Positions 1 to 56,431 of a DNA stretch of 56,431 nucleotides are shown here, one piece after another. The DNA comes from Prochloron sp. SulCav_FS08_3_32_3330. Its GTDB lineage: Bacteria; Cyanobacteriota; Cyanobacteriia; Cyanobacteriales; DYNF01. The stretch spans positions 1-56,431 of the forward strand of contig DYNF01000018.1 in the NCBI GenBank assembly GCA_020721205.1, given 5' to 3'. Positions within the stretch are counted from its first letter, which is position 1, and each line of letters starts with the position of its first letter. The translations under genes were made by a program, and so were the position numbers. The notes beneath the pieces are model-generated. The model made no database searches. It was not told where the DNA came from and saw nothing but the letters and a program-made list of their open reading frames with translations.

Positions 1-112
1 GAGCGTGTCTTAGATGATAAACTAAGTCTTAAAATGCTTGTTGAGTCGTTCTGACAGGGATTAACTAGAAATAGTTAGTCTAGTTAAGAGGCAATCTGAA
101 AAAAACAAGAAT

Positions 113-142
113 CCCCCGTTACAATCTTTGATTTAACGGGGG
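113..142. other. Hairpin upstream of psbV
   Basis: A perfect 9-bp stem, CCCCCGTTA at 113-121 and its complement at 134-142, encloses a 12-nt loop. It lies 38 bases before psbV. No T-run follows, so it could be a 5'-UTR structure of psbV or the end of an upstream gene outside the window. Nothing else was recognised in bases 1-112. Confidence 0.5.
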
Positions 143-180
143 AGTGTCAAACTTTCATACTTGATAAAAAAGGGAGAATT

Positions 181-681
181 TTGAAAAAAACAATGCTAAA
201 ACGATTAATTTTTGGAATTGTCGCCACTGTTTTCTTCGCACTACAGCTACATATTGATCAAGCTTTTGCTTTAAATGTAGATGAATCTTTGCGTACAGTG
301 AAACTCAACTCAGCCGGAGATCAGTTAGTTCTCAGTAATGAAGAATTGACTAAAGGTGAGCGTTTATTTTATGATACCTGTTCCCAATGTCACAATAGTG
401 GCAGAACTAAAAGTAACCCTAATGTGACTTTAAACGGATCAGATTTAGCAAATGCTTATCCTGCTCGTGATAATGTGGAAGCAATGGTAGATTTTTTAAT
501 TAATCCTACTTCTTATGATGGAGAGGAATCTATTGCAGAAATCCATCCTAATACCACTCGTGCGGATCTGTTTGCGGAAATGAGAAATTACTCACAGGAA
601 GACTTAGAAGCTGTTTCTGGCTTTGTTCTTAGTGCGGAAAAAATTAAATCAAGTTGGGGTAGAGGTAAAGTTTACGACTAA
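181..681 (+). CDS. psbV: Cytochrome c-550 precursor, extrinsic subunit of photosystem II
   Basis: PsbV binds the lumenal face of photosystem II and stabilises the oxygen-evolving Mn4CaO5 cluster. Residues 1-30 form a Sec-type signal peptide; the mature protein starts at LNVDESLRTV. The heme c motif CSQCH is at residues 67-71, and the second axial ligand is the His of EIHPN (residue 122). These are His41 and His92 in mature numbering, as expected for PsbV. The 166-aa length is normal and the C-terminus SWGRGKVYD matches the family. The start used is TTG at 181, because GGGAG ends 4 nt before it. An ATG at 193 is the alternative, and either leaves a working signal peptide. The gene stands alone on the plus strand. 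The CSQCH site and paired histidines make the assignment firm; only the start is uncertain. Confidence 0.95.
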   Translation: MKKTMLKRLIFGIVATVFFALQLHIDQAFALNVDESLRTVKLNSAGDQLVLSNEELTKGERLFYDTCSQCHNSGRTKSNPNVTLNGSDLANAYPARDNVEAMVDFLINPTSYDGEESIAEIHPNTTRADLFAEMRNYSQEDLEAVSGFVLSAEKIKSSWGRGKVYD

Positions 682-716
682 ACTTTAAGTTTAATTTTTT
701 AATTTTAACGAAAAAT

Positions 717-767
717 GTCAAAATTTGTCACCAATCTGTGCGTAGCGGATTGGTGATGAATTTTGAC
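717..767. terminator. Long hairpin downstream of psbV
   Basis: Arms at 717-736 and 748-767 form a 20-bp stem (GTCAAAATT at the base, CACCAATC near the loop); the two positions that differ can form G-U pairs. The loop is tgtgcgtagcg. It begins 36 bases after the psbV stop and could end its transcript, but no T-run follows. A similar string, gtcaccaatctcagcgtag, occurs near 29445, so this may also be a dispersed repeat. Confidence 0.5.
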
Positions 768-872
768 CAGCAAATAAAGTGAGAGAGAGCATCTTTTTAT
801 TGATCAGAAAAATTGTCAACCGCACCGAGGTGCGGGAATGGTTGGTAAAATGACTGTACAGTGAACAGTTTT

Positions 873-924
873 ACAAATAACCAATAACCAATGACCAATG
901 ACCAATGACAAATGACTAATGACC
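873..924. repeat. Heptameric short tandem repeat (STRR)
   Basis: Degenerate TGACCAA / TGACAAA / TGACTAA heptamers run head to tail. Such arrays are known in cyanobacteria as STRRs. The array enters the 3' end of the minus-strand gene at 916-1617 and supplies its final codons and its TAG stop. Confidence 0.85.
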
Positions 925-1617
925 ATAAATAACAGGTTGATCTTGGTGAGAAATTATCGTTTTCCCCTTAAAATTAACCCCTAAAATTGAAGCTTTTTCC
1001 TCCCCTAAAATATCACCTCTAAATAATACTTGATCCGCATATTTTTTACTCCAACCTAATAACACTGTATAATCATATTCTTCTGATTCTTGAGGGGAAA
1101 GTGTATGAGTTTTATTTTCATTACGATCCCAAATTACGGCATAATCAAACATTAAAGAAGTATTAAAAATTCCTTCAAATTGTCTTGCTAAAATTTTATC
1201 TCCTTTGAGAGACCAAGAAACAGGTATTAAAATACCAATTGTACCCGGTTGATTCGCATCTCGGTTAAGATTAAAAGGATTATCCGCTAAAGGAGAAGAT
1301 GCGGTAATTAAACGTAACTCTCCACTGTGTAAATTTTCAATAAACATGACACTATTAACTCGACATTGAAAAAGCTCTGAGTTTACTTCCATCGAGACAC
1401 GACTATAAGCACAATATTTTTCATCAGGAGAAAGTAAAGAGGAAGTGCGATAATAACGAGTTTCTTTAATATTTGGATAATTTAAAAAATTCTGATAAGT
1501 TTCCATTACCCAAGCCCAAGGCACGGGATGAGGGCTATGGAGAGGATCACTTAAATCTGTATTTTGAGATGTTTTGGCGAAAGATTCGGGTACAATATTA
1601 AAAGAATTTTGGAGCAT
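916..1617 (-). CDS. Conserved cyanobacterial protein of unknown function, beta-propeller-like
   Basis: This 233-aa soluble protein has no signal peptide or membrane segment. The segments LLSPDEKYCAYSRV and PVSWSLKGDKILARQ resemble the repeated blades of TolB/WD40-like propellers (serine-proline-aspartate turn followed by a beta strand, and W-S-x-x-G-D-K-I-L-A). The N-terminal PHPVPWAWVMETYQNF is typical of a cyanobacterial protein family of unknown role. The gene is single, with no operon partner. Its last residues (GH) and the TAG stop lie within an STRR array, so the repeat may have trimmed or extended the original C-terminus. I do not recognise a specific function. Coding status is supported by length, a plausible start and family-like motifs. 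Confidence 0.75.
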   Translation of the reverse strand: MLQNSFNIVPESFAKTSQNTDLSDPLHSPHPVPWAWVMETYQNFLNYPNIKETRYYRTSSLLSPDEKYCAYSRVSMEVNSELFQCRVNSVMFIENLHSGELRLITASSPLADNPFNLNRDANQPGTIGILIPVSWSLKGDKILARQFEGIFNTSLMFDYAVIWDRNENKTHTLSPQESEEYDYTVLLGWSKKYADQVLFRGDILGEEKASILGVNFKGKTIISHQDQPVIYGH

Positions 1618-1673
1618 AATTATAATGTTTTATTCAAAATTTCGAGTAGCAACGGGTTAAAAACCGATGTAGA

Positions 1674-1715
1674 AAAAATTAGCCTCATCTTATGATTAAG
1701 ATCAGGCTAATTTTT
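1674..1715 (-). terminator. Intrinsic terminator of the 71-aa gene
   Basis: The 12-bp arms AAAAATTAGCCT (1674-1685) and AGGCTAATTTTT (1704-1715) continue as ATCTTA/TAAGAT around a TGAT loop. Read on the minus strand it lies 40 nt after the stop of the gene at 1756-1971 and ends in a T-run. Its A/T-rich arms could also stop plus-strand transcripts. Confidence 0.75.
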
Positions 1716-1755
1716 GCTTAATATTTCGATTCCAATTAATCTTAAAAAACAAATT

Positions 1756-1971
1756 TTAAAGAAACTGACGAGAAACCAATTTTTCAAGATTAGCCTGAGT
1801 TTCTTGTAAAAGTTTCTCTCGACTATTTGTAGCTTGACTTGTAATATTAGGAACTAAGTTACGAGCTTGTAACGTCATGTGAAGTTGTAACTGTGCCACA
1901 TATTCACTGACATCTTCACGGATATTTTGATTAATTAAGGGACGATCAAGGGTATTTGACGACAAGTTCAA
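1756..1971 (-). CDS. Small conserved protein of unknown function
   Basis: This 71-aa protein is predicted to be mainly helical (SEYVAQLQLHMTLQARNLV, REKLLQETQANLEKLVSRQ), with no cysteine, signal or membrane segment. A GGAGGAAG ribosome-binding sequence lies just upstream of the ATG (plus-strand cttcctcc at 1973-1980), and a strong terminator follows, so it is a single-gene transcription unit. I do not recognise a family with a known function. The amphipathic helices suggest a small regulatory or scaffolding protein, but that is only inference. Confidence 0.7.
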   Translation of the reverse strand: MNLSSNTLDRPLINQNIREDVSEYVAQLQLHMTLQARNLVPNITSQATNSREKLLQETQANLEKLVSRQFL

Positions 1972-2118
1972 GACTTCCTCCTTGGGTGTTTTTCTAAATA
2001 GTAACGGTTGTATGATTTAAAAGACTAACATAAGTTTTTCATTTTAGATCCTCTCTTACATAAATTGCAACATTTCTCAACATTTCTCGTTAAGAATGTT
2101 AATAAATTATGAAGAATT

Positions 2119-3123
2119 TTAAAAATGAATTGAGCCATCGGGCATCGTCGCCCCGGTTAAAATGGTATCCTGTAAGTCAACTCCCGTTAAGATCGCATTA
2201 CGCAAACTCGCACCAGTAAGATCCGCACCTTTTAAACAAGCACCGTCTAAATTAGTAGACCATAAATAAGCATTTCTAAGGTTAGCATTGGTTAAATTTG
2301 CCCCTGTTAAATTGGCTAAGTTTAAATTAGTATGATTGAGATCCGCTTCCTCTAACATCGCTGACGTTAGATTAGCTTTGATTAAATTTGCTTGAATTAA
2401 TTGACCACCTTTTAAATTACTATGGTTTAAATCAGCATTTTTTAAGTTAGTTAGTTCAAAATTACTCCGTCTTAATTGAGAAAAACTAAGATCCGCCCCA
2501 GTAAAATCAGACTGTTGTAATTTTGCCCCACTTAATTTAACTTCACTCAAATCCATACCACTAAAATTAATTTCTTGAAGGGTTAAACCATTTAACCAAG
2601 CACTATTAAGTTTAATTCCATTAAGTTGCGCCCCCTTAAGATTAGCACCGCTTAATCTGGCACCGCTTAAATTTGTCCAATTTAAGTTTGCTCCTTCAAG
2701 ATTCGCACAACGGAGATTAATCCCATTCAGATTCGCACCACAAAGATTAACATTGGGTAAATTTGCCCGATATAAACTTACCCAAGTTAGAATTGCACCT
2801 GTGAGAATAGCACCTTCAAGATCAGCGTGTGCCAACTGTGCGCCTTTAAGATTAGCTTTAGTTAAATCCGCTTCTATCAGTTGACCTTCCATCAATTTCA
2901 CAAAACTTAAATCTGTGCCATAAAGAAAAGAGCCATTTAAGTTAGCAGAAGCAAAAAAACATCTTTCTAAATGCGCTCTAGCTAGACTTGCATCTTGTAA
3001 TTTTGCACCCGAGAAATTAGCATTACTGAGAATTAAGCCAATTAAATTAGCTTTTTCTAAATGAGCATTTCTAAAGTCTCTTTCCCCTTTGATATATCGT
3101 TTTAAAACATCATTACCATCCAT
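2119..3123 (-). CDS. Pentapeptide-repeat protein, copy 1
   Basis: Most of the protein is A(D/N)LXX pentapeptides (ANLSG, ADLTG, ANLKG), which fold as a right-handed quadrilateral beta helix. The family includes DNA-mimic gyrase modulators and many cyanobacterial proteins of unknown role; nothing here points to one of those functions. The start chosen is ATG at 3123 (MDGNDVLKRYIKGERDF). It has GAGGGGG 7-9 nt upstream, and its N-terminus aligns with the neighbouring paralogue (MDITELLTLYQQGERDF). An upstream ATG at 3156 would add 11 residues encoded by a repeat-like sequence. No signal peptide or membrane segment. It is a paralogue of the gene at 3354-4355 across its whole length, so the pair arose by tandem duplication. 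Product 334 aa. Confidence 0.9.
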   Translation of the reverse strand: MDGNDVLKRYIKGERDFRNAHLEKANLIGLILSNANFSGAKLQDASLARAHLERCFFASANLNGSFLYGTDLSFVKLMEGQLIEADLTKANLKGAQLAHADLEGAILTGAILTWVSLYRANLPNVNLCGANLNGINLRCANLEGANLNWTNLSGARLSGANLKGAQLNGIKLNSAWLNGLTLQEINFSGMDLSEVKLSGAKLQQSDFTGADLSFSQLRRSNFELTNLKNADLNHSNLKGGQLIQANLIKANLTSAMLEEADLNHTNLNLANLTGANLTNANLRNAYLWSTNLDGACLKGADLTGASLRNAILTGVDLQDTILTGATMPDGSIHF

Positions 3124-3156
3124 AATTTTTACCCCCTCAAAAAATTTAAAATTCAA

Positions 3157-3353
3157 AATTCAAAATTGATCTGTTATAGCGCTACGCATTAAAGTTAGGA
3201 CATTATAAAATCCTAAAAGTCTTTTAGGGCTTACTTATTACTCATTACTTATTACTTGTGCGTAGTGCTATACTACCTATTTAGGACTGTTATAATTATT
3301 AACTATTAACTATTAACTATGTCTATTTATTTTGAATTTTGAATTTTGAATTG
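3157..3353. repeat. Inverted-repeat insertion between pentapeptide paralogues
   Basis: TATAGCGCTACGCA (3175-3188) and TGCGTAGTGCTATA (3259-3272) form a 14-bp inverted repeat with one wobble pair. TTCAAAA-type heptamers lie at both outer edges (about 3150-3168 and 3334-3352) in opposite orientation, and AACTATT heptamers lie near 3300-3320. The spacer between the duplicated genes thus behaves as one imperfect palindrome, probably a small non-autonomous element. Confidence 0.55.
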
Positions 3354-4355
3354 TTAATAGACTTTTCCATCGGGCATAGTTGTGCCAGTTAAATTAGCAT
3401 CGGTTAAGTTAGCCCCCGTAATATCAGCATTTCTTAAACTTGCCCTACTTAAATTTGCACCCTTTAAATTTGCCCCATCTAAAATTGCACCCCATAAATA
3501 AGCCTCTTGTAAATTTGCACCACTAAGATCCGCTCCTGTCAGATTAGCTAAATTCAAATTTGCACCTTGTAAATCCGCATTTCTTAAATCAGCTTCGCGC
3601 AGATCTGTTTTCATTAAATTAGCTTGAGCGCAATGGGAGCGATTTAATTTACTTTGAAATAAATTAGCTTGTTTTAAATTAGTATCATTTAATCTGGCAA
3701 CTTGAAGATGAGTTTCACTCAGATCCGTACCACTTAAATTTGCGCCTGTAAATTTTACGCCACTTAATTTAGCATTACTTAGATCCATGCCACTAAAATC
3801 AATTCCTTCTAAATCTAAGCCATTCATAAAAGCACTATTGAGTTTTACGCCATTTAAAATTGCTCCTTTGAGATTAGCACCACTTAACCTTGCCCCGGTT
3901 AAATTTGTCCAACTTAAATTAGCATTACTTAAATTAGCAGAGCGAAAATTAATACCGCTTAAATTTGCCCCACAGAGATTCACATTTGGTAAATTTGCCT
4001 TAAAAAAACTAACCCAAGTTAAGTTAGCACCACTAAGTTTTGCCCCGGTTAAATCCACATGATCTAATCTTGCGCCTTGAAGATTAACTTTCGTTAAATC
4101 AGCATGAAGTAATATGGCTTTTTGTAATTTAACAAATCTCATATCAGTGCCATATAAAAATGCTTCGGTTAAGTCAGTTTCTATTAGAAAACAACGACTT
4201 AGATCCGCCCTCGCTAAAGAGGCTTTTTGTAGATCCGCATTGGATAGATTAGCGTGAGAGAGTGTAACTCCAATCAAATTTGCTTCTCGAAGTTTGCACT
4301 TCTGAAAATCCCTTTCCCCTTGTTGATAAAGTGTTAATAATTCAGTAATATCCAT
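3354..4355 (-). CDS. Pentapeptide-repeat protein, copy 2
   Basis: This 333-aa paralogue of the downstream gene consists of a short N-terminal helix (ITELLTLYQQGERDFQ) followed by about 60 pentapeptide units of the A(D/N)LXX type. It ends in TTMPDGKVY, matching ATMPDGSIHF of its partner. The LPNVNLCGANL, NLSWTNLTGARLSGANLKGA and LEGIDFSGMDLS segments are shared nearly unchanged, so the two copies have kept register. No secretion signal is seen, implying a cytoplasmic location. Regular repeats also create long spurious open frames on the opposite strand. The function is unknown; a gyrase-protecting or scaffolding role is possible from family knowledge only. Confidence 0.9.
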   Translation of the reverse strand: MDITELLTLYQQGERDFQKCKLREANLIGVTLSHANLSNADLQKASLARADLSRCFLIETDLTEAFLYGTDMRFVKLQKAILLHADLTKVNLQGARLDHVDLTGAKLSGANLTWVSFFKANLPNVNLCGANLSGINFRSANLSNANLSWTNLTGARLSGANLKGAILNGVKLNSAFMNGLDLEGIDFSGMDLSNAKLSGVKFTGANLSGTDLSETHLQVARLNDTNLKQANLFQSKLNRSHCAQANLMKTDLREADLRNADLQGANLNLANLTGADLSGANLQEAYLWGAILDGANLKGANLSRASLRNADITGANLTDANLTGTTMPDGKVY

Positions 4356-4448
4356 TTAGCTCCTTACCTGATGCCATAACACAAACGGACTAATTTATTT
4401 GTGTTAAGGGATAGTTATTCCTTATTTCTTTATTTTATAACTAAAATC

Positions 4449-4471
4449 ACACAAAAATTTTTTTTTTGTGT
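4449..4471. terminator. A/T-rich hairpin, possible terminator
   Basis: ACACAAAAA pairs with TTTTTGTGT around a T-rich centre. It lies between the membrane-protein gene (ends 4646 on the minus strand) and the second pentapeptide gene (starts 4355), where a minus-strand terminator would be expected. A second short hairpin (AACAGACA/TGTCTGTT, 4621-4639) sits 7 nt after the membrane-protein stop. Confidence 0.45.
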
Positions 4472-4645
4472 TATTTTAATTATTTTTCTTTATAAAAAGC
4501 CATCAAAAATTTAGGTTAAGCTTCAGGAATATCTTAACAACAATTATTCTTTCGTAATAATTCTTAATGCTAAACTTACACCAACGAACAAGACTTATGT
4601 AATACAAGCCTTTTACTTGGAACAGACAAGATGTCTGTTATCCTG

Positions 4646-5143
4646 TTAAGTGTTAATCATTTGATAAAGAATTAATCCAGTCAAAAAACTAATTAAAGAT
4701 AAACTACCTAATAATAATTTTCTTAACCATTGAGGATAATTATTTCTTTGTAATTCAAAACGGAATAACATTGCCGCCGAAGTTAGAATTAATAACCGAA
4801 TAAATTGTTCTAACCAACAAGCAATTAAAACCGCCGCAAATGCAAATCCTAACACCGAAAGTAACGCTTTTGTATCAGATTGTAACCAAGTACCAAATAA
4901 ATAATTAAAAAAACGTAAGGGAGTAGTTAAAATTAAAGATATAAATAAAACTAGGATTAAACCAATTATTTTAAGAGTAAAAAAAACCACTGGTTCACTT
5001 AAAGTTAAACCAAACCAACTATCATTTTCTAAAAACCATTGAATCCACCGTGAGGTTGATCTCGCAAAAATCCAGCCAAAGGAACTATAAGTTAATAATA
5101 GTAAAATGATGGATAACCAAGGAATTTTTTTTAATTTCAACAC
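4646..5143 (-). CDS. Small integral membrane protein of unknown function
   Basis: The 165-aa protein has about four hydrophobic segments: residues 9-27 (WLSIILLLLTYSSFGWIF), 50-75, 92-120 and 145-162. They are separated by basic turns such as RNNYPQWLRK. The positive-inside pattern suggests a plasma- or thylakoid-membrane protein. I see no catalytic motif and no recognised family with a known role. It lies alone between repeats, with a short hairpin at 4621-4639 directly after the stop. The start ATG is followed by a lysine-rich stretch, as usual for a first transmembrane helix. Confidence 0.7.
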   Translation of the reverse strand: MLKLKKIPWLSIILLLLTYSSFGWIFARSTSRWIQWFLENDSWFGLTLSEPVVFFTLKIIGLILVLFISLILTTPLRFFNYLFGTWLQSDTKALLSVLGFAFAAVLIACWLEQFIRLLILTSAAMLFRFELQRNNYPQWLRKLLLGSLSLISFLTGLILYQMINT

Positions 5144-5150
5144 CGGAAAA

Positions 5151-5268
5151 TTAGACTTCTTGCAGAAGTCGAGTAATAAGTAATGAGTAAGGAGTAATGA
5201 GTAGGAGAATTGAAGAAAACACTATTATAATTAATTATTAATTAGACTTTCGTGTATAGGTCTATTAT
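5151..5268. repeat. Dispersed repeat R3, uninterrupted copy
   Basis: The ~118-bp segment carries the palindrome GACTTCTTGCAGAAGTC at 5154-5170, STRR-like GAGTAAT units, and the string TAATTAATTATTAATTAGAC. Its reverse complement matches 14349-14447 plus 14617-14632, where the same palindrome is split by a family A element. It therefore acts as an empty-site relative for that insertion. Confidence 0.7.
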
Positions 5269-5297
5269 GCAAAATTCAAAAAATTAAAAGCGAGTAG

Positions 5298-5320
5298 GGA
5301 CTTAATCAGATTAAGCCCCC
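5298..5320 (-). terminator. Terminator of apcD
   Basis: On the minus strand a GGGGCTTAAT arm pairs with ATTAAGTCCC around CTG (9 of 10 pairs) and is followed by a T-rich run (CTTTTAATTTTTT). It lies 15 nt beyond the apcD stop. Confidence 0.7.
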
Positions 5321-5335
5321 ACAGAGAATGGAAAA

Positions 5336-5821
5336 TTAAGAGAGAGATTGAATCATGTAATCAAAATAAGGTGCCGTTTCCTGTGCATCACTGGTACTCA
5401 GTAAAGCGATCGCCGCCTCTTTAAGAGCTACTATAGCATCTACCATTCCCGGAACAGGAACATCAAGAGAATTGTACATTTCTTTCACTCCGACTAAACC
5501 AATTTTTTCAATTGGTTCTTTATCTCCAGCCAAAATACCATAAGTGACAAGACGTAAATACCAGCTATAATCCCGTAAACATTGATTATATTCACGAGTA
5601 CCCGAGGCATTCCCCCCAGCACTTCTATATTCAGGATGTTGTCTGAATAGCTCTTTACTGGCTTGATCTACAATTTTCTTTTCGTTGTCTGCTAAAGTTT
5701 CAGCGATGCGAATACGTTGCGCTCCGGTAGTCAAAAAACTTTCAATCCCTTGAAGTTCTCCGCTACTAGGATAGCGTAGTTCATCATCAGCTTTCAGAAT
5801 GACTTGGCTAATTATGCTCAT
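5336..5821 (-). CDS. apcD: Allophycocyanin-B alpha subunit, phycobilisome terminal emitter
   Basis: ApcD replaces one ApcA in the phycobilisome core. It acts as a low-energy emitter passing excitation to chlorophyll, chiefly photosystem I, and contributes to state transitions. The 161-aa length and globin-like phycobiliprotein sequence fit. The phycocyanobilin-binding cysteine is Cys81 in [13 protein letters not shown]. ApcD rather than ApcA is indicated by [30 protein letters not shown] and [15 protein letters not shown], which are characteristic of the emitter paralogue. It is a lone gene, as apcD usually is, with its own terminator and a promoter-proximal inverted repeat near 5901-5916. 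Confidence 0.95.
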
Positions 5822-5900
5822 TTTATCGTTTGGTTAAATTAAATCCCCACAGATTAATGTTTTTAACCTTGGGCTGTTCATGCTTATTTTAAATATACGA

Positions 5901-5916
5901 TGACAAACTCTTGTCA
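5901..5916. promoter_or_regulatory. Possible operator in the apcD upstream region
   Basis: TGACAA-N4-TTGTCA is a perfect 6-bp-arm inverted repeat 80 bases upstream of the apcD start. Read on the minus strand its right arm is part of a TTGACA-like hexamer. The factor is unknown, and the match could be chance in AT-rich DNA. Confidence 0.3.
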
Positions 5917-6042
5917 AATATTTATATTATGTCATTGAGTGTAAACTTAATGTCTTGACCCAACCTGAAAATCTCCAATATTTTAACATTTTGTTACATA
6001 AGTCTTAAGATCAGAACATTTTGATCCGCTTTAATCCCCCAA

Positions 6043-6207
6043 GGCGTTTTCATTTTTTTTCCCAACGGGTTAAAACCCGTTGCTACCCAAACAAAACCAC
6101 GGGCGACCCGGGTTTTAGGATTAAATATTAACTAATATTTAATTAAATCAACCTGCGTATGCCTGTTTTGCTTATGTAGCAACGGGTTTCAACCCGTTGC
6201 TTTTTTT
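6043..6207 (+). mobile_element. MITE-like element, family A copy 1 (right end lost)
   Basis: It starts GGCGTTTTCATT. It contains the hairpin AACGGGTTAAAACCCGTT (6064-6081), a second hairpin in aaaaccacgggcgacccggg, and a terminal hairpin with arms GCAACGGGTT / AACCCGTTGC (6179-6200). The right terminal repeat GAATGAAAACGCCC is missing; the element stops directly at the lpxA stop codon (6209-6211). It occupies most of the apcD-lpxA spacer. The remaining bases 5917-6042 show nothing recognisable. Confidence 0.85.
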
Positions 6208-6208
6208 G

Positions 6209-7000
6209 CTAATAAGATTTTTTCCCCGGAATAATACCCCTACGTCCCTGAGAAATTGAACCTTCAATAAATTCATATAAATGCCTAATATAACTATTAG
6301 TTTCTTGATTTTTTAACGTAAAAAGTGCTGATGTAAAACTTAAATCTGAATGATAAAGAAGACGAAAAGCATCCTTTAAACTTTTCATTTCTTCTGAAGT
6401 TAAACCAGCCCGTTTTAAGCCAATTAAATTAAGAGATCTTACCCTTGAAGGATTACCTTCCACTAACATATAAGGAGGCACATCACGCTCAATCCGACTC
6501 ATTCCTCCCAACATTGCCATCGTACCAATATGAACAAATTGATGTACTCCTAACATTCCCCCAATCACCGCTTTACTTTCAATTTCTACATGACCTGCTA
6601 AAGCCACATTATTAGCAATAACAATATTATTTTCTAATTGACAATTATGTGCCACATGAACATAAGCCATTAATAAATTATTATCCCCAATTTTCGTAAT
6701 TTCACCCTCCTCCGTAGCCCGATTAATCGTAACATATTCCCTAATGGTATTATTATTACCAATCACCACCTTACTTTTCGCCCCTTTATATTTTAAATCT
6801 TGAGGTTGTAAACCGATCGCGCTCCCCGGAAAAATGCGATTATTTTCACCAATTTCCGTTAAACCATCAAGAATAACATGAGTGCCAATAGTAGTATTAG
6901 CACCAATTTTCACTCCTTCACCAATCACCGCATAAGGAGCAATTTCTACGGAAGGATCAATTTGAGCTTGAGGATGAATAATCGCAGTAGAATGAATCAT
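6209..7000 (-). CDS. lpxA: Acyl-ACP--UDP-N-acetylglucosamine O-acyltransferase
   Basis: LpxA transfers a 3-hydroxyacyl chain from acyl carrier protein to the 3-OH of UDP-GlcNAc, the first step of lipid A synthesis, in the cytoplasm. The 263-aa protein has N-terminal hexapeptide repeats (IHPQAQIDPSVEIAPYAVIG) forming a left-handed beta helix. The catalytic His lies in AYVHVAHNCQLEN, and a C-terminal helical domain starts near residue 190 (VRSLNLIGLKRAGLT). Length equals that of the E. coli enzyme. It is the last gene of the minus-strand series bamA-lpxC-fabZ-lpxA. The family A element copy 1 abuts its TAG stop. The gap to fabZ is filled with heptamer repeats. Confidence 0.96.
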   Translation of the reverse strand: MIHSTAIIHPQAQIDPSVEIAPYAVIGEGVKIGANTTIGTHVILDGLTEIGENNRIFPGSAIGLQPQDLKYKGAKSKVVIGNNNTIREYVTINRATEEGEITKIGDNNLLMAYVHVAHNCQLENNIVIANNVALAGHVEIESKAVIGGMLGVHQFVHIGTMAMLGGMSRIERDVPPYMLVEGNPSRVRSLNLIGLKRAGLTSEEMKSLKDAFRLLYHSDLSFTSALFTLKNQETNSYIRHLYEFIEGSISQGRRGIIPGKKSY

Positions 7001-7004
7001 TTTC

Positions 7005-7186
7005 AGTTGATAATTGATAGTGGATAGTGGATAGTGGATAGTGGATAATTGATAGTTGATAGTGGATAATTGATAGTGGATAATTGATAATAGTTGATAG
7101 TGGATAGTTAAAAGTTCATACTAATGACAAAAGACACATGACAAATGACACATGACAAATGACAAATGACCAATAACAAATGACAA
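7005..7186. repeat. STRR arrays between fabZ and lpxA
   Basis: Two heptamer arrays adjoin. GATAGTG/GATAATT units run at about 7008-7110, and TGACAAA/TGACACA units at about 7124-7184. They fill the whole intergenic region between the lpxA start and the fabZ stop. Confidence 0.85.
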
Positions 7187-7654
7187 TTAATCAATTAAAG
7201 AAAATAACATTTCTCCTTGTACAACTCTTTGATTATCTACAGTGCCTTCCCCCTTCATTTTAGCAATTCTTTGACGTTTGATCGTTAATAATTCCACCGT
7301 CATAATTAATTGATCTCCGGGGATTACAGGGCGACGAAATTTAACTTGATCAATACCTGCAAAAGCAAAAAATTTACCTTCAAATCCGGGCATTTGAGTT
7401 AAAATAATACCCCCGACTTGTGCCATCGCTTCAATAATTAAAACTCCCGGCATTAAAGGATGACCCGGAATATGACCGGGGAAAAAAGGCTCATTATAAG
7501 TCACATTTTTTAAGCCTACCACTTTTTTACCCGGGACATAATCAAGAATCCGATCTACTAAAGCAAAAGGAAAACGATGAGGCAATAATTTATGGATTTC
7601 TTGAATATTAAAAGTAGTTTGAATGGGACTTGTTTCTTCAGAAATATTAGACAT
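7187..7654 (-). CDS. fabZ: 3-hydroxyacyl-[ACP] dehydratase
   Basis: FabZ dehydrates 3-hydroxyacyl-ACP to trans-2-enoyl-ACP in fatty-acid elongation and competes with LpxA for hydroxyacyl-ACP, which explains their linkage. The hot-dog fold signature is clear. [15 protein letters not shown] is followed by [23 protein letters not shown], carrying the catalytic His (first FPGH) and Glu (IIEAMAQ). The 155-aa length is typical. It sits between lpxC and lpxA in the conserved order, although here repeats widen both spacers. Confidence 0.96.
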
Positions 7655-7714
7655 AATTAAATTAAATATTTTTTAATATGAATAAAAAAATAAGCTATTT
7701 TGGATTTAAACCAC

Positions 7715-7990
7715 TTATTTGACTGCTCCCCGACCTAAAGGTACGGGGATTCAGATTTAGTAATTACTTACTAAAACCTACTCTCTTACGAGGTTTACTA
7801 GGCTGAGCGTGAAACCACTACTCATATATCCATCTGGGAAACCCAGACACCTTGCCGATTCAAGGTTAGTCGTCACTTCGTCGGGGACTCCGACTAGGTA
7901 GCATATTTGCTACTCTTTCATTCTAAGACAAAGCCGTCCTAGAAGGCGATGCACTGAGCGTGTCGAAGTGACGGGGTTTTAAACCCATTT
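7715..7990. mobile_element. Structured non-coding relic, possible IS200/IS605-type end
   Basis: This part of the 378-bp fabZ-lpxC spacer has no open frame but several compact hairpins: CCCCGACCT/AGGTaCGGGG (7728-7748), CTGGG-AAA-CCCAG (7834-7846), GTCGG/CCGAC (about 7878-7893) and GTAGCA/TGCTAC (about 7898-7913). The first resembles the CCCCG...CGGGG stem often seen at an end of cyanobacterial IS200/IS605 elements. Composition is less AT-rich than the flanks. It could instead be a decayed structured RNA. No transposase sequence remains. Confidence 0.4.
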
Positions 7991-8032
7991 TTTCTGATAA
8001 TACAAGCAGTCAGCTTGTTCCACTGATATAAT

Positions 8033-8875
8033 TTATAAAAATTTTAGCTGATCGCTGATCGCTTTAGCTAAACGAATATGTAAATGATGACTGGCTTTAT
8101 AAGCAAGATAATGGGCGCATGGAATCGTCGGCATTAAACTTAAATCCCCGATTAAATCTAACAGTTTATGACGCACAGGTTCATTTTCAAATCTTAAAGG
8201 AGGATTTAACCATTTTTCTTGATCACACACAAGAGCATTTTCTAAATTACCACCTTTAATTAACCCCATGGCTTTTAATTTTTCCACTTGATCCGCAAAA
8301 CCAAAAGTTCGCGCCGGGGCAATTTCCTCCACAAAAGAGTCTTTGTGAGGATTCCAACTGTGCCATTGATTCCCGATCGCCCGATAAGGAAAATCTATAC
8401 CGTAGGTAAAACGGGTTTCAGAGGAAGGTAAAACCGCCACAAACGCATCTCCTTCATAAATAGAGAGAGGATTAATAATTTTATAATTAGAAAATAAATT
8501 TTTATTATCCTCACAATTCTGTTGTAATTCAGCTTTTTGTAAAAAATCTAGCCAAATCTTAGCAGAACCGTCTAATAAAGGCACTTCAGCCCCATTAATC
8601 TCAATGCGCACATCATTGACACCAAAACCCGTTAAACCTGCCAATAAATGTTCAACGGTGCGCACTTTAGCGGATCCTTGAGTTAATTCTGTGGAAAGAG
8701 TCGTTTCACCAACGGAGGTTAAAGTTGCGGGTATAATAGGTCCGTTCGGTAGATCTACCCTGACAAAATAACGTCCTTGATTAGCTTTAGCCGGGAGTAA
8801 TTTTACTTGAGTAATTTCTCCAGAATGAAGCCCGATCCCTGAACATTCCACAGGATTTTTAATCGTAAAAGACAT
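8033..8875 (-). CDS. lpxC: UDP-3-O-acyl-N-acetylglucosamine deacetylase
   Basis: LpxC is the zinc-dependent deacetylase that commits UDP-GlcNAc derivatives to lipid A synthesis. Zinc ligands are visible as the His of TVEHLLAGL and the His/Asp pair of [10 protein letters not shown]. The N-terminal SGIGLHSG and the later ARTFGF motif are also present. At 280 aa it matches cyanobacterial LpxC, which lack the longer C-terminal tail of enteric enzymes. It follows bamA and precedes fabZ. An STRR block separates it from bamA and a structured relic from fabZ. Confidence 0.96.
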
Positions 8876-8878
8876 AAT

Positions 8879-9186
8879 TGAGTTGATAGTTGACAGTTGA
8901 CAGTTGACAGTTAATAGTTAATAGTTAACCAGCAAGATGCTTGTATGACTAATGACTAATGACTAATGACAAATAACTAAATTGAGTTGATAGTTGATAG
9001 TTGATAGTTGACAGTTAATAGTTAATAGTTAATAGTTAACCAGCAAGATGCTTGTATTACTAATGACAAATGACCAATGACAAATGACCAATGACAAATG
9101 ACCAATGACAAATGACTAATGACCAATGACCAATGACAAATGACCAATGACAAATGACAAATGACAAATGACCAATGACAAATGAC
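8879..9186. repeat. Compound STRR block between bamA and lpxC
   Basis: A unit made of GTTGATA/GTTGACA heptamers, GTTAATA heptamers and the unique string ccagcaagatgcttgta occurs twice, at about 8879-8947 and 8978-9057. Each is followed by TGACTAA/TGACAAA heptamers. The second copy extends as TGACCAA/TGACAAA to the bamA stop. The inner AAGATGCTT is palindromic. This block occupies the whole 314-bp spacer. Confidence 0.85.
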
Positions 9187-9189
9187 GAT

Positions 9190-11259
9190 TTAAAATCTTT
9201 CACCGATGCCAAAATGAATTTTACTGTCACCAGCCTCATTTAAAGCATAGTCTACCCGAATCGGACCTAAAGGAGATTGGATTCGTACCCCTAAACCATA
9301 ACCAAAAGCATCGCCGGGTTTATTCCGCACTCCGGCAGGATTTCCGGGTACACTATCCCCAGTACCAAGATCCGTACCATAATCCATAAATAAAGCCCCC
9401 CCAATCACAGAAAACAGAGGAAAACGATATTCCGCCGTTGCCTGTAAATAAGAGCGTCCACTACCCACATCACCCTCCTCATAACCTCGGATCGAGTTGC
9501 TACCTCCAAGGGAAAAGGCTTCATAAGGCGGTAAATCCCCAATAATTGTTCCAGCTTGGATATTAAAAGCAATAGTTTGCGCTCCCTCACTTAATTTGAG
9601 ATATTCCACCGGAATATAATAACTATAACTACCTCGGATCCGGTTTAATAAAATACTACCTCCGCCAAAAGGTACAGTTTGTTCCATTCCTACCCGCAAT
9701 AAAGAACCACTGGTAGGCTGTAAAGCGTCATTACGACGATCTCGACTTGCCCCAAACTGTAAAGTAATTAAATCATCAATCCCATCCTCACTAAAACTGA
9801 GGGAATTTCCTAAAGCATCTACAGGGCTAGTATTACCATCCGCATCGGTGATTTCTACCCTTTGATATTCTAAACCCGTAGAAAAACGCCAATCCGCTTT
9901 TTCAAAAGGATTTGCGGGGAAAGGACGGGCAAAACTAATACCTCCCCCAGTGCGCACAATCCGGGGGCGATCGCCATTGGCTAAATCTATTTCTGGATTA
10001 CCATTATCAAAAATAAAGGAAATGGAACGGCTACGGAATAAATTTGCAGTATAAGAAGTACGGTAGGGATCCCCACCGATCCAAGGGTCTGTAAAACTTA
10101 AATCAAATAATAATTCATCTATCCCTAACTGTACTTCCCCCCCTAAAATTTGATTATTACCCCCCAAATTTTTCTGTTGATAACTCACCGTACCGAAAAG
10201 TCCACTAGCGGAACTAATCCCCGCCCCTGCCGCTAAAGAGCCTGTATTCCCTTCTACTACATCCACATTCACTACGACTTTACTAGGATCTTCCCCCGGA
10301 CTAAAAGATAAACGTACATCATCAAATAAACCTAGTCCGAAAACCCGTTGTAAATCTCTTTGAGCCATATTCCGGTTAAAAATATCCCCGGATTTTAATT
10401 CCACTTCCCTCGTAATAATAAAATCTTTTGTAACTCCTTCCACTTCCTCATCATTTTCATCAAAATATCTAACTTTAATATTTTCTACCACTCCTTCGGC
10501 AATAATTAAAGTAACTACTCCATCATCGGAAATTTCTGGAGAACCTACTACCTGAGCTAAATCATAACCTTGATCCGTATACCATTGATTTAAAGTTTTA
10601 ATATCCTCTTGTAAATCTTTTAAATTAAGAATTTTGCCATAATTATCGCCAAAAATTTCCTCTACCACTTCTTCGGGCAACACTGAATTTTCCGTACTAG
10701 GCGGAATATGTTGCACATCTACCTTCGTTAAAACAGGATTGGGATCCACTTGAAAAGTTACTCTTACCCCTAACTCCGTATCTTCAGGAATTACCGTTAC
10801 ATCAGCAAATAAACCTGTTTCATACACCGCATTAACATCCCCTTGTAACTGAGTACGAGTAGTTTCCATTCCGGGGCGTGTTTCAATGGTATTGAAGATC
10901 AGATTTTCCAACTCTGGATCTAATTCCCCTGTTTTTTGTTTAACGACTATTTCCGCTACTAATACCCTTGGCTCGGATGTCTCATTTTGAGTAATAACTG
11001 TTCCCGAAGTATCAGAAGTTGGTACAGTAGGCTCAATTGCGATGAAAGAAAAGTTTTGTTTTAACGATTCTTCCTCCGTAGGCACAGAAAGTTCTTGAAA
11101 ATTAGCAGAAGGTATCTCTAAAGTTTGAGTAACACTTGAGGGATCTTCAAGGATTTCAGCAAAAGTCGGTTGAAACTCCACTAAGGGACTTAAAACCGCT
11201 AGAATCGTCACCATGACAGGAGTTAAAGGCAATTTCTTAGATTTCTTAGGCACGTCCAC
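9190..11259 (-). CDS. bamA: Outer-membrane assembly factor, Omp85/BamA family
   Basis: Cyanobacterial Omp85 inserts beta-barrel proteins into the outer membrane and is the relative of chloroplast Toc75/OEP80. The 689-aa precursor has a signal-like N-terminus (residues 12-34). A proline/threonine-rich linker follows, then three POTRA-type domains at about 97-180, 180-265 and 265-340. The C-terminal 16-stranded barrel carries the conserved loop-6 motif SIRGYEEGDVGSG and ends in an aromatic residue (GIGERF), as outer-membrane barrels do. It lies upstream of lpxC-fabZ-lpxA, the usual envelope cluster order. Three rather than five POTRA domains is normal in cyanobacteria. Confidence 0.95.
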   Translation of the reverse strand: MDVPKKSKKLPLTPVMVTILAVLSPLVEFQPTFAEILEDPSSVTQTLEIPSANFQELSVPTEEESLKQNFSFIAIEPTVPTSDTSGTVITQNETSEPRVLVAEIVVKQKTGELDPELENLIFNTIETRPGMETTRTQLQGDVNAVYETGLFADVTVIPEDTELGVRVTFQVDPNPVLTKVDVQHIPPSTENSVLPEEVVEEIFGDNYGKILNLKDLQEDIKTLNQWYTDQGYDLAQVVGSPEISDDGVVTLIIAEGVVENIKVRYFDENDEEVEGVTKDFIITREVELKSGDIFNRNMAQRDLQRVFGLGLFDDVRLSFSPGEDPSKVVVNVDVVEGNTGSLAAGAGISSASGLFGTVSYQQKNLGGNNQILGGEVQLGIDELLFDLSFTDPWIGGDPYRTSYTANLFRSRSISFIFDNGNPEIDLANGDRPRIVRTGGGISFARPFPANPFEKADWRFSTGLEYQRVEITDADGNTSPVDALGNSLSFSEDGIDDLITLQFGASRDRRNDALQPTSGSLLRVGMEQTVPFGGGSILLNRIRGSYSYYIPVEYLKLSEGAQTIAFNIQAGTIIGDLPPYEAFSLGGSNSIRGYEEGDVGSGRSYLQATAEYRFPLFSVIGGALFMDYGTDLGTGDSVPGNPAGVRNKPGDAFGYGLGVRIQSPLGPIRVDYALNEAGDSKIHFGIGERF

Positions 11260-11351
11260 ACACCAAAATAAAGGTCAAGTTAAAATTTAGAATAAAAATT
11301 TGTAATTTTTAGATCTGTGTAATCTATCTGATCACAGAATCGGTACTTATC

Positions 11352-11475
11352 ATTGGTCAGTTGTCATTGGTCATTGGTCATTGGTCATTGGTTATTTGTC
11401 ATTGGTTATTTGTCATTGGTCATTGGTCATTTGTCATTGATCACTGGTAACTGGTAACTGGTAACTGGTAACTGC
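11352..11475. repeat. STRR array upstream of bamA
   Basis: Heptamers TTGGTCA, TTGGTTA and TTTGTCA are followed by ACTGGTA units. TTGGTCA is one of the classical cyanobacterial STRR heptamers. The array occupies the middle of the 367-bp spacer between tyrA and bamA; bases 11476-11565 show no recognised feature. Confidence 0.85.
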
Positions 11476-11565
11476 AATGACGTTACATTATATCAGACCT
11501 TTTTGACTAAGGATAATTAAGATTGTTCCACTAATTTTATGATTCTGTTCGCAAATTGTTCGATG

Positions 11566-11618
11566 TGGTGCTTTAGCGCTATAGAATTGTGGCGCTGAAG
11601 CGCAACAACGAACCTATT
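11566..11618. repeat. Palindromic repeat R2 (GCGC variant)
   Basis: Strings gctttagcgct and ggcgctgaagcgcaacaacgaacct belong to a dispersed family with cores TTTAGCGCT / GGGCTTTAGCCC and ends of the AGGTTCGTTGTTG type. It lies directly after the tyrA stop and could act as its terminator. The 12768-12800 copy after the MCE gene is similar. Confidence 0.6.
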
Positions 11619-11626
11619 TTTTTAGA

Positions 11627-12466
11627 TCACAAAAAATTAGGACGTGCCTGTTGATTTTGCTTTAATTTCTGTTCTAAATTTGTCCAATTTTCGTTATTAA
11701 TATCCTCAATAATTTGATCTAAATTTTCCCTATATTCTAGTAGCGATCGTAATAATTCCTGTGAATTATATTTTGCCATCATTAAGCCTAATTCTGGATT
11801 TCCTCCTCCTACTCTGCTAGTATCTTTAAAACCCGAACTTGCTAAATTTTTCGCTAATTCTAACACTTTTAAATTTTTTTCCTTTAAACAAGATTGAATT
11901 AAACTACCACTAATCATCACAGGTAAATGGGAAATCCAAGCCACAGCTTGATCATGTTCTTCTGGAGAACAAAAATATAAACGACTGTTTAATAATTTAA
12001 TAATTTCTGTCATTAAATCTATCGCTTTTTGAGGAGTTTGTTCTGTGGGAGTAAGGACATAAGGAGCATTATCAAAAAGACCAATAAAACCTGAATCTAC
12101 ACCGCTTTGGGTAGTTCCTGCCATCGGATGTCCGCCAATAAAATTAGACCATAATTCACTCAATTTAGGGACAATTTTACCTTTAACTGAACCCACATCT
12201 GTAATAATCGTTTCCGGTTTTAAATAAGGGATTAAATCTTGCACTGTAGAAATAATTGCCTCAATCGGAGTACAAATAAAAATTAAATCACATTGATTTA
12301 AAAGGCTGTACCCCTCACTAATTTCATCCACAATACCCCTTTCTAATGCCCGATCACGAGTTTTTTCCCTTTGTGACACTCCAAAAGTCCTAAAACCTTT
12401 TTCTCGCAGTTCTAAGCCCAAAGAACCGCCGATTAATCCTAAACCAATAATACCGATATTTTTCAT
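11627..12466 (-). CDS. tyrA: Prephenate/arogenate dehydrogenase
   Basis: TyrA performs the oxidative decarboxylation in tyrosine synthesis; cyanobacterial enzymes mostly use arogenate and NADP. The Rossmann motif GLGLIGGSLG is at residues 7-16. Catalytic and substrate-binding elements include GGHPMAGTTQSGVDSG (active-site His) and AVAWISHLPVMIS. SRVGGGNPELG near residue 225 is also conserved. At 279 aa it is a monofunctional enzyme without a chorismate mutase or ACT domain. Arogenate specificity is inferred from lineage rather than proven by a residue I can check. Repeats flank it on both sides, so it is probably transcribed alone. Confidence 0.93.
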   Translation of the reverse strand: MKNIGIIGLGLIGGSLGLELREKGFRTFGVSQREKTRDRALERGIVDEISEGYSLLNQCDLIFICTPIEAIISTVQDLIPYLKPETIITDVGSVKGKIVPKLSELWSNFIGGHPMAGTTQSGVDSGFIGLFDNAPYVLTPTEQTPQKAIDLMTEIIKLLNSRLYFCSPEEHDQAVAWISHLPVMISGSLIQSCLKEKNLKVLELAKNLASSGFKDTSRVGGGNPELGLMMAKYNSQELLRSLLEYRENLDQIIEDINNENWTNLEQKLKQNQQARPNFL

Positions 12467-12479
12467 AGTTAGTTACTTG

Positions 12480-12560
12480 TTTGTTGTTGGGCTTCAGCCC
12501 TAATCAGGTTTGTAGTTGGGCTTCAGCCCTAATCAGGTTTGTAGTTGGGCTTCAGCCCTA
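12480..12560. repeat. Tandem 29-bp R2 repeats
   Basis: About 2.8 direct copies of a 29-bp unit, each containing the palindrome GGGCTTCAGCCC and the flank gtttgtagtt, lie upstream of tyrA. The last copy is interrupted by family A copy 2. Too few copies and no unique spacers, so not a CRISPR array. Confidence 0.75.
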
Positions 12561-12742
12561 GGGTGTTTTCATTCTTTTTTTTCAACGGGTTAAAACCCGT
12601 TGCTACCCAAACAAAACCCGTCTTTACGGGTTATATAATTAAATATTAACTAATATTAAAAAATTAAACCTGCGTATGCCTGTTTTGCTTATGTAGCAAC
12701 AGGTTTCAACCTGTTGCTTTTTGGAGAATGAAAACGCCCTGC
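12561..12742 (+). mobile_element. MITE-like element, family A copy 2
   Basis: A complete element, from GGGTGTTTTCATTC to GAATGAAAACGCCCTGC. Internal hairpins are AACGGGTTAAAACCCGTT, ACCCGTctttACGGGT, CCTGCgtatGCCTG (imperfect), and GCAACAGGTT/AACCTGTTGC with matched changes in both arms. TTCAGCCCTA is repeated on both sides (12551-12560 and 12743-12752), consistent with a target-site duplication. The target is an R2 palindrome. Confidence 0.88.
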
Positions 12743-12797
12743 TTCAGCCCTACTAGGTTTCCCTATTAATTTTTAGCGCTAAAGCGCAACAACGAAC

Positions 12798-14186
12798 CTA
12801 TTTTTTTTCTAACAAAGGTTGAGCAGGAATATTAAGATTAGATTTAGGTAAAGGAGGAGCAAATGTTAATTCCTGATCCGGTTTTTTCTCCGTTTCAACT
12901 ATTGCTGGAGGCGGATTTTGTTCGGGTAAATCTAAATTTTCCTGTTGCATTTCTAAGGTTTCCTGTTGTGATTCTAACATTTGCACAACTTCAATTTGAT
13001 TTTCTAATTGATCCGTAGAAGAAACTAGATTACTTAAACCATTAACTAACCTTAAAAGATTACTGCGAAATTCAGGATTTCCCGTTAATTGATCTAAATC
13101 TGAAGTAATTTTTTGAGTATTAGAAAAAGTTACTCTCGCCGCATCTAAAGTTTGTTGTAACATAACTAAATTAGTAGAATCATTTAACCTTACTGACACA
13201 GCTTTTAAATTACCTGAAGCCTCCGCCGCATTAGCAGTTAAGGTCTCTAAATTATTCATTAAATTATTAATATCCGTCGGGTCTAAACTAGAATTTAATT
13301 CCGCTACCATTGGACTTAAATCTGTCATAATATTTTTCAATTCTCCACTGGTACTACTAATATTATTTAAAGTAGTAACTAAACTTCCTCTATTTTCCGA
13401 AACTAAACTATTCATATTACTAACTAAATCCGTTAATTCTTCGGCTGAATCCCCGTATTTTTTCGCCGTATTAGAAAATTGATTAGCCGTTAAAGATAAC
13501 TCATTAGAAGTTTCCCTTGCCACTTGACTAAAAGCGTTTGCAGTGGTAGAAATAGAGCTTAATTCTTGACGCACAGAAACCGATAAACGAGCTAATTCTT
13601 TACTTAATCCGGCGATTTCTTTAGCCGCTAAAGCCGTATTATCTAAAGTAGAATTAACCTTTTCTTCAAATATTGGTTTACTATAAGCCTCCGTTAAAGA
13701 GGTAGACATTCGCACCAACTCATTAAAACTTGAGCCGACTAGTCCTCGGTTTTTTAAGATATCACCGTTACAAATAATCACATTCGGATCACAATTTTTG
13801 GGATCAAGAGGATCCATAGATATTCCAGCAGAGGTTACTTCGGCTTTTGGGACAAGATCAAGAGTTGTTTCGCCAATTAAACCGCCTTGATTCGCCTCAA
13901 ACACCGTATCAGAAGGAATACGCAAATCAGGCTGAGTAATTTCTAGTTTAACATCAATTCCATTGGCACTACTTTGGACTCCGATGATTTTACCCACTTC
14001 AAAACCACGATAATAGACGGATCCCCCTTCCCTGAGTCCATTAGCGTTTTCAAAAGTGACTTCTACTATGTAACTACTAGAAGTAAATTTTATCCGTTTT
14101 AACCAGATAATACCACCGATTAAAATGATGGTAGTAAAAATGATCAGTAAACCCACTGATCCCTGTCGAAAAGTTCTTGATCTCAT
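12798..14186 (-). CDS. MCE-domain (MlaD-type) lipid transport protein
   Basis: MlaD-like proteins are the periplasmic lipid-binding part of an MCE ABC transporter; the family includes plastid TGD2/Ycf22-type proteins. The 462-aa chain has an N-terminal transmembrane anchor (residues 11-30, VGLLIIFTTIILIGGIIWL). An MCE domain follows at about 37-115 (VTFENANGLREGGSVYYRGFEVGKI, then QGGLIGETTLDLVP). A long helical region with repeated N-T/S-rich heptads spans about 160-400, and a proline-rich tail follows. The long helical region is typical of MCE proteins that form hexameric tunnels. No ATPase or permease gene is adjacent, as is usual in cyanobacteria. Confidence 0.88.
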   Translation of the reverse strand: MRSRTFRQGSVGLLIIFTTIILIGGIIWLKRIKFTSSSYIVEVTFENANGLREGGSVYYRGFEVGKIIGVQSSANGIDVKLEITQPDLRIPSDTVFEANQGGLIGETTLDLVPKAEVTSAGISMDPLDPKNCDPNVIICNGDILKNRGLVGSSFNELVRMSTSLTEAYSKPIFEEKVNSTLDNTALAAKEIAGLSKELARLSVSVRQELSSISTTANAFSQVARETSNELSLTANQFSNTAKKYGDSAEELTDLVSNMNSLVSENRGSLVTTLNNISSTSGELKNIMTDLSPMVAELNSSLDPTDINNLMNNLETLTANAAEASGNLKAVSVRLNDSTNLVMLQQTLDAARVTFSNTQKITSDLDQLTGNPEFRSNLLRLVNGLSNLVSSTDQLENQIEVVQMLESQQETLEMQQENLDLPEQNPPPAIVETEKKPDQELTFAPPLPKSNLNIPAQPLLEKK

Positions 14187-14348
14187 TGTGCCTCCTTATT
14201 TCATAATGATTTTAGATCATTATTTTTCATTATTTTTCAATATAAGCCAAAATTGAGAGTTTTTTAATTTAATTTTAGATTTTAGATTTTAAATTAGAGC
14301 TTAAACAATTTGTTTAGAGTTAGATTTTATCTGTTAATTAGAATTATA

Positions 14349-14447
14349 ATAGCCCTACACAGAAAAGTCTAACTAATAATTAATCATAATAGTGTTTTCG
14401 TCAATTCTCCTCCTCATTAGTTATTACTCATTACTAGACTTCTGTAA
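14349..14447. repeat. Dispersed repeat R3, copy split by family A copy 3
   Basis: This is the reverse-complement relative of 5151-5268. It shares the strings AGTCTAACTAATAATTAAT, ATAATAGTGTTTTCGTCAA and TTCTCCTCCTCATTAG. Its palindrome GACTTCTGTAA... resumes at 14617-14632 after the inserted element. The remainder of the 443-bp spacer (14187-14348) is AT-rich with TTTAGAT heptamers and no other feature. Confidence 0.7.
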
Positions 14448-14616
14448 GCAGGGCGTTTTCATTCTCCAAAAAGCAACGGGTTGAAACCCGTTGCTACATG
14501 AGCAAAACCTGCCTACGCAGGTTGAATTTTTTTAATATATAACCCGGGTCGACGGGTTTTATTTGGGTAGCAACAGGTTTTAACCTGTGGTCAAAAAAAG
14601 AATGAAAACGCGCTGC
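14448..14616 (-). mobile_element. MITE-like element, family A copy 3
   Basis: A complete element in the reverse orientation. Ends are GCAGGGCGTTTTCATTCT and AGAATGAAAACGCGCTGC. The hairpins have arms GCAACGGGTT/AACCCGTTGC, AACCTGC/GCAGGTT, ACCCG/CGGGT, and GCAACAGGTT/AACCTGTGG. TTCTGTAA flanks both sides (14440-14447 and 14617-14624). Removing the element and one flank restores the palindrome seen uninterrupted at 5154-5170. Confidence 0.9.
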
Positions 14617-14629
14617 TTCTGTAAGAAGT

Positions 14630-15541
14630 CTATTCTTCATACCAACTTGCTCTCCATGCTAACTCCGCTTCCACCACCGATCGCTCCTGTTGTTTTTGTT
14701 GATATTGTGTGCGTAAAATATTTAATCTTGGCAATAAATTATGAATATGATTACGTTGAGAGCTTAATAAAGGATCAGCAAATTCAATTTCCGATAATTT
14801 TAACCTAATTGCCGTAATTTTAGTTAAATTTCCTTCTTGGGAAGATTCAGGATTTTGAATTTCTACTAATAAATTTAAAATATTAGGAGGTCCACTGACC
14901 GTATCTTGAGCCTCATGAGCTTCGATCGCCATATCTAATAATTGAGGAGGAATTTTTAGGGGTAACATTCCACTTTCATGTAAGATATGATTAACCTTTT
15001 TTGAGATATTTTCTAATAGATAATAAATATTTTTTTCTATGTTTTGATACCATTCCACTAATGCCTCTGGATTTCTCGGTATTACGGTCGAGATAGAATT
15101 AATATTATCATCATTTAATAAATTTTCTAGGGATAATTCTTGATTAAAATTTTCCTGTGAGGTGCCGGGTGGAAAATCAGGAAGAATATCCCTTTGAAAA
15201 GACAAGGTTTGAGGTTGAGTAGTTAAATCTGGAGTCAGAGGATTTTGGAGCTTCTCCGTTAAAGGATTAAGTAATAATAATAAATCATCAGCGACTTTTT
15301 TCCCCGCCTCTTTTAATTTTTTTTGTAAATTTTGACGTTGATTTACAGATAAAGATAAGAAAGTATCAGGATAAGTTTGAGTACAAATTTGATATCCTGC
15401 TAAAATTAGCTGTTTTTGTACAGAATCTTTTAATAAATCCAAATATTTTCGATACAATTGAAGCAAGTCCACCGCCACATTGACGGTGCTTTCCTCTAAA
15501 TTGGCTAAATCTTGTTTGATTGTTTCAATGGATTTTGCCAT
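14630..15541 (-). CDS. Conserved cyanobacterial protein of unknown function
   Basis: The 303-aa soluble protein is largely helical. Residues 1-110 are rich in leucine heptads (IETIKQDLANLEESTVNVAVDLLQLYRKYLDLLKDSVQKQ), a polar linker spans about 110-150, and a second helical part (IRLKLSEIEFADPLL, then IHNLLPRLNILRTQYQQKQQERSVVEAELAWRASW) ends the protein. No enzyme motif, signal or membrane segment is seen. The C-terminal AELAWRASWYEE resembles the end of a long coiled coil. It lies upstream of the MCE gene and downstream of tsf on the same strand but with repeats on both sides, so no functional link can be drawn. Confidence 0.75.
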   Translation of the reverse strand: MAKSIETIKQDLANLEESTVNVAVDLLQLYRKYLDLLKDSVQKQLILAGYQICTQTYPDTFLSLSVNQRQNLQKKLKEAGKKVADDLLLLLNPLTEKLQNPLTPDLTTQPQTLSFQRDILPDFPPGTSQENFNQELSLENLLNDDNINSISTVIPRNPEALVEWYQNIEKNIYYLLENISKKVNHILHESGMLPLKIPPQLLDMAIEAHEAQDTVSGPPNILNLLVEIQNPESSQEGNLTKITAIRLKLSEIEFADPLLSSQRNHIHNLLPRLNILRTQYQQKQQERSVVEAELAWRASWYEE

Positions 15542-15594
15542 AAATAAATAATAAAACTCAAAATTAAAAACTAAAAAAAAAAGATTATTAAATT

Positions 15595-15655
15595 AGGTTT
15601 GTTGTTGGGCTTTAGCACGATTAGATTTAGTGCTAAATGCACCACAACAAACCTA
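15595..15655. repeat. R2 inverted repeat after tsf
   Basis: Outer arms AGGTTTGTTGTTG and CAACAAACCT, with inner arms around TTTAGCAC and GTGCTAAA, make an extended hairpin that reaches the tsf stop. It could end the rpsB-tsf transcript. Confidence 0.6.
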
Positions 15656-16315
15656 ATTAGCAGTCCCAGCTTGAGCCGCAACTTCTTCAGCAAAATTAGA
15701 TTCTTTTTTCTCGATTCCTTCCCCTAAAACAAAACGGGTAAAGCGTCGCACTTGGATATTTTCTCCTAATTGAGCTACAGTTTGTTTAACTAATTCTTCA
15801 ACGGTAATATTTTGATCCCGAATATAATCTTGATCCAATAAAGATAACTCTTTTAAGCGTTTTTGGATCCGACCTTCGACGATTTTCACTTTAATATTTT
15901 CAGGTTTATTGCCGAGGTCATCCCGTCCCATTTCAATTTCTGTCTCTTTTTGGACAATTTCTTGAGGAATATCCTCTTTTTTCACATATTCCACATTAGG
16001 ACAAGCCGCCACTTGCATGGCAATATCACGCACTAAAGACTGAAACTCCTCACGACGGGCAACAAAATCGGTTTCACAGTTAACTTCCACTAAGACACCG
16101 ATCCGTCCTCCGGTATGAATATAGCTATCTACTAAGCCTTCGGCGGCTACCCTACTCGCTTTTTTCTCAGCGGAGGTAATCCCTTTTTGCCGTAACCATT
16201 CGATCGCTTTTTCAAAATCCCCTTCAGTTTCTTTAAGGGCTTTTTTACAATCCATCATACCTGCGCCAGTTTTTTCGCGCAGAATTTTTACTTGTTTTGC
16301 TGAGATTTCAGCCAT
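15653..16315 (-). CDS. tsf: Elongation factor Ts
   Basis: EF-Ts exchanges GDP for GTP on EF-Tu during translation. The N-terminal UBA-like region reads [24 protein letters not shown], followed by the core signature [18 protein letters not shown]. The 220-aa length is the short cyanobacterial/plastid type with a single core repeat. It is the second gene after rpsB on the minus strand, the universal bacterial arrangement. A strong intercistronic stem-loop (16380-16447) separates them. Confidence 0.97.
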
Positions 16316-16379
16316 AATTTTTTACTCCTTTTAATTTGGTTTAAATAATTTTAAAATTGGGATTATTAAGCTGATCTAG

Positions 16380-16447
16380 TTGTAAGATGGAATAATACTT
16401 TTTGATTAATTATTTTAATCATTAAAATAAAATTATCCATCTTACAA
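16380..16447 (-). promoter_or_regulatory. rpsB-tsf intercistronic stem-loop
   Basis: TTGTAAGATGGA (16380-16391) pairs perfectly with TCCATCTTACAA (16436-16447) and continues with a bulge and four further pairs. It begins 7 nt after the rpsB stop. It may attenuate or process the transcript between the two genes; no long T-run follows the lower arm. Confidence 0.55.
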
Positions 16448-16453
16448 TTTTAA

Positions 16454-17248
16454 CTAAACTTCCGATTCTGCTTCATCTTCTTGGACGATTTCATCTTCAT
16501 CAATTTCATCGTCATTTTCATCTAATTCATCCTCAAACTCATCATAATCCTCATCAGGCTGTGCGTTACCATAACGCCCTTCATAAATAGCATCCGCTAA
16601 TTTACCCACAATTAATTTAATTGAGCGAATAGCGTCATCATTAGCAGGAATCGGAATATCTACAGGATCAGGATTACAATTAGTATCCAACATTGCCACA
16701 ATCGGAATACCTAATTTTTGACATTCTTGAATCGCATTATATTCCCGTCTTTGATCCACAATTACCACAATATCAGGAATTTTCCTCATATTTTTAATAC
16801 CACCAAGGTATTTTTGTAATTTGCTTAACTCCCGACGTAAAACAGAAGCTTCTTTTTTCGGGCGACGATCAATCGCGCCACTAGCGTCAAGTGCTTCTAA
16901 CTCTTTTAAATGATCAACTCTGGTTTTAATGGTTTCCCAGTTAGTTAGCATACCTCCAAGCCAACGCTGATTAATGAAATAAGCACCACAACGAGCGGCT
17001 TCTTTTTCAATAATTCCGGCGGCTTGACGTTTTGTGCCAATAAATAAAACTTTTTTGCCCTTAGCGGATGCTTTTCTCATATAATCATAAGCATCTTCCA
17101 TCAATTCGGCGGTTTGTACAAGGTCAATGATATGTACACCGTTACGCGCTGTGAAAATGTAAGGTGCCATTTTCGGATTCCAGCGACGAGTCTGATGTCC
17201 AAAATGGACACCAGATTCTAATAATTCAGCCAGAGAAACAACTGCCAT
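16454..17248 (-). CDS. rpsB: 30S ribosomal protein S2
   Basis: S2 is a late-assembling protein of the 30S subunit that bridges to S1. Signatures include [19 protein letters not shown] near the N-terminus and [33 protein letters not shown] in the middle. The core ends near residue 228. The remaining ~33 residues are a strongly acidic tail ([19 protein letters not shown] and so on), longer than in most bacteria. The gene heads the rpsB-tsf unit. Its start context contains GGAG 6-9 nt upstream. Confidence 0.97.
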
Positions 17249-17532
17249 AATTTTAAATTAACTCCTATTCGGGTTTAACCTCCATCTAAAGGGATTCTTT
17301 TACAGTTATCAGTTACCAGTGATTAAGTTAACTTAATTTTTCTTTACTGTTCACTGTTTTAGGAACACCCGAAGTTTTAGATGTGCGATTTTTTAGACAA
17401 CCTTGCCATAATATCATAAGCTTAGTTAATCAGACAAGTATTTTGTTGGGTGAATTTATTTGTTGATATGGGAGTATTATGGAAATTTGTTGCACAACAA
17501 AGTACAATAATTAATTATGAGGATTATCACTA

Positions 17533-17826
17533 ATGGAAATGTATAATCCCCCCCATCCCGGTGAATTTTTATATTTTACTTATATTGAGCCATTTGAGTT
17601 GAGTTGTCGTTTTGTTGCCTCTCAATTAGGGGTTTCACCTTCAACTCTTAATCGTATTCTTAAAAAACAAAGTAGAATTACTCCAGAAATGGCTCTCAGA
17701 CTTTCAAAAGCGTTAGGGCGATCGCCTGAAAGTTGGCTAAAAATGCAAAATAATTATGATTTGTGGCAAGTAAAACAGAAAATTGAATTGAGTAATGTTA
17801 CTAAAATTAATTTAGATGTGGCATAA
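17533..17826 (+). CDS. HigA-type XRE family regulator without adjacent toxin
   Basis: The 97-aa protein has the HigA signature PPHPGEFL at its N-terminus. A helix-turn-helix follows (SCRFVASQLGVSPSTLNRILKKQSRITPEMALRLSKALG), then the family tail SPESWLKMQNNYDLWQVKQK. In typical pairs higB precedes higA, but the 284-bp upstream spacer holds no coding frame. The gene instead ends 62 bp before a restriction-modification gene on the same strand. It may be an orphan antitoxin or a controller of the downstream gene, much as C-proteins control type II systems; the latter is inference. Confidence 0.88.
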   Translation: MEMYNPPHPGEFLYFTYIEPFELSCRFVASQLGVSPSTLNRILKKQSRITPEMALRLSKALGRSPESWLKMQNNYDLWQVKQKIELSNVTKINLDVA

Positions 17827-17888
17827 ATCTAATAATTAAATAAATAATTATCAAACCCTAATTTTTTAACTTTTGATTTTTTAAAATT

Positions 17889-20800
17889 ATGTCTAAATTA
17901 TTAATTTCTCAATATTACAATCAGTTAGAAAAATTGATCCAATATGGCGGTAGTCGGAATGAGGAAAATATTAGTAATCTTTTTGGTAATTTACTCAATG
18001 AATATTGTAAAACTAAAGATTTTTTATTAATTCCTCAACTGCCCTATAAACAAGAAAGAATTAAACCTGATGGCACGATTAAAGATGCTTTAAGACTTGA
18101 TTGGGGTTATTGGGAAAGTAAGGATGAATATGATAATTTAGATGAAGAAATTGAAAAGAAATTAGCTAAAGGTTATCCTGATGATAATATTTTATTTGAG
18201 GATTCTCAAACGGCAATTTTAATCCAAAAAGGTCAAGAAACTTTACGAGTTTCGATGAAAAATCCTGATGATTTAGATAAAATTCTTAATGCTTTTATTA
18301 ATTATATTCGCCCTGAAGTAGAAGGTTTTAGACAAGCAATTTTTGCTTTTAAAGAAGATTTACCCACAATTTTAACAACTTTACGAGATTTAATTAATAA
18401 TACCCTCACCCCCCCTGCCCCCCTCTCCCAAGGGCGAGGGGGGAGATCGGTATCCTTTGACTCAAAAACTCCCCTCTCCTGTGGGAGAGGGGCAGGGGGT
18501 GAGGGCATTAATACAGAATTTCAAACTAGATTTTTTCAGTTTTTAAAGTTATGTCAAGATTCCATTAATCCGAATATTAATAGTGATGATATTCGGGAGA
18601 TGATGATTCAACATATTTTAACAGAAGATATCTTTTTAACTATTTTTAATGAGTCTCAATTTCACCGAGAAAATAATATTGCGAAGGAGTTACAAGGTGT
18701 TATTGAAACTTTTTTTAAAGGTAATATTAAACGTCAAACTTTAAGCAGTATTGAAAGATATTATAATGTGATTCGTCGCACTGCTTCTAATATTTGTAAT
18801 CACCATGAAAAACAAAAGTTTTTAAAGGCTATTTATGAGAATTTTTATAAGGCTTATAATCCTTTAGCGGCGGATCGTTTGGGGATTGTTTATACTCCTA
18901 ATGAAATTGTAAAATTTATGATTGAAAGTACGGATCATTTATTACAAAAACATTTTCATACACTATTAGAAGATAAAGATGTAGAAATTTTAGATCCCGC
19001 TACTGGCACGGGTACTTTTATCACGGAAATTATTGAATATTTACATAAAAATCGCTTAAAAGATAAGTATAAAAATGAAATTCATTGTAATGAGGTGGGA
19101 ATTTTACCTTATTATATTGCTAACTTAAATATTGAATATACTTATCAGCAAAAAATGGGGGAATATGAGGAGTTTAATAATATTTGTTTTGTGGATACTT
19201 TAGATCATACTTCTTTTCATGGTAAACAAACTGATCTGTTTGCTGTTTCTTTGGAAAATACGGAAAGAATTAAACGACAAAATGATAAGAAAATTTCTGT
19301 AATTATTGGTAATCCTCCCTATAATGCTAATCAACAAAATGAAAATGATAATAATAAAAATCGTGATTATCCTGCTATAGATAAAAGAATTAAAGCTACT
19401 TATATTAAGGAAAGTAATGCTCAAAAAACTAAATTATATGATATGTATTCTCGTTTTATCAGATGGGCTACTGATAGATTAGGAAATAATGGAATTATTG
19501 CTTTTGTTTCTAATTCTTCTTTTATTAATGCTAAAACATTTGATGGATTTAGAAAAGTTGTATCTCAAGAATTTAATGAACTTTGGATTATTGATACGAA
19601 AGGAAATGCTAGAAATAGCGGAGAAAGAAGAAGACAAGAAGGAGGTAATATTTTTAGTGATCAAATTAAGGTAGGTATTGCTGTTTATTTTTTAATTAGA
19701 AGTGAAAAAGCTCAAGGTTTTAAAGTATTTTACAATGCAGTTGATGATTATTTAAAAGCAGATGATAAAAAAAATTATTTTGTTCAGCATAAATTACAAG
19801 ATTTGAATTTTACTCATATTATTCCTGATAAAAATAATAATTGGATTAATTTAGCAGAAAAAAATGATTTTGATAGTTTAATTCCTGTAGCGAATAAAGA
19901 AACAAAATTATCTAAAAATAAAGATGAGGAGAAAGCTATTTTTAAGTTATTTTCTTTAGGTGTAGCAACAAATAGAGATGAATGGATATTTGATTATAAT
20001 ATTAATGATTTAGAAGAAAAAATAATGTATTTTATTAAGAAATATAATTTAATAGTAAATCAATTAAATAATAAAAAAATAGATTTTGTTTTAGATAATT
20101 CAATAAAATGGAGTGCTGATCTAAAAAATAGTTTATTAAAAAAGATAATTGTTAATTATGAGAAAACAAAAATTATACCCTATTTGTATCGTCCTTTTAT
20201 GAAAAATTATTACTACTCTGAACAAATATTATCAGATAGATTAACACAAAATCATTATGATATATTTTATAATAACTTAATACATTTTAATCAAGTTATT
20301 GTGTGTCGTGCTGTTACTTCAAATAAAAATTTTCATTGTTTAGCTTCTAATCTATTATTTGATTTACATTTAACAGGTGATAGTCAATGTTTACCTTTAT
20401 ATAGTTATGATAAAAAAGGAAAAAGACAAGAAAATATAACAGATTGGGCATTAGAAAAATTTAGGGAATATTATAAAATTCAAAATGAAATTACCAAAGA
20501 AGATATATTTTATTATGTATATGCAGTGTTACATAATCCTGAATATAGAAAGAAATATGAATTAAACTTAAAGAGAGATTTCCCTAGAATCCCCTTTTAT
20601 GATAACTTTGATCAGTGGGTAAAATGGGGTAAAAAATTAATGGAATTACACTTAAATTATGAAACAATTAAACCATATAAATTCAAAATTCAAAATTCAA
20701 AATTCAAAAGTAATCAGCAACTTAAACCTAAATTAAAAGCCGATAAAATCAAAAATGAAATAATCTTAGATGATGTAACAACATTAACAGAAATTCCTCC

Positions 20801-21023
20801 CGAAGTATGGGAATATAAATTAGGAAATAGATCAGCATTAGAATGGATATTAGATCAATATAAAGAGAAAAAACCTAAAGATCCAACGATTGCTGAAAAA
20901 TTCAATCATTATCGTTTTGCTGATTACAAAGAAACAGTAATTGATTTATTAATGCGTGTTACTACTGTTAGTATAGAAACAATGAAAATTATTAAAGAAA
21001 TGGAAGGAAAAGATTTAGATTAG
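17889..21023 (+). CDS. Single-chain restriction-modification enzyme (type IIG/ISP-like)
   Basis: This 1044-aa protein combines cleavage and adenine-N6 methylation in one chain. The N-terminal part has a PD-(D/E)xK-like nuclease signature: Asp71, Glu76 and Lys78 in LRLDWGYWESKDE, preceded by a helix with GGSRNEENISNLFG. A helical connector leads to the methyltransferase: YTPNEIVKFMIE, motif I DPATGTGTFITEI near residue 363, and catalytic motif IV GNPPYNANQ near 474. The rest (about 600-1044) resembles the target-recognition region of type ISP enzymes. The helicase domain of full type ISP enzymes is absent. Two repeat insertions lie in frame: a GC-rich palindrome at residues ~171-206 and a heptamer array near residue 931. 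The product is probably active because the frame is intact, but the insertions cast some doubt. Confidence 0.85.
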   Translation: MSKLLISQYYNQLEKLIQYGGSRNEENISNLFGNLLNEYCKTKDFLLIPQLPYKQERIKPDGTIKDALRLDWGYWESKDEYDNLDEEIEKKLAKGYPDDNILFEDSQTAILIQKGQETLRVSMKNPDDLDKILNAFINYIRPEVEGFRQAIFAFKEDLPTILTTLRDLINNTLTPPAPLSQGRGGRSVSFDSKTPLSCGRGAGGEGINTEFQTRFFQFLKLCQDSINPNINSDDIREMMIQHILTEDIFLTIFNESQFHRENNIAKELQGVIETFFKGNIKRQTLSSIERYYNVIRRTASNICNHHEKQKFLKAIYENFYKAYNPLAADRLGIVYTPNEIVKFMIESTDHLLQKHFHTLLEDKDVEILDPATGTGTFITEIIEYLHKNRLKDKYKNEIHCNEVGILPYYIANLNIEYTYQQKMGEYEEFNNICFVDTLDHTSFHGKQTDLFAVSLENTERIKRQNDKKISVIIGNPPYNANQQNENDNNKNRDYPAIDKRIKATYIKESNAQKTKLYDMYSRFIRWATDRLGNNGIIAFVSNSSFINAKTFDGFRKVVSQEFNELWIIDTKGNARNSGERRRQEGGNIFSDQIKVGIAVYFLIRSEKAQGFKVFYNAVDDYLKADDKKNYFVQHKLQDLNFTHIIPDKNNNWINLAEKNDFDSLIPVANKETKLSKNKDEEKAIFKLFSLGVATNRDEWIFDYNINDLEEKIMYFIKKYNLIVNQLNNKKIDFVLDNSIKWSADLKNSLLKKIIVNYEKTKIIPYLYRPFMKNYYYSEQILSDRLTQNHYDIFYNNLIHFNQVIVCRAVTSNKNFHCLASNLLFDLHLTGDSQCLPLYSYDKKGKRQENITDWALEKFREYYKIQNEITKEDIFYYVYAVLHNPEYRKKYELNLKRDFPRIPFYDNFDQWVKWGKKLMELHLNYETIKPYKFKIQNSKFKSNQQLKPKLKADKIKNEIILDDVTTLTEIPPEVWEYKLGNRSALEWILDQYKEKKPKDPTIAEKFNHYRFADYKETVIDLLMRVTTVSIETMKIIKEMEGKDLD
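18403..18505. repeat. GC-rich palindromic element inserted in frame in the restriction gene
   Basis: Arms CCCTCACCCCCCCTGCC... (18403-18430) and ...GGCAGGGGGTGAGGG (18482-18505) are near-perfect inverted repeats bounding ~50 bp. It is far richer in GC than the surrounding gene and encodes the low-complexity segment TPPAPLSQGRGGRS...SCGRGAGGEG. ATTAATA-like sequence occurs on both sides and may be a target duplication. Such repeats are common between genes in cyanobacteria and uncommon inside them. Confidence 0.85.
20682..20709. repeat. Four tandem TTCAAAA heptamers inside the restriction gene
   Basis: Four perfect 7-nt units encode the segment FKIQNSKFK near residue 931. Because the unit is not a multiple of three, gain or loss of one copy would shift the frame of the last ~110 codons. 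The same heptamer flanks the 3157-3353 repeat. Confidence 0.85.
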
Positions 21024-21121
21024 TTGGGTTTTCTTGTCTGATAAAATCAGAAAAATTGTAGGTTAGTTTAAACAAAGTTTAACCCAATCTACTAAGTCTT
21101 AAAATAATTTTATTTCATTTT

Positions 21122-22951
21122 TTAAACATCAAGTTTAATCGGTAAACTGATCATAAATTCCGTCCCTTGATCAAGAATAGAAATAAATTTAATTTCTCCT
21201 CGATGTTGTTGAATAATATTATAACAAATAGCTAAACCTAAACCTTGTCCTTGTCCCACTGGTTTCGTCGTAAAAAAGGGATCAAATAATTTATTTTGAA
21301 TCTCTTTAGGTATTCCCTCCCCATTATCTTTAATCGAAATTAAAATAGTTTCCCCTTGAGAATATTGAGTAGAAATAGTAATTTCAGGATTTTCTTGAGA
21401 ATTATTTACCGCATCAATCGCATTATTAAGAATATGATAAAAAACCTGATTAATTTGAGCAGGATAACAATTAATTAAAGGGATTTCTTGATAATTTTTA
21501 ATAATAGTAATTCCCCGATTTAATTTATGATTAAGCATCATCAGAGTATGATCTAAACCGATTCTGACATCAACTTCTTTAAAAGTAGATTCATCTAAAT
21601 GAGAAAAATTGCGCAAAGATTGAACAATTTTTTTAATTCTTTTACTACCTTTTTGCATTGAACCAATAATTTTAGGCAGATCATTAAAAATAAATTCTAA
21701 CTCAATCGCTTCAATTTTTTCCTTAATTTGTACATGATCAGTATGGTAGACCTGTTGATATAAACCAATTAATTCCTGTAAACTATGAAAATAATCATCA
21801 ATATAGTCTAAATTCCCGTAAATAAAACTAATTGGATTATTAATTTCATGGGCAATTCCTGCCACCATTTTCCCTAAAGAAGACATTTTTTCACTTTGAA
21901 TTAATTTCGATTGAGTCTGTTTTAAATCAGCTAAAGTTCGGGATAATTCTTGAGTTCTTTCTTCTACTTTTTCCTCCAAATTTTGCCGAACTAACTCCAA
22001 TTCTTGAGTATATTCATCTACCCATTTAATCAGTTGATTTAAAGCAATAGTAAGTTTTCCAATTTCGTCTTTAGTTGTTAGAGGAATTTCTAGTTTAAAA
22101 TCCCTTTCTTGAATAACTCGATAAGCCGTAATTGTTACATTTACAAGGGGATCAGCAATAGCTTTACTGGTACGAATCGCTAATATAATTGAAATTATAA
22201 TCGTAAAAATAATACTACCTGTAATTATTTGAAAACGAATAAAATCAGCTTGAATTAATTGTTGACTAGCCTGTTTTTCTTGTTCTTTTGCTTGAGTAAT
22301 AATTTTTGTTAATTGTTCAGAAAGTTGCTCAAATTCCACCCAAAGTTTAAGATAATTTTGTTGCGTAATTGTCTCTAAAACTTTTTGCTGTGCTACGGGA
22401 ATATCTGTCTTAGAAACATTCATCGGATCTAACTCATTCCAAAGCTGATCAATAATTTTTATATAAGTCTCTATAATTAAGTTATAATCCTTTGATAAAG
22501 TCTCAAATTTATCCGCACTAATTACTATATTGTGGGGATTATTTTCAATAAATAGTTCCAGATTTGACAAAGTATTATCAATATGATAAATATGATTACG
22601 AAAATCATTTCTTTCATAGCGAAACCAAATAGCATTACCCATTACTGATATTAATTGCTGAGGATGATTTCTCATTTGTTCTACTTCATAATTTAAAGTT
22701 TGAAACAAAATTTGTTGATTTTCTGCTACACTTAATGTTAATTCCGCTTTTTTTTGATAATAATCACCAATAATTAAACCAGTTATTGTCCCTAAAATTG
22801 AAATTCCAATGGCGAAAGTATAGCCATAACTTATTTTTTGTGATAGGGTTAAATAGTGAAATATTTTTTTGATCCAGTCTTTTGATTTGGGGGATTTATT
22901 AATAATATTTTCATCAAAAGATTGACTTGTATCTAAAGGTAAAATAGTCAT
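21122..22951 (-). CDS. Membrane sensor histidine kinase
   Basis: The 609-aa kinase has two transmembrane helices at about residues 41-65 and 234-256, which bound a ~170-aa helical extracytoplasmic sensor domain. A HAMP segment follows (about 258-310, ending KLTIALNQLIKWV), then a coiled coil (EYTQELELVRQNLEEKVEERTQELSRTLADL). The dimerisation/phosphorylation motif GIAHEINNPISFI is near residue 368. The C-terminal ATPase has an N box (HILNNAIDAVNN) and G boxes (DNGEGIPKE, GQGQGLGLAIC). HEINNP marks the HisKA subgroup common in multi-sensor cyanobacterial kinases. No response regulator is adjacent. The signal is unknown. Confidence 0.92.
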   Translation of the reverse strand: MTILPLDTSQSFDENIINKSPKSKDWIKKIFHYLTLSQKISYGYTFAIGISILGTITGLIIGDYYQKKAELTLSVAENQQILFQTLNYEVEQMRNHPQQLISVMGNAIWFRYERNDFRNHIYHIDNTLSNLELFIENNPHNIVISADKFETLSKDYNLIIETYIKIIDQLWNELDPMNVSKTDIPVAQQKVLETITQQNYLKLWVEFEQLSEQLTKIITQAKEQEKQASQQLIQADFIRFQIITGSIIFTIIISIILAIRTSKAIADPLVNVTITAYRVIQERDFKLEIPLTTKDEIGKLTIALNQLIKWVDEYTQELELVRQNLEEKVEERTQELSRTLADLKQTQSKLIQSEKMSSLGKMVAGIAHEINNPISFIYGNLDYIDDYFHSLQELIGLYQQVYHTDHVQIKEKIEAIELEFIFNDLPKIIGSMQKGSKRIKKIVQSLRNFSHLDESTFKEVDVRIGLDHTLMMLNHKLNRGITIIKNYQEIPLINCYPAQINQVFYHILNNAIDAVNNSQENPEITISTQYSQGETILISIKDNGEGIPKEIQNKLFDPFFTTKPVGQGQGLGLAICYNIIQQHRGEIKFISILDQGTEFMISLPIKLDV

Positions 22952-23095
22952 AATTATTAACTCCGAATTTACTTAAATTATCTTAAAAAGCACTACAGGC
23001 TAGAAACAGAAATTTTATTTTCTTTAACAAATCTTTAATTTAATTTAATTTTTGTTAATTTTTTATTTACAATTTGTCTTTGTCTTTGTCTTCTT

Positions 23096-23251
23096 TATTA
23101 TATAATAGGTAAAATTAAACTAAGTTAAAGAAAAGGTTATTTTTTGATAAAATGCAATTAATTACACAAATTCGTTTAAGTTTCGCTGTTAAAATCGCTA
23201 ATTTATCATTATTTTAGCCTGAAAATTAGGTTTAAGGATGGCAAGTTTAGG
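23096..23251 (+). pseudogene. Duplicated promoter and 5' end of murT, decayed
   Basis: From about 23108 the sequence follows the murT upstream region (taaaattaaactaagt) and its first ~32 codons. The ATG at 23153 begins MQLITQIRLSFAVKIANLS, against MQLIKQIRLSLAVTIANLI in murT at 24804. A stop follows (attttag) and then a second similar block around gaaaattaggttt. It ends abruptly at a 16-bp-arm hairpin. The copy is non-functional and lies 1.65 kb upstream of the intact gene. It explains part of the 436-bp spacer 22952-23387; bases 22952-23095 contain TTTGTC repeats and nothing else recognisable. Confidence 0.8.
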
Positions 23252-23252
23252 G

Positions 23253-23300
23253 CTGACAAAAAAACAGTCATTAATAAATTAATAACTGTTTCTTTGTCAG
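23253..23300. repeat. Hairpin element at the junction of two gene remnants
   Basis: CTGACAAAAAAACAGT (23253-23268) and ACTGTTTCTTTGTCAG (23285-23300) pair with one mismatch around cattaataaattaata. It lies exactly between the murT 5' remnant and the restriction-gene 3' remnant. Confidence 0.75.
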
Positions 23301-23301
23301 G

Positions 23302-23358
23302 GTAGAAACCATGAAAATTATTAAAGAAATGGGGGGAAAAGATTTAGATTTAAAATAA
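23302..23358 (+). pseudogene. 3' remnant of a restriction-modification gene copy
   Basis: In frame it reads VETMKIIKEMGGKDLDLK-stop, against IETMKIIKEMEGKDLD-stop at the end of the restriction gene (21023). The sequence after the stop (tattttaaaataattttatt) also resembles the region after that gene (21102-21117). Only about 18 codons remain, so a second copy or recombined version of the restriction gene once ended here. Confidence 0.8.
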
Positions 23359-23387
23359 AAATTTAACCTCCATATTTTAAAATAATT

Positions 23388-23594
23388 TTATTTAGTTTTA
23401 TAAGCATCAAATAAAGCTTTCGCTTTTTCTCGTTTTAACCGATTTCTGGGGCTATTACGAATATCAGCTTCAAAAGCGGAGATCGCTTCATCTAAAGTCA
23501 TATTTAGATCATCAAACATTAAAACAATTTCTTTTAATCGAGCAACAGATTTTGCTCTAGTTTCTGCATCAGGAATGGGTTTTTCAGTATTCAT
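23388..23594 (-). CDS. Small unknown protein, second gene of a coupled pair
   Basis: This 68-aa protein begins MNTEKPIPDAETRAKSVARL. The ATG at 23594 overlaps the TAA of the preceding gene (TAATG), which suggests translational coupling; an in-frame ATG four codons earlier is less likely. The sequence is charged and helical (RLKEIVLMFDDLNMTLDEAISAFEADIRN, RLKREKAKALFDAYKTK), without known motifs. The pair with the 113-aa gene could be a toxin-antitoxin or another accessory module given its neighbourhood, but no family is recognised and that is only a guess. Confidence 0.65.
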   Translation of the reverse strand: MNTEKPIPDAETRAKSVARLKEIVLMFDDLNMTLDEAISAFEADIRNSPRNRLKREKAKALFDAYKTK

Positions 23595-23935
23595 TAGATA
23601 CTCCAATTATTCTTAATTTCTTGTGTACTAGCATTTAAAGCTTCTAAAGAAGCTTCAGTTTTTTGAATTGACCGATATAATAAGTTTAACCGATCTTGAT
23701 CAGCTTGAGGTTGTGCTTCAGCAACCATTAATAAAAGTCGAGATAGACGATTATAGGAATCTCTCGATCTTTCTTTAATATTTTGTAATTCATCTAATTC
23801 GGAAATAGTTTGATCATTTTCTCCAAATTGTTGAATTAAATTATAATCTACTGCGGTAGATTCATTGATAATTTCAAAAAGTTTTCTTTGTAAATAAAAA
23901 ACTTTTGTTAATGTCTCACTCGGTAAATTAGCCAT
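23594..23935 (-). CDS. Unknown helical protein, first gene of a coupled pair
   Basis: The 113-aa protein is predicted to be almost entirely helical (LTKVFYLQRKLFEIINE, ISELDELQNIKERSRDSYNRLSRLLLMVAEAQ, DRLNLLYRSIQKTEASLEALNAS), with no cysteines, signal or membrane segment. It overlaps the next gene by one base at TAATG. It lies between remnants of murT and the restriction gene and the VapBC module, in a clearly accessory region. No function is recognised. Confidence 0.65.
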   Translation of the reverse strand: MANLPSETLTKVFYLQRKLFEIINESTAVDYNLIQQFGENDQTISELDELQNIKERSRDSYNRLSRLLLMVAEAQPQADQDRLNLLYRSIQKTEASLEALNASTQEIKNNWSI

Positions 23936-24030
23936 GCCAAAAAATTAATTAACAAGATATGATCTTATATAATAACATAAGATTTTACAAGATCAAGGTT
24001 ATTATTTAATAATTAAGATTTAAAAATTTA

Positions 24031-24078
24031 ATTTTTGGTCTCATTATATAATAAGATAAAATTAAACTAAGTAAAAAA
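24031..24078 (+). repeat. 48-bp direct repeat, left copy, before vapB
   Basis: Identical over 48 bp to 24739-24786 (begins atttttggtctcattatata, ends aaactaagtaaaaaa). It contains TATAAT and apparently serves as the vapB promoter region, as the right copy does for murT. A diverged third copy begins near 23096. Confidence 0.9.
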
Positions 24079-24092
24079 AGGAGTTAAAACTC

Positions 24093-24326
24093 ATGTTAGT
24101 TAAAGAAAGTATTTTAGAAAAATTAGAGCAACTGCCTGAAAATTTACAAGTAGAAGTTTTACATTATTCAGACTATTTACTTAAGTGCTATCTTCAGAAA
24201 AATCAAATTGAAGAAAAACAACCAAAATCAAAAAAAAGAGGAGCTTATGGCATTTTAAAAGGTAAAATTTGGATGTCAGAAGATTTTGATCAACCATTAG
24301 AAGAATTAAAGGAATATATGGAATGA
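24093..24326 (+). CDS. vapB: VapB-type antitoxin (DUF2281-like)
   Basis: The 77-aa protein has the N-terminal helix ESILEKLEQLPENLQVEVLHYSDYLL, typical of DUF2281 antitoxins. A basic linker (KQPKSKKRGAYGILKGKIWMSEDFD) precedes the toxin-wrapping tail PLEELKEYME. It overlaps vapC by ATGA at 24323, the usual coupling in such pairs. An AGGAG ribosome-binding sequence lies at 24078-24082, eleven bases before the ATG. The cassette sits between perfect direct repeats. Confidence 0.88.
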   Translation: MLVKESILEKLEQLPENLQVEVLHYSDYLLKCYLQKNQIEEKQPKSKKRGAYGILKGKIWMSEDFDQPLEELKEYME

Positions 24327-24715
24327 AAAAATTACTATTAGATACTCATATTTTAATTTGGTATTTTCAAGAAAACGATCAGTTAAATTCTGAAATAGTG
24401 AATTTATTAGAAGACTGTGATAATACCCTTTATTTTAGTATGATTAGTTTATGGGAAATAAGTATTAAAATGAATATTGGCAAATTAAAATTAGATGCAA
24501 GTTTCTCTAATTTATTAACTTTTTTGAAAGAATTTAATATTAATATTTTACCAATTACAATATTAGATATTGAATATTATCTGAATTTACCACTTTATCA
24601 TCGAGATCCCTTTGATCGGATTTTAGTAGCACAAGCTATTAATAATCAACTGATTTTAATTAGTTGTGATGTAGCTTTTGATAATTATTCAATTGAAAGA
24701 TTAGGTAAAAAATAA
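24323..24715 (+). CDS. vapC: VapC-type PIN-domain toxin
   Basis: PIN-domain ribonucleases of this group cut RNA such as tRNA or rRNA and are held inactive by VapB. The acidic active-site residues are visible as Asp7 in LLLDTHILIWYF, Glu in SLWEISIK, and the Asp residues of RDPFDRILVAQA and ISCDVAFDNY. The 130-aa length is standard. It is translationally coupled to vapB. A fully conserved catalytic set suggests an active toxin. Confidence 0.93.
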   Translation: MKKLLLDTHILIWYFQENDQLNSEIVNLLEDCDNTLYFSMISLWEISIKMNIGKLKLDASFSNLLTFLKEFNINILPITILDIEYYLNLPLYHRDPFDRILVAQAINNQLILISCDVAFDNYSIERLGKK

Positions 24716-24738
24716 AGGAGGTAAAATTATTATTTTAA

Positions 24739-24786
24739 ATTTTTGGTCTCATTATATAATAAGATAAAATTAAACTAAGTAAAAAA
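24739..24786 (+). repeat. 48-bp direct repeat, right copy, before murT
   Basis: The perfect partner of 24031-24078. It starts 24 bases after vapC and is followed at once by the murT leader. The two copies enclose the toxin-antitoxin cassette (708-bp period). Confidence 0.9.
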
Positions 24787-24803
24787 GGTTATTTTCTAAT
24801 ACA

Positions 24804-26144
24804 ATGCAATTAATCAAACAAATTCGTTTAAGTTTAGCTGTTACAATCGCTAATTTAATTACTAATTTAGTCAGAAAATTAGGTTTGGGAGCGGCAAGTG
24901 TTTTACCCGGAAGTATTGCTCTCAAAATTTATCCTCAGTTATTACCTTTATTATTTAAACAGGTAAAAAAAGGTGTTATTTTAGTAGTGGGAACTAATGG
25001 CAAAACTACAACTTCTTTACTTTTAAGCACCATTTTAGAGCGTACAGGTGTTAAAATTGCCCATAATATTGCCGGAGCAAATTTAATTAATGGTATTGTC
25101 ACTACTTTATTAGAAAATACTAATTTATTCGGTAAATTATCCGCAGATTACGCTATTTTAGAAGTAGATGAAAATATTTTACCTTTATTATTAAAAGATT
25201 GTCAACCTCAATATATATTAGCTTTAAATTTATTTCGAGATCAATTAGATCGTTATGGGGAAGTAGACACGATTAGTCGTCGTTGGCAAGAGGCAATTAA
25301 TCCTTTACCTTTAGAGACTAAAATAATCTTAAATGCTGATGATCCCACTCTTAGTTATTTAGGACAAAATTTAAAACAAAATGTGAAATATTTTGGCTTA
25401 AATGAACCGGAATTATATTTAGAAGAAATACCTCACGCTGTGGATTCTATTTATTGTCCCAGTTGTGGCACTCCTTTACAATATGAAGGAGTTTATTTAT
25501 CTCATTTAGGAGATTATATTTGTCCTAGTTGTGGTTTTGCTAAGAGTAAAACTGATGTAAATAGTTGCGATTGGGGACAAATTTTAATCGGTGTTTATAA
25601 TAAATATAATACCCTTGCCGCTGGTTTATTAACTCAAGAAATAGGGATAGAAAAAGAGGTTATTTTTGATACGATTAAAAACTTTAAAGCCGCTTTTGGT
25701 AGAGCAGAAGAATTAGAAATTAAAGGTAAAAAAGTTCGCATTTTATTATCAAAAAATCCTGTAGGTATGAATGAAACGATCAGGGCAGTTAATGATATTA
25801 AAAAAGAAGGTAAAGCTAATACTTGTTTAATGGTTTTAAATGATAGAATACCCGATGGTACTGATGTATCATGGATTTGGGATGTAGACATGGAAAAATT
25901 GGCACAAAGTGGGGGTAAAATTATTGTAAGTGGCGATCGAGTTTATGATCTAGCTTTAAGGCTACAATATTGTAATTTAGAGTTAGAAAATCCACCATTT
26001 CAATTAATAATTAAAGAAGAATTATCAGAAGCAATTGAAACCGCTTTAAATGAATGTGCAAAAGATGAAACTTTGCATATTTTACCCACTTATTCAGCCA
26101 TGTTAGAAGTAAGGGAATTACTAACAGGAAGAAAAATATTATAA
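24804..26144 (+). CDS. murT: Mur ligase family protein, MurT subunit of lipid II amidotransferase
   Basis: MurT activates the glutamate of lipid II with ATP so that GatD-supplied ammonia amidates it. The 446-aa chain has the Mur P-loop GTNGKTTT near residue 66 and the central motif LEVDENILP. A Cys4 zinc ribbon (CPSCG near residue 217 and CPSCG near 239) marks MurT within the Mur ligases. GVYNKYNTLAA follows, and a C-terminal DUF1727-like domain holds FGRAEE and KNPVGMNE. No gatD gene follows; repeats and a convergent kinase gene lie downstream. A 5' fragment of this gene is duplicated at 23096-23251. Confidence 0.9.
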   Translation: MQLIKQIRLSLAVTIANLITNLVRKLGLGAASVLPGSIALKIYPQLLPLLFKQVKKGVILVVGTNGKTTTSLLLSTILERTGVKIAHNIAGANLINGIVTTLLENTNLFGKLSADYAILEVDENILPLLLKDCQPQYILALNLFRDQLDRYGEVDTISRRWQEAINPLPLETKIILNADDPTLSYLGQNLKQNVKYFGLNEPELYLEEIPHAVDSIYCPSCGTPLQYEGVYLSHLGDYICPSCGFAKSKTDVNSCDWGQILIGVYNKYNTLAAGLLTQEIGIEKEVIFDTIKNFKAAFGRAEELEIKGKKVRILLSKNPVGMNETIRAVNDIKKEGKANTCLMVLNDRIPDGTDVSWIWDVDMEKLAQSGGKIIVSGDRVYDLALRLQYCNLELENPPFQLIIKEELSEAIETALNECAKDETLHILPTYSAMLEVRELLTGRKIL

Positions 26145-26149
26145 GTTTA

Positions 26150-26253
26150 GTTTGTAGTTGGGCTTTAGCCCTAAAATCTAAACGAGGTTTGTTGTTGCGC
26201 TTCAGCGCTAAAACTAAAATATTATAAGTTTAGTTTGTTGTTGCGCTTCAGCG
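26150..26253. repeat. R2 palindromic repeats after murT
   Basis: Three R2 units in a row: GGGCTTTAGCCC, TTGCGCTTCAGCGC and TTGCGCTTCAGCGC again, each with a gtttgttgtt-type flank. The last is followed by family A copy 4. The other half of that hairpin (agggctaaagcccaactacg) resumes at 26460. Confidence 0.75.
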
Positions 26254-26263
26254 CTATTAGGAT

Positions 26264-26449
26264 AGGGCGTTTTCATTCTTTTTTTTGCAACAGATTAAAA
26301 TCTGTTGCTACCCAAACAAAACCACGGGCGACCCGGGTTTTCTGATTAAATATTAACTAATATTAAAAAATTAAACCTGCGTAGGCAGGTTTTGTTTATG
26401 TAGCAAGGGGTTTCAACCCTTTGCCTCCCGAGAATGAAAACGCCCTGCC
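26264..26449 (+). mobile_element. MITE-like element, family A copy 4
   Basis: A complete element, from AGGGCGTTTTCATTCT to AGAATGAAAACGCCCTGCC. The first hairpin arm is changed to GCAACAGATT with matching AATCTGTTGC, and the last reads GCAAGGGGTT/AACCCTTTGC, so substitutions preserve pairing. CTATTAGGAT flanks it directly (26254-26263 and 26450-26459). It is inserted in an R2 palindrome. With the R2 units it accounts for the 344-bp gap after murT. Confidence 0.9.
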
Positions 26450-26488
26450 CTATTAGGATAGGGCTAAAGCCCAACTACGAACAAAGAA

Positions 26489-29140
26489 TTAAACCTTTGG
26501 AGGTTTAATTCTTTGTAAAGTAACAATAATCGTTGTTCCCATATCTAATTTACTATTAACATTAATATTACCACCATGTAAATCAATACATTTTTTCGTT
26601 ACAATTAATCCTAAACCAGTTCCGGCAATATTACGCACATTTTTCCCACGATGAAAAGGCTCAAATAATTGTTTTTGATCTTGCGCAGAAATACCAATTC
26701 CTGAATCAGAAATTTGTAAAATTATCTCCTTAACATTTAAAGTTAATAAAATATCTATTTTGCCACCCTCCGGGGAATATTTAATCGCATTTGATAGTAA
26801 ATTAGCTAAAATTGATCTTAATAATTTTTGATCTAAATAAACTTGAGGATCTTTCCCTTCAATTATAAAATGTAAATCATGTTTTGTATCTGCACCTAAC
26901 TGAACCTCCCCGATTAACTCACGACAATATTCTTCAATATTAAATAATTCAGGATTAAACTCTAATTTTCCTGCTTCAGCGCGATTAATCACTAAAATAT
27001 CATCTAACAATTGCACCATATTTTTAACAGAATCTTGAATCCGATGTAAATTGCGTAAGCGTTTTTCTTCATTATTCCAACTTGTTTGAGAATTTTCAAG
27101 AATTTGTGCCGCCGCTAAAGCTGTACTTAAAGGAGTACGAAATTCATGGGAAGCCATCGAAAAAAAGCGCGTTTTTAAGGTACTTAATTCTTTTTCCTTT
27201 TCTAAAGCCAAACGTATTTCTTCCAGACGTTTCCGCTCCGTAATATCACGAGAGTTTACCACAATTCGAGGTTCAGGGCTATCATCAATAAATCTTTGAC
27301 TAATCGCTTCTAAAGTGTGCCAAGAATTATCTTGATGACGATAGCGAAACTCAATAATGGGCGGAATTTCAGGATTTTCAATCGCATTGGTAATATGATA
27401 ACAAGTTTCAATAAATTCTTCGGGATGAATATACTCAAAAAAGTTTTGACCAATTAACTCATCTGCTTGATAACCTAAAACCTTACTTACAGAGGGACTT
27501 TCATAGTAAATTGTGCCATCTGTATCCAGAATTGTGATAATATCTAAGGCATTTTCAATCAAAGAACGAAAACGCTCCTCACTATGTTTTAAAGCTTCTT
27601 CTGTGCGTTTACGTTCAGTAATATCTCTTTGAACAGCAATCCAATGGGTATAATAACCTATTTGATCCGCAACAGGTATAATACTTAATTCTACCCAAAA
27701 TTCTGAACCATCTTTGCGATAATTAATCACTTCAAGGGTGATCGGTTTCCATTGACTTAAGGACGTGCGTATTTTGTCTAATTGACTACGACTGGTTTTT
27801 GCTCCTTGTAAGATTCGAGGTGTTTTTCCTAACACTTCTTCAGGACGATAGCCACTCATGCGACAAAATGCTTCATTTACATAAATAATTCTCGGTCCGG
27901 GATCGTTTATGGGTTCAGCAGTAGTAATGACAATCGCATCATTAGTATGCACTACTACTGACTGTAATAAATGAATTTCCTCTGCTTGGCGTTTTTGTTC
28001 GGTAATATCAGCAACGACGACTACCATTCCACTTACATTTTCCTCACTATCATATAAGGGGGCTGTGGAAAAGACAATATCAATCAATGAACCATCTTTT
28101 TTCGGACGGCGTAATTCTAAACTAGGGGGAGTAATACCTTCAAGGATAGAATCTTTAATTATTTTATACTGAGATACCTCTAATTCTGAGATAACAGGGT
28201 TAATTTTGTCTATAACTTCCGTTTCTTGCCAACCAAAAATTTTCACCGATGCCGGATTCCAAATTTTGACTTTATCTTCTAAATCTAGGGTAAATATGGC
28301 TCTTGGGGAGGCTTCAATCAGGGATTGTAGAGTATAATTAGTATGACGCAAAGTGGCTTCAGTTCGCTGTCTTTCGGCAATTTCTGCCCTTAAGGATTGA
28401 TTAGTTATAGCTAGTTCTTCTGTACGTTGTTGCACACGGTTTTCTAGCTCATTATTGAGTTGTTGGAGTTGTTGATGAAGTTCAGATTGTTGAATAGCGA
28501 TCGCCACTTGAGTCGCTAACTGTTTCATTAACTCAACTTCCCAAGTTTGCCATTGACGGGGAACTGCACATTGATGAGCAATAAGTAAACCCCACAAATA
28601 AGGTTCTTGTTGTTCAATAATCTCATTATTTTCCCTAATTTGCTGTAAAATAGGCACAACTAACTTAGCTTTAACACCAAATTGCTTAACAAAATCAGCT
28701 AAACATTCTTCCACATCTTCTTGATCAATATTAGTAATATTTCTCGTTTTACCTAAAGTGTAAGCTTGATGATATTCGATCGGGAATACTTCTTCAGGGA
28801 AAGTTTGTCCTAGAATAGTGGGATATTGAGGAGATACCGTTTCTGTAATCGCACTTCCTGTACCATCTTCCCAAATCCGATAAATTAAAACCCGATCGGC
28901 TTGTAAAAATTCTTTAACATCAGCTACAGTAGTGACTAAAACTTTCTCTAAATTTAAAGATTCTCGGATATGTTGAGCAATTTGATTAACTAAATTTTCC
29001 CTTTGAGTTTGTTGTCTGAGGTTAATTTCTACTTGTTTGCGTTGTTTAATTTGTTTATAAAAGAGATAACAACCGATAATAAAAGTGATAATTCCCAGTG
29101 TTAGAGTAAGATTAGTCATATTAATAGAATTTAAGATCAT
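26489..29140 (-). CDS. GAF-PAS multisensor histidine kinase
   Basis: The 883-aa protein has one N-terminal membrane helix (residues 10-28). A GAF domain (about 45-215) of the phytochrome/cyanobacteriochrome-like type carries FGVKAKLVVPIL and LWGLLIAHQCAVPRQWQ. A coiled coil, three PAS domains (about 265-385, 395-510 and 520-645), HisKA with phospho-His in FSMASHEFRTPLS (near residue 662), and a C-terminal ATPase with NLLSNAIKYSPEGG and DSGIGISAQDQ follow. In the GAF domain Cys146 lies where bilin-attaching cysteines do, but the usual next-residue His is Leu. No receiver domain is attached and no regulator adjoins. The gene is convergent with murT. Confidence 0.92.
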   Translation of the reverse strand: MILNSINMTNLTLTLGIITFIIGCYLFYKQIKQRKQVEINLRQQTQRENLVNQIAQHIRESLNLEKVLVTTVADVKEFLQADRVLIYRIWEDGTGSAITETVSPQYPTILGQTFPEEVFPIEYHQAYTLGKTRNITNIDQEDVEECLADFVKQFGVKAKLVVPILQQIRENNEIIEQQEPYLWGLLIAHQCAVPRQWQTWEVELMKQLATQVAIAIQQSELHQQLQQLNNELENRVQQRTEELAITNQSLRAEIAERQRTEATLRHTNYTLQSLIEASPRAIFTLDLEDKVKIWNPASVKIFGWQETEVIDKINPVISELEVSQYKIIKDSILEGITPPSLELRRPKKDGSLIDIVFSTAPLYDSEENVSGMVVVVADITEQKRQAEEIHLLQSVVVHTNDAIVITTAEPINDPGPRIIYVNEAFCRMSGYRPEEVLGKTPRILQGAKTSRSQLDKIRTSLSQWKPITLEVINYRKDGSEFWVELSIIPVADQIGYYTHWIAVQRDITERKRTEEALKHSEERFRSLIENALDIITILDTDGTIYYESPSVSKVLGYQADELIGQNFFEYIHPEEFIETCYHITNAIENPEIPPIIEFRYRHQDNSWHTLEAISQRFIDDSPEPRIVVNSRDITERKRLEEIRLALEKEKELSTLKTRFFSMASHEFRTPLSTALAAAQILENSQTSWNNEEKRLRNLHRIQDSVKNMVQLLDDILVINRAEAGKLEFNPELFNIEEYCRELIGEVQLGADTKHDLHFIIEGKDPQVYLDQKLLRSILANLLSNAIKYSPEGGKIDILLTLNVKEIILQISDSGIGISAQDQKQLFEPFHRGKNVRNIAGTGLGLIVTKKCIDLHGGNINVNSKLDMGTTIIVTLQRIKPPKV

Positions 29141-29152
29141 AAACTCAAATAA

Positions 29153-29216
29153 AAAAGTCGGGGATTTTAAATAACTTAATTTTAAAGCCTAAAATCTTAT
29201 AAAATCCCCGACTTTT
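29153..29216. other. 17-bp-arm inverted repeat upstream of the GAF-PAS kinase
   Basis: AAAAGTCGGGGATTTTA (29153-29169) pairs perfectly with TAAAATCCCCGACTTTT (29200-29216) across 30 nt. It begins 13 bases before the kinase start, so it would lie in its leader if the promoter is further upstream. It may be a repeat or a regulatory hairpin. Confidence 0.6.
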
Positions 29217-29240
29217 GACATAAATTATTAATTGTACCTG

Positions 29241-29427
29241 TAGGGGCATGGCATCCTTAAATTATGATACCAACAATTAATCTAACAAATGCCATGCCCT
29301 AACCCAATTATCAAATTAACAAAAATAAACAAATTTTATATTTTTTTTGATAGTTATTGGTGGGTTTGGGCATGACAAAATATGATTTAATGGTTATTAA
29401 CAAAATTGAGCGATGTCATGCCCCTAC
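29241..29427. repeat. Two GGGCATG-type inverted repeats (family R4)
   Basis: TAGGGGCATGGCAT/ATGCCATGCCCTA (29241-29301) and GGGCATGACA/TGTCATGCCC (29368-29423) are two units of one palindromic family; a third lies at 47535-47595. They fill the spacer between the pec operon terminator and the kinase leader. Confidence 0.7.
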
Positions 29428-29495
29428 TCTTAAAATATCAAAAGAAGTCACCAATCTCAGCGTAGTAGAAACTGAGTAAATTCCATAAAATTAAT

Positions 29496-29520
29496 AAAAA
29501 AAAGGTGGGCAATGCCCACC
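29496..29520 (-). terminator. Terminator of the pec-cpcL operon
   Basis: On the minus strand GGTGGGC pairs with GCCCACC around ATT, followed by eight T residues. It starts 26 nt after the cpcL stop. A canonical rho-independent terminator. Confidence 0.88.
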
Positions 29521-29545
29521 CGCAAAAGAACGCCAGATTGGGATA

Positions 29546-30295
29546 TTACAAAGTAATAATACCCCAAGCCGCTAGAATGACAGCTAAAGAAAGCAATCCG
29601 ACAATTCCTGCTCCGGTAATCACAATAATCTTACCTGTTAAACCCATCCAAGTAGGATAGGGCTGTCTTTGCCATGCCCAACGGTAAGTTAAAGGTGCTT
29701 TTCCTTGGAAATAGCCTAATTTTTCCAATTGTTGACGATAATCCGCACCATAACGAGGCATCCGGGCAAAAGGTTGTTCTCCTAAACTTCGTTGTGGTAA
29801 AATTCGACGACGTTGATAAGGAACAGTATCATAACCAAAATTATCGAGATATTCAGCAGTGTTGAGTAACTCATCAATAAATCCATTTAAGCCTTTATTG
29901 GCAATCACAATTGACCAAGCAATTTTTTCTCTTTCATTGTAAACATCCCTTCCTAAAAGGCGTTGAATACACATTTGAGCGAAGCGATAGTTATTATTAA
30001 CTTCAAAATTACGACGACGGAAATTGTCAGAAGTGGCTAAACCTCTGATAAAATCCCTGATTGTAATTTGACCACTTTTCAACTGTGATTCTAAAACGGT
30101 TTGACGATTAGCTTTAATAATTTGTTGTTCATTGAAAATCTGGCGATAAGCTTCTAAAATGATTTGATCATAATCAGAGCTAGAAGGTAATCCTTCCGTT
30201 GTTAAAATTTTTGAATGCTCATCACCAGCAACTTCATAATTTTTAACCCGTTGGTTTTGACTAGAGGGAGAATAAGTAATTAAAGAGAGTGTCAT
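29546..30295 (-). CDS. cpcL: Membrane-anchored phycobilisome rod linker CpcL (CpcG2 type)
   Basis: CpcL links phycobilisome rods to the thylakoid membrane and forms small rod complexes that feed photosystem I and associated NDH-1. The linker domain spans about residues 35-165 (QIILEAYRQIFNEQQIIKANRQ, DFIRGLATSDNFRRR, RFAQMCIQRLLGRDVYNE). It lacks the soluble core-binding tail of CpcG1; the last 33 residues form a single hydrophobic helix (GKIIVITGAGIVGLLSLAVI), which is diagnostic of CpcL. The gene starts 30 nt after pecF stops and is followed by the operon terminator, so it is the last cistron of the pec operon. Confidence 0.93.
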   Translation of the reverse strand: MTLSLITYSPSSQNQRVKNYEVAGDEHSKILTTEGLPSSSDYDQIILEAYRQIFNEQQIIKANRQTVLESQLKSGQITIRDFIRGLATSDNFRRRNFEVNNNYRFAQMCIQRLLGRDVYNEREKIAWSIVIANKGLNGFIDELLNTAEYLDNFGYDTVPYQRRRILPQRSLGEQPFARMPRYGADYRQQLEKLGYFQGKAPLTYRWAWQRQPYPTWMGLTGKIIVITGAGIVGLLSLAVILAAWGIITL

Positions 30296-30325
30296 AAATT
30301 TATAATTGAGATTTTTGAAATTAAG

Positions 30326-30952
30326 TTATGAGTTAATCAGCAAATTAATCCGTTCCCTGACTATGAGATCAGATTCTTGTGCTAAAGATGTTATGAAAAT
30401 GTCGTTAATTTTGTTGGTATAATCGGCTGAAATCCGATGATCAGCAATTTCCTTAAGAGAAAGCGCACAAGCATAACGTAAGCCCCAATCTTCCGTATTT
30501 AATAAGCCCCAAATCAGTTTTTCTACTGCTTTTGTAATTTGAGTATCCTCAGTTTGACTTGTTACCATCTTCCCTAAGCCTCTAGCCGCCACACGACGAA
30601 CATTTCCTTGACAATGATTAGCAATTTCTACCCCTACTACCTCGACTAAGAGATCTAATGCTCGATCATCGCCAATATTTGCTAAGATTCTTACAATTTG
30701 AGCCTGAACATTCTGATCAATACATTGATTATACTCTTTAATTAAAGGTGTAACGCTTTCGGGTGCTAATTTAATTAATGTTTCTGCTGAACTATTCACA
30801 ATTCCTTGATGATGATCTTGTAATAATTCAATCAAAATAGGAATTGCTTGGATCATCTGATTATCCCCCAAGGATTTAATAATTGCGATCTTTTCTAGGG
30901 GTATAACAGTAGATTCTAGTTGAGTTAATAACAAGTCAATGGTTTTCGACAT
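30326..30952 (-). CDS. pecF: Phycoviolobilin lyase-isomerase, PecF subunit
   Basis: PecE/PecF attach phycocyanobilin to Cys84 of PecA while isomerising it to phycoviolobilin. This 208-aa HEAT-like repeat protein carries NHCQGN at residues 112-117 (EIANHCQGNVRRVAARGLGKM). That motif separates the isomerising PecF from the plain lyase CpcF. Helical repeats recur as IPILIELLQDHHQGI, VRILANIGDDRALDLLVEVV and WGLRYACALSLKEIAD. It follows pecE by 43 nt and precedes cpcL by 30 nt. Confidence 0.93.
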   Translation of the reverse strand: MSKTIDLLLTQLESTVIPLEKIAIIKSLGDNQMIQAIPILIELLQDHHQGIVNSSAETLIKLAPESVTPLIKEYNQCIDQNVQAQIVRILANIGDDRALDLLVEVVGVEIANHCQGNVRRVAARGLGKMVTSQTEDTQITKAVEKLIWGLLNTEDWGLRYACALSLKEIADHRISADYTNKINDIFITSLAQESDLIVRERINLLINS

Positions 30953-30995
30953 ACAATCGGGTAAAGGTTAAAAAGTCTTAAAAGAATATCTCTAA

Positions 30996-31772
30996 TTAAA
31001 GTTGTATCAATAATTGATCCATTGCTTGAAATAAGATTTTTTGATTTTGGAGATTTGCTACTTGAGGATCATCTTTTGTTTGAGTGAGCAAAGTTTCGAT
31101 AATCCGTTTCAAATTGAGTAATTTGAGACTGTTAGCAATGTTTGCTTCTATAATAGCTTGGACTGCACCAAGATCAGCGATCGCCCCTAAATCAAAAGCG
31201 GCTGACCATCGTAAATAAGGATTATCATGATTAAGATTACGGATAATCCTTTCTAGGTAAGAACTTTGTTTCGTAATCTGATAAAAATAACGAGCCGCCG
31301 CACATTGTACTCTTTCTGAGGAATCATTCAGAAATGGTTTGATTAAATCCTGTACAGAGTTCACTCTGAAAACTCCTAAAGCCTCAATTAATGCTTCTTG
31401 ATAAGATTGTGAGCTTTGTGAAGTTAATAATTTCAATAAGCTAGGAATACAAGAGCGATCGCCGATCGCACTTAAAGCGTTGATGACAGCTTCTTGTAAC
31501 TGAGGATCGTGTGTCACCGTTAAAGCCTCCATCAAAGCAGGTACAGCACTAGGATTTTTCAAAATTCCTAAAGTTCTTGCCACCTGTCTTCTTAAGGGAT
31601 AACCACCCGCCTCTGTGCGATAGCGTTCATCTTTAAGACATTCACACAGGATCGGAGTTGCTTCTTGAATTTGATGTTTACCGAGCCACCAAGCCCCATA
31701 ATAACGCAGTTGGTTATCATCACTATTTAAAGCAGCGATCGCTGAATCTTTTGATAAAATAGGTTCATTCAT
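30996..31772 (-). CDS. pecE: Phycoviolobilin lyase-isomerase, PecE subunit
   Basis: PecE is the partner of PecF in chromophore attachment. The 258-aa protein contains the E-subunit signature LRYYGAWWLGKHQ, RTEAGGYPLRRQVARTLG and HEAT-like repeats. The end SLKLLNLKRIIETLL...LFQAMDQLLIQL matches PecE better than CpcE. HIP1 octamers occur several times within it. It follows pecC after a 93-bp spacer that contains a 28-bp perfect palindrome. Confidence 0.92.
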   Translation of the reverse strand: MNEPILSKDSAIAALNSDDNQLRYYGAWWLGKHQIQEATPILCECLKDERYRTEAGGYPLRRQVARTLGILKNPSAVPALMEALTVTHDPQLQEAVINALSAIGDRSCIPSLLKLLTSQSSQSYQEALIEALGVFRVNSVQDLIKPFLNDSSERVQCAAARYFYQITKQSSYLERIIRNLNHDNPYLRWSAAFDLGAIADLGAVQAIIEANIANSLKLLNLKRIIETLLTQTKDDPQVANLQNQKILFQAMDQLLIQL

Positions 31773-31801
31773 TTTTGTGGTATTACGGTTAAAATCACAT
31801 T

Positions 31802-31829
31802 GTAGAGACGTAAAATTTTACGTCTCTAC
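31802..31829. promoter_or_regulatory. Perfect 28-bp palindrome between pecC and pecE
   Basis: GTAGAGACGTAAAA is followed directly by its complement TTTTACGTCTCTAC with no loop. In the pec transcript it forms a hairpin 37 nt after the pecC stop. Without a T-run it is more likely a processing or stabilising structure, or a dispersed repeat, than a full terminator. Confidence 0.7.
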
Positions 31830-31865
31830 GGGTGACAGAAATTATTAATTCTGATTAACTCTAAT

Positions 31866-32669
31866 TTAAAGTGAGGTAATACTCAGAATCTTTTTACCTT
31901 GTTTATGAACCTGTTGATAACATTGAGATAACTGAGCAAAAGAAACTTTTAACACCTGACGACTCAAACGCACTGCTACTTTAGCACCACTTAAACCAGA
32001 GGCAACTTCCACAAGATAAACTCTGTTATCAGTGGCAGTAGAACCAGCTTTTAAAATACCTGTAGTCTTACTACTAGGTAAGCCTAAAGCAATCTTTTGT
32101 CCTAAGACTGATTGAGAGCTATTTGATTGAGCATTATCACTATTACCTTGACCCCGATAGAGAGTTAACAGATGACTAAAACCTACTGTTTTCATTCCGG
32201 GGAAAGATTTAAAACCACGATAAGAAGGAACGATATTATCCCCAAAAGCGTGATCATACTCTGAACTATAAATATAAGAATCAATATCGCTATCATAGCC
32301 AGAACTAGCATAACGATCCACATGATCAGCAATTTCCGACTGATCCTGAGGAGCGCGTCCTAATAGATGCTTATAATTAAGTTCAATAAAGCGAACTTGA
32401 GAATTACAATAGAAAAATTTTTCCTTATAAAATTCAGATTTCGCTAAAATAGTGATAAAACCTCTTACACTAATACTACCATTGCGTAATAAAGCTTCAG
32501 CACTAGCAAAAGTATTATTAATATAGACTCTTTCCCGTCCAAAAACCTGTTCGTAGACGGCTTTAAACACCTGTTGTAACTCATCCTCAGTCCAATGTGC
32601 GCGTAATTCCACTGGATTGCCCATTACTGGACTTAAACCGAGCCTTTCTTCCACTAAACTACTACTCAT
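31866..32669 (-). CDS. pecC: Phycoerythrocyanin-associated rod linker
   Basis: This linker joins phycoerythrocyanin hexamers at the rod periphery. The 267-aa protein has a linker domain at about residues 20-150 ([62 protein letters not shown]). A serine-rich hinge and a C-terminal CpcD-like domain follow from about 212 ([11 protein letters not shown] through [20 protein letters not shown]). It differs from cpcC mainly by context, lying after pecB-pecA and before pecE-pecF. A terminator-like hairpin with T-run separates it from pecA. Confidence 0.9.
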
Positions 32670-32712
32670 TTGATTAAAACAACTCCCTAAATTTTGATAG
32701 TTGATTGATGAT

Positions 32713-32770
32713 AAAAAAAAGGCGATGAATGATGTTAGCAGGGATCTGCTCTAAACTCACCAATCATCGC
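32713..32770 (-). terminator. Attenuator-like terminator between pecA and pecC
   Basis: On the minus strand, arms GCGATGATTG and CATTCATCGC (9 of 10 pairs) enclose a second hairpin AGCAGATCCCTGCT and are followed by CC and eight T residues. Partial termination here would make pecBA mRNA more abundant than the full operon, matching the high subunit demand. Confidence 0.75.
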
Positions 32771-32810
32771 TCATCTGCATTTATAGTCAAGCTCAATTTC
32801 TGAGTAATTC

Positions 32811-33299
32811 TTAGCTTAAAGCGTTAATAGCATAGTTAAGATAGGTGTTAGCTTCCCCAGCCACATCACCCGATAAACCGTGATTGTTGCGGACAAATTC
32901 TAAAGCCGCTACATACCAACTGGGAGATAAACCAAGAGCCGCATTAAATTCTTTAACACCAGCGATTACATACTCATCAAGAGGACCAGTTCCACCCACT
33001 ACACAACAGTAGCTAATGGTGCGAAGATAGTGGCTGATATCACGGACACATTTTGATTTGCCTTCCGCAGTAGAAGCGTATTGAGAACCTTTCATAGATG
33101 TGGTGTAAGGGAATTTCTCATAAACGTAGTTAGCGGCGGCTTCAGACCATTTTTGACCATTACTGGTAAAGGCTTTAGCCGCTTCTATACCCGCACCCGC
33201 ACGGCTAAAACGTCCAAAAATAGCTTGTAATTCAGTATTGCTGAGGTAAGAACCACGAGAATCAGCAGAAGCGATCGCATCAGTTAAAGGGGTTTTCAT
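32811..33299 (-). CDS. pecA: Phycoerythrocyanin alpha subunit
   Basis: PecA carries phycoviolobilin on Cys84 ([13 protein letters not shown]). The 162-aa protein resembles CpcA, but [41 protein letters not shown] and [25 protein letters not shown] mark PecA. The vicinal Cys98-Cys99 pair, known from the photochromic alpha subunit of phycoerythrocyanin, is present. It lies 60 nt after pecB and before an attenuator-like hairpin. Confidence 0.95.
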
Positions 33300-33359
33300 C
33301 CTTAAAGATCTCCTTAAAATAGTAATAAATTGTGATTAAATTGTTAACATTGTTGTGAT

Positions 33360-33878
33360 TTAAACAACCGCACTAGCCGCGCGATCAAAGTAACCAGCAA
33401 CTTCTGACATTAAAGAGGAGCAATCTCCATGAGTAATACCATTAGAATCGTTAGCGATCGCTAAGGAAGCATCTTTAATTTTGTTAATACCTGAAGCCAC
33501 AGTAGCTCCCGGAGTACCTAAAGCAAGGTAAGTTTCCCGTAAACCATTAAGACAACGCTGATCTAAAGCACTAGCATCACCAGTAGCCACAGCGTAGGTT
33601 ACATAACGTAAAATAAAACCTAAATCACGAATACAAGCGGCTTGATTGCGGTGATGAAAACAAGCACCACCCGGACCAAAAACAGAAGGTTGTTCAGCCA
33701 CTAAAGCACGATAAGCATTCGCTGTAATACTAGAAGCATTAGCCGTAAGACGGTTAACCACATCTAAACGCTTGTTGCTATCAGCCACCATTGCTGATAA
33801 AGCATTTAATTCATCATTACTGAGATAAGCACCTTTGCGATCAGCTTGATCGACTACACGGGAAAAAGCATCCAGCAT
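33360..33878 (-). CDS. pecB: Phycoerythrocyanin beta subunit
   Basis: PecB binds phycocyanobilins at Cys82 ([17 protein letters not shown]; beta-84 in aligned numbering) and Cys153 (ITHGDCSSL). The 172-aa length and [21 protein letters not shown] start fit. The segment [15 protein letters not shown] is the PecB form; CpcB normally has N-x-Y-T-x-R-R-M there, and the methylated Asn72 of CpcB is Ala here. It is the first gene of the operon, with an AGGAG ribosome-binding sequence before the ATG. Confidence 0.95.
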
Positions 33879-34108
33879 TTGTTTATAACTCCTAAGTTTT
33901 TAAGATTTTTGGCTAACCGTATTTGCAATTCGATTAACTTGTGCTTCACCTTACCAGAAGACAAGTTAAGAAAAGGGTGAAGTAATTGTAAAGAAATCGG
34001 AAAGTTTCAAAAAACTGCCATAATTGTTACATTTCGTAACATTAATCGAAAAAGATCCCCTACTCAGGTAAGCTGAAATAAAATAATTCAGAAAATACAG
34101 CATAGAAC

Positions 34109-34786
34109 ATGAGGATTCTTTTAGTTGAAGATGATCTAAGATTAGCAGAAACTCTAGCAGAAGCCCTTAATGATCAACTGTATGCAGTGGATATTGCGAC
34201 GGATGGTGCATTAGCTTGGGATTATGTGAAAACCCTAGATTATGATTTATTGCTTTTAGATGTGATGTTACCTGAAATAGATGGTATTACTCTGTGTCAA
34301 AGATTACGTTCTCAGGGTTATTTAATGCCCATCTTAATGTTAACGGCTAGGGACACTATCAGCGATAAAATTACCAGTTTAGATGCGGGGGCAGATGACT
34401 ATATTATTAAACCTGTAGATTTAGGGGAGTTATTTGCAAGACTCCGGGCTTTGTTGCGTCGTGGAGTAGTGGCAACAGCCCCGATTTTAGAATGGGGTGG
34501 CTTAAAACTTAATCCTAGTACCTACGAAGTAAACTATCAAGATCAGATCTTAAATTTAACCCCTAAAGAATATAGTATTTTAGAATTATTAATGCGTAAT
34601 GGTCGTCGAGTTCTCAGTCGTAGTTTAATGATTGATAATATTTGGAAAATAGAAGATCCCCCAGAAGAAGATACAATTAAAGTTCATATTAGAAGTTTAC
34701 GCCAGAAATTAAAAGCGGTGGGATCTCCAGATAATTTGATTGAAACTGTACATGGTTTAGGTTATCGTTTAGCTAATTTTACCTAA
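34109..34786 (+). CDS. OmpR-family response regulator divergent from the pec operon
   Basis: The 225-aa two-domain regulator has a receiver with the acidic pair EDD at 7-9, phospho-acceptor Asp51 (LLLDVMLPEIDGI), Thr79 and Lys101 (YIIKPVDLGEL). A winged helix follows (LNLTPKEYSILELLMRNGRRVLSR, then TIKVHIRSLRQKLKAVG and ETVHGLGYRLANF). It resembles cyanobacterial RppA-type regulators, but I cannot assign a name. It is transcribed divergently from pecB across 230 bp. That makes it a candidate local regulator of phycoerythrocyanin expression, which is inference. No kinase is adjacent. Confidence 0.93.
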   Translation: MRILLVEDDLRLAETLAEALNDQLYAVDIATDGALAWDYVKTLDYDLLLLDVMLPEIDGITLCQRLRSQGYLMPILMLTARDTISDKITSLDAGADDYIIKPVDLGELFARLRALLRRGVVATAPILEWGGLKLNPSTYEVNYQDQILNLTPKEYSILELLMRNGRRVLSRSLMIDNIWKIEDPPEEDTIKVHIRSLRQKLKAVGSPDNLIETVHGLGYRLANFT

Positions 34787-34790
34787 ATGA

Positions 34791-34860
34791 TCAGGCGTTG
34801 CAGAATCAAGGGATGACAAAGCAACGAGTTTTAACCCGTTGGGAAAAAAAGAATGAAAAC
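34791..34860. mobile_element. Family A remnant
   Basis: It contains GCAACGAGTTTTAACCCGTT and GGGAAAAAAAGAATGAAAAC, the right-hand end of a family A element as in copy 5. The left part is lost or scrambled (gcgttgcagaatcaaggg). Confidence 0.7.
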
Positions 34861-34861
34861 T

Positions 34862-34914
34862 GATAACTGTTTACTGTTTACTGTTCACTGTTCACTGTTC
34901 ACTGTTCACTGTAC
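34862..34914. repeat. STRR array downstream of thf1
   Basis: TTTACTG and TTCACTG heptamers run from just after the family A remnant to the thf1 stop. Confidence 0.8.
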
Positions 34915-35577
34915 AAGGCGTTCTTGTCGTTTTTTGCGATCGCTTTCCATCGTTTCTTGAAGCATTAATAAAACTTGCTCCATTTTTTCAAGATTACTAC
35001 GATAAAGGTCTAAATCTTTTTGGATTTTATCCTGAGAAAATCCTAAAGTTTGAGCGATTTTTTCTAAAATAGAATTACGTTTTTCATTATCTTTGATTGA
35101 TTCAGGATCAATTTTTTCGATTAAAGTATAAACACCGATCCCAAAAAGACGACTATATTTAAAATTAGAATTATGGCGAATAGCTTGAATAGTTTGACTT
35201 AAAATTTGAGTGCCATCTTCTTCCATCGGATTCGTAAGCCATTGAAGAAAATCCTCCAATGTCCAATTTTCAGGAAAGTGCATTATACTTTGGGCATCTT
35301 GACGATAAGCTTCAGGTGTTCCCCCCACAGACTGACAAAGGGCATTAAAAAGAGAATTTCTATCAGTTTCTGGTTGATATCCTTGAAGAAAGCGATCGAA
35401 AGCACTAACTACACCTAAACAATAAATAGGCTCCTTGCGAAAATCAGCATTAACAGAAAGTAAGTGCATTTCCACTAATAATTCTTCTATCACCTGTCGG
35501 TAAATAGAGTTGATCGGGCGGTTATGATGGGTATAAAAATCCCGTTTGGTATCAGAAACAGTACGATTTGTATTCAC
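34906..35577 (-). CDS. thf1: Thylakoid formation protein Thf1/Psb29
   Basis: Thf1 (Psb29) supports photosystem II repair, partly through FtsH protease stability. The 223-aa sequence shows the family signature TVSDTKRDFYTHHNRPINSIYRQVIEELLVEMHLLSVN. LGVVSAFDRFLQGYQPETDR follows, and a charged coiled-coil tail ends the protein (SNLEKMEQVLLMLQETMESDRKKRQER). The C-terminal codons adjoin an STRR array. It stands between two response-regulator genes but on its own transcript. Confidence 0.95.
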   Translation of the reverse strand: MNTNRTVSDTKRDFYTHHNRPINSIYRQVIEELLVEMHLLSVNADFRKEPIYCLGVVSAFDRFLQGYQPETDRNSLFNALCQSVGGTPEAYRQDAQSIMHFPENWTLEDFLQWLTNPMEEDGTQILSQTIQAIRHNSNFKYSRLFGIGVYTLIEKIDPESIKDNEKRNSILEKIAQTLGFSQDKIQKDLDLYRSNLEKMEQVLLMLQETMESDRKKRQERLVQ

Positions 35578-35647
35578 GAAAAAATTTGTAAAATTAAATA
35601 AAGATTATGATTAATTTTTAATTGCTTAGTAAGCTCTAATTTTAACA

Positions 35648-36355
35648 TTAATCGGTGATCGTTTCCGGTTCAAATTTATAACCTACTCCTCTAACGGTTT
35701 GTAAAAAAGAACTATCTAAATTAATATCTTGCAGTTTACGGCGGATCTGTCCGATATGCACATCTACCACTCTTAAATCACCTACAAATTCATAATCCCA
35801 TACTCGTTTGATTAATTCTTCTCTACGCCAGACTTTTTGAGGATGACAAGCTAAAAAATAAAGTAAATCAAATTCTAAGGATGTGAGGATTATTTCTTGA
35901 TTATGATAGTAGATTTCTCTTTTGAGGGGATCAATGGTTAAATGATCAATGATCACTACTTTTTGAAGGGAAGTAGAAGATGAGCGTAACCGTTTCAGTA
36001 AGGCTGTAACTCTAAACTGTAATTCTTCTAAATTAAAGGGTTTCGTTAAATAATCATCCGCCCCTTTTGAAAAACCTTGAATTTTATCCCAGTGATTCTT
36101 TCGACTGGTTAACATTAACACAAAGACATCACTTTGACGTTGCATTTGTTCACATAAATTATAACCTGTGCTATCAGGTAAGTTAATATCAAGGATTACT
36201 AGATCCGGTTTAAAGGTAGCAAATTTTTCTAAGGCAGTTTGACCACTATCAGCATCGGCGATCTGATAACCTTTTTGTCTTAAAAACCTTGTAATTAAAG
36301 TTTTAATTGCTAAATCGTCGTCTACTACTAAAATTTTGATCGCATCAGGGGTCAT
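35648..36355 (-). CDS. OmpR-family response regulator
   Basis: The 235-aa regulator has a receiver domain with VDDD at 11-14, phospho-acceptor Asp56 (LVILDINLPDSTGY) and Lys105 (YLTKPFNLEE). A winged-helix DNA-binding domain follows (ILTSLEFDLLYFLACHPQKVWRREELIKRVW, then RVVDVHIGQIRRKLQDI and TVRGVGYKFEPE). The positions of Asp and Lys indicate a phosphorylatable receiver. Its partner kinase and targets are unknown, and it is not close to the RpaA/RpaB sequences I recall. It precedes thf1 on the same strand with a 70-bp spacer, so co-transcription is possible. Confidence 0.92.
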   Translation of the reverse strand: MTPDAIKILVVDDDLAIKTLITRFLRQKGYQIADADSGQTALEKFATFKPDLVILDINLPDSTGYNLCEQMQRQSDVFVLMLTSRKNHWDKIQGFSKGADDYLTKPFNLEELQFRVTALLKRLRSSSTSLQKVVIIDHLTIDPLKREIYYHNQEIILTSLEFDLLYFLACHPQKVWRREELIKRVWDYEFVGDLRVVDVHIGQIRRKLQDINLDSSFLQTVRGVGYKFEPETITD

Positions 36356-36521
36356 GGGGACAATAGATCACATAATTGAATTATCTTTCATTAGTTATTA
36401 TTTTAGACAAGAATCTAAAAAAAAAGAGCAGGATTGAAATTATATTTTTGCGAAAGGATCAAAATTTTTAAAATTGTTACAATTGGATTGAATGTAATTA
36501 TTTTATTTTAAGGATAAATAT

Positions 36522-36920
36522 ATGTCAAATAAAGTTGAAAAATCTGAGCAAGAATGGAAAGAAATTTTAACTCCTGAACAGTTTAAGGTGACTCGTCAAA
36601 AAGGCACAGAAAGAGCTTTTTCAGGGGAATATTATAATCTCAAAGACAAGGGCGTATATAAATGTACCTGTTGTGGGACGGAGTTATTTAGCTCTGATAA
36701 TAAATTTGATTCGGGTACGGGGTGGCCCAGTTTTTGGCAACCTTTGAAGGAGGAAAATGTCGCCACTGAGGTGGATCAGAGTTTGTTTATGAAACGGACT
36801 GAAGTTCATTGTTCGGTTTGTGGCGCTCATTTAGGTCATGTTTTTAGTGATGGACCTCGTCCTACAGGAGAAAGATATTGTATTAATTCCGTTTCTTTAA
36901 CTTTTGAACCGGAAAGTTAG
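36522..36920 (+). CDS. msrB: Peptide-methionine (R)-S-oxide reductase
   Basis: MsrB repairs the R-diastereomer of oxidised methionine in proteins. The 132-aa enzyme has both zinc-binding CxxC pairs (KCTCCG and HCSVCG). Substrate motifs are [11 protein letters not shown] and [21 protein letters not shown], with the catalytic Cys in RYCINS. It is a single-domain form without MsrA, and is preceded by an AGGA ribosome-binding sequence. A 14-bp inverted repeat (36938-37011) follows the stop. Confidence 0.96.
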
Positions 36921-36937
36921 AATTGTTAAATAAAAAT

Positions 36938-37011
36938 GTAAAGTGGACAATTGTTCTTTATAACACGCTTAAAATTATTATTGTAAGATAATTAAGGCAT
37001 TGTCCACTTAC
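36938..37011. repeat. Inverted repeat downstream of msrB
   Basis: GTAAAGTGGACAAT (36938-36951) and ATTGTCCACTTAC (36999-37011) pair apart from one bulged A. The ~47-bp centre is AT-rich. It may be a small repeat element or the msrB terminator; no T-run follows. Confidence 0.6.
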
Positions 37012-37261
37012 CAATTATTCGATATTTTATCGAAAATTAAACTACAAGGGATCATCTTCACCAGTTGTAGTGACGAATTTCACATCGTTATGAACAAAAT
37101 GCTAAGATAAATAGATAAGATGGGTAAACTAGGACTAAGTTGTTACTTATTTAAACGACTAATTATTCTGTCTAGCTAAAAAACACCTAAATCTAATGCC
37201 TATAAGCAAATATTTTACTATTTATGTTCTTTTGTAACAATAAATTGACTTCTGATCCAAG

Positions 37262-37312
37262 TCAGGGAATAAAAAATAGAAAATAGGGAATAGGGAATAA
37301 GGAATAGGGTTT
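37262..37312. repeat. STRR array replacing the 5' part of a tnpB relic
   Basis: AATAGGG/AATAAGG heptamers run directly into the surviving 3' end of the transposon gene. Confidence 0.7.
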
Positions 37313-37319
37313 TAGTTTA

Positions 37320-37439
37320 GATCGGGACTTGAATGCGGTGATTAATTTATCAAAGGCGGGGAGCTTCTCCGTGTCAGCCTGTGGAGCATCAAAAAAATCT
37401 TCTTCCAAGGGGGAAGAGATGCGTTTGAAGCAGGAATAG
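37320..37439 (+). pseudogene. 3' end of a TnpB (IS200/IS605 family) gene
   Basis: In frame it reads DRDLNAVINLSKAG...SVSACGASKKSS...EEMRLKQE-stop. DRDLNAxxN carries the last catalytic Asp of the RuvC domain in TnpB, and the VSACG plus MRLKQE tail is typical of cyanobacterial TnpB. Only ~39 codons remain. The sequence after the stop (aacctcaaatttaggactaac) probably includes the old element end. In the rest of the 827-bp msrB-hpsA gap, bases 37012-37260 and 37500-37747 are AT-rich and hold no recognised feature. Confidence 0.75.
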
Positions 37440-37747
37440 AACCTCAAATTTAGGACTAACTTAATGTTGTCCAAGTTTGTCTAAGTTTCTAAGAGCGGAA
37501 TAATAAGGATATTTGATTATTTCTGGATAATCATTGAGATAAATTGTACTTTTTGCCAAAGTCTAATTTTTCTAAAAAATTCAACTTTGAAAAAAAAATA
37601 AGGTTTAAAAAACAATCCTTAAAAAAAAAAGACGATTGGCAATGGATCATCAACAATTATTTAAACTTTTAATTGTCAGTTTGCGACGGTCAACCTGTCA
37701 CAACAAAAAAAATTTTTTTTTAAATTCTATCACAATAAACAATTATT

Positions 37748-40700
37748 ATGTTAACTCGCAACTTTAGACGCAAAGTTAAAAGATTGTTCTATAAGCTGAC
37801 TCAAATGGTTCAGCAAATCTTAAAACTCCCCCTAGTAATGATCAAAAAACTTTTGTATCAATTGCTACGAATCGGGTTTATTTTTGACAGAAAAAATAGG
37901 GTTTCTCCAAGAGGTATTAAAACTAGAAGAAACTCTCGCACGTCAACGGCTGGTTTTATTCTGCCTACTGTAGTTTTACTTTTGATTGTGGTTTCTTTAG
38001 TCGTTACGGCTATTTTATTCCGTACTGGCAAAAGAATCGAACAAGTATCGGGCGATCGCCGAGATAGCATAATTTATAACGTAGGTACTCCGGCAATCAA
38101 TCGAGCCAAATCGAAAATTGAATTTCTCTTTAAGAGAGATCCTAGTTTTCCTAGTGGTGTTCCTTCAGAAGATCAACTCCAAATATTAATGTTAGATTCC
38201 TTAGTAGATGTGAGTGATACACAAGATAATTATACTTTTACGGGAGAAACAAGACTAGATATTAATGGAGATGGAAATTTAGATAATGCTTGGTCTTTTG
38301 AAAGTGATGTGGATGGAGATGGAAATGCTGATACTGTTGCCTATTCTATTCTTCTGTTAACAGAAACAGAAGTAACAGTAGACAAAAATAAAGATGGCGA
38401 TACAAAAGATCCCGGAGAAACTCCAACTAGAAAACTCAATAACAGCGACCATGAAAAAGCTTTAAGGCTTTTATCTCGTAGTGGTCCTTTAACTCTTAGT
38501 ACGGAATCTGCGGTAGCTAACGCTAGTTGTCCATTTCCTGAGTTAGTACCGGAAAAAGGTTGGTTTGCCATCAGTAATACTTCTGTGCGCAAAAACTTCC
38601 AAGTTAACGTCATCGTAGCAGGAAGAAACGAAGATGACAATGGCAATGGGATCCTTGATACAGGTGAAGATACCAATGGGAATGGTAAACTAGATGTTCC
38701 CCTAAATGCTTCTAAAGTAGTTAGTGCCTTTGAATATAACCAAGATCGTCAAATGGACAAAGGTAATAAATTTGGAGCATGGTTTCGTAATGACTTAGAA
38801 CTCTCTCCGGGTCCTGCTTTTAACTGGAATGGAGCGATCCATACGGAAGGAAACTTGATGATGGGGGGTAATAGTATTACGTTATATTTAGTTAGTTCTC
38901 CTAAATCTTGTATCTATACAGAAGATGCTTCAGAAATCACCACAGCACAATATATGAGTGCTGGGAAAATAAACTATCAAGGTCAAGCTGTGGTTTTCAA
39001 TCAGGGTAATAATAACTTTGATGGCAGTATTGGCGTTCATATTTTTCCGGGTGCAGGATTAGCACCGACGGGAGGGCAAACTTTCAATAAAAGCTCAGAT
39101 TCGGTTAAAGATATTGTGGAAACAGGATCCCCTGATAAACTGCGTACGGATCCGATCACTTTATTTACCCAAGATTTTACCAAATCTAAATATACGGATC
39201 CCACCCAAGAAACGATCAGAGATCCAAACTGGTCATCTCGTCTTTTGTCAGACCGGATTAAAAATAAATTAGTTAGAAAACCTTATGTAGATGATACCTA
39301 TCGAGCGGATAATCGTTGGGGACCTAAAGCGGCTTATAATTCAAGAATTGGTATATCCTCTAATCCAATTGAATATGCCGAATATGTAGCAACTCCGAAT
39401 AAATACGGGAAGTTGATTAATGATGGAGCAACTCCTAGTAATATCGTTGGGCAACTAACTCTTGAAAATCCAGAAGTTGGGGCTACGGGGAATGTGGGTT
39501 TAGATGGCTATTGGGAAAAACGTGCCAGAGTAGAAGGAACAAGAATTATTATTGGACCTCGTTTAGAACTAGGAAATACCTTTAACTGGATGGATAACGA
39601 GGATCCCATGTATCCTCCTAATAGTACCACTTTAAAAAATTTAGATCGTCAACGTCTTGCTCTTAAAGATAATTTAGCGGCGGTTCAAGCCGGAGTGATT
39701 TATCATTATCGCAAAGGGACGGATTTTCCGGCGGCTTGTCTAGCTTTAACTGCTCATCCTGCTAATCAAACTACCCATATTAAAAGCACTACTTTTAATG
39801 CTTCTCCCGATGGTGGAGGTTTACCTCATACCGACTTTTTCAATGGAGAAGGAACAAATGGTTGGGAATTTAATCCTCCCGGAAATGTTACCACAGCAAA
39901 CGAGTATAAATTACTGATTGATGATCCTAAAGATCCTTTAAGAATTGCTCTTTCAAATCTAGCTCATTTTGCTGGAGATACCTACGGAGCTTTTCCTCCG
40001 GTACAGGATACCAATGATGATGATAATACTAATGATGCGGTAAAATCCTTTGGTCCAGCAGTCCATCCCTATCCTTATTTAACGATGTGGGGTGATTTTT
40101 CTAATCTGCGACGAGTTATTGCCCTTCTGGATGATCCAGTAAAAATCACAACTTATGATGATTTAAGTATTGCGGATCAAACTACTCTCCATGTAGCTTC
40201 CTGTACTTTGGGAATGTTGGCTTACAATATGGAAACTGAGCAAAAAATCTTTGAAGATTTCCTTGATAATCAAGGAACAACAATGAATGAGTTTGGTGTT
40301 CATATGTGGAAGTTGATTGATGGAGATGGCAAGGATGAAGCTGTTACTTGTTCTGCCAAAGTATTAGGAGATGGAGGCTTACAAGTAGATGAAATGAGTT
40401 GTCAAGCTCAATATAAAGTAGGGGGAACAAATATTTCACAAGATGATTGGGCGCAGACAAAATATGGCAGAAACTATAGTCGTTTAACCGATGCGTCTGA
40501 ATTTTACGCTCAGTTTACTACTCAAGATTATATTGATGCGATTCAAGCTGATACTTCTGTAGCCGCCGCCAAAAAAACTGCTTATATTGCGATTCTCCAA
40601 AATAATGAGTTATTAGGAAAAGTGTTTGGAATGGATAATGATCGGCTCTATGGCTTTGTCCAAGGTTATACAGGCTCAAAAGCTGATCCGGCTAGTACAT

Positions 40701-43474
40701 GGGATCCTAATACGGGCTTGATTGATCCTGATGGTAGTGGCTCAATCAAAACTCTGTGTGATCCTAAACTTTTTGATGATTTTGCATCTCAAGAAACTTC
40801 GGAAACAGGTATTGCGATTTCATTCTGTCAAGATCTAGAGGTTACAGACCGAAAATATCCATCTTTATATTATCTTTTCCCTAAATATAACCATGATCAA
40901 ATCGGTTTAGATAATCCTAATAATACGATTGGTGCTAAAGATAATCAGGTATTATTCGACGAAGATATAAATAAGAATGGGATCATTGATACTGAAGATA
41001 TAGACGGTGATGGACATTTAGATGTAGCTGAAGATCTAGACGGTGATGGTATGATTGATACGGAAGATACTAATGGTAATGGGTTCTTAGATACGATTAG
41101 TGAAGATACCAATAATAATGGTATCTTAGATACTGAGGATACCAATGGTAATGGTGTTTTAGATAAGGTTAATGAAGATTTAGATGGAGATGGACATTTA
41201 GATATTAATGAAGATCTAAATAATAATGGCACTTGTAAAAAAAACAACCCGAATAAAGAACCTGATGTTGATGGTGACGGCAGATGCGATAAAGTAAAAG
41301 AAGATATCAATAATAATGGTGTCTTAGATGTGAGTGAAGATAAAAATAACAATAATGTTTTGGATAAAGAAGATAAAAATAACAATGGTGTGATTGATAG
41401 TATTAGTGAGGATGTCAATGGGAATGGTGTTCTGGATACAGAAGACTTAGATGGTGATGGTCATTTAGATGTGAATGAAGATACCATTTTGATTAATGGA
41501 ATCTTAGACACAGAAGATGCTAATGGTAACGGTTTTCTGGAAGTTGCCAATGAATATATCACCGATCCCTATATTTACAACAGTGCCGTCACTGATGATA
41601 TCAATCATAATTTCCTTTATCGAGTTGTAGGAGATAATAATGATCTTGATATCACTGATGATACTGACAATGATGGCATCGAAGATACCACCGAGTTCGG
41701 TTATCAGAAAATTGCTCTATCTCCTAAATCTCGAGCTAGTTGGACATTATCTAGCACCGAGGTCAGTGGTGGCATTAATAAAATTATTGACAACACTTTA
41801 GGAGGTAATACCACTGCTTATACTGTGTTACTAGACAAAGGCTCTTATAACGGTCGGGAGTTAATGGCGGTCAGAAATTTAGATATAGACCTCGAACTCA
41901 TGCACAGGGACAACTTGCCTATAGCAACTACCATAGAGGTGGATAGTAATGGAGATGGTGCTTATACTGGAGATGAGGATATTAATGGGGATGGCAATGG
42001 ACCTGATACGATCAAGGAATATTGGCTACCCGCTAAAGGGATTGTTTATGCCTTCCGGGAAGATGCCGTGCGAGAAGACAGTATCGCTCGACCCCGTTTC
42101 CAAAAAAATCTTACCCATCAGAAAGCTTGGGACGCTTGTGATACGGTAGCGGAATTAACTGCTAGTGGTAGTAATTGCTTAATGAATGTGAGTGGTGCTA
42201 TTCCTCAGGATCCGCCGATCAACCCTGATACTTATATTAGTCCTAAACCTGTGGATTATTATTCAGATCCCGATCGTCGTCCTTATGGTTTCCGTCTGCG
42301 GAATGGTGCGGATCTGAGCCGTTCAGATACCACTTTTGGTTTATCTTTTATCAGTGATCAACCTACTTATATTATGGGAGATTTTAACCTTCATAGTACC
42401 GATGGTACTAACACGGAAGCAAAACGGATTGAAGAATTTACCCAAAAATTACCAGTGAATTGGAGCATATCTAGCTTCTATAATGATCGAAAAGATCTCA
42501 ATCCCAATTTTGCCCAAGCGACTGATACGAATGGCGATGGAATCACTGATCATTGGCGACCCTCTGAAGTGTTAGCTGATGCCACTTCTGTTCTTTCCAT
42601 TGACTTCTGTGATGGTTATATTGCCAATGGCTATCCAAAAAATGACAATAATACGGATTGTGCTAAAGGGATTTCAGCTTACAAAGATAGTGTTCTTGTG
42701 GGCAGTGGCGATAACTACTGGCTCAGAGCTAATGGTACTTATACTAAAAATAATGCCAATGGTACTACTGCTTATCAAACTCCGATTCTTGTTGATCGTA
42801 ATGCAGTAGTTAACTATGATGCTAATGGTTCTGCACCTTTTACTCCCGTTGCGATTACTCACCAAGCAATTGGTAGTTATAATATTGGGACTGCCACCGA
42901 AGCCAGAATGAATACCATTCTAGTGGGGGGAATCACACCTTCAAGAGAGTTACAAGGTAATGGTGGTTTCCATAACTATCCTCGCTTTCTTGAAAATTGG
43001 AGTAACGTACCATTATATTTATCTGGGTCTTTTGTGCAGTTAAACTTTAGTACCTACGCCACGGGTCCTTTTGAAGCGGAAGGTTGGGAACCCGGAACTT
43101 CACCAGTAACAGGTGAGGAGATTGGTTTTTACAGCCCACCTCTAAGACGTTGGGGTTATGATGTGGCACTGCAATATAATCCTCCCGGTCCGATCGCTGA
43201 ACGATTTATTTCCATGGGAAGTCCTCGTAATGAATTTTATCAGGAGATAAACGCAGAGGATCATTATGTTAATAATTTGTTCTGTGCTAATCAAGATACC
43301 AATAAGAATGGCAAAATTGACAATAATGAAGATACCAATAAAAATCTTCTTTATCCTCAACAATGTGATCTGTCTTTGTTCTGTGCTGATGAAGATACCG
43401 ATGAAAATGGCACTATTGATCAGTATGAAAAGAAAGCTATTCTTTATCCTAAAAAATGTGATCCATCCTTGTGA
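37748..43474 (+). CDS. hpsA: HpsA-type polysaccharide/pilus-associated giant protein with calcium-binding-like repeats
   Basis: HpsA is named for hormogonium polysaccharide synthesis/secretion in Nostoc punctiforme; its mechanism is unknown. The 1908-aa protein has a basic N-terminus and one hydrophobic segment (about 68-91, AGFILPTVVLLLIVVSLVVT) like an oversized prepilin. FRTGKRIEQVS...NVGTPAINRAKSKIEFLF follows, matching the HpsA family. Dx(D/N)xDGxxD or DxNxNGxxD repeats, similar to dockerin/thrombospondin-3 calcium loops, occur near residues 173-200 and 297-316. They are dense at about 1068-1315 (DGDGHLDVAEDLDGDGMID) and recur near the C-terminus. It heads a cluster of three pseudopilin genes. 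No clear ribosome-binding sequence precedes the ATG. Confidence 0.85.
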   Translation: MLTRNFRRKVKRLFYKLTQMVQQILKLPLVMIKKLLYQLLRIGFIFDRKNRVSPRGIKTRRNSRTSTAGFILPTVVLLLIVVSLVVTAILFRTGKRIEQVSGDRRDSIIYNVGTPAINRAKSKIEFLFKRDPSFPSGVPSEDQLQILMLDSLVDVSDTQDNYTFTGETRLDINGDGNLDNAWSFESDVDGDGNADTVAYSILLLTETEVTVDKNKDGDTKDPGETPTRKLNNSDHEKALRLLSRSGPLTLSTESAVANASCPFPELVPEKGWFAISNTSVRKNFQVNVIVAGRNEDDNGNGILDTGEDTNGNGKLDVPLNASKVVSAFEYNQDRQMDKGNKFGAWFRNDLELSPGPAFNWNGAIHTEGNLMMGGNSITLYLVSSPKSCIYTEDASEITTAQYMSAGKINYQGQAVVFNQGNNNFDGSIGVHIFPGAGLAPTGGQTFNKSSDSVKDIVETGSPDKLRTDPITLFTQDFTKSKYTDPTQETIRDPNWSSRLLSDRIKNKLVRKPYVDDTYRADNRWGPKAAYNSRIGISSNPIEYAEYVATPNKYGKLINDGATPSNIVGQLTLENPEVGATGNVGLDGYWEKRARVEGTRIIIGPRLELGNTFNWMDNEDPMYPPNSTTLKNLDRQRLALKDNLAAVQAGVIYHYRKGTDFPAACLALTAHPANQTTHIKSTTFNASPDGGGLPHTDFFNGEGTNGWEFNPPGNVTTANEYKLLIDDPKDPLRIALSNLAHFAGDTYGAFPPVQDTNDDDNTNDAVKSFGPAVHPYPYLTMWGDFSNLRRVIALLDDPVKITTYDDLSIADQTTLHVASCTLGMLAYNMETEQKIFEDFLDNQGTTMNEFGVHMWKLIDGDGKDEAVTCSAKVLGDGGLQVDEMSCQAQYKVGGTNISQDDWAQTKYGRNYSRLTDASEFYAQFTTQDYIDAIQADTSVAAAKKTAYIAILQNNELLGKVFGMDNDRLYGFVQGYTGSKADPASTWDPNTGLIDPDGSGSIKTLCDPKLFDDFASQETSETGIAISFCQDLEVTDRKYPSLYYLFPKYNHDQIGLDNPNNTIGAKDNQVLFDEDINKNGIIDTEDIDGDGHLDVAEDLDGDGMIDTEDTNGNGFLDTISEDTNNNGILDTEDTNGNGVLDKVNEDLDGDGHLDINEDLNNNGTCKKNNPNKEPDVDGDGRCDKVKEDINNNGVLDVSEDKNNNNVLDKEDKNNNGVIDSISEDVNGNGVLDTEDLDGDGHLDVNEDTILINGILDTEDANGNGFLEVANEYITDPYIYNSAVTDDINHNFLYRVVGDNNDLDITDDTDNDGIEDTTEFGYQKIALSPKSRASWTLSSTEVSGGINKIIDNTLGGNTTAYTVLLDKGSYNGRELMAVRNLDIDLELMHRDNLPIATTIEVDSNGDGAYTGDEDINGDGNGPDTIKEYWLPAKGIVYAFREDAVREDSIARPRFQKNLTHQKAWDACDTVAELTASGSNCLMNVSGAIPQDPPINPDTYISPKPVDYYSDPDRRPYGFRLRNGADLSRSDTTFGLSFISDQPTYIMGDFNLHSTDGTNTEAKRIEEFTQKLPVNWSISSFYNDRKDLNPNFAQATDTNGDGITDHWRPSEVLADATSVLSIDFCDGYIANGYPKNDNNTDCAKGISAYKDSVLVGSGDNYWLRANGTYTKNNANGTTAYQTPILVDRNAVVNYDANGSAPFTPVAITHQAIGSYNIGTATEARMNTILVGGITPSRELQGNGGFHNYPRFLENWSNVPLYLSGSFVQLNFSTYATGPFEAEGWEPGTSPVTGEEIGFYSPPLRRWGYDVALQYNPPGPIAERFISMGSPRNEFYQEINAEDHYVNNLFCANQDTNKNGKIDNNEDTNKNLLYPQQCDLSLFCADEDTDENGTIDQYEKKAILYPKKCDPSL

Positions 43475-43481
43475 TCTTTTT

Positions 43482-43551
43482 GATCCCCCCTAACCCCCCT
43501 TAAAAAGGGGGGGACTAACTCCCCCCTTTTTAAGGGGGGCGGGGGGGGATC
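43482..43551. repeat. 70-bp GC-rich palindrome between hpsA and hpsB
   Basis: Arms 43482-43512 and 43521-43551 (GATCCCCCCTAACCCCCC on the left, GGGGGGCGGGGGGGGATC on the right) pair over ~31 bp with few mismatches around gactaact. It begins 7 nt after the hpsA stop. It is a dispersed cyanobacterial repeat type and probably limits readthrough into hpsB. Confidence 0.85.
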
Positions 43552-43601
43552 ATCCTAGAACACTTTAAATTAAATTTTTGATAAATAAGAAGGGTAAAAC
43601 G

Positions 43602-44321
43602 ATGAAAATTAATCAATTAAAACCAAATATACTCAAATTTTTCTTAATTAACCGAAATATTACAACCAAAAATCAAAATGAAGGATTGACCATTCTTGAA
43701 TGTTTATTAGCGATTATGGTGGTAACAGTGGTGATTAGTTTTATTTCCCCGATAATTTTTCTATCCGTTGCTACTCGGGTCCAAAATCGTCGTATTGAAC
43801 AAGCGATGGAGTTGGCTCAAAGTGAAATAGATCGAGTTCAAGTCTTAATGGCTCAAGGGGTTAATTCTGCTAATGAGGTTAATTTACCACCAGATAAATA
43901 TGCAAATAATACCATCATTACCGATGTTACGACGGTGGTAGCTCCTACCTCTGTGATGAGTACGGTGGTGTCTAGTGTAATGCAATCTCCTTTTCCTATT
44001 CATGCTAGTCAACTTAGAAGAATAGATATTAATGGAGATAGTAATCCAGATTTTTTAATCCAGATTTTCCGAGATCAAGGGGCAAGATATAGTAGTGGGA
44101 TCGCAGTAAATCAATTGGCTGTATTCCGCATGGGGGTAAGGGTTTATTCCTTTGTGGCAGAAAACAATGTAGCTAATTTAGAAACTCGAATGGCTGATGT
44201 TAAATTTGCTACTGGTCTAGGTCAACAAACGACTAATCCTTTAGCTGTATTTTATACGGAAGTTAGTCGTAGTGATTTAGATCTGTCTTCGGAAACCTAC
44301 GAGGAATATCTTATACCTTAA
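43602..44321 (+). CDS. hpsB: Pseudopilin HpsB-like
   Basis: Type IV prepilin-like protein with a long basic leader and the cleavage/methylation region NEGLTILECLLAIMVVTVVISFI (Gly before the cut, Glu5 equivalent in ILECLL). A 180-aa globular domain follows (IEQAMELAQSEIDRVQ, INGDSNPDFLIQIFRDQG). The start used is ATG at 43602 because GAAGGG lies 8 nt upstream; an in-frame TTG at 43578 would add 8 residues. It follows hpsA and precedes hpsC, the order of the hormogonium polysaccharide secretion cluster. Product 239 aa. Confidence 0.82.
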   Translation: MKINQLKPNILKFFLINRNITTKNQNEGLTILECLLAIMVVTVVISFISPIIFLSVATRVQNRRIEQAMELAQSEIDRVQVLMAQGVNSANEVNLPPDKYANNTIITDVTTVVAPTSVMSTVVSSVMQSPFPIHASQLRRIDINGDSNPDFLIQIFRDQGARYSSGIAVNQLAVFRMGVRVYSFVAENNVANLETRMADVKFATGLGQQTTNPLAVFYTEVSRSDLDLSSETYEEYLIP

Positions 44322-44363
44322 ACTTATCTATTTATTATCATTAATAACTAATAACTAACTATT

Positions 44364-45356
44364 ATGAAAACTATTTTTAATCAATGGAAAAAACGACTTT
44401 TTCAAAGTAAAAAAAATAATCAGGGTTTTACTTTGATTGAATTATTAATCACTGTTATGATCGCAGGGGTAATTATTACTCCTTTATTAGCTTTAATGTT
44501 TGGTCTGTTGGATGATAACCGCAAAGAAATGAGTTTAACGGAAACTCAACAGGAAATGAAACGGGCATTAAACTATATGACTAGTGAATTGAAAGGTGCT
44601 GTTTTTGTTTATAATGGTACTCAATTAGATAAATTAGTTACCCAAAATTCTTTACCTGATTTTGAGGGTAATCCCACTCCAATTTTAGCTTTTTGGAAGA
44701 TAGAAGCTGTCCCTAGTGATCAGTTACCTGATAACTGTACTTCCACAAAGGTGAATCCCGTTGATGATGGTATAACTAATAGCGATACGGATAAGGCAGT
44801 ATGTAATAATTTAAGCATTGAACGTCGTAGTTATACCTTGGTCGTTTATTTGCAGTCTACTGATAATCCTGATGGAACTTGGCAGGGTAATTCCCGCATT
44901 TTACGTTATCAACTGCGTAAATTTAGTGAAGTTGCAAATAACCCCAGTCCTACTCCTGATATTTTAACAAGGACTGTGGGTTATGTGGATCCTAGAAGTG
45001 AAAGCAATTTTGAGAATTGGCCCCTAGACCTAGAAAATATTAGTCTTCAGAGTGGGAGACCTGCTGATACGGCGGTAGCCTTAGTGGATTTTGTGGATGA
45101 TCCCATCGCAGATCGTCCTCGTATTAATGTTCCCCCTTGTCCTTCTCCTGAGTATATCCGCAGTCCATCAGATGATGATAATTTTAAAAGCTTTTTTGTT
45201 TGTGTGAAAACTCCCCTACAATCTAATAACCAAGAAACTTTTTTATATTTAAGAGGAAGTAGTGAGGGGAAATATGGTTCTGGAGACTCGGCTTTTTTCC
45301 CCATTTTACAGACCCAAGTTCTTAATCGGGGAGTTCTTGATAAAAGTGTAGATTAA
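44364..45356 (+). CDS. hpsC: Pseudopilin HpsC-like
   Basis: The 330-aa prepilin has leader KNNQGFTLIELLITVMIAGVIITPLLALMFGLL with the Glu5 of FTLIEL. A long helix (RKEMSLTETQQEMKRALNYMTSELK) precedes a large C-terminal beta-rich domain with two Cys pairs (NCTSTK, AVCNNLS and PPCPSPE, FVCVKTP). Size and order after hpsB fit HpsC. It probably incorporates into a type II/IV-like pseudopilus used in polysaccharide export; that role is taken from the named family. Confidence 0.82.
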   Translation: MKTIFNQWKKRLFQSKKNNQGFTLIELLITVMIAGVIITPLLALMFGLLDDNRKEMSLTETQQEMKRALNYMTSELKGAVFVYNGTQLDKLVTQNSLPDFEGNPTPILAFWKIEAVPSDQLPDNCTSTKVNPVDDGITNSDTDKAVCNNLSIERRSYTLVVYLQSTDNPDGTWQGNSRILRYQLRKFSEVANNPSPTPDILTRTVGYVDPRSESNFENWPLDLENISLQSGRPADTAVALVDFVDDPIADRPRINVPPCPSPEYIRSPSDDDNFKSFFVCVKTPLQSNNQETFLYLRGSSEGKYGSGDSAFFPILQTQVLNRGVLDKSVD

Positions 45357-45415
45357 TCGCTAGTTTTAATTATTTTATTTTAACAATATTTACTTATTTT
45401 CGGGAGAAAAAGATC

Positions 45416-45922
45416 ATGAATAAAAATGAAAATGGTTTTACTTTAATTGAATTAATCGTAGTAATGTTAATAGTTAGTGTTCTAACAGCGATCGCCGCTC
45501 CTAGCTGGTTAGCATTATTGAATAGGCAAAAATTAAATACAGCGACGGAAAAAATTTATCTTTATTTACAAGACGGGAAAAATAAAGCTCAACAACAAAA
45601 CCGAGCTTATCGAGTCAGTTTTCGTAATGATAATGGTGTACCTCAAGTGGCGGTCAATTTAGAGCGTAATGTGACGTTAAATCCTTCCTCTAATATGTGG
45701 GAAAATCTCTCTGAAGGAACAACTGGATTAACTTTTGATTTAACCGATGGTGCTAGTATTATTTTTAATCATGATGGCACTATTAATGAAGATAGCGATA
45801 TTAATATAAATGAGAGTATTAATGTGAATATGGTTAATCAAGCTTCAGCTAGTCAAAGATGTATTGTAGTTAGTACATTATTAGGCTCTTTGAGAAAAGC
45901 TGAGGGGGAAAATTGTGATTAG
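45416..45922 (+). CDS. GspH/FimT-type pseudopilin
   Basis: The 168-aa prepilin has leader NENGFTLIELIVVMLIVSVLTAIAAPSWLALLNRQKLNTATEKIY, the classical FTLIEL cleavage site. The rest is a compact beta domain with RAYRVSFRN and GTTGLTFDLTDGASIIFNHDGTIN, as in GspH/FimT minor pilins. A GGGAG ribosome-binding sequence precedes the ATG. It is the last gene of the hps cluster (59 bp after hpsC), so it is probably a minor pseudopilin of the same apparatus. A family A element follows its stop. Confidence 0.88.
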   Translation: MNKNENGFTLIELIVVMLIVSVLTAIAAPSWLALLNRQKLNTATEKIYLYLQDGKNKAQQQNRAYRVSFRNDNGVPQVAVNLERNVTLNPSSNMWENLSEGTTGLTFDLTDGASIIFNHDGTINEDSDININESINVNMVNQASASQRCIVVSTLLGSLRKAEGENCD

Positions 45923-45945
45923 AAGGTGAAAATTGTGATTAGAAA

Positions 45946-46090
45946 GGCAACGGGTTAAAACCCGTTGCTACCCAAACAAAACCCGTCTTTACGGGTTATA
46001 TGATTAAATATTAAACCTGCGTAGGCAGGTTTTGCTTATGTAGCAACGGGTTTTAACCCGTTGGGAAAAAAAAGAATGAAAACACCCTGC
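45946..46090 (+). mobile_element. MITE-like element, family A copy 5 (chimeric)
   Basis: It starts at GGCAACGGGTTAAAACCCGT without the left terminal repeat and ends GAATGAAAACACCCTGC. The right hairpin (GCAACGGGTTTTAACCCGTT plus GGGAAAAAAAAG) is of the type normally at the other end, so this copy looks recombined. A short duplication aattgtgattagaa precedes it at 45910-45943. Confidence 0.8.
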
Positions 46091-46166
46091 TTTTGAAGAA
46101 GGGTATTTTTCTAATAATTTAATTTTTAACAATTTAATTTTCTTAATTAAAAAATATATTAATAAT

Positions 46167-46406
46167 ATGTCATCAGAAACAATTGCTACCGTTACAAAGA
46201 TTATGGAATCTTTACCCGACTCACTTCAACAACAAGTAGTTGAACATTTACGGGAATATATTGCTACTTTACAAGAAGAAAAAGAATGGGATAATTTAGT
46301 TAATAAAACTCAAAACAAATTAATAGATTTTGCCAAGAAAGCTAAACAAGAAATAGCTGAGGGAAAAGCTAATACTAACCCTACAATGATTAACTATATT
46401 TATTAA
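46167..46406 (+). CDS. Antitoxin-like small protein without adjacent toxin
   Basis: The 79-aa protein has a DUF2281-like N-terminal helix (TKIMESLPDSLQQQVVEHLREYIATLQEE) and a lysine-rich second half (WDNLVNKTQNKLIDFAKKAKQEIAEG). In other cyanobacteria such proteins precede an mRNA interferase gene. Here the next gene is a glycosyltransferase 28 nt downstream, so it is an orphan or its toxin was lost. Confidence 0.7.
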   Translation: MSSETIATVTKIMESLPDSLQQQVVEHLREYIATLQEEKEWDNLVNKTQNKLIDFAKKAKQEIAEGKANTNPTMINYIY

Positions 46407-46434
46407 GGATAAAAACAATAAATTATTAAAAATA

Positions 46435-47514
46435 ATGACTCAATCTATTTTATATTTTGCTATTACCAGTCACGGTTTTGGTCACGCTGTTAGAAGTGCC
46501 TCCATTATTGCTAAAATTAAAGAAATTTATCCCGATCTTACGGTTATTGTCACCACTACTGCTCCTCGTTGGTTACTCGATTCTTATATTAAAGCTGATT
46601 TTATCCATCGCCCTCGTAGCTTTGATATTGGTGTCATTCAATCTGATAGTTTAACTATGGATAAAGAAGCAACATTATATCAATTACAACAAATTTTTAA
46701 GAAACAAAATTCAATCATTGCTAGTGAAATAAATTACCTCAAAACTAATCAAGTAAATTTAATTTTAGGTGATATTCCTTTTTTATTACCAGTAATTGCC
46801 AAAAAAGCGAATATTCCCTGTAGGATGATCAGTAATTTTGGTTGGGATTTCATTTATAAAAATTGGGGCGAAAATTTTACAGAAATTAGTGATTGGATTA
46901 GTAATTGTTATCAACAAAGTGATTTACTTTTTCGATTACCGATGAGTGAAAAAATGTCAGCTTTTCCTAATATTAAAGATGTGGGTTTAACCGGGGGTGA
47001 TCCCTTTTATTCTGAAACAATTTTAAGAGAAAAATTTAATCTTAAAATATCTCAAGAAAACACAGTATTATTAACATTTGGAGGTTTAGGTTTAAATAAA
47101 ATTCCTTATCATAATTTACAACAATTTCCTCATTATCAGTTTATCACTTTTGATCCACAAGCACCAGACTTGCCGAATTTAGTCAAAATAACCGATTATA
47201 ATTATCGTCCGGTTGATTTTATGCCTTTATGTGGTAAAGTGATTTCTAAGCCCGGTTATAGCACTTTTGCTGAAGCTTTAAAACTTGATCTTCCCATTAT
47301 TTCTTTAACAAGAGAAAATTTTGCTGAAGCCCCTTTATTATTAAATGCAATTCAAGATTATAGTCAACATTTAATCATTTCTCCAGAAGAATTTGAGTTA
47401 GGAAATTGGGATTTTATCACCCAAAAATTAGAGAAACCTCGTACTAATTTAAAATTAGATAAAAATGGCAATGAAACAATTGCTCAATCTGTGGTTAAAT
47501 ATTTTAAGAATTAA
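46435..47514 (+). CDS. GT-B-type glycosyltransferase-like protein
   Basis: The 359-aa protein has a two-Rossmann-domain layout. The N-terminal YFAITSHGFGHAVRSASIIAKI resembles the acceptor-side glycine loop of MurG-like enzymes and of the N-terminal part of sugar-kinase-associated glycosyltransferases. The C-terminal domain has VLLTFGGLGLNKIP and the donor-binding region KVISKPGYSTFAEALKLDLPII. The donor sugar is unknown. No signal peptide or membrane helix is seen. The gene follows the orphan antitoxin-like gene closely and may be co-transcribed with it. Confidence 0.78.
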   Translation: MTQSILYFAITSHGFGHAVRSASIIAKIKEIYPDLTVIVTTTAPRWLLDSYIKADFIHRPRSFDIGVIQSDSLTMDKEATLYQLQQIFKKQNSIIASEINYLKTNQVNLILGDIPFLLPVIAKKANIPCRMISNFGWDFIYKNWGENFTEISDWISNCYQQSDLLFRLPMSEKMSAFPNIKDVGLTGGDPFYSETILREKFNLKISQENTVLLTFGGLGLNKIPYHNLQQFPHYQFITFDPQAPDLPNLVKITDYNYRPVDFMPLCGKVISKPGYSTFAEALKLDLPIISLTRENFAEAPLLLNAIQDYSQHLIISPEEFELGNWDFITQKLEKPRTNLKLDKNGNETIAQSVVKYFKN

Positions 47515-47534
47515 TATTTGTAAGTCAAAAAAAA

Positions 47535-47595
47535 GTAGGGCATGACATCATTGAATTAAACTTGATCCTTTAATTTGATGTTGTCATGCCCCTAC
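47535..47595. repeat. GGGCATG inverted repeat, family R4 copy 3
   Basis: GTAGGGCATGACATCA (47535-47550) and TTGTCATGCCCCTAC (47581-47595) form an imperfect hairpin like those at 29241-29427. It lies between the glycosyltransferase gene and purN. TTGACAA heptamers follow at about 47618-47640. Confidence 0.7.
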
Positions 47596-47693
47596 AATCA
47601 ATTTATTTGAGATATCTATTGACAATTGACAATTGACAATTAATAAATAATAATAAACTTATCAATAAATATTATAAGTTAATCAATAAAAAA

Positions 47694-48344
47694 ATGAGTA
47701 AAATTGAACAAAATTGTCTGCTTTCTCCCGATGGATCTCTTGAGGATTTAAAACTAGAAAAAACGATTAATTTGGGAATAATGGCTTCAGGAAGTGGGAG
47801 TAATTTTGAAACCATTGCCCAAGCGATTAAAGAAGGTACATTAAACGCTAAAATTTCTGTCGTTATTTATAATAATCCTGACGCAAAAGTTAAATTAAGA
47901 GCCGAAAAATTTGGCATTCCTACTGTATTATTAAATCATCGAGAATTTAAAACTAGAAAAGCTTTAGATCAAGCAATAGTTGAAGTTTTCAAAGAATATG
48001 AAATAAACTGGGTAATTATGGCAGGATGGATGAGAATTGTGACAGAAGTTTTATTAAATGCTTATCCCAATCATGTGTTAAATATTCATCCTAGTTTATT
48101 GCCTAGTTTTAGAGGAATTAATGGGGTTGAACAAGCTTTACAAGCTAATGTTAAAATAACAGGTTGTACAGTGCATATTGCTAGTTTAGATGTGGATAGT
48201 GGACCGATTATTATACAGTCTGCTGTGCCTATTTTACCACAGGATACCCCTGAAACTTTACACGCTAGAATCCAAATTCAAGAGCATAAACTTTACCCTT
48301 TAGCTATTGCTTTAGTTGCCAAAAATGAGGAATTAAAACCATAA
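47694..48344 (+). CDS. purN: Phosphoribosylglycinamide formyltransferase
   Basis: PurN transfers a formyl group from 10-formyl-THF to GAR in purine synthesis. The 216-aa sequence shows GIMASGSGSNFETIAQAI (phosphate loop), the catalytic NIHPSLLPSFRG (Asn/His) and ASLDVDSGPIIIQ (Asp). WVIMAGWMRIVT is also family-typical. The N-terminal ~26 residues precede the family start and may be an extension. It is convergent with the DndD-like gene, with palindromes between. Confidence 0.95.
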   Translation: MSKIEQNCLLSPDGSLEDLKLEKTINLGIMASGSGSNFETIAQAIKEGTLNAKISVVIYNNPDAKVKLRAEKFGIPTVLLNHREFKTRKALDQAIVEVFKEYEINWVIMAGWMRIVTEVLLNAYPNHVLNIHPSLLPSFRGINGVEQALQANVKITGCTVHIASLDVDSGPIIIQSAVPILPQDTPETLHARIQIQEHKLYPLAIALVAKNEELKP

Positions 48345-48350
48345 AAAATC

Positions 48351-48470
48351 AGGTTCGTAGTTGGGCTTTAGCCCTACCTAGAAGGGCTAAAGCCCAACTA
48401 CAAACGATTGGGTTCGTTGTTGGGCTTTAGCACCACCTAGAAGGGAAACCAAGCCCAACTACAAACGATT
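48351..48470. terminator. R2 hairpins between convergent genes
   Basis: GTAGTTGGGCTTTAGCCCT (48357-48375) pairs perfectly over 19 bp with its complement at 48383-48401 around acctaga. A second, imperfect unit (TTGTTGGGCTTTAGCAC ... AAGCCCAACTAC) lies at 48415-48462. Between converging genes they may stop transcription from both sides. The first shows what an unoccupied R2 palindrome looks like. Confidence 0.7.
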
Positions 48471-48479
48471 GATAAAATG

Positions 48480-50540
48480 TTATTTTATTTCAATAATTTC
48501 TGTATATTCAAATTGATTTTTACTTTGTTTAACTAAAGGATAATTTACCCCATTTAAACAAATAAAATCTTCTTCACAATCTTCTTTTGGCGAGTGATAA
48601 ACTAATATATATTCCTTGCCAATATAAGCATTAATTTCTGTTTCTACTTCCCCTCTCCATTGAGTTTTAGTAACTAAAACTACTAACTGATTTGCTAATT
48701 TTGGAAGGGATTTTGCTACCTGTCTACGATAGATTTCATCTAAACTACCAAAAGGAGAATCCATTATTACTGGAAAAGTGCTACTATCAATGCCAATTAA
48801 TGTATTTTTTTGACTCCATTCTCGCACTCGATCAATAATTGCACCGATAAAAGATAGACTTAAAATTTGATTTTCACCAGTGGATGCGGCTACGTTGGTA
48901 GCAACACCTGAAGTATTTTCAATTAATCTTAATTGATAGTCTGTATTTAATCTTGGAATATAAGGAGTAAAAGAAATAGAAGCAAAAATTTCTTGGACTT
49001 TTTTTTCTAAAGAAATTCTGAATTGTTTTTCTAACCTTTTTCTTACTTCAATAATGCGATCAATCGCTTCTTGAGTAATAGTTATTCTCTTTTGTGCTAA
49101 AGCTTGTTTTTCCTCTTTTAATTGATGTTTATTAATCATTTGATCTAACTTTTCTAGTTGTTGTTTATTATCATTAATAATTTGTTGATTAGCACCTTGC
49201 TCCAGAGTTAAATGTTTCATTTTATTCTCCACATCATCCAGATTTTTTTGTAACATTTGTAATTCTTCATTAGAGGAATTTCTAAAATTTTTCTTAAGCT
49301 CATCAAGTTGATTTTCCGTAGCAGAAAGTTCCCTCCTCCATTGACTAATATTCCCCTGCTCTTTATCCACTTCTAACCAAAAATTAAACCCTTGTTTTTC
49401 TAATTCAACTACTTTTGTTTCCATGCGAATAGTTGCTTCTTCCACATTCGCAATTCCTGCTTTATTTACCCAATTTTGTACCTGTAAAAAAGGCTCATTT
49501 CCTATTAATAAAGGAGTGCCACAAATACAAATTTGACGATCTAATAAATCCTGTACAAATTGTTGTTTAATACCGCTAGGTAATTGACCTTTTTCCCGTA
49601 ATTGATCAGTAATTTCTTTAAATTGTTCAATTAAATGGGGTGTAAATATTGCATAGCCATGGGCAGAAATTAAATGTTTTAAATGACGATTAGCTTGAAA
49701 TAAATTTTGACGAAGGGTAGCTTCTTGACGCTCTAATTGTTGTTTTAATTTTTGTAATTCTTCAATCCCACTTAACTCTAATAATATTTGAGAAATAGTC
49801 TTTTTTTCAGATTCAACTATTGCTAAATTAGCAATAATTTCTATTTGTTTTTGAGTTAAATTTTCTACCTGAATTTCTAATTGAGAAAAATCTTTTAATA
49901 ACTTTTTAGTTTGAGTATCACCAATTTCTTTTAATTCATCTTGTAACATTTTTTTCGCTTTTTTTAAATGTTCAATCCCCCGATCTAAAACTTTAACACC
50001 TAATAATTCTTTTGTATCTTCCCCAATCTTATTTCTTTCCCCATCTCGAAAAATATGATCAATTCTTTCCCCATCAAAAAAGAAATATTGATGTAAACTA
50101 CTCGGTAAAATTTGCTCAATAATATCACTAGCTTGTTGTAAAGGATGATTCCATCTACCATCATCTCCAGCTATTAACATAAATAGCTTACTAGCACCAC
50201 GTTGAATTTTATTATTTTGATCAAGATAGCCATAACATTGACGTTTTAATTGATAATTTTTATTTTCATGTTCAAAGTGAATTTCCCCCCAACATTCCAC
50301 GGATGTACCTGTTTTTACTTCATGAATTGCCCTTTTATTAATAATACATTCCTTTGCGGAAAAAGCAGGGGTAAATGTTTCATAAAGTATCCAAGTAAAA
50401 GCATTTAATAAAGTAGTTTTTCCTGAGCCATTATTACCATGAATTACCGTAATATTTTGGTCATGATAAGCCAATTCTATAACGGGAGTTTGTCCATAAA
50501 ATTGTCGAAAATTGCACAGTTGAATAGTTTTTAATTTCAT
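48480..50540 (-). CDS. DndD-like SMC-type ATPase
   Basis: DndD-type ATPases act in DNA phosphorothioation and related defence systems. This 686-aa protein begins MKLKTIQLCNFRQFYGQTPV. Its Walker A is GNNGSGKT (residues 35-42). SSLHQYFFFDGERIDHIF is shared with DndD. Two long coiled coils flank a CICG turn near residue 335 that resembles the Rad50 zinc hook in a CxC form. The ABC signature-like STGENQILSLSFIGA is near 555 and Walker B FPVIMDSPFGSLDE near 592. It overlaps the preceding 58-aa gene by ATGA. No dndB, dndC or dndE lies in the window, so a distinct system or a split locus is possible. Confidence 0.82.
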   Translation of the reverse strand: MKLKTIQLCNFRQFYGQTPVIELAYHDQNITVIHGNNGSGKTTLLNAFTWILYETFTPAFSAKECIINKRAIHEVKTGTSVECWGEIHFEHENKNYQLKRQCYGYLDQNNKIQRGASKLFMLIAGDDGRWNHPLQQASDIIEQILPSSLHQYFFFDGERIDHIFRDGERNKIGEDTKELLGVKVLDRGIEHLKKAKKMLQDELKEIGDTQTKKLLKDFSQLEIQVENLTQKQIEIIANLAIVESEKKTISQILLELSGIEELQKLKQQLERQEATLRQNLFQANRHLKHLISAHGYAIFTPHLIEQFKEITDQLREKGQLPSGIKQQFVQDLLDRQICICGTPLLIGNEPFLQVQNWVNKAGIANVEEATIRMETKVVELEKQGFNFWLEVDKEQGNISQWRRELSATENQLDELKKNFRNSSNEELQMLQKNLDDVENKMKHLTLEQGANQQIINDNKQQLEKLDQMINKHQLKEEKQALAQKRITITQEAIDRIIEVRKRLEKQFRISLEKKVQEIFASISFTPYIPRLNTDYQLRLIENTSGVATNVAASTGENQILSLSFIGAIIDRVREWSQKNTLIGIDSSTFPVIMDSPFGSLDEIYRRQVAKSLPKLANQLVVLVTKTQWRGEVETEINAYIGKEYILVYHSPKEDCEEDFICLNGVNYPLVKQSKNQFEYTEIIEIK

Positions 50541-50713
50541 CTTATAACATCTTTAATAATTTTAAGAATATCGTCATTAATATAACGAAGATTTTTTTGA
50601 TAAAGTTTATCTTTTTCTAATTTTAACACTTTTTCGATAATTTCTCTCACTTCTGGGGAAGCTTGAATAATTGGCTCTTGTACTTTATTAATATTTTCTA
50701 TTTCTTGATTCAT
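50537..50713 (-). CDS. 58-aa protein coupled to the DndD-like gene
   Basis: Reads MNQEIENINKVQEPIIQASP and ends DDILKIIKDVIR. It is helical and charged, with no cysteine. Its TGA overlaps the ATPase ATG as ATGA at 50537-50540, a strong sign of translational coupling and of a genuine gene. It starts 21 nt after the 185-aa gene stop. It is too short to be DndE (about 110-130 aa) and no family is recognised. It may be a partner or regulator of the ATPase. Confidence 0.72.
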   Translation of the reverse strand: MNQEIENINKVQEPIIQASPEVREIIEKVLKLEKDKLYQKNLRYINDDILKIIKDVIR

Positions 50714-50733
50714 GATTTTTTGACAATTCTAAA

Positions 50734-51291
50734 CTATCTCAATATCATATCATACAATAGATGTTTTAAACAAAACTTATTTAAGTTATTTTTATCTATT
50801 AATATTTGACTATCTGAAACTATTAAACAAGGATAAACTGCTGTTTCCCAATCAGGATAACATAAAACTTTACAATTATGATTAGTAGGTTTAAATTTAA
50901 TCGCTAAAGCTTTGTTAACTACCGCTACTAAATCAAAAGTTTCCTGATTAAAATTAGAATTAATCGGTTTTCCTGTTTGGGGGCAAATAATTTCTAAATT
51001 AGCATTAAATAATTCTTTAAAATCTTTTGCTAATTCAAGAAATTTGATTTTTAATCTATCTTTTTCTTGTTGAATTAAATAATTATCCTCATTTAATTCT
51101 AATTGACTTTGAAATAAGAAAATGATTAAATTTTGTGGCACATTTTGCCAATTAGGTAATAATTTTTGATAATTTTTAATTATATATTCAGTAGTTTGAG
51201 TAATATATAAATGAATTTCTAAATTTGTAATTTGATCTTTAAATTTGTATTGCATTATTAATAAATTTGTTCGTGTTAAGTAGATAGTCAT
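50734..51291 (-). CDS. Unknown protein upstream of the DndD-like operon
   Basis: The protein is 185 aa, or 173 aa if translation starts at the second Met (51255, MQYKFKDQITNLEI); neither start has a clear ribosome-binding sequence. It is alternately helical and beta-like, with cysteines spread as EIICPQTGKP, NHNCKVLCYPDWE and VYPCLIVSD near residues 104-158. WETAVYPCLIV and LVAVVNKALAIKFKP might be a nuclease-like or nucleotide-binding core, but no motif is certain. Together with the 58-aa and ATPase genes it forms a minus-strand operon. Confidence 0.68.
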   Translation of the reverse strand: MTIYLTRTNLLIMQYKFKDQITNLEIHLYITQTTEYIIKNYQKLLPNWQNVPQNLIIFLFQSQLELNEDNYLIQQEKDRLKIKFLELAKDFKELFNANLEIICPQTGKPINSNFNQETFDLVAVVNKALAIKFKPTNHNCKVLCYPDWETAVYPCLIVSDSQILIDKNNLNKFCLKHLLYDMILR

Positions 51292-51310
51292 AAATATTGT
51301 TATCTATAAA

Positions 51311-51343
51311 AAAGTTCGTAGTTGGGCTTTAGCCCTTTCCGGG
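51311..51343. repeat. Left half of an R2 palindrome split by family A copy 6
   Basis: GTTCGTAGTTGGGCTTTAGC followed by CCTTTCCGGG is the left arm. The right arm resumes at 51524 (CCCTTTCCGGGGG, then AGGGCTAAAGCCCAACTACG) and ends at 51560. The uninterrupted form resembles 48357-48401. Confidence 0.8.
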
Positions 51344-51523
51344 CAGGGCGTTTTCATTCTCCAAAAAGCAACAGGTTGAAACCTGTTGCTACATAAGCAA
51401 AACCAGCTACCCGCAGGTTTAATTTTTTAATATTAGTTGATATTTAATTATATAACCCGTGAAGACGGGTTTTGTTTGGGTAGCAACAGGTTTTAACCTG
51501 TCGTAAAAAAAAGAATGAAAACG
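51344..51523 (-). mobile_element. MITE-like element, family A copy 6
   Basis: A complete 180-bp element, CAGGGCGTTTTCATTCT to AGAATGAAAACG. Hairpins are GCAACAGGTT/AACCTGTTGC, ACCCG..CGGGT and GCAACAGGTT/AACCTGT. CCCTTTCCGGG occurs on both sides (51333-51343 and 51524-51534). It sits exactly in the loop of an R2 hairpin and fills most of the 309-bp spacer of the defence locus. Confidence 0.9.
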
Positions 51524-51600
51524 CCCTTTCCGGGGGAGGGCTAAAGCCCAACTACGAACTTATTATTTTAGCACTTAAAAGCTGACAATGGTAATTTAAA

Positions 51601-53100
51601 CTAAGATAAAAAACGGTCAGTTATTTGCGATAATTGTTCAATTGCTTCTATGGAATTATAAGCTAATTTTGCAAATTCAAGAAAGCGATTTAACTCTTTT
51701 TTTAATAAGTTTTTCTCGACTTCCCATGTTATTCGATCTAAGTCAGGAGGCATCACAATCATATCATATAAAGTCGCTTTTTCTTTGTCAGGATGAGGTC
51801 TTAAAATTCGTCCTCGTCGCTGGATAAATTGACGAGGATTACCCGTACTTGCCAAAATTACAGCATTTTTAATAATCGGAATATCTACCCCTTCATCTAA
51901 ACATCTAATCGCTACTAATCCCTGTAATTCTCCTCTTTCAAATTGTTCTCGTAAACTTTCCCTTTCCTCAATCGGAGTTTCGGCTGTATAAGTATTAACT
52001 CGATAGCCCAATTCTTTACCTAAAATGCGAGTTACAGCCTCTACTTGACGAGAATAACTTTTGTCATAATTGTCCACATTTCCATCACCACAATAGAATA
52101 AAGTATGACTTTGTAATGAATCTTTTTCCATCAATTCTCTTAACGCATTTAGTTTATTTTCTGCCACCCCAATTAAACGGGATCTTTTCATTAAAAGGGA
52201 GGTTAAAGTTTCATTATTATTCATATTAGTATTTTGAGATAATGCCCAACCAATTCGTTTAGTTAATTTTGCATATAAAAAAGATTCTGATTCCGTTAAA
52301 TTAACAAAAATAGGATAATATAAATATTGAGATAAAGCCCCTTTTTCAATCGCATCTTTTAAAGTAAATTCTGGTTGTAAAATTTTACCAAAATAGTTAA
52401 AAATTAAATCCGTTCCTTCCTCATCAAAATATCTTTCTGGGGTAGCAGATAGCGCTAATCTTAAACCAATATTTCGGGGAAGACAACTTTCTAAACGGGG
52501 CGCTCCTAAATGATGTACTTCATCTCCCACAATTAAAGATTTTTCGTGAAAAAATTTAAGTTGTGTTTGAAAACCCTCGCTAATAAAGGTGGAATTTGTG
52601 GTTAAAATTGTCATAAAAGATTGCTTTTGAGAACGAATATTATATAATTGAGTAGAGAGAATATTTTGCCAATTTTGGATATTTTCAAAAGCTAAAATTG
52701 GACTTAAATTAAAATTTTCACATTCTTTTGCCCATTGATTAACTAAATGACAATAAGGACAAATTACCAATAATAATTTTAAATTAATTTGTTGATAAAG
52801 TTCCGTTGTAATCGCTAAAGCTGTGATAGTTTTACCGCTACCCGTCGCCATTTTTAATGTGCCTCTACCCTTATTTTTAAACCAGTTTAAAACTGCTTGA
52901 TGTTGATAATCTCTAAGGTTAATATTTGAAGGAAAAGTGGGAACATTAGACGGTAACGCAAAATAACAACTTTTTTGTTCTTTTAATTGATAATTAAGTC
53001 TTGTTTTTTTAGGGTAATAATTATATTTTTGACAATAAATATTAATTATATGTTGCCAATCAATGTTATAATTATCAAAAATTGATTGAGAATTATCCAT
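51601..53100 (-). CDS. SSL2-like DEAH-box helicase, putative restriction component
   Basis: The 499-aa superfamily 2 helicase has Q-like NLRDYQHQAVLNWF and Walker A KMATGSGKT (about residue 85). Box II is VGDEVHHLG, motif III LALSATPERYFDEEG, and motif VI RQFIQRRGRILRPH. It resembles the SSL2/XPB-type helicases linked to phosphorothioation-dependent restriction in cyanobacteria. There is no obvious nuclease domain, and an N-terminal ~60-residue extension contains YCQKYNYYPKKTRLNY. It is the first gene of a minus-strand series ending in the DndD-like ATPase, separated from the next gene by an inserted family A element. Confidence 0.82.
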   Translation of the reverse strand: MDNSQSIFDNYNIDWQHIINIYCQKYNYYPKKTRLNYQLKEQKSCYFALPSNVPTFPSNINLRDYQHQAVLNWFKNKGRGTLKMATGSGKTITALAITTELYQQINLKLLLVICPYCHLVNQWAKECENFNLSPILAFENIQNWQNILSTQLYNIRSQKQSFMTILTTNSTFISEGFQTQLKFFHEKSLIVGDEVHHLGAPRLESCLPRNIGLRLALSATPERYFDEEGTDLIFNYFGKILQPEFTLKDAIEKGALSQYLYYPIFVNLTESESFLYAKLTKRIGWALSQNTNMNNNETLTSLLMKRSRLIGVAENKLNALRELMEKDSLQSHTLFYCGDGNVDNYDKSYSRQVEAVTRILGKELGYRVNTYTAETPIEERESLREQFERGELQGLVAIRCLDEGVDIPIIKNAVILASTGNPRQFIQRRGRILRPHPDKEKATLYDMIVMPPDLDRITWEVEKNLLKKELNRFLEFAKLAYNSIEAIEQLSQITDRFLS

Positions 53101-53170
53101 ATTTAAAATCTAAGTTTCCAGTTTAATTATGATTAAAATTAATAAATTAATAATTAAAATATAATCTAAA

Positions 53171-53200
53171 TTGGTAAAATGTTACTAAAAATGCTATAAT
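53171..53200 (+). promoter_or_regulatory. Sigma70-type promoter for the hairpin leader and RNase III-like gene
   Basis: TTGGTA (53171-53176) and TATAAT (53195-53200) are 18 nt apart. The expected start point is about 53206-53208, the first bases of a long hairpin. Confidence 0.55.
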
Positions 53201-53206
53201 GAAAGG

Positions 53207-53298
53207 GCAGTCCTCAATGAGTAAGGAAAAAAAAGACTTAAAAAAATTTTCATCTTTTTTTAATGCCCTTAATTTAATGATAACTCTTTGAGGACTGC
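53207..53298 (+). ncRNA. Long hairpin leader or small RNA upstream of the RNase III-like gene
   Basis: GCAGTCCTCAA (53207-53217) pairs perfectly with TTGAGGACTGC (53288-53298). After one mismatch GAGT pairs with ACTC, and AAAAAAAGA pairs with TCTTTTTTT further in. An alternative pairing, AAGGGCA with TGCCCTT, shares the first bases of the stem. The predicted transcript start coincides with the 5' edge. It may be a regulatory leader, a stand-alone RNA or a repeat. Confidence 0.5.
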
Positions 53299-53357
53299 AA
53301 AATATTAATTCTTAATAATTTGCCATAAATCAAAGATTTTAAAAATCTCTATAAATT

Positions 53358-54356
53358 ATGAACTGGAATCCTTCTCAACTTGAAAATAAAATTGGTCTTC
53401 AATTTAAAAATAATAAACTTTTAAGACAGGCTTTGATTCATCCTTCCTATGCCCAACAAATTAATGAACCAGAGGAAGATAATCAGCGTTTAGCCTTTTT
53501 AGGTAGAGCGATTTTAAACCTAGCAACGGTTAATTATTTTTATCAAAATTGTCCTTATTTAAGTATTATAAAATGGTCTCAATTACAAGAAAAAATTGTA
53601 GATGAAGATCGCTTAACTAAAATCTGGTTTAATTTAGGATTAGGGGAAAGTTATCCCTTTTTAGGATTAAAAGAAGATCGCTATACTTTACGTCAAAAAA
53701 AGAAAATTATTTTTGCTGATGCTCTTTTTGCTTTAATCGGATCTATTTATGAAGATCGGGGTTTTGCCCAAGTACAAACTTGGATTAATAAAAAGTTAAT
53801 TGCCCCTTTATTAGAAACTCATTTGAAAAAAGATCAGGAAAGAATTACCCCGGAAAAACAACTTGAATTTTTAGGAGGAATGTTATTAAAAGTGATAACG
53901 GCGGATACGGTTTATCGTTATCTTCCTTATGTGGATGTAAAATATCTTTCTCATATTAGTAAAACAATCCAATCTAAATCCCAACAAGAAGATTATTTTC
54001 AACAATTAAATGAAAAGGATTGGATTTTAATTAATCAGGATTTAAAAGAGAATATTAAAAAATCTTTTAAAAGTTTTTTAGGGGCTATTTATTTACATTT
54101 TAATGCTAAAAGTAATTATAAAAAATATAATGTTAAAAAAGAACAACAACCTAAAAATACTTTAAGAGATACGAGGGAATGGTTTGTAGAAAAATTTATT
54201 GATCATGAAGAACTTTTAAAAGATGCAATAACTTTACTTTTAAAAGATGAAAAACCCCAAAAATGGATTATTCGTTATGTTATGGGATATGAAAGTAATA
54301 AATATCAAGAAGGTCGAGAAAAATTCCATGAATTAATGGAGGAAAAAAATCTTTAA
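53358..54356 (+). CDS. Degenerate tandem RNase III-domain protein, probably inactive
   Basis: Two RNase III folds stand in tandem in 332 aa and no dsRNA-binding domain follows. Domain 1 (about 10-155) has HPSYAQQ and NQRLAFLGRAIL, where active enzymes have NERLEFLGDAVL, so the catalytic Glu and Asp are Ala46 and Arg50. In ADALFALIGSIYEDRG the Asp121 remains but the Glu is Phe124. Domain 2 (about 165-330) keeps Glu170 in KQLEFLGG but has Gly174 for the Asp, and Lys235/Lys238 for the second acidic pair. With these losses neither site could bind the two Mg ions needed for cutting. It may bind or protect RNA. Confidence 0.82.
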   Translation: MNWNPSQLENKIGLQFKNNKLLRQALIHPSYAQQINEPEEDNQRLAFLGRAILNLATVNYFYQNCPYLSIIKWSQLQEKIVDEDRLTKIWFNLGLGESYPFLGLKEDRYTLRQKKKIIFADALFALIGSIYEDRGFAQVQTWINKKLIAPLLETHLKKDQERITPEKQLEFLGGMLLKVITADTVYRYLPYVDVKYLSHISKTIQSKSQQEDYFQQLNEKDWILINQDLKENIKKSFKSFLGAIYLHFNAKSNYKKYNVKKEQQPKNTLRDTREWFVEKFIDHEELLKDAITLLLKDEKPQKWIIRYVMGYESNKYQEGREKFHELMEEKNL

Positions 54357-54450
54357 TTAACATTAATTAAAATCTTGGTTCGTTGTGGGGCTTTAGCACT
54401 ATAATAATTAAAATTAATTAAGAAAAAAGTTCATTTTAATGATATCTTAA

Positions 54451-55461
<1,011 letters not shown>

Positions 55462-55465
55462 TAAA

Positions 55466-55545
55466 TAGTAAATAGTTGATAGTAAATAGTTGATAGTTGA
55501 TAGTTGATAGTTATTAAATAACGAATAATAAATAATAAATAACAA
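55466..55545. repeat. STRR array between por and the exported protein gene
   Basis: AAATAGT/GTTGATA heptamers, then AATAATA/AAATAAC units, fill the spacer. No promoter motif was identified with confidence. Confidence 0.75.
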
Positions 55546-55612
55546 AATAGGAACAAACTAAAATTCTTTGCGTCGGATTGGTTATAAGAACTAATTTAAA
55601 GAGGATTTTGAA

Positions 55613-56320
55613 ATGTTAATTACATACACAAATAAACTAGAAAAATCGGCACTTATCGCTTTAATGATCTGTGCTACGACTGGGGCTTCATTTCTTCCTA
55701 TTACTTCCGCTTCTGCCCAAATTTTTAGAAATCAAAACTCAGTTTCTAATAATACTTATACCTTTAATAATTCCCGTCAAGTAGCTATTCCTAAAAATAC
55801 GGTTCTTCCCTTAATTTATCAGGGTGAAGAAACTAAAATTTTACTTAAAGCTGATGAATCTTTAGATCTAACATTAGAGCTTTCTGCTAACGTAAAAGAT
55901 GTTAATGGTAGATTTTTAATTCCCGCAGGAACTCAAGTAGAAGGAACACTTCAACCAACAGAAAAAGATGGGGAAAAAGGGTCTCAGTTTGTGGCTAAAA
56001 CTTTAGTTTTTGCGAATGGAAATACTCAACCAATTAATGGATTTTCTCAAATTATTACTCGTACCGAAACTGTGCAAGAAGGTGCTACCGGAGGCGAAAT
56101 TTTAGAAGGGGCGTTGATTGGTGCGGCGGCAGGAACGCTTTTAGGTGTTTTAACGGGGGATAATGCGATCGCTACGGAGGAAATTCTAGGGGCTGGAGCT
56201 TTAGGAGCTTTAGGAGGCTGGATTTTTGGTGGAGGTTCAGTAGAATTAATTTCGATTGATCCGGATCAGGATTTGAATATTACCCTTCAAGAAGATCTAG
56301 TTATTGCCTACGTTAATTAA
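55613..56320 (+). CDS. Exported protein with a TrbI/VirB10-like core
   Basis: The 235-aa protein has a signal peptide ending near SASAQ (residue 36; hydrophobic SALIALMICATTG). A beta-rich domain at 55-155 (VAIPKNTVLPLIYQGEE, GRFLIPAGTQVEGTLQPT, SQFVAKTLVFANGNTQPINGF) resembles the TrbI/VirB10 periplasmic fold. A glycine/alanine-rich stretch (EGALIGAAAGTLLGVLTG, GALGALGGWIFGGG) may insert in a membrane. Cyanobacterial relatives are chromosomal with no conjugation genes, so a role in transfer should not be assumed. The gene is alone, with GAGGA seven bases before the ATG. Confidence 0.7.
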   Translation: MLITYTNKLEKSALIALMICATTGASFLPITSASAQIFRNQNSVSNNTYTFNNSRQVAIPKNTVLPLIYQGEETKILLKADESLDLTLELSANVKDVNGRFLIPAGTQVEGTLQPTEKDGEKGSQFVAKTLVFANGNTQPINGFSQIITRTETVQEGATGGEILEGALIGAAAGTLLGVLTGDNAIATEEILGAGALGALGGWIFGGGSVELISIDPDQDLNITLQEDLVIAYVN

Positions 56321-56359
56321 TAAACATTTTGATCAATTCAAAAAAATAGGCTCGATGGG

Positions 56360-56431
56360 GCAGGGCGTTTTCATTATCGGGAGGCAACGGGTTGAAACCC
56401 GTTGCTACATAAGCAAAACCTGCCTTCGCAG
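56360..56431 (-). mobile_element. MITE-like element, family A copy 7, cut by the window end
   Basis: It starts GCAGGGCGTTTTCATTAT, then a hairpin with arms GCAACGGGTT/AACCCGTTGC and aagcaaaacctgcc, the reverse-orientation beginning of the family. The rest lies outside the window. Confidence 0.85.

Follow-up and report, generated by a model that had tools for sequence, protein, structure and literature searches.

Insertion sequences of the ISAs1 family have CAGGG ends and are accompanied by 8-10-bp duplications of the target. MITEs have been described in Anabaena sp. 90 as short elements with inverted ends, present in many copies and mostly intergenic, and the authors, in the excerpted text of their paper, report no evident similarity between MITE ends and IS ends in that genome (PMC3542288). 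Nezha, a cyanobacterial MITE cited in an excerpt of PMC10969869, is set beside the present elements by mention and not by sequence. SaTar, non-nested arrays of Mutator-like elements, have been found in guayule and rice, and in the excerpted text their authors state that such multimers were previously undescribed in eukaryotes or prokaryotes (PMC5907723). Arrays of ISAs1-derived MITEs are not named in the titles and abstract openings of the literature that we surveyed, which is no proof of their absence, most subscription papers lying outside the survey.

The element family in the window and in its genome

The window, i.e. the whole stretch of DNA that was analysed (56,431 nt, the entire contig C17 of a 4.73-Mb assembly in 209 contigs), contains a family of non-coding elements of about 184 bp with inverted ends CAGGGCGTTTTCATTCT. 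Its 18-bp end is matched at 11 places with up to three mismatches, as against 0.04 expected from shuffles. The original prediction had listed seven copies of a MITE-like family, and all seven are present, four of them complete and three damaged or cut, together with an eighth fragment that comprises end B. The features are as follows:

51344..51528, + strand: type I element, full-length, end A on the left and end B on the right, matching the profile along almost all of its length
51333..51343, + strand: direct repeat CCCTTTCCGGG, left copy (sequence)
51524..51534, + strand: direct repeat CCCTTTCCGGG, right copy, the first 5 bp overlapping the element end and 6 bp lying outside the fixed end
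12559..12741, - strand: type I element, full-length (profile match)
12550..12558, + strand: target duplication CTTCAGCCC, B side of the 12559 copy (sequence)
12742..12750, + strand: target duplication CTTCAGCCC, A side of the 12559 copy (sequence)
14449..14615, + strand: type I element with a shorter interior, 167 bp (profile match)
14439..14448, + strand: target duplication CTTCTGTAAG, left of the 14449 copy (sequence)
14616..14625, + strand: target duplication CTTCTGTAAG, right of the 14449 copy (sequence)
26263..26447, - strand: type I element, full-length (profile match), flanked by an 11-bp repeat with one mismatch
6041..6204, - strand: type I copy, damaged, end A lost (profile match)
45947..46090, - strand: type I copy, one end lost (profile match)
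34820..34860, + strand: end-B fragment, absent from the original list (profile match)
56361..56431, + strand: type I copy, truncated where the contig stops (end match and profile match)

Inside the terminal repeat, the A end carries CTCCAAAAAGC, CTCGGGAGGC or similar sequences and the B end a run of T, and this difference allows the copies to be oriented. The four direct repeats quoted in the original prediction are all there, in a register that in part overlaps the ends of the element; once its boundaries are set to CAGGG...CCCTG, they become CTTCAGCCC (9 bp), CTTCTGTAAG (10 bp) and 11 bp with one mismatch, while the 51344 copy retains an exact repeat of 6 bp outside the fixed end, or of 11 bp if overlap with the end is allowed. 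The predicted lack of protein-coding capacity is borne out, as no ORF on 51344-51528 exceeds 35 aa; the two overlapping ORFs of at least 20 aa (24 and 35 aa) both start with TTG and extend past the element.

As single-stranded DNA, the 51344 copy is predicted to fold with -49.6 kcal/mol, while shuffled sequences average -17.8 (z -10.9). In an alignment of 72 of the 74 full-length copies described below (all but those at 14449 in the window and at L031:2450), 8 of the 13 predicted end pairs of the terminal inverted repeat are paired in every copy and the others in at least 69, and 4 of the 44 predicted pairs are changed on both sides. Two of the changed pairs (41 G-C against 31 A-U, and 56 against 16) show no intermediate. 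Selection, hairpin-templated correction or old subfamilies may each lie behind such two-sided changes. The window has no Rfam match at gathering score, and the sub-threshold matches on 51250-51620, mostly to plant miRNA precursors, were judged to be due to chance, the sequence being a long hairpin. Plasmids and phages searched with the element gave no match at E 1e-5.

The seven copies of the window belong to a genome-wide family, as a search of the genome with the 18-bp end revealed: the 18-mer has 351 matches with at most one mismatch, and its reversed control none. A sample of 936,268 bases of this genome, which includes the window and was taken mostly around end matches, contains 74 full-length copies of type I, an element of about 184 bp made of two hairpin modules that face each other. 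Not one of the 74 lies mostly inside an ORF of at least 100 aa, though such ORFs make up 77% of the sample. Among the 35 isolated copies, 17 are flanked by an exact duplication of at least 8 bp (0 of 1190 wrong pairings of flanks), and 21 by a duplication of at least 9 bp with no more than one mismatch (3 of 1190). Ten of the 17 exact duplications are 10 bp long, five are 9 bp, one is 8 bp and one 11 bp; the remaining 18 isolated copies lack an exact duplication of at least 8 bp, 13 of them having no exact repeat at all. The target duplications, predicted to be of 8-11 bp, are real, mostly 9-10 bp long, and missing at many copies. In the 15 duplications of 9-10 bp, C is the first base in 12 and G the last in 13 (each base accounts for 16% of the sample); their pairwise symmetry is not above that of column shuffles (p 0.82).

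The same ends enclose at least three different interiors in this genome. Type II (L011:2489-2807) is about 320 bp long, and type III (L108:15399-15573), of about 175 bp, is flanked by the duplication CCAGATTAAG (found by eye, in an overlapping locus, L053). The exact 17-mer end occurs in 14 of the 388 genomes of the order, this one included, with 246 occurrences here, 75 in G158, where they enclose another interior, and 7 in G006. G158 also contains another MITE-like family of 175-215 bp, bounded by CAGGGCGTTTTCAAAGT on one side and by CAGGGCGTTTTCATTCT on the other (L237, L239). A type I query of 187 bases matches at least 15 of the 388 genomes, this one again included, a count that is a lower bound, the best two candidates per genome having been scored in most cases. 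Among the matches listed, full-length homologues of type I (two places, 74%) are found only in G230, which represents another family of the same order; at one of its loci (L256) the type I interior has the ends CAGGGCTGTTTCATTCT, which are those of other ISAs1 elements. In 13 other genomes the match covers only part of the interior, and loci L257-L259 have no ends at up to four mismatches. The full-length and partial matches in other genomes indicate that the type I interior is more widely spread than the present ends, and from the single locus L256 we infer that ends may have been exchanged.

Other repeats accompany the family. A dispersed palindromic repeat of the GTTCGTAGTTGGGCTTTAGCCC type is found in the window at 12478-12554, 26149-26256 and 51313-51337, and elsewhere; such a motif is no more than 45 bp away from 22 of 59 MITE insertion loci, compared with 274 of 5000 intergenic points. 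The window also contains arrays of 7-bp units of the AATGACC and GATAGTT types (6982-7213, 8881-9222, 11330-11471), within which 9057-9190 and 11338-11471 are mutual inverted copies with 82% complementarity, and, at 2119-4355, two ORFs whose DNA repeats with a period of 15 bp and which may encode pentapeptide-repeat proteins.

ISAs1 insertion sequences as the probable parent family

We looked for ISAs1 elements because of their known CAGGG ends and 8-10-bp duplications. The ISAs1 profile NF033564 has matches in 43 of the 60 genomes searched, among which the present genome was negative: no intact ISAs1 transposase was found in its assembly with this profile, and a separate search retrieved one relic of 51 residues. 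Among 30 ISAs1 loci inspected (L060-L089), two from the same order have ends close to that of the MITE (16-17 of 18 positions shared), namely L080 (ends CAGGGCGGTTTCATTCTC, 10-bp duplication GGTTTTAACC) and L077 (ends CAGGGCTGTTTCATTCTC, 12-bp duplication), and both are ISAs1 according to NF033564 (E 4.4e-72 and 3.6e-77). L084 has ends of the MITE type on both sides and a 9-bp duplication, and L078, L082 and L083 have such ends on both sides with no duplication detected by script; many others of the 30 have quite different inner ends, e.g. CAGGGCAAACGCAT.

A further 80 ISAs1 loci were fetched from named genomes, and 28 were examined for their ends. Four of these elements, from named cyanobacteria (L155, L156, L158, L163), have 16-17 of the 18 end positions in common with the MITE. 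The MITE-type end is present in all four loci with at least 83% identity to L080 (L155-L158), and none was seen in L162 (75% identity). Both ends are of the MITE type, with duplications of 10-12 bp, in L155, L163, L172 and L175, and also in L156 and L158, where no duplication was found. The intact ISAs1 elements found end in CAGGGC[G/T]GTTTCATTCT or in more distant forms and not in CAGGGCGTTTTCATTCT, the closest differing at 1-2 of 18 positions. The original prediction had proposed to look for an insertion sequence with the same terminal repeat and 8-11-bp duplications; these ISAs1 members come close to it, and none of the loci examined is an intact ISAs1 with the exact 17-bp end.

That end, exact or with one change, does occur beside ISAs1 relics. 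In G331 a decayed ISAs1 gene, with transposase pieces 5-45, 48-80, 164-202 and 270-322 in collinear order, lies inside an end that shares 17 bp exactly with that of the MITE; the 9 kb fetched did not reveal the other end. The only ISAs1 trace found in the present genome (C4:47111-47263, residues 2-52, with stops, E 9.7e-10) is located about 100 bp inside CAGGGTGTTTTCATTCTC, which is the MITE end with one change, and the gene start in L080 lies 93 bp inside its end; only one element end was located for this relic. The DNA just inside the end is alike, by eye, in the present relic, G331, G335 and G250, and the stretches from G335 and G250 yielded no transposase piece. Two other candidates for the source were rejected. 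A PF01609 fragment of another DDE transposase (C14:12789-13043; L059, G000:C14) has no flanking pair resembling CAGGGCGTTTTC at up to three mismatches. The 17-mer CAGGGCGTTTTCAAAGT, considered as the end of an autonomous element, leads at two places into unrelated sequence, and where a second end was seen, it belongs either to type III (L108), as the opposite end of that element, or to short elements in other genomes.

The MITEs, having no coding capacity, contain no ISAs1 transposase, and we presume them to be derivatives rather than members of the ISAs1 family. To judge from the ends, duplications and relics, ISAs1 is the probable parent family. The original prediction was right, as far as these data support it, about the kind of element, a MITE, with ends and duplications that resemble those of ISAs1 insertion sequences. 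Its transposase supplied elsewhere now has a candidate parent family, and no intact enzyme was found in the genome's own assembly, so that the present mobility of the MITEs is unproven. What goes beyond the original prediction is the parent family, the variety of interiors and the arrays described below.

End-to-end arrays and the origin of the elements

At 35 places in the 936-kb sample, two outward-facing ends are joined at a distance of 4-16 bp, and at 33 of them the spacer is 8-11 bp long, as against 0.075 expected from random placement. Genome-wide, all 15 exact junctions have spacers of 9 or 10 bp, where 5-14 bp were allowed. In 18 of the 28 junctions that allow the test, the full-length spacer is identical to one or more of the flanks, and in the other 10 it matches no flank, with 5 junctions having no comparable flank; if only flanks that are not themselves spacers are counted, 16 of 34 match. 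No junctions were found in 13 other genomes, of which only G158 is rich in such ends, and there none of the exact pattern is seen. The main weakness of these observations is that draft contigs break at such repeats and that assembly could shuffle array members.

Nine of the 33 junctions with 8-11-bp spacers unite type I with type II or III; type I takes part with its A side in five of them and with its B side in four. Four of these mixed junctions have a comparable flank, and the spacer matches it exactly in two (L028, L107), at 9 of 10 positions after a one-base shift by eye in L047, and not at all in L039. The 23 junctions between type I copies are all direct and none inverted, and one of the 33 is unassigned. 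One pair, L010:17693-18069, has outer flanks that share CTACAGATG (by eye, missed by the fixed-length comparison) and a different inner spacer, as if it had moved as a unit. Two further kinds of array were observed: a four-copy array (L016:6310-7069) whose three spacers include one in the orientation opposite to that of the other two, and tandem arrays of MITE interior with a period of about 150 bp and no terminal repeats (L022:1-571, L015:12074-12542), which, at a guess, are decayed arrays that have lost the end-spacer-end palindrome.

We propose, with a probability of about 0.87, that the elements are MITEs moved in trans by a transposase of the ISAs1 family, and that non-nested arrays are built when a target is hit again, some of them also by local duplication. 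The transposase would recognise ends of the CAGGGCGTTTTC(ATTCT) type and cut the target with a 9-10-bp stagger, usually with C at the start and G at the end. Insertion would leave two copies of the target, so that the same site could be hit again, and the new copy would then be separated from the old one by the target alone, so that non-nested and sometimes mixed arrays would result. Some arrays would be enlarged by local duplication, and the L010 pair may have moved as a unit.

The arrays can also be explained mainly by local duplication, with the 9-10-bp duplications as the sites of slippage or unequal crossing over and with divergence or gene conversion as a later step; the dispersed copies would then be ordinary MITE insertions. 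We regard this as a doubtful account of the arrays as a whole, if one with a substantial minority chance of being correct. The same-type junctions, direct in 23 of 23 cases, agree with it, although inverted pairs of one type would form large palindromes and may simply be lost. Neighbours of the same type have a mean identity of 0.940, or of 0.932 once the two pairs above 0.98 are left out, compared with 0.885 for other pairs (in both cases 0 of 5000 random samples reach the value), a neighbour has a median rank of 6 among 73 copies, 6 of 30 members have their neighbour as the closest copy, and the same defect recurs in successive units of L030, L022 and L015:12074. This greater likeness of same-type neighbours implies that local duplication, with or without conversion, also contributes. 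On the other hand, of the 15 same-type neighbour pairs that were aligned, 13 have one or both members, and 10 have both, closer to a copy at another locus, in what is a best-of-many comparison, while two pairs are clearly mutual closest relatives; and the nine mixed-type junctions, which join different elements, favour repeated insertion at one site. The arrays are thus best seen as a mixture, in which the mixed junctions require that one target was hit repeatedly and local duplication probably explains part of the rest.

Very improbable, in our judgment, is that the hairpin module is a REP/RAYT-type palindrome mobilized by a Y1 tyrosine transposase, with ends that are incidental. Interior pieces without ends in the present genome, the 13 genomes of the order that match part of the interior only, with the end-less loci L257-L259, and the 22 of 59 insertion loci near another palindromic repeat (274 of 5000 intergenic points) would all fit this idea, but the conserved inverted ends with 9-10-bp duplications at their outer sides disfavour it, and the same ends are shared by unlike interiors. 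To our knowledge, Y1 transposases make no target duplication. Even less credible is that homologous recombination or segmental duplication spread the intergenic DNA without transposition: some arrays have unlike outer flanks (L017, L010:5917), as if they had recombined, but matched short duplications within different flanks (17 of 35, against 0 of 1190) refute it as the main cause.

Comparison with described systems

An abundant cyanobacterial MITE family is here linked to a named transposase family, and the building of arrays by repeated targeting of one short site becomes testable in a bacterium. The same interior with two end variants in two families of the order provides a way to ask how MITEs track their transposases.

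The ISAs1 insertion sequences (NF033564; PF13808 + PF01609) resemble the MITEs in their CAGGG ends, in 16-17 of 18 end positions for the closest members, and in duplications of 9-12 bp where these are present; they differ in that the MITEs have about 184 bp and no transposase, and that intact ISAs1 have the CAGGGC[G/T]GTTTCATTCT or more distant ends. The MITEs of Anabaena sp. 90, likened here by the description in the excerpted text and not by sequence, agree with the present ones in size class, inverted ends, abundance and mostly intergenic position, but for the present MITEs an ISAs1 type with near-identical ends is available. The likeness to SaTar, as described in the excerpted text (PMC5907723), lies in uninterrupted, partly unrelated non-autonomous elements placed end to end and in duplications of 9-10 bp; the difference is that SaTar occur in plants and comprise Mutator-type elements with microsatellite spacers, whereas here the host is a bacterium, the ends are of the ISAs1 type and the spacers have the length of the target duplication. 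By analogy, a single transposition system of this bacterium may re-use the same 9-10-bp target beside existing copies and so build in-register arrays of unrelated miniature elements, some moving as composites. We offer this tentatively, at slightly less than even odds, which were lowered because the likeness between same-type neighbours exceeds that of random pairs; if correct, it would make these arrays a prokaryotic counterpart of SaTar.
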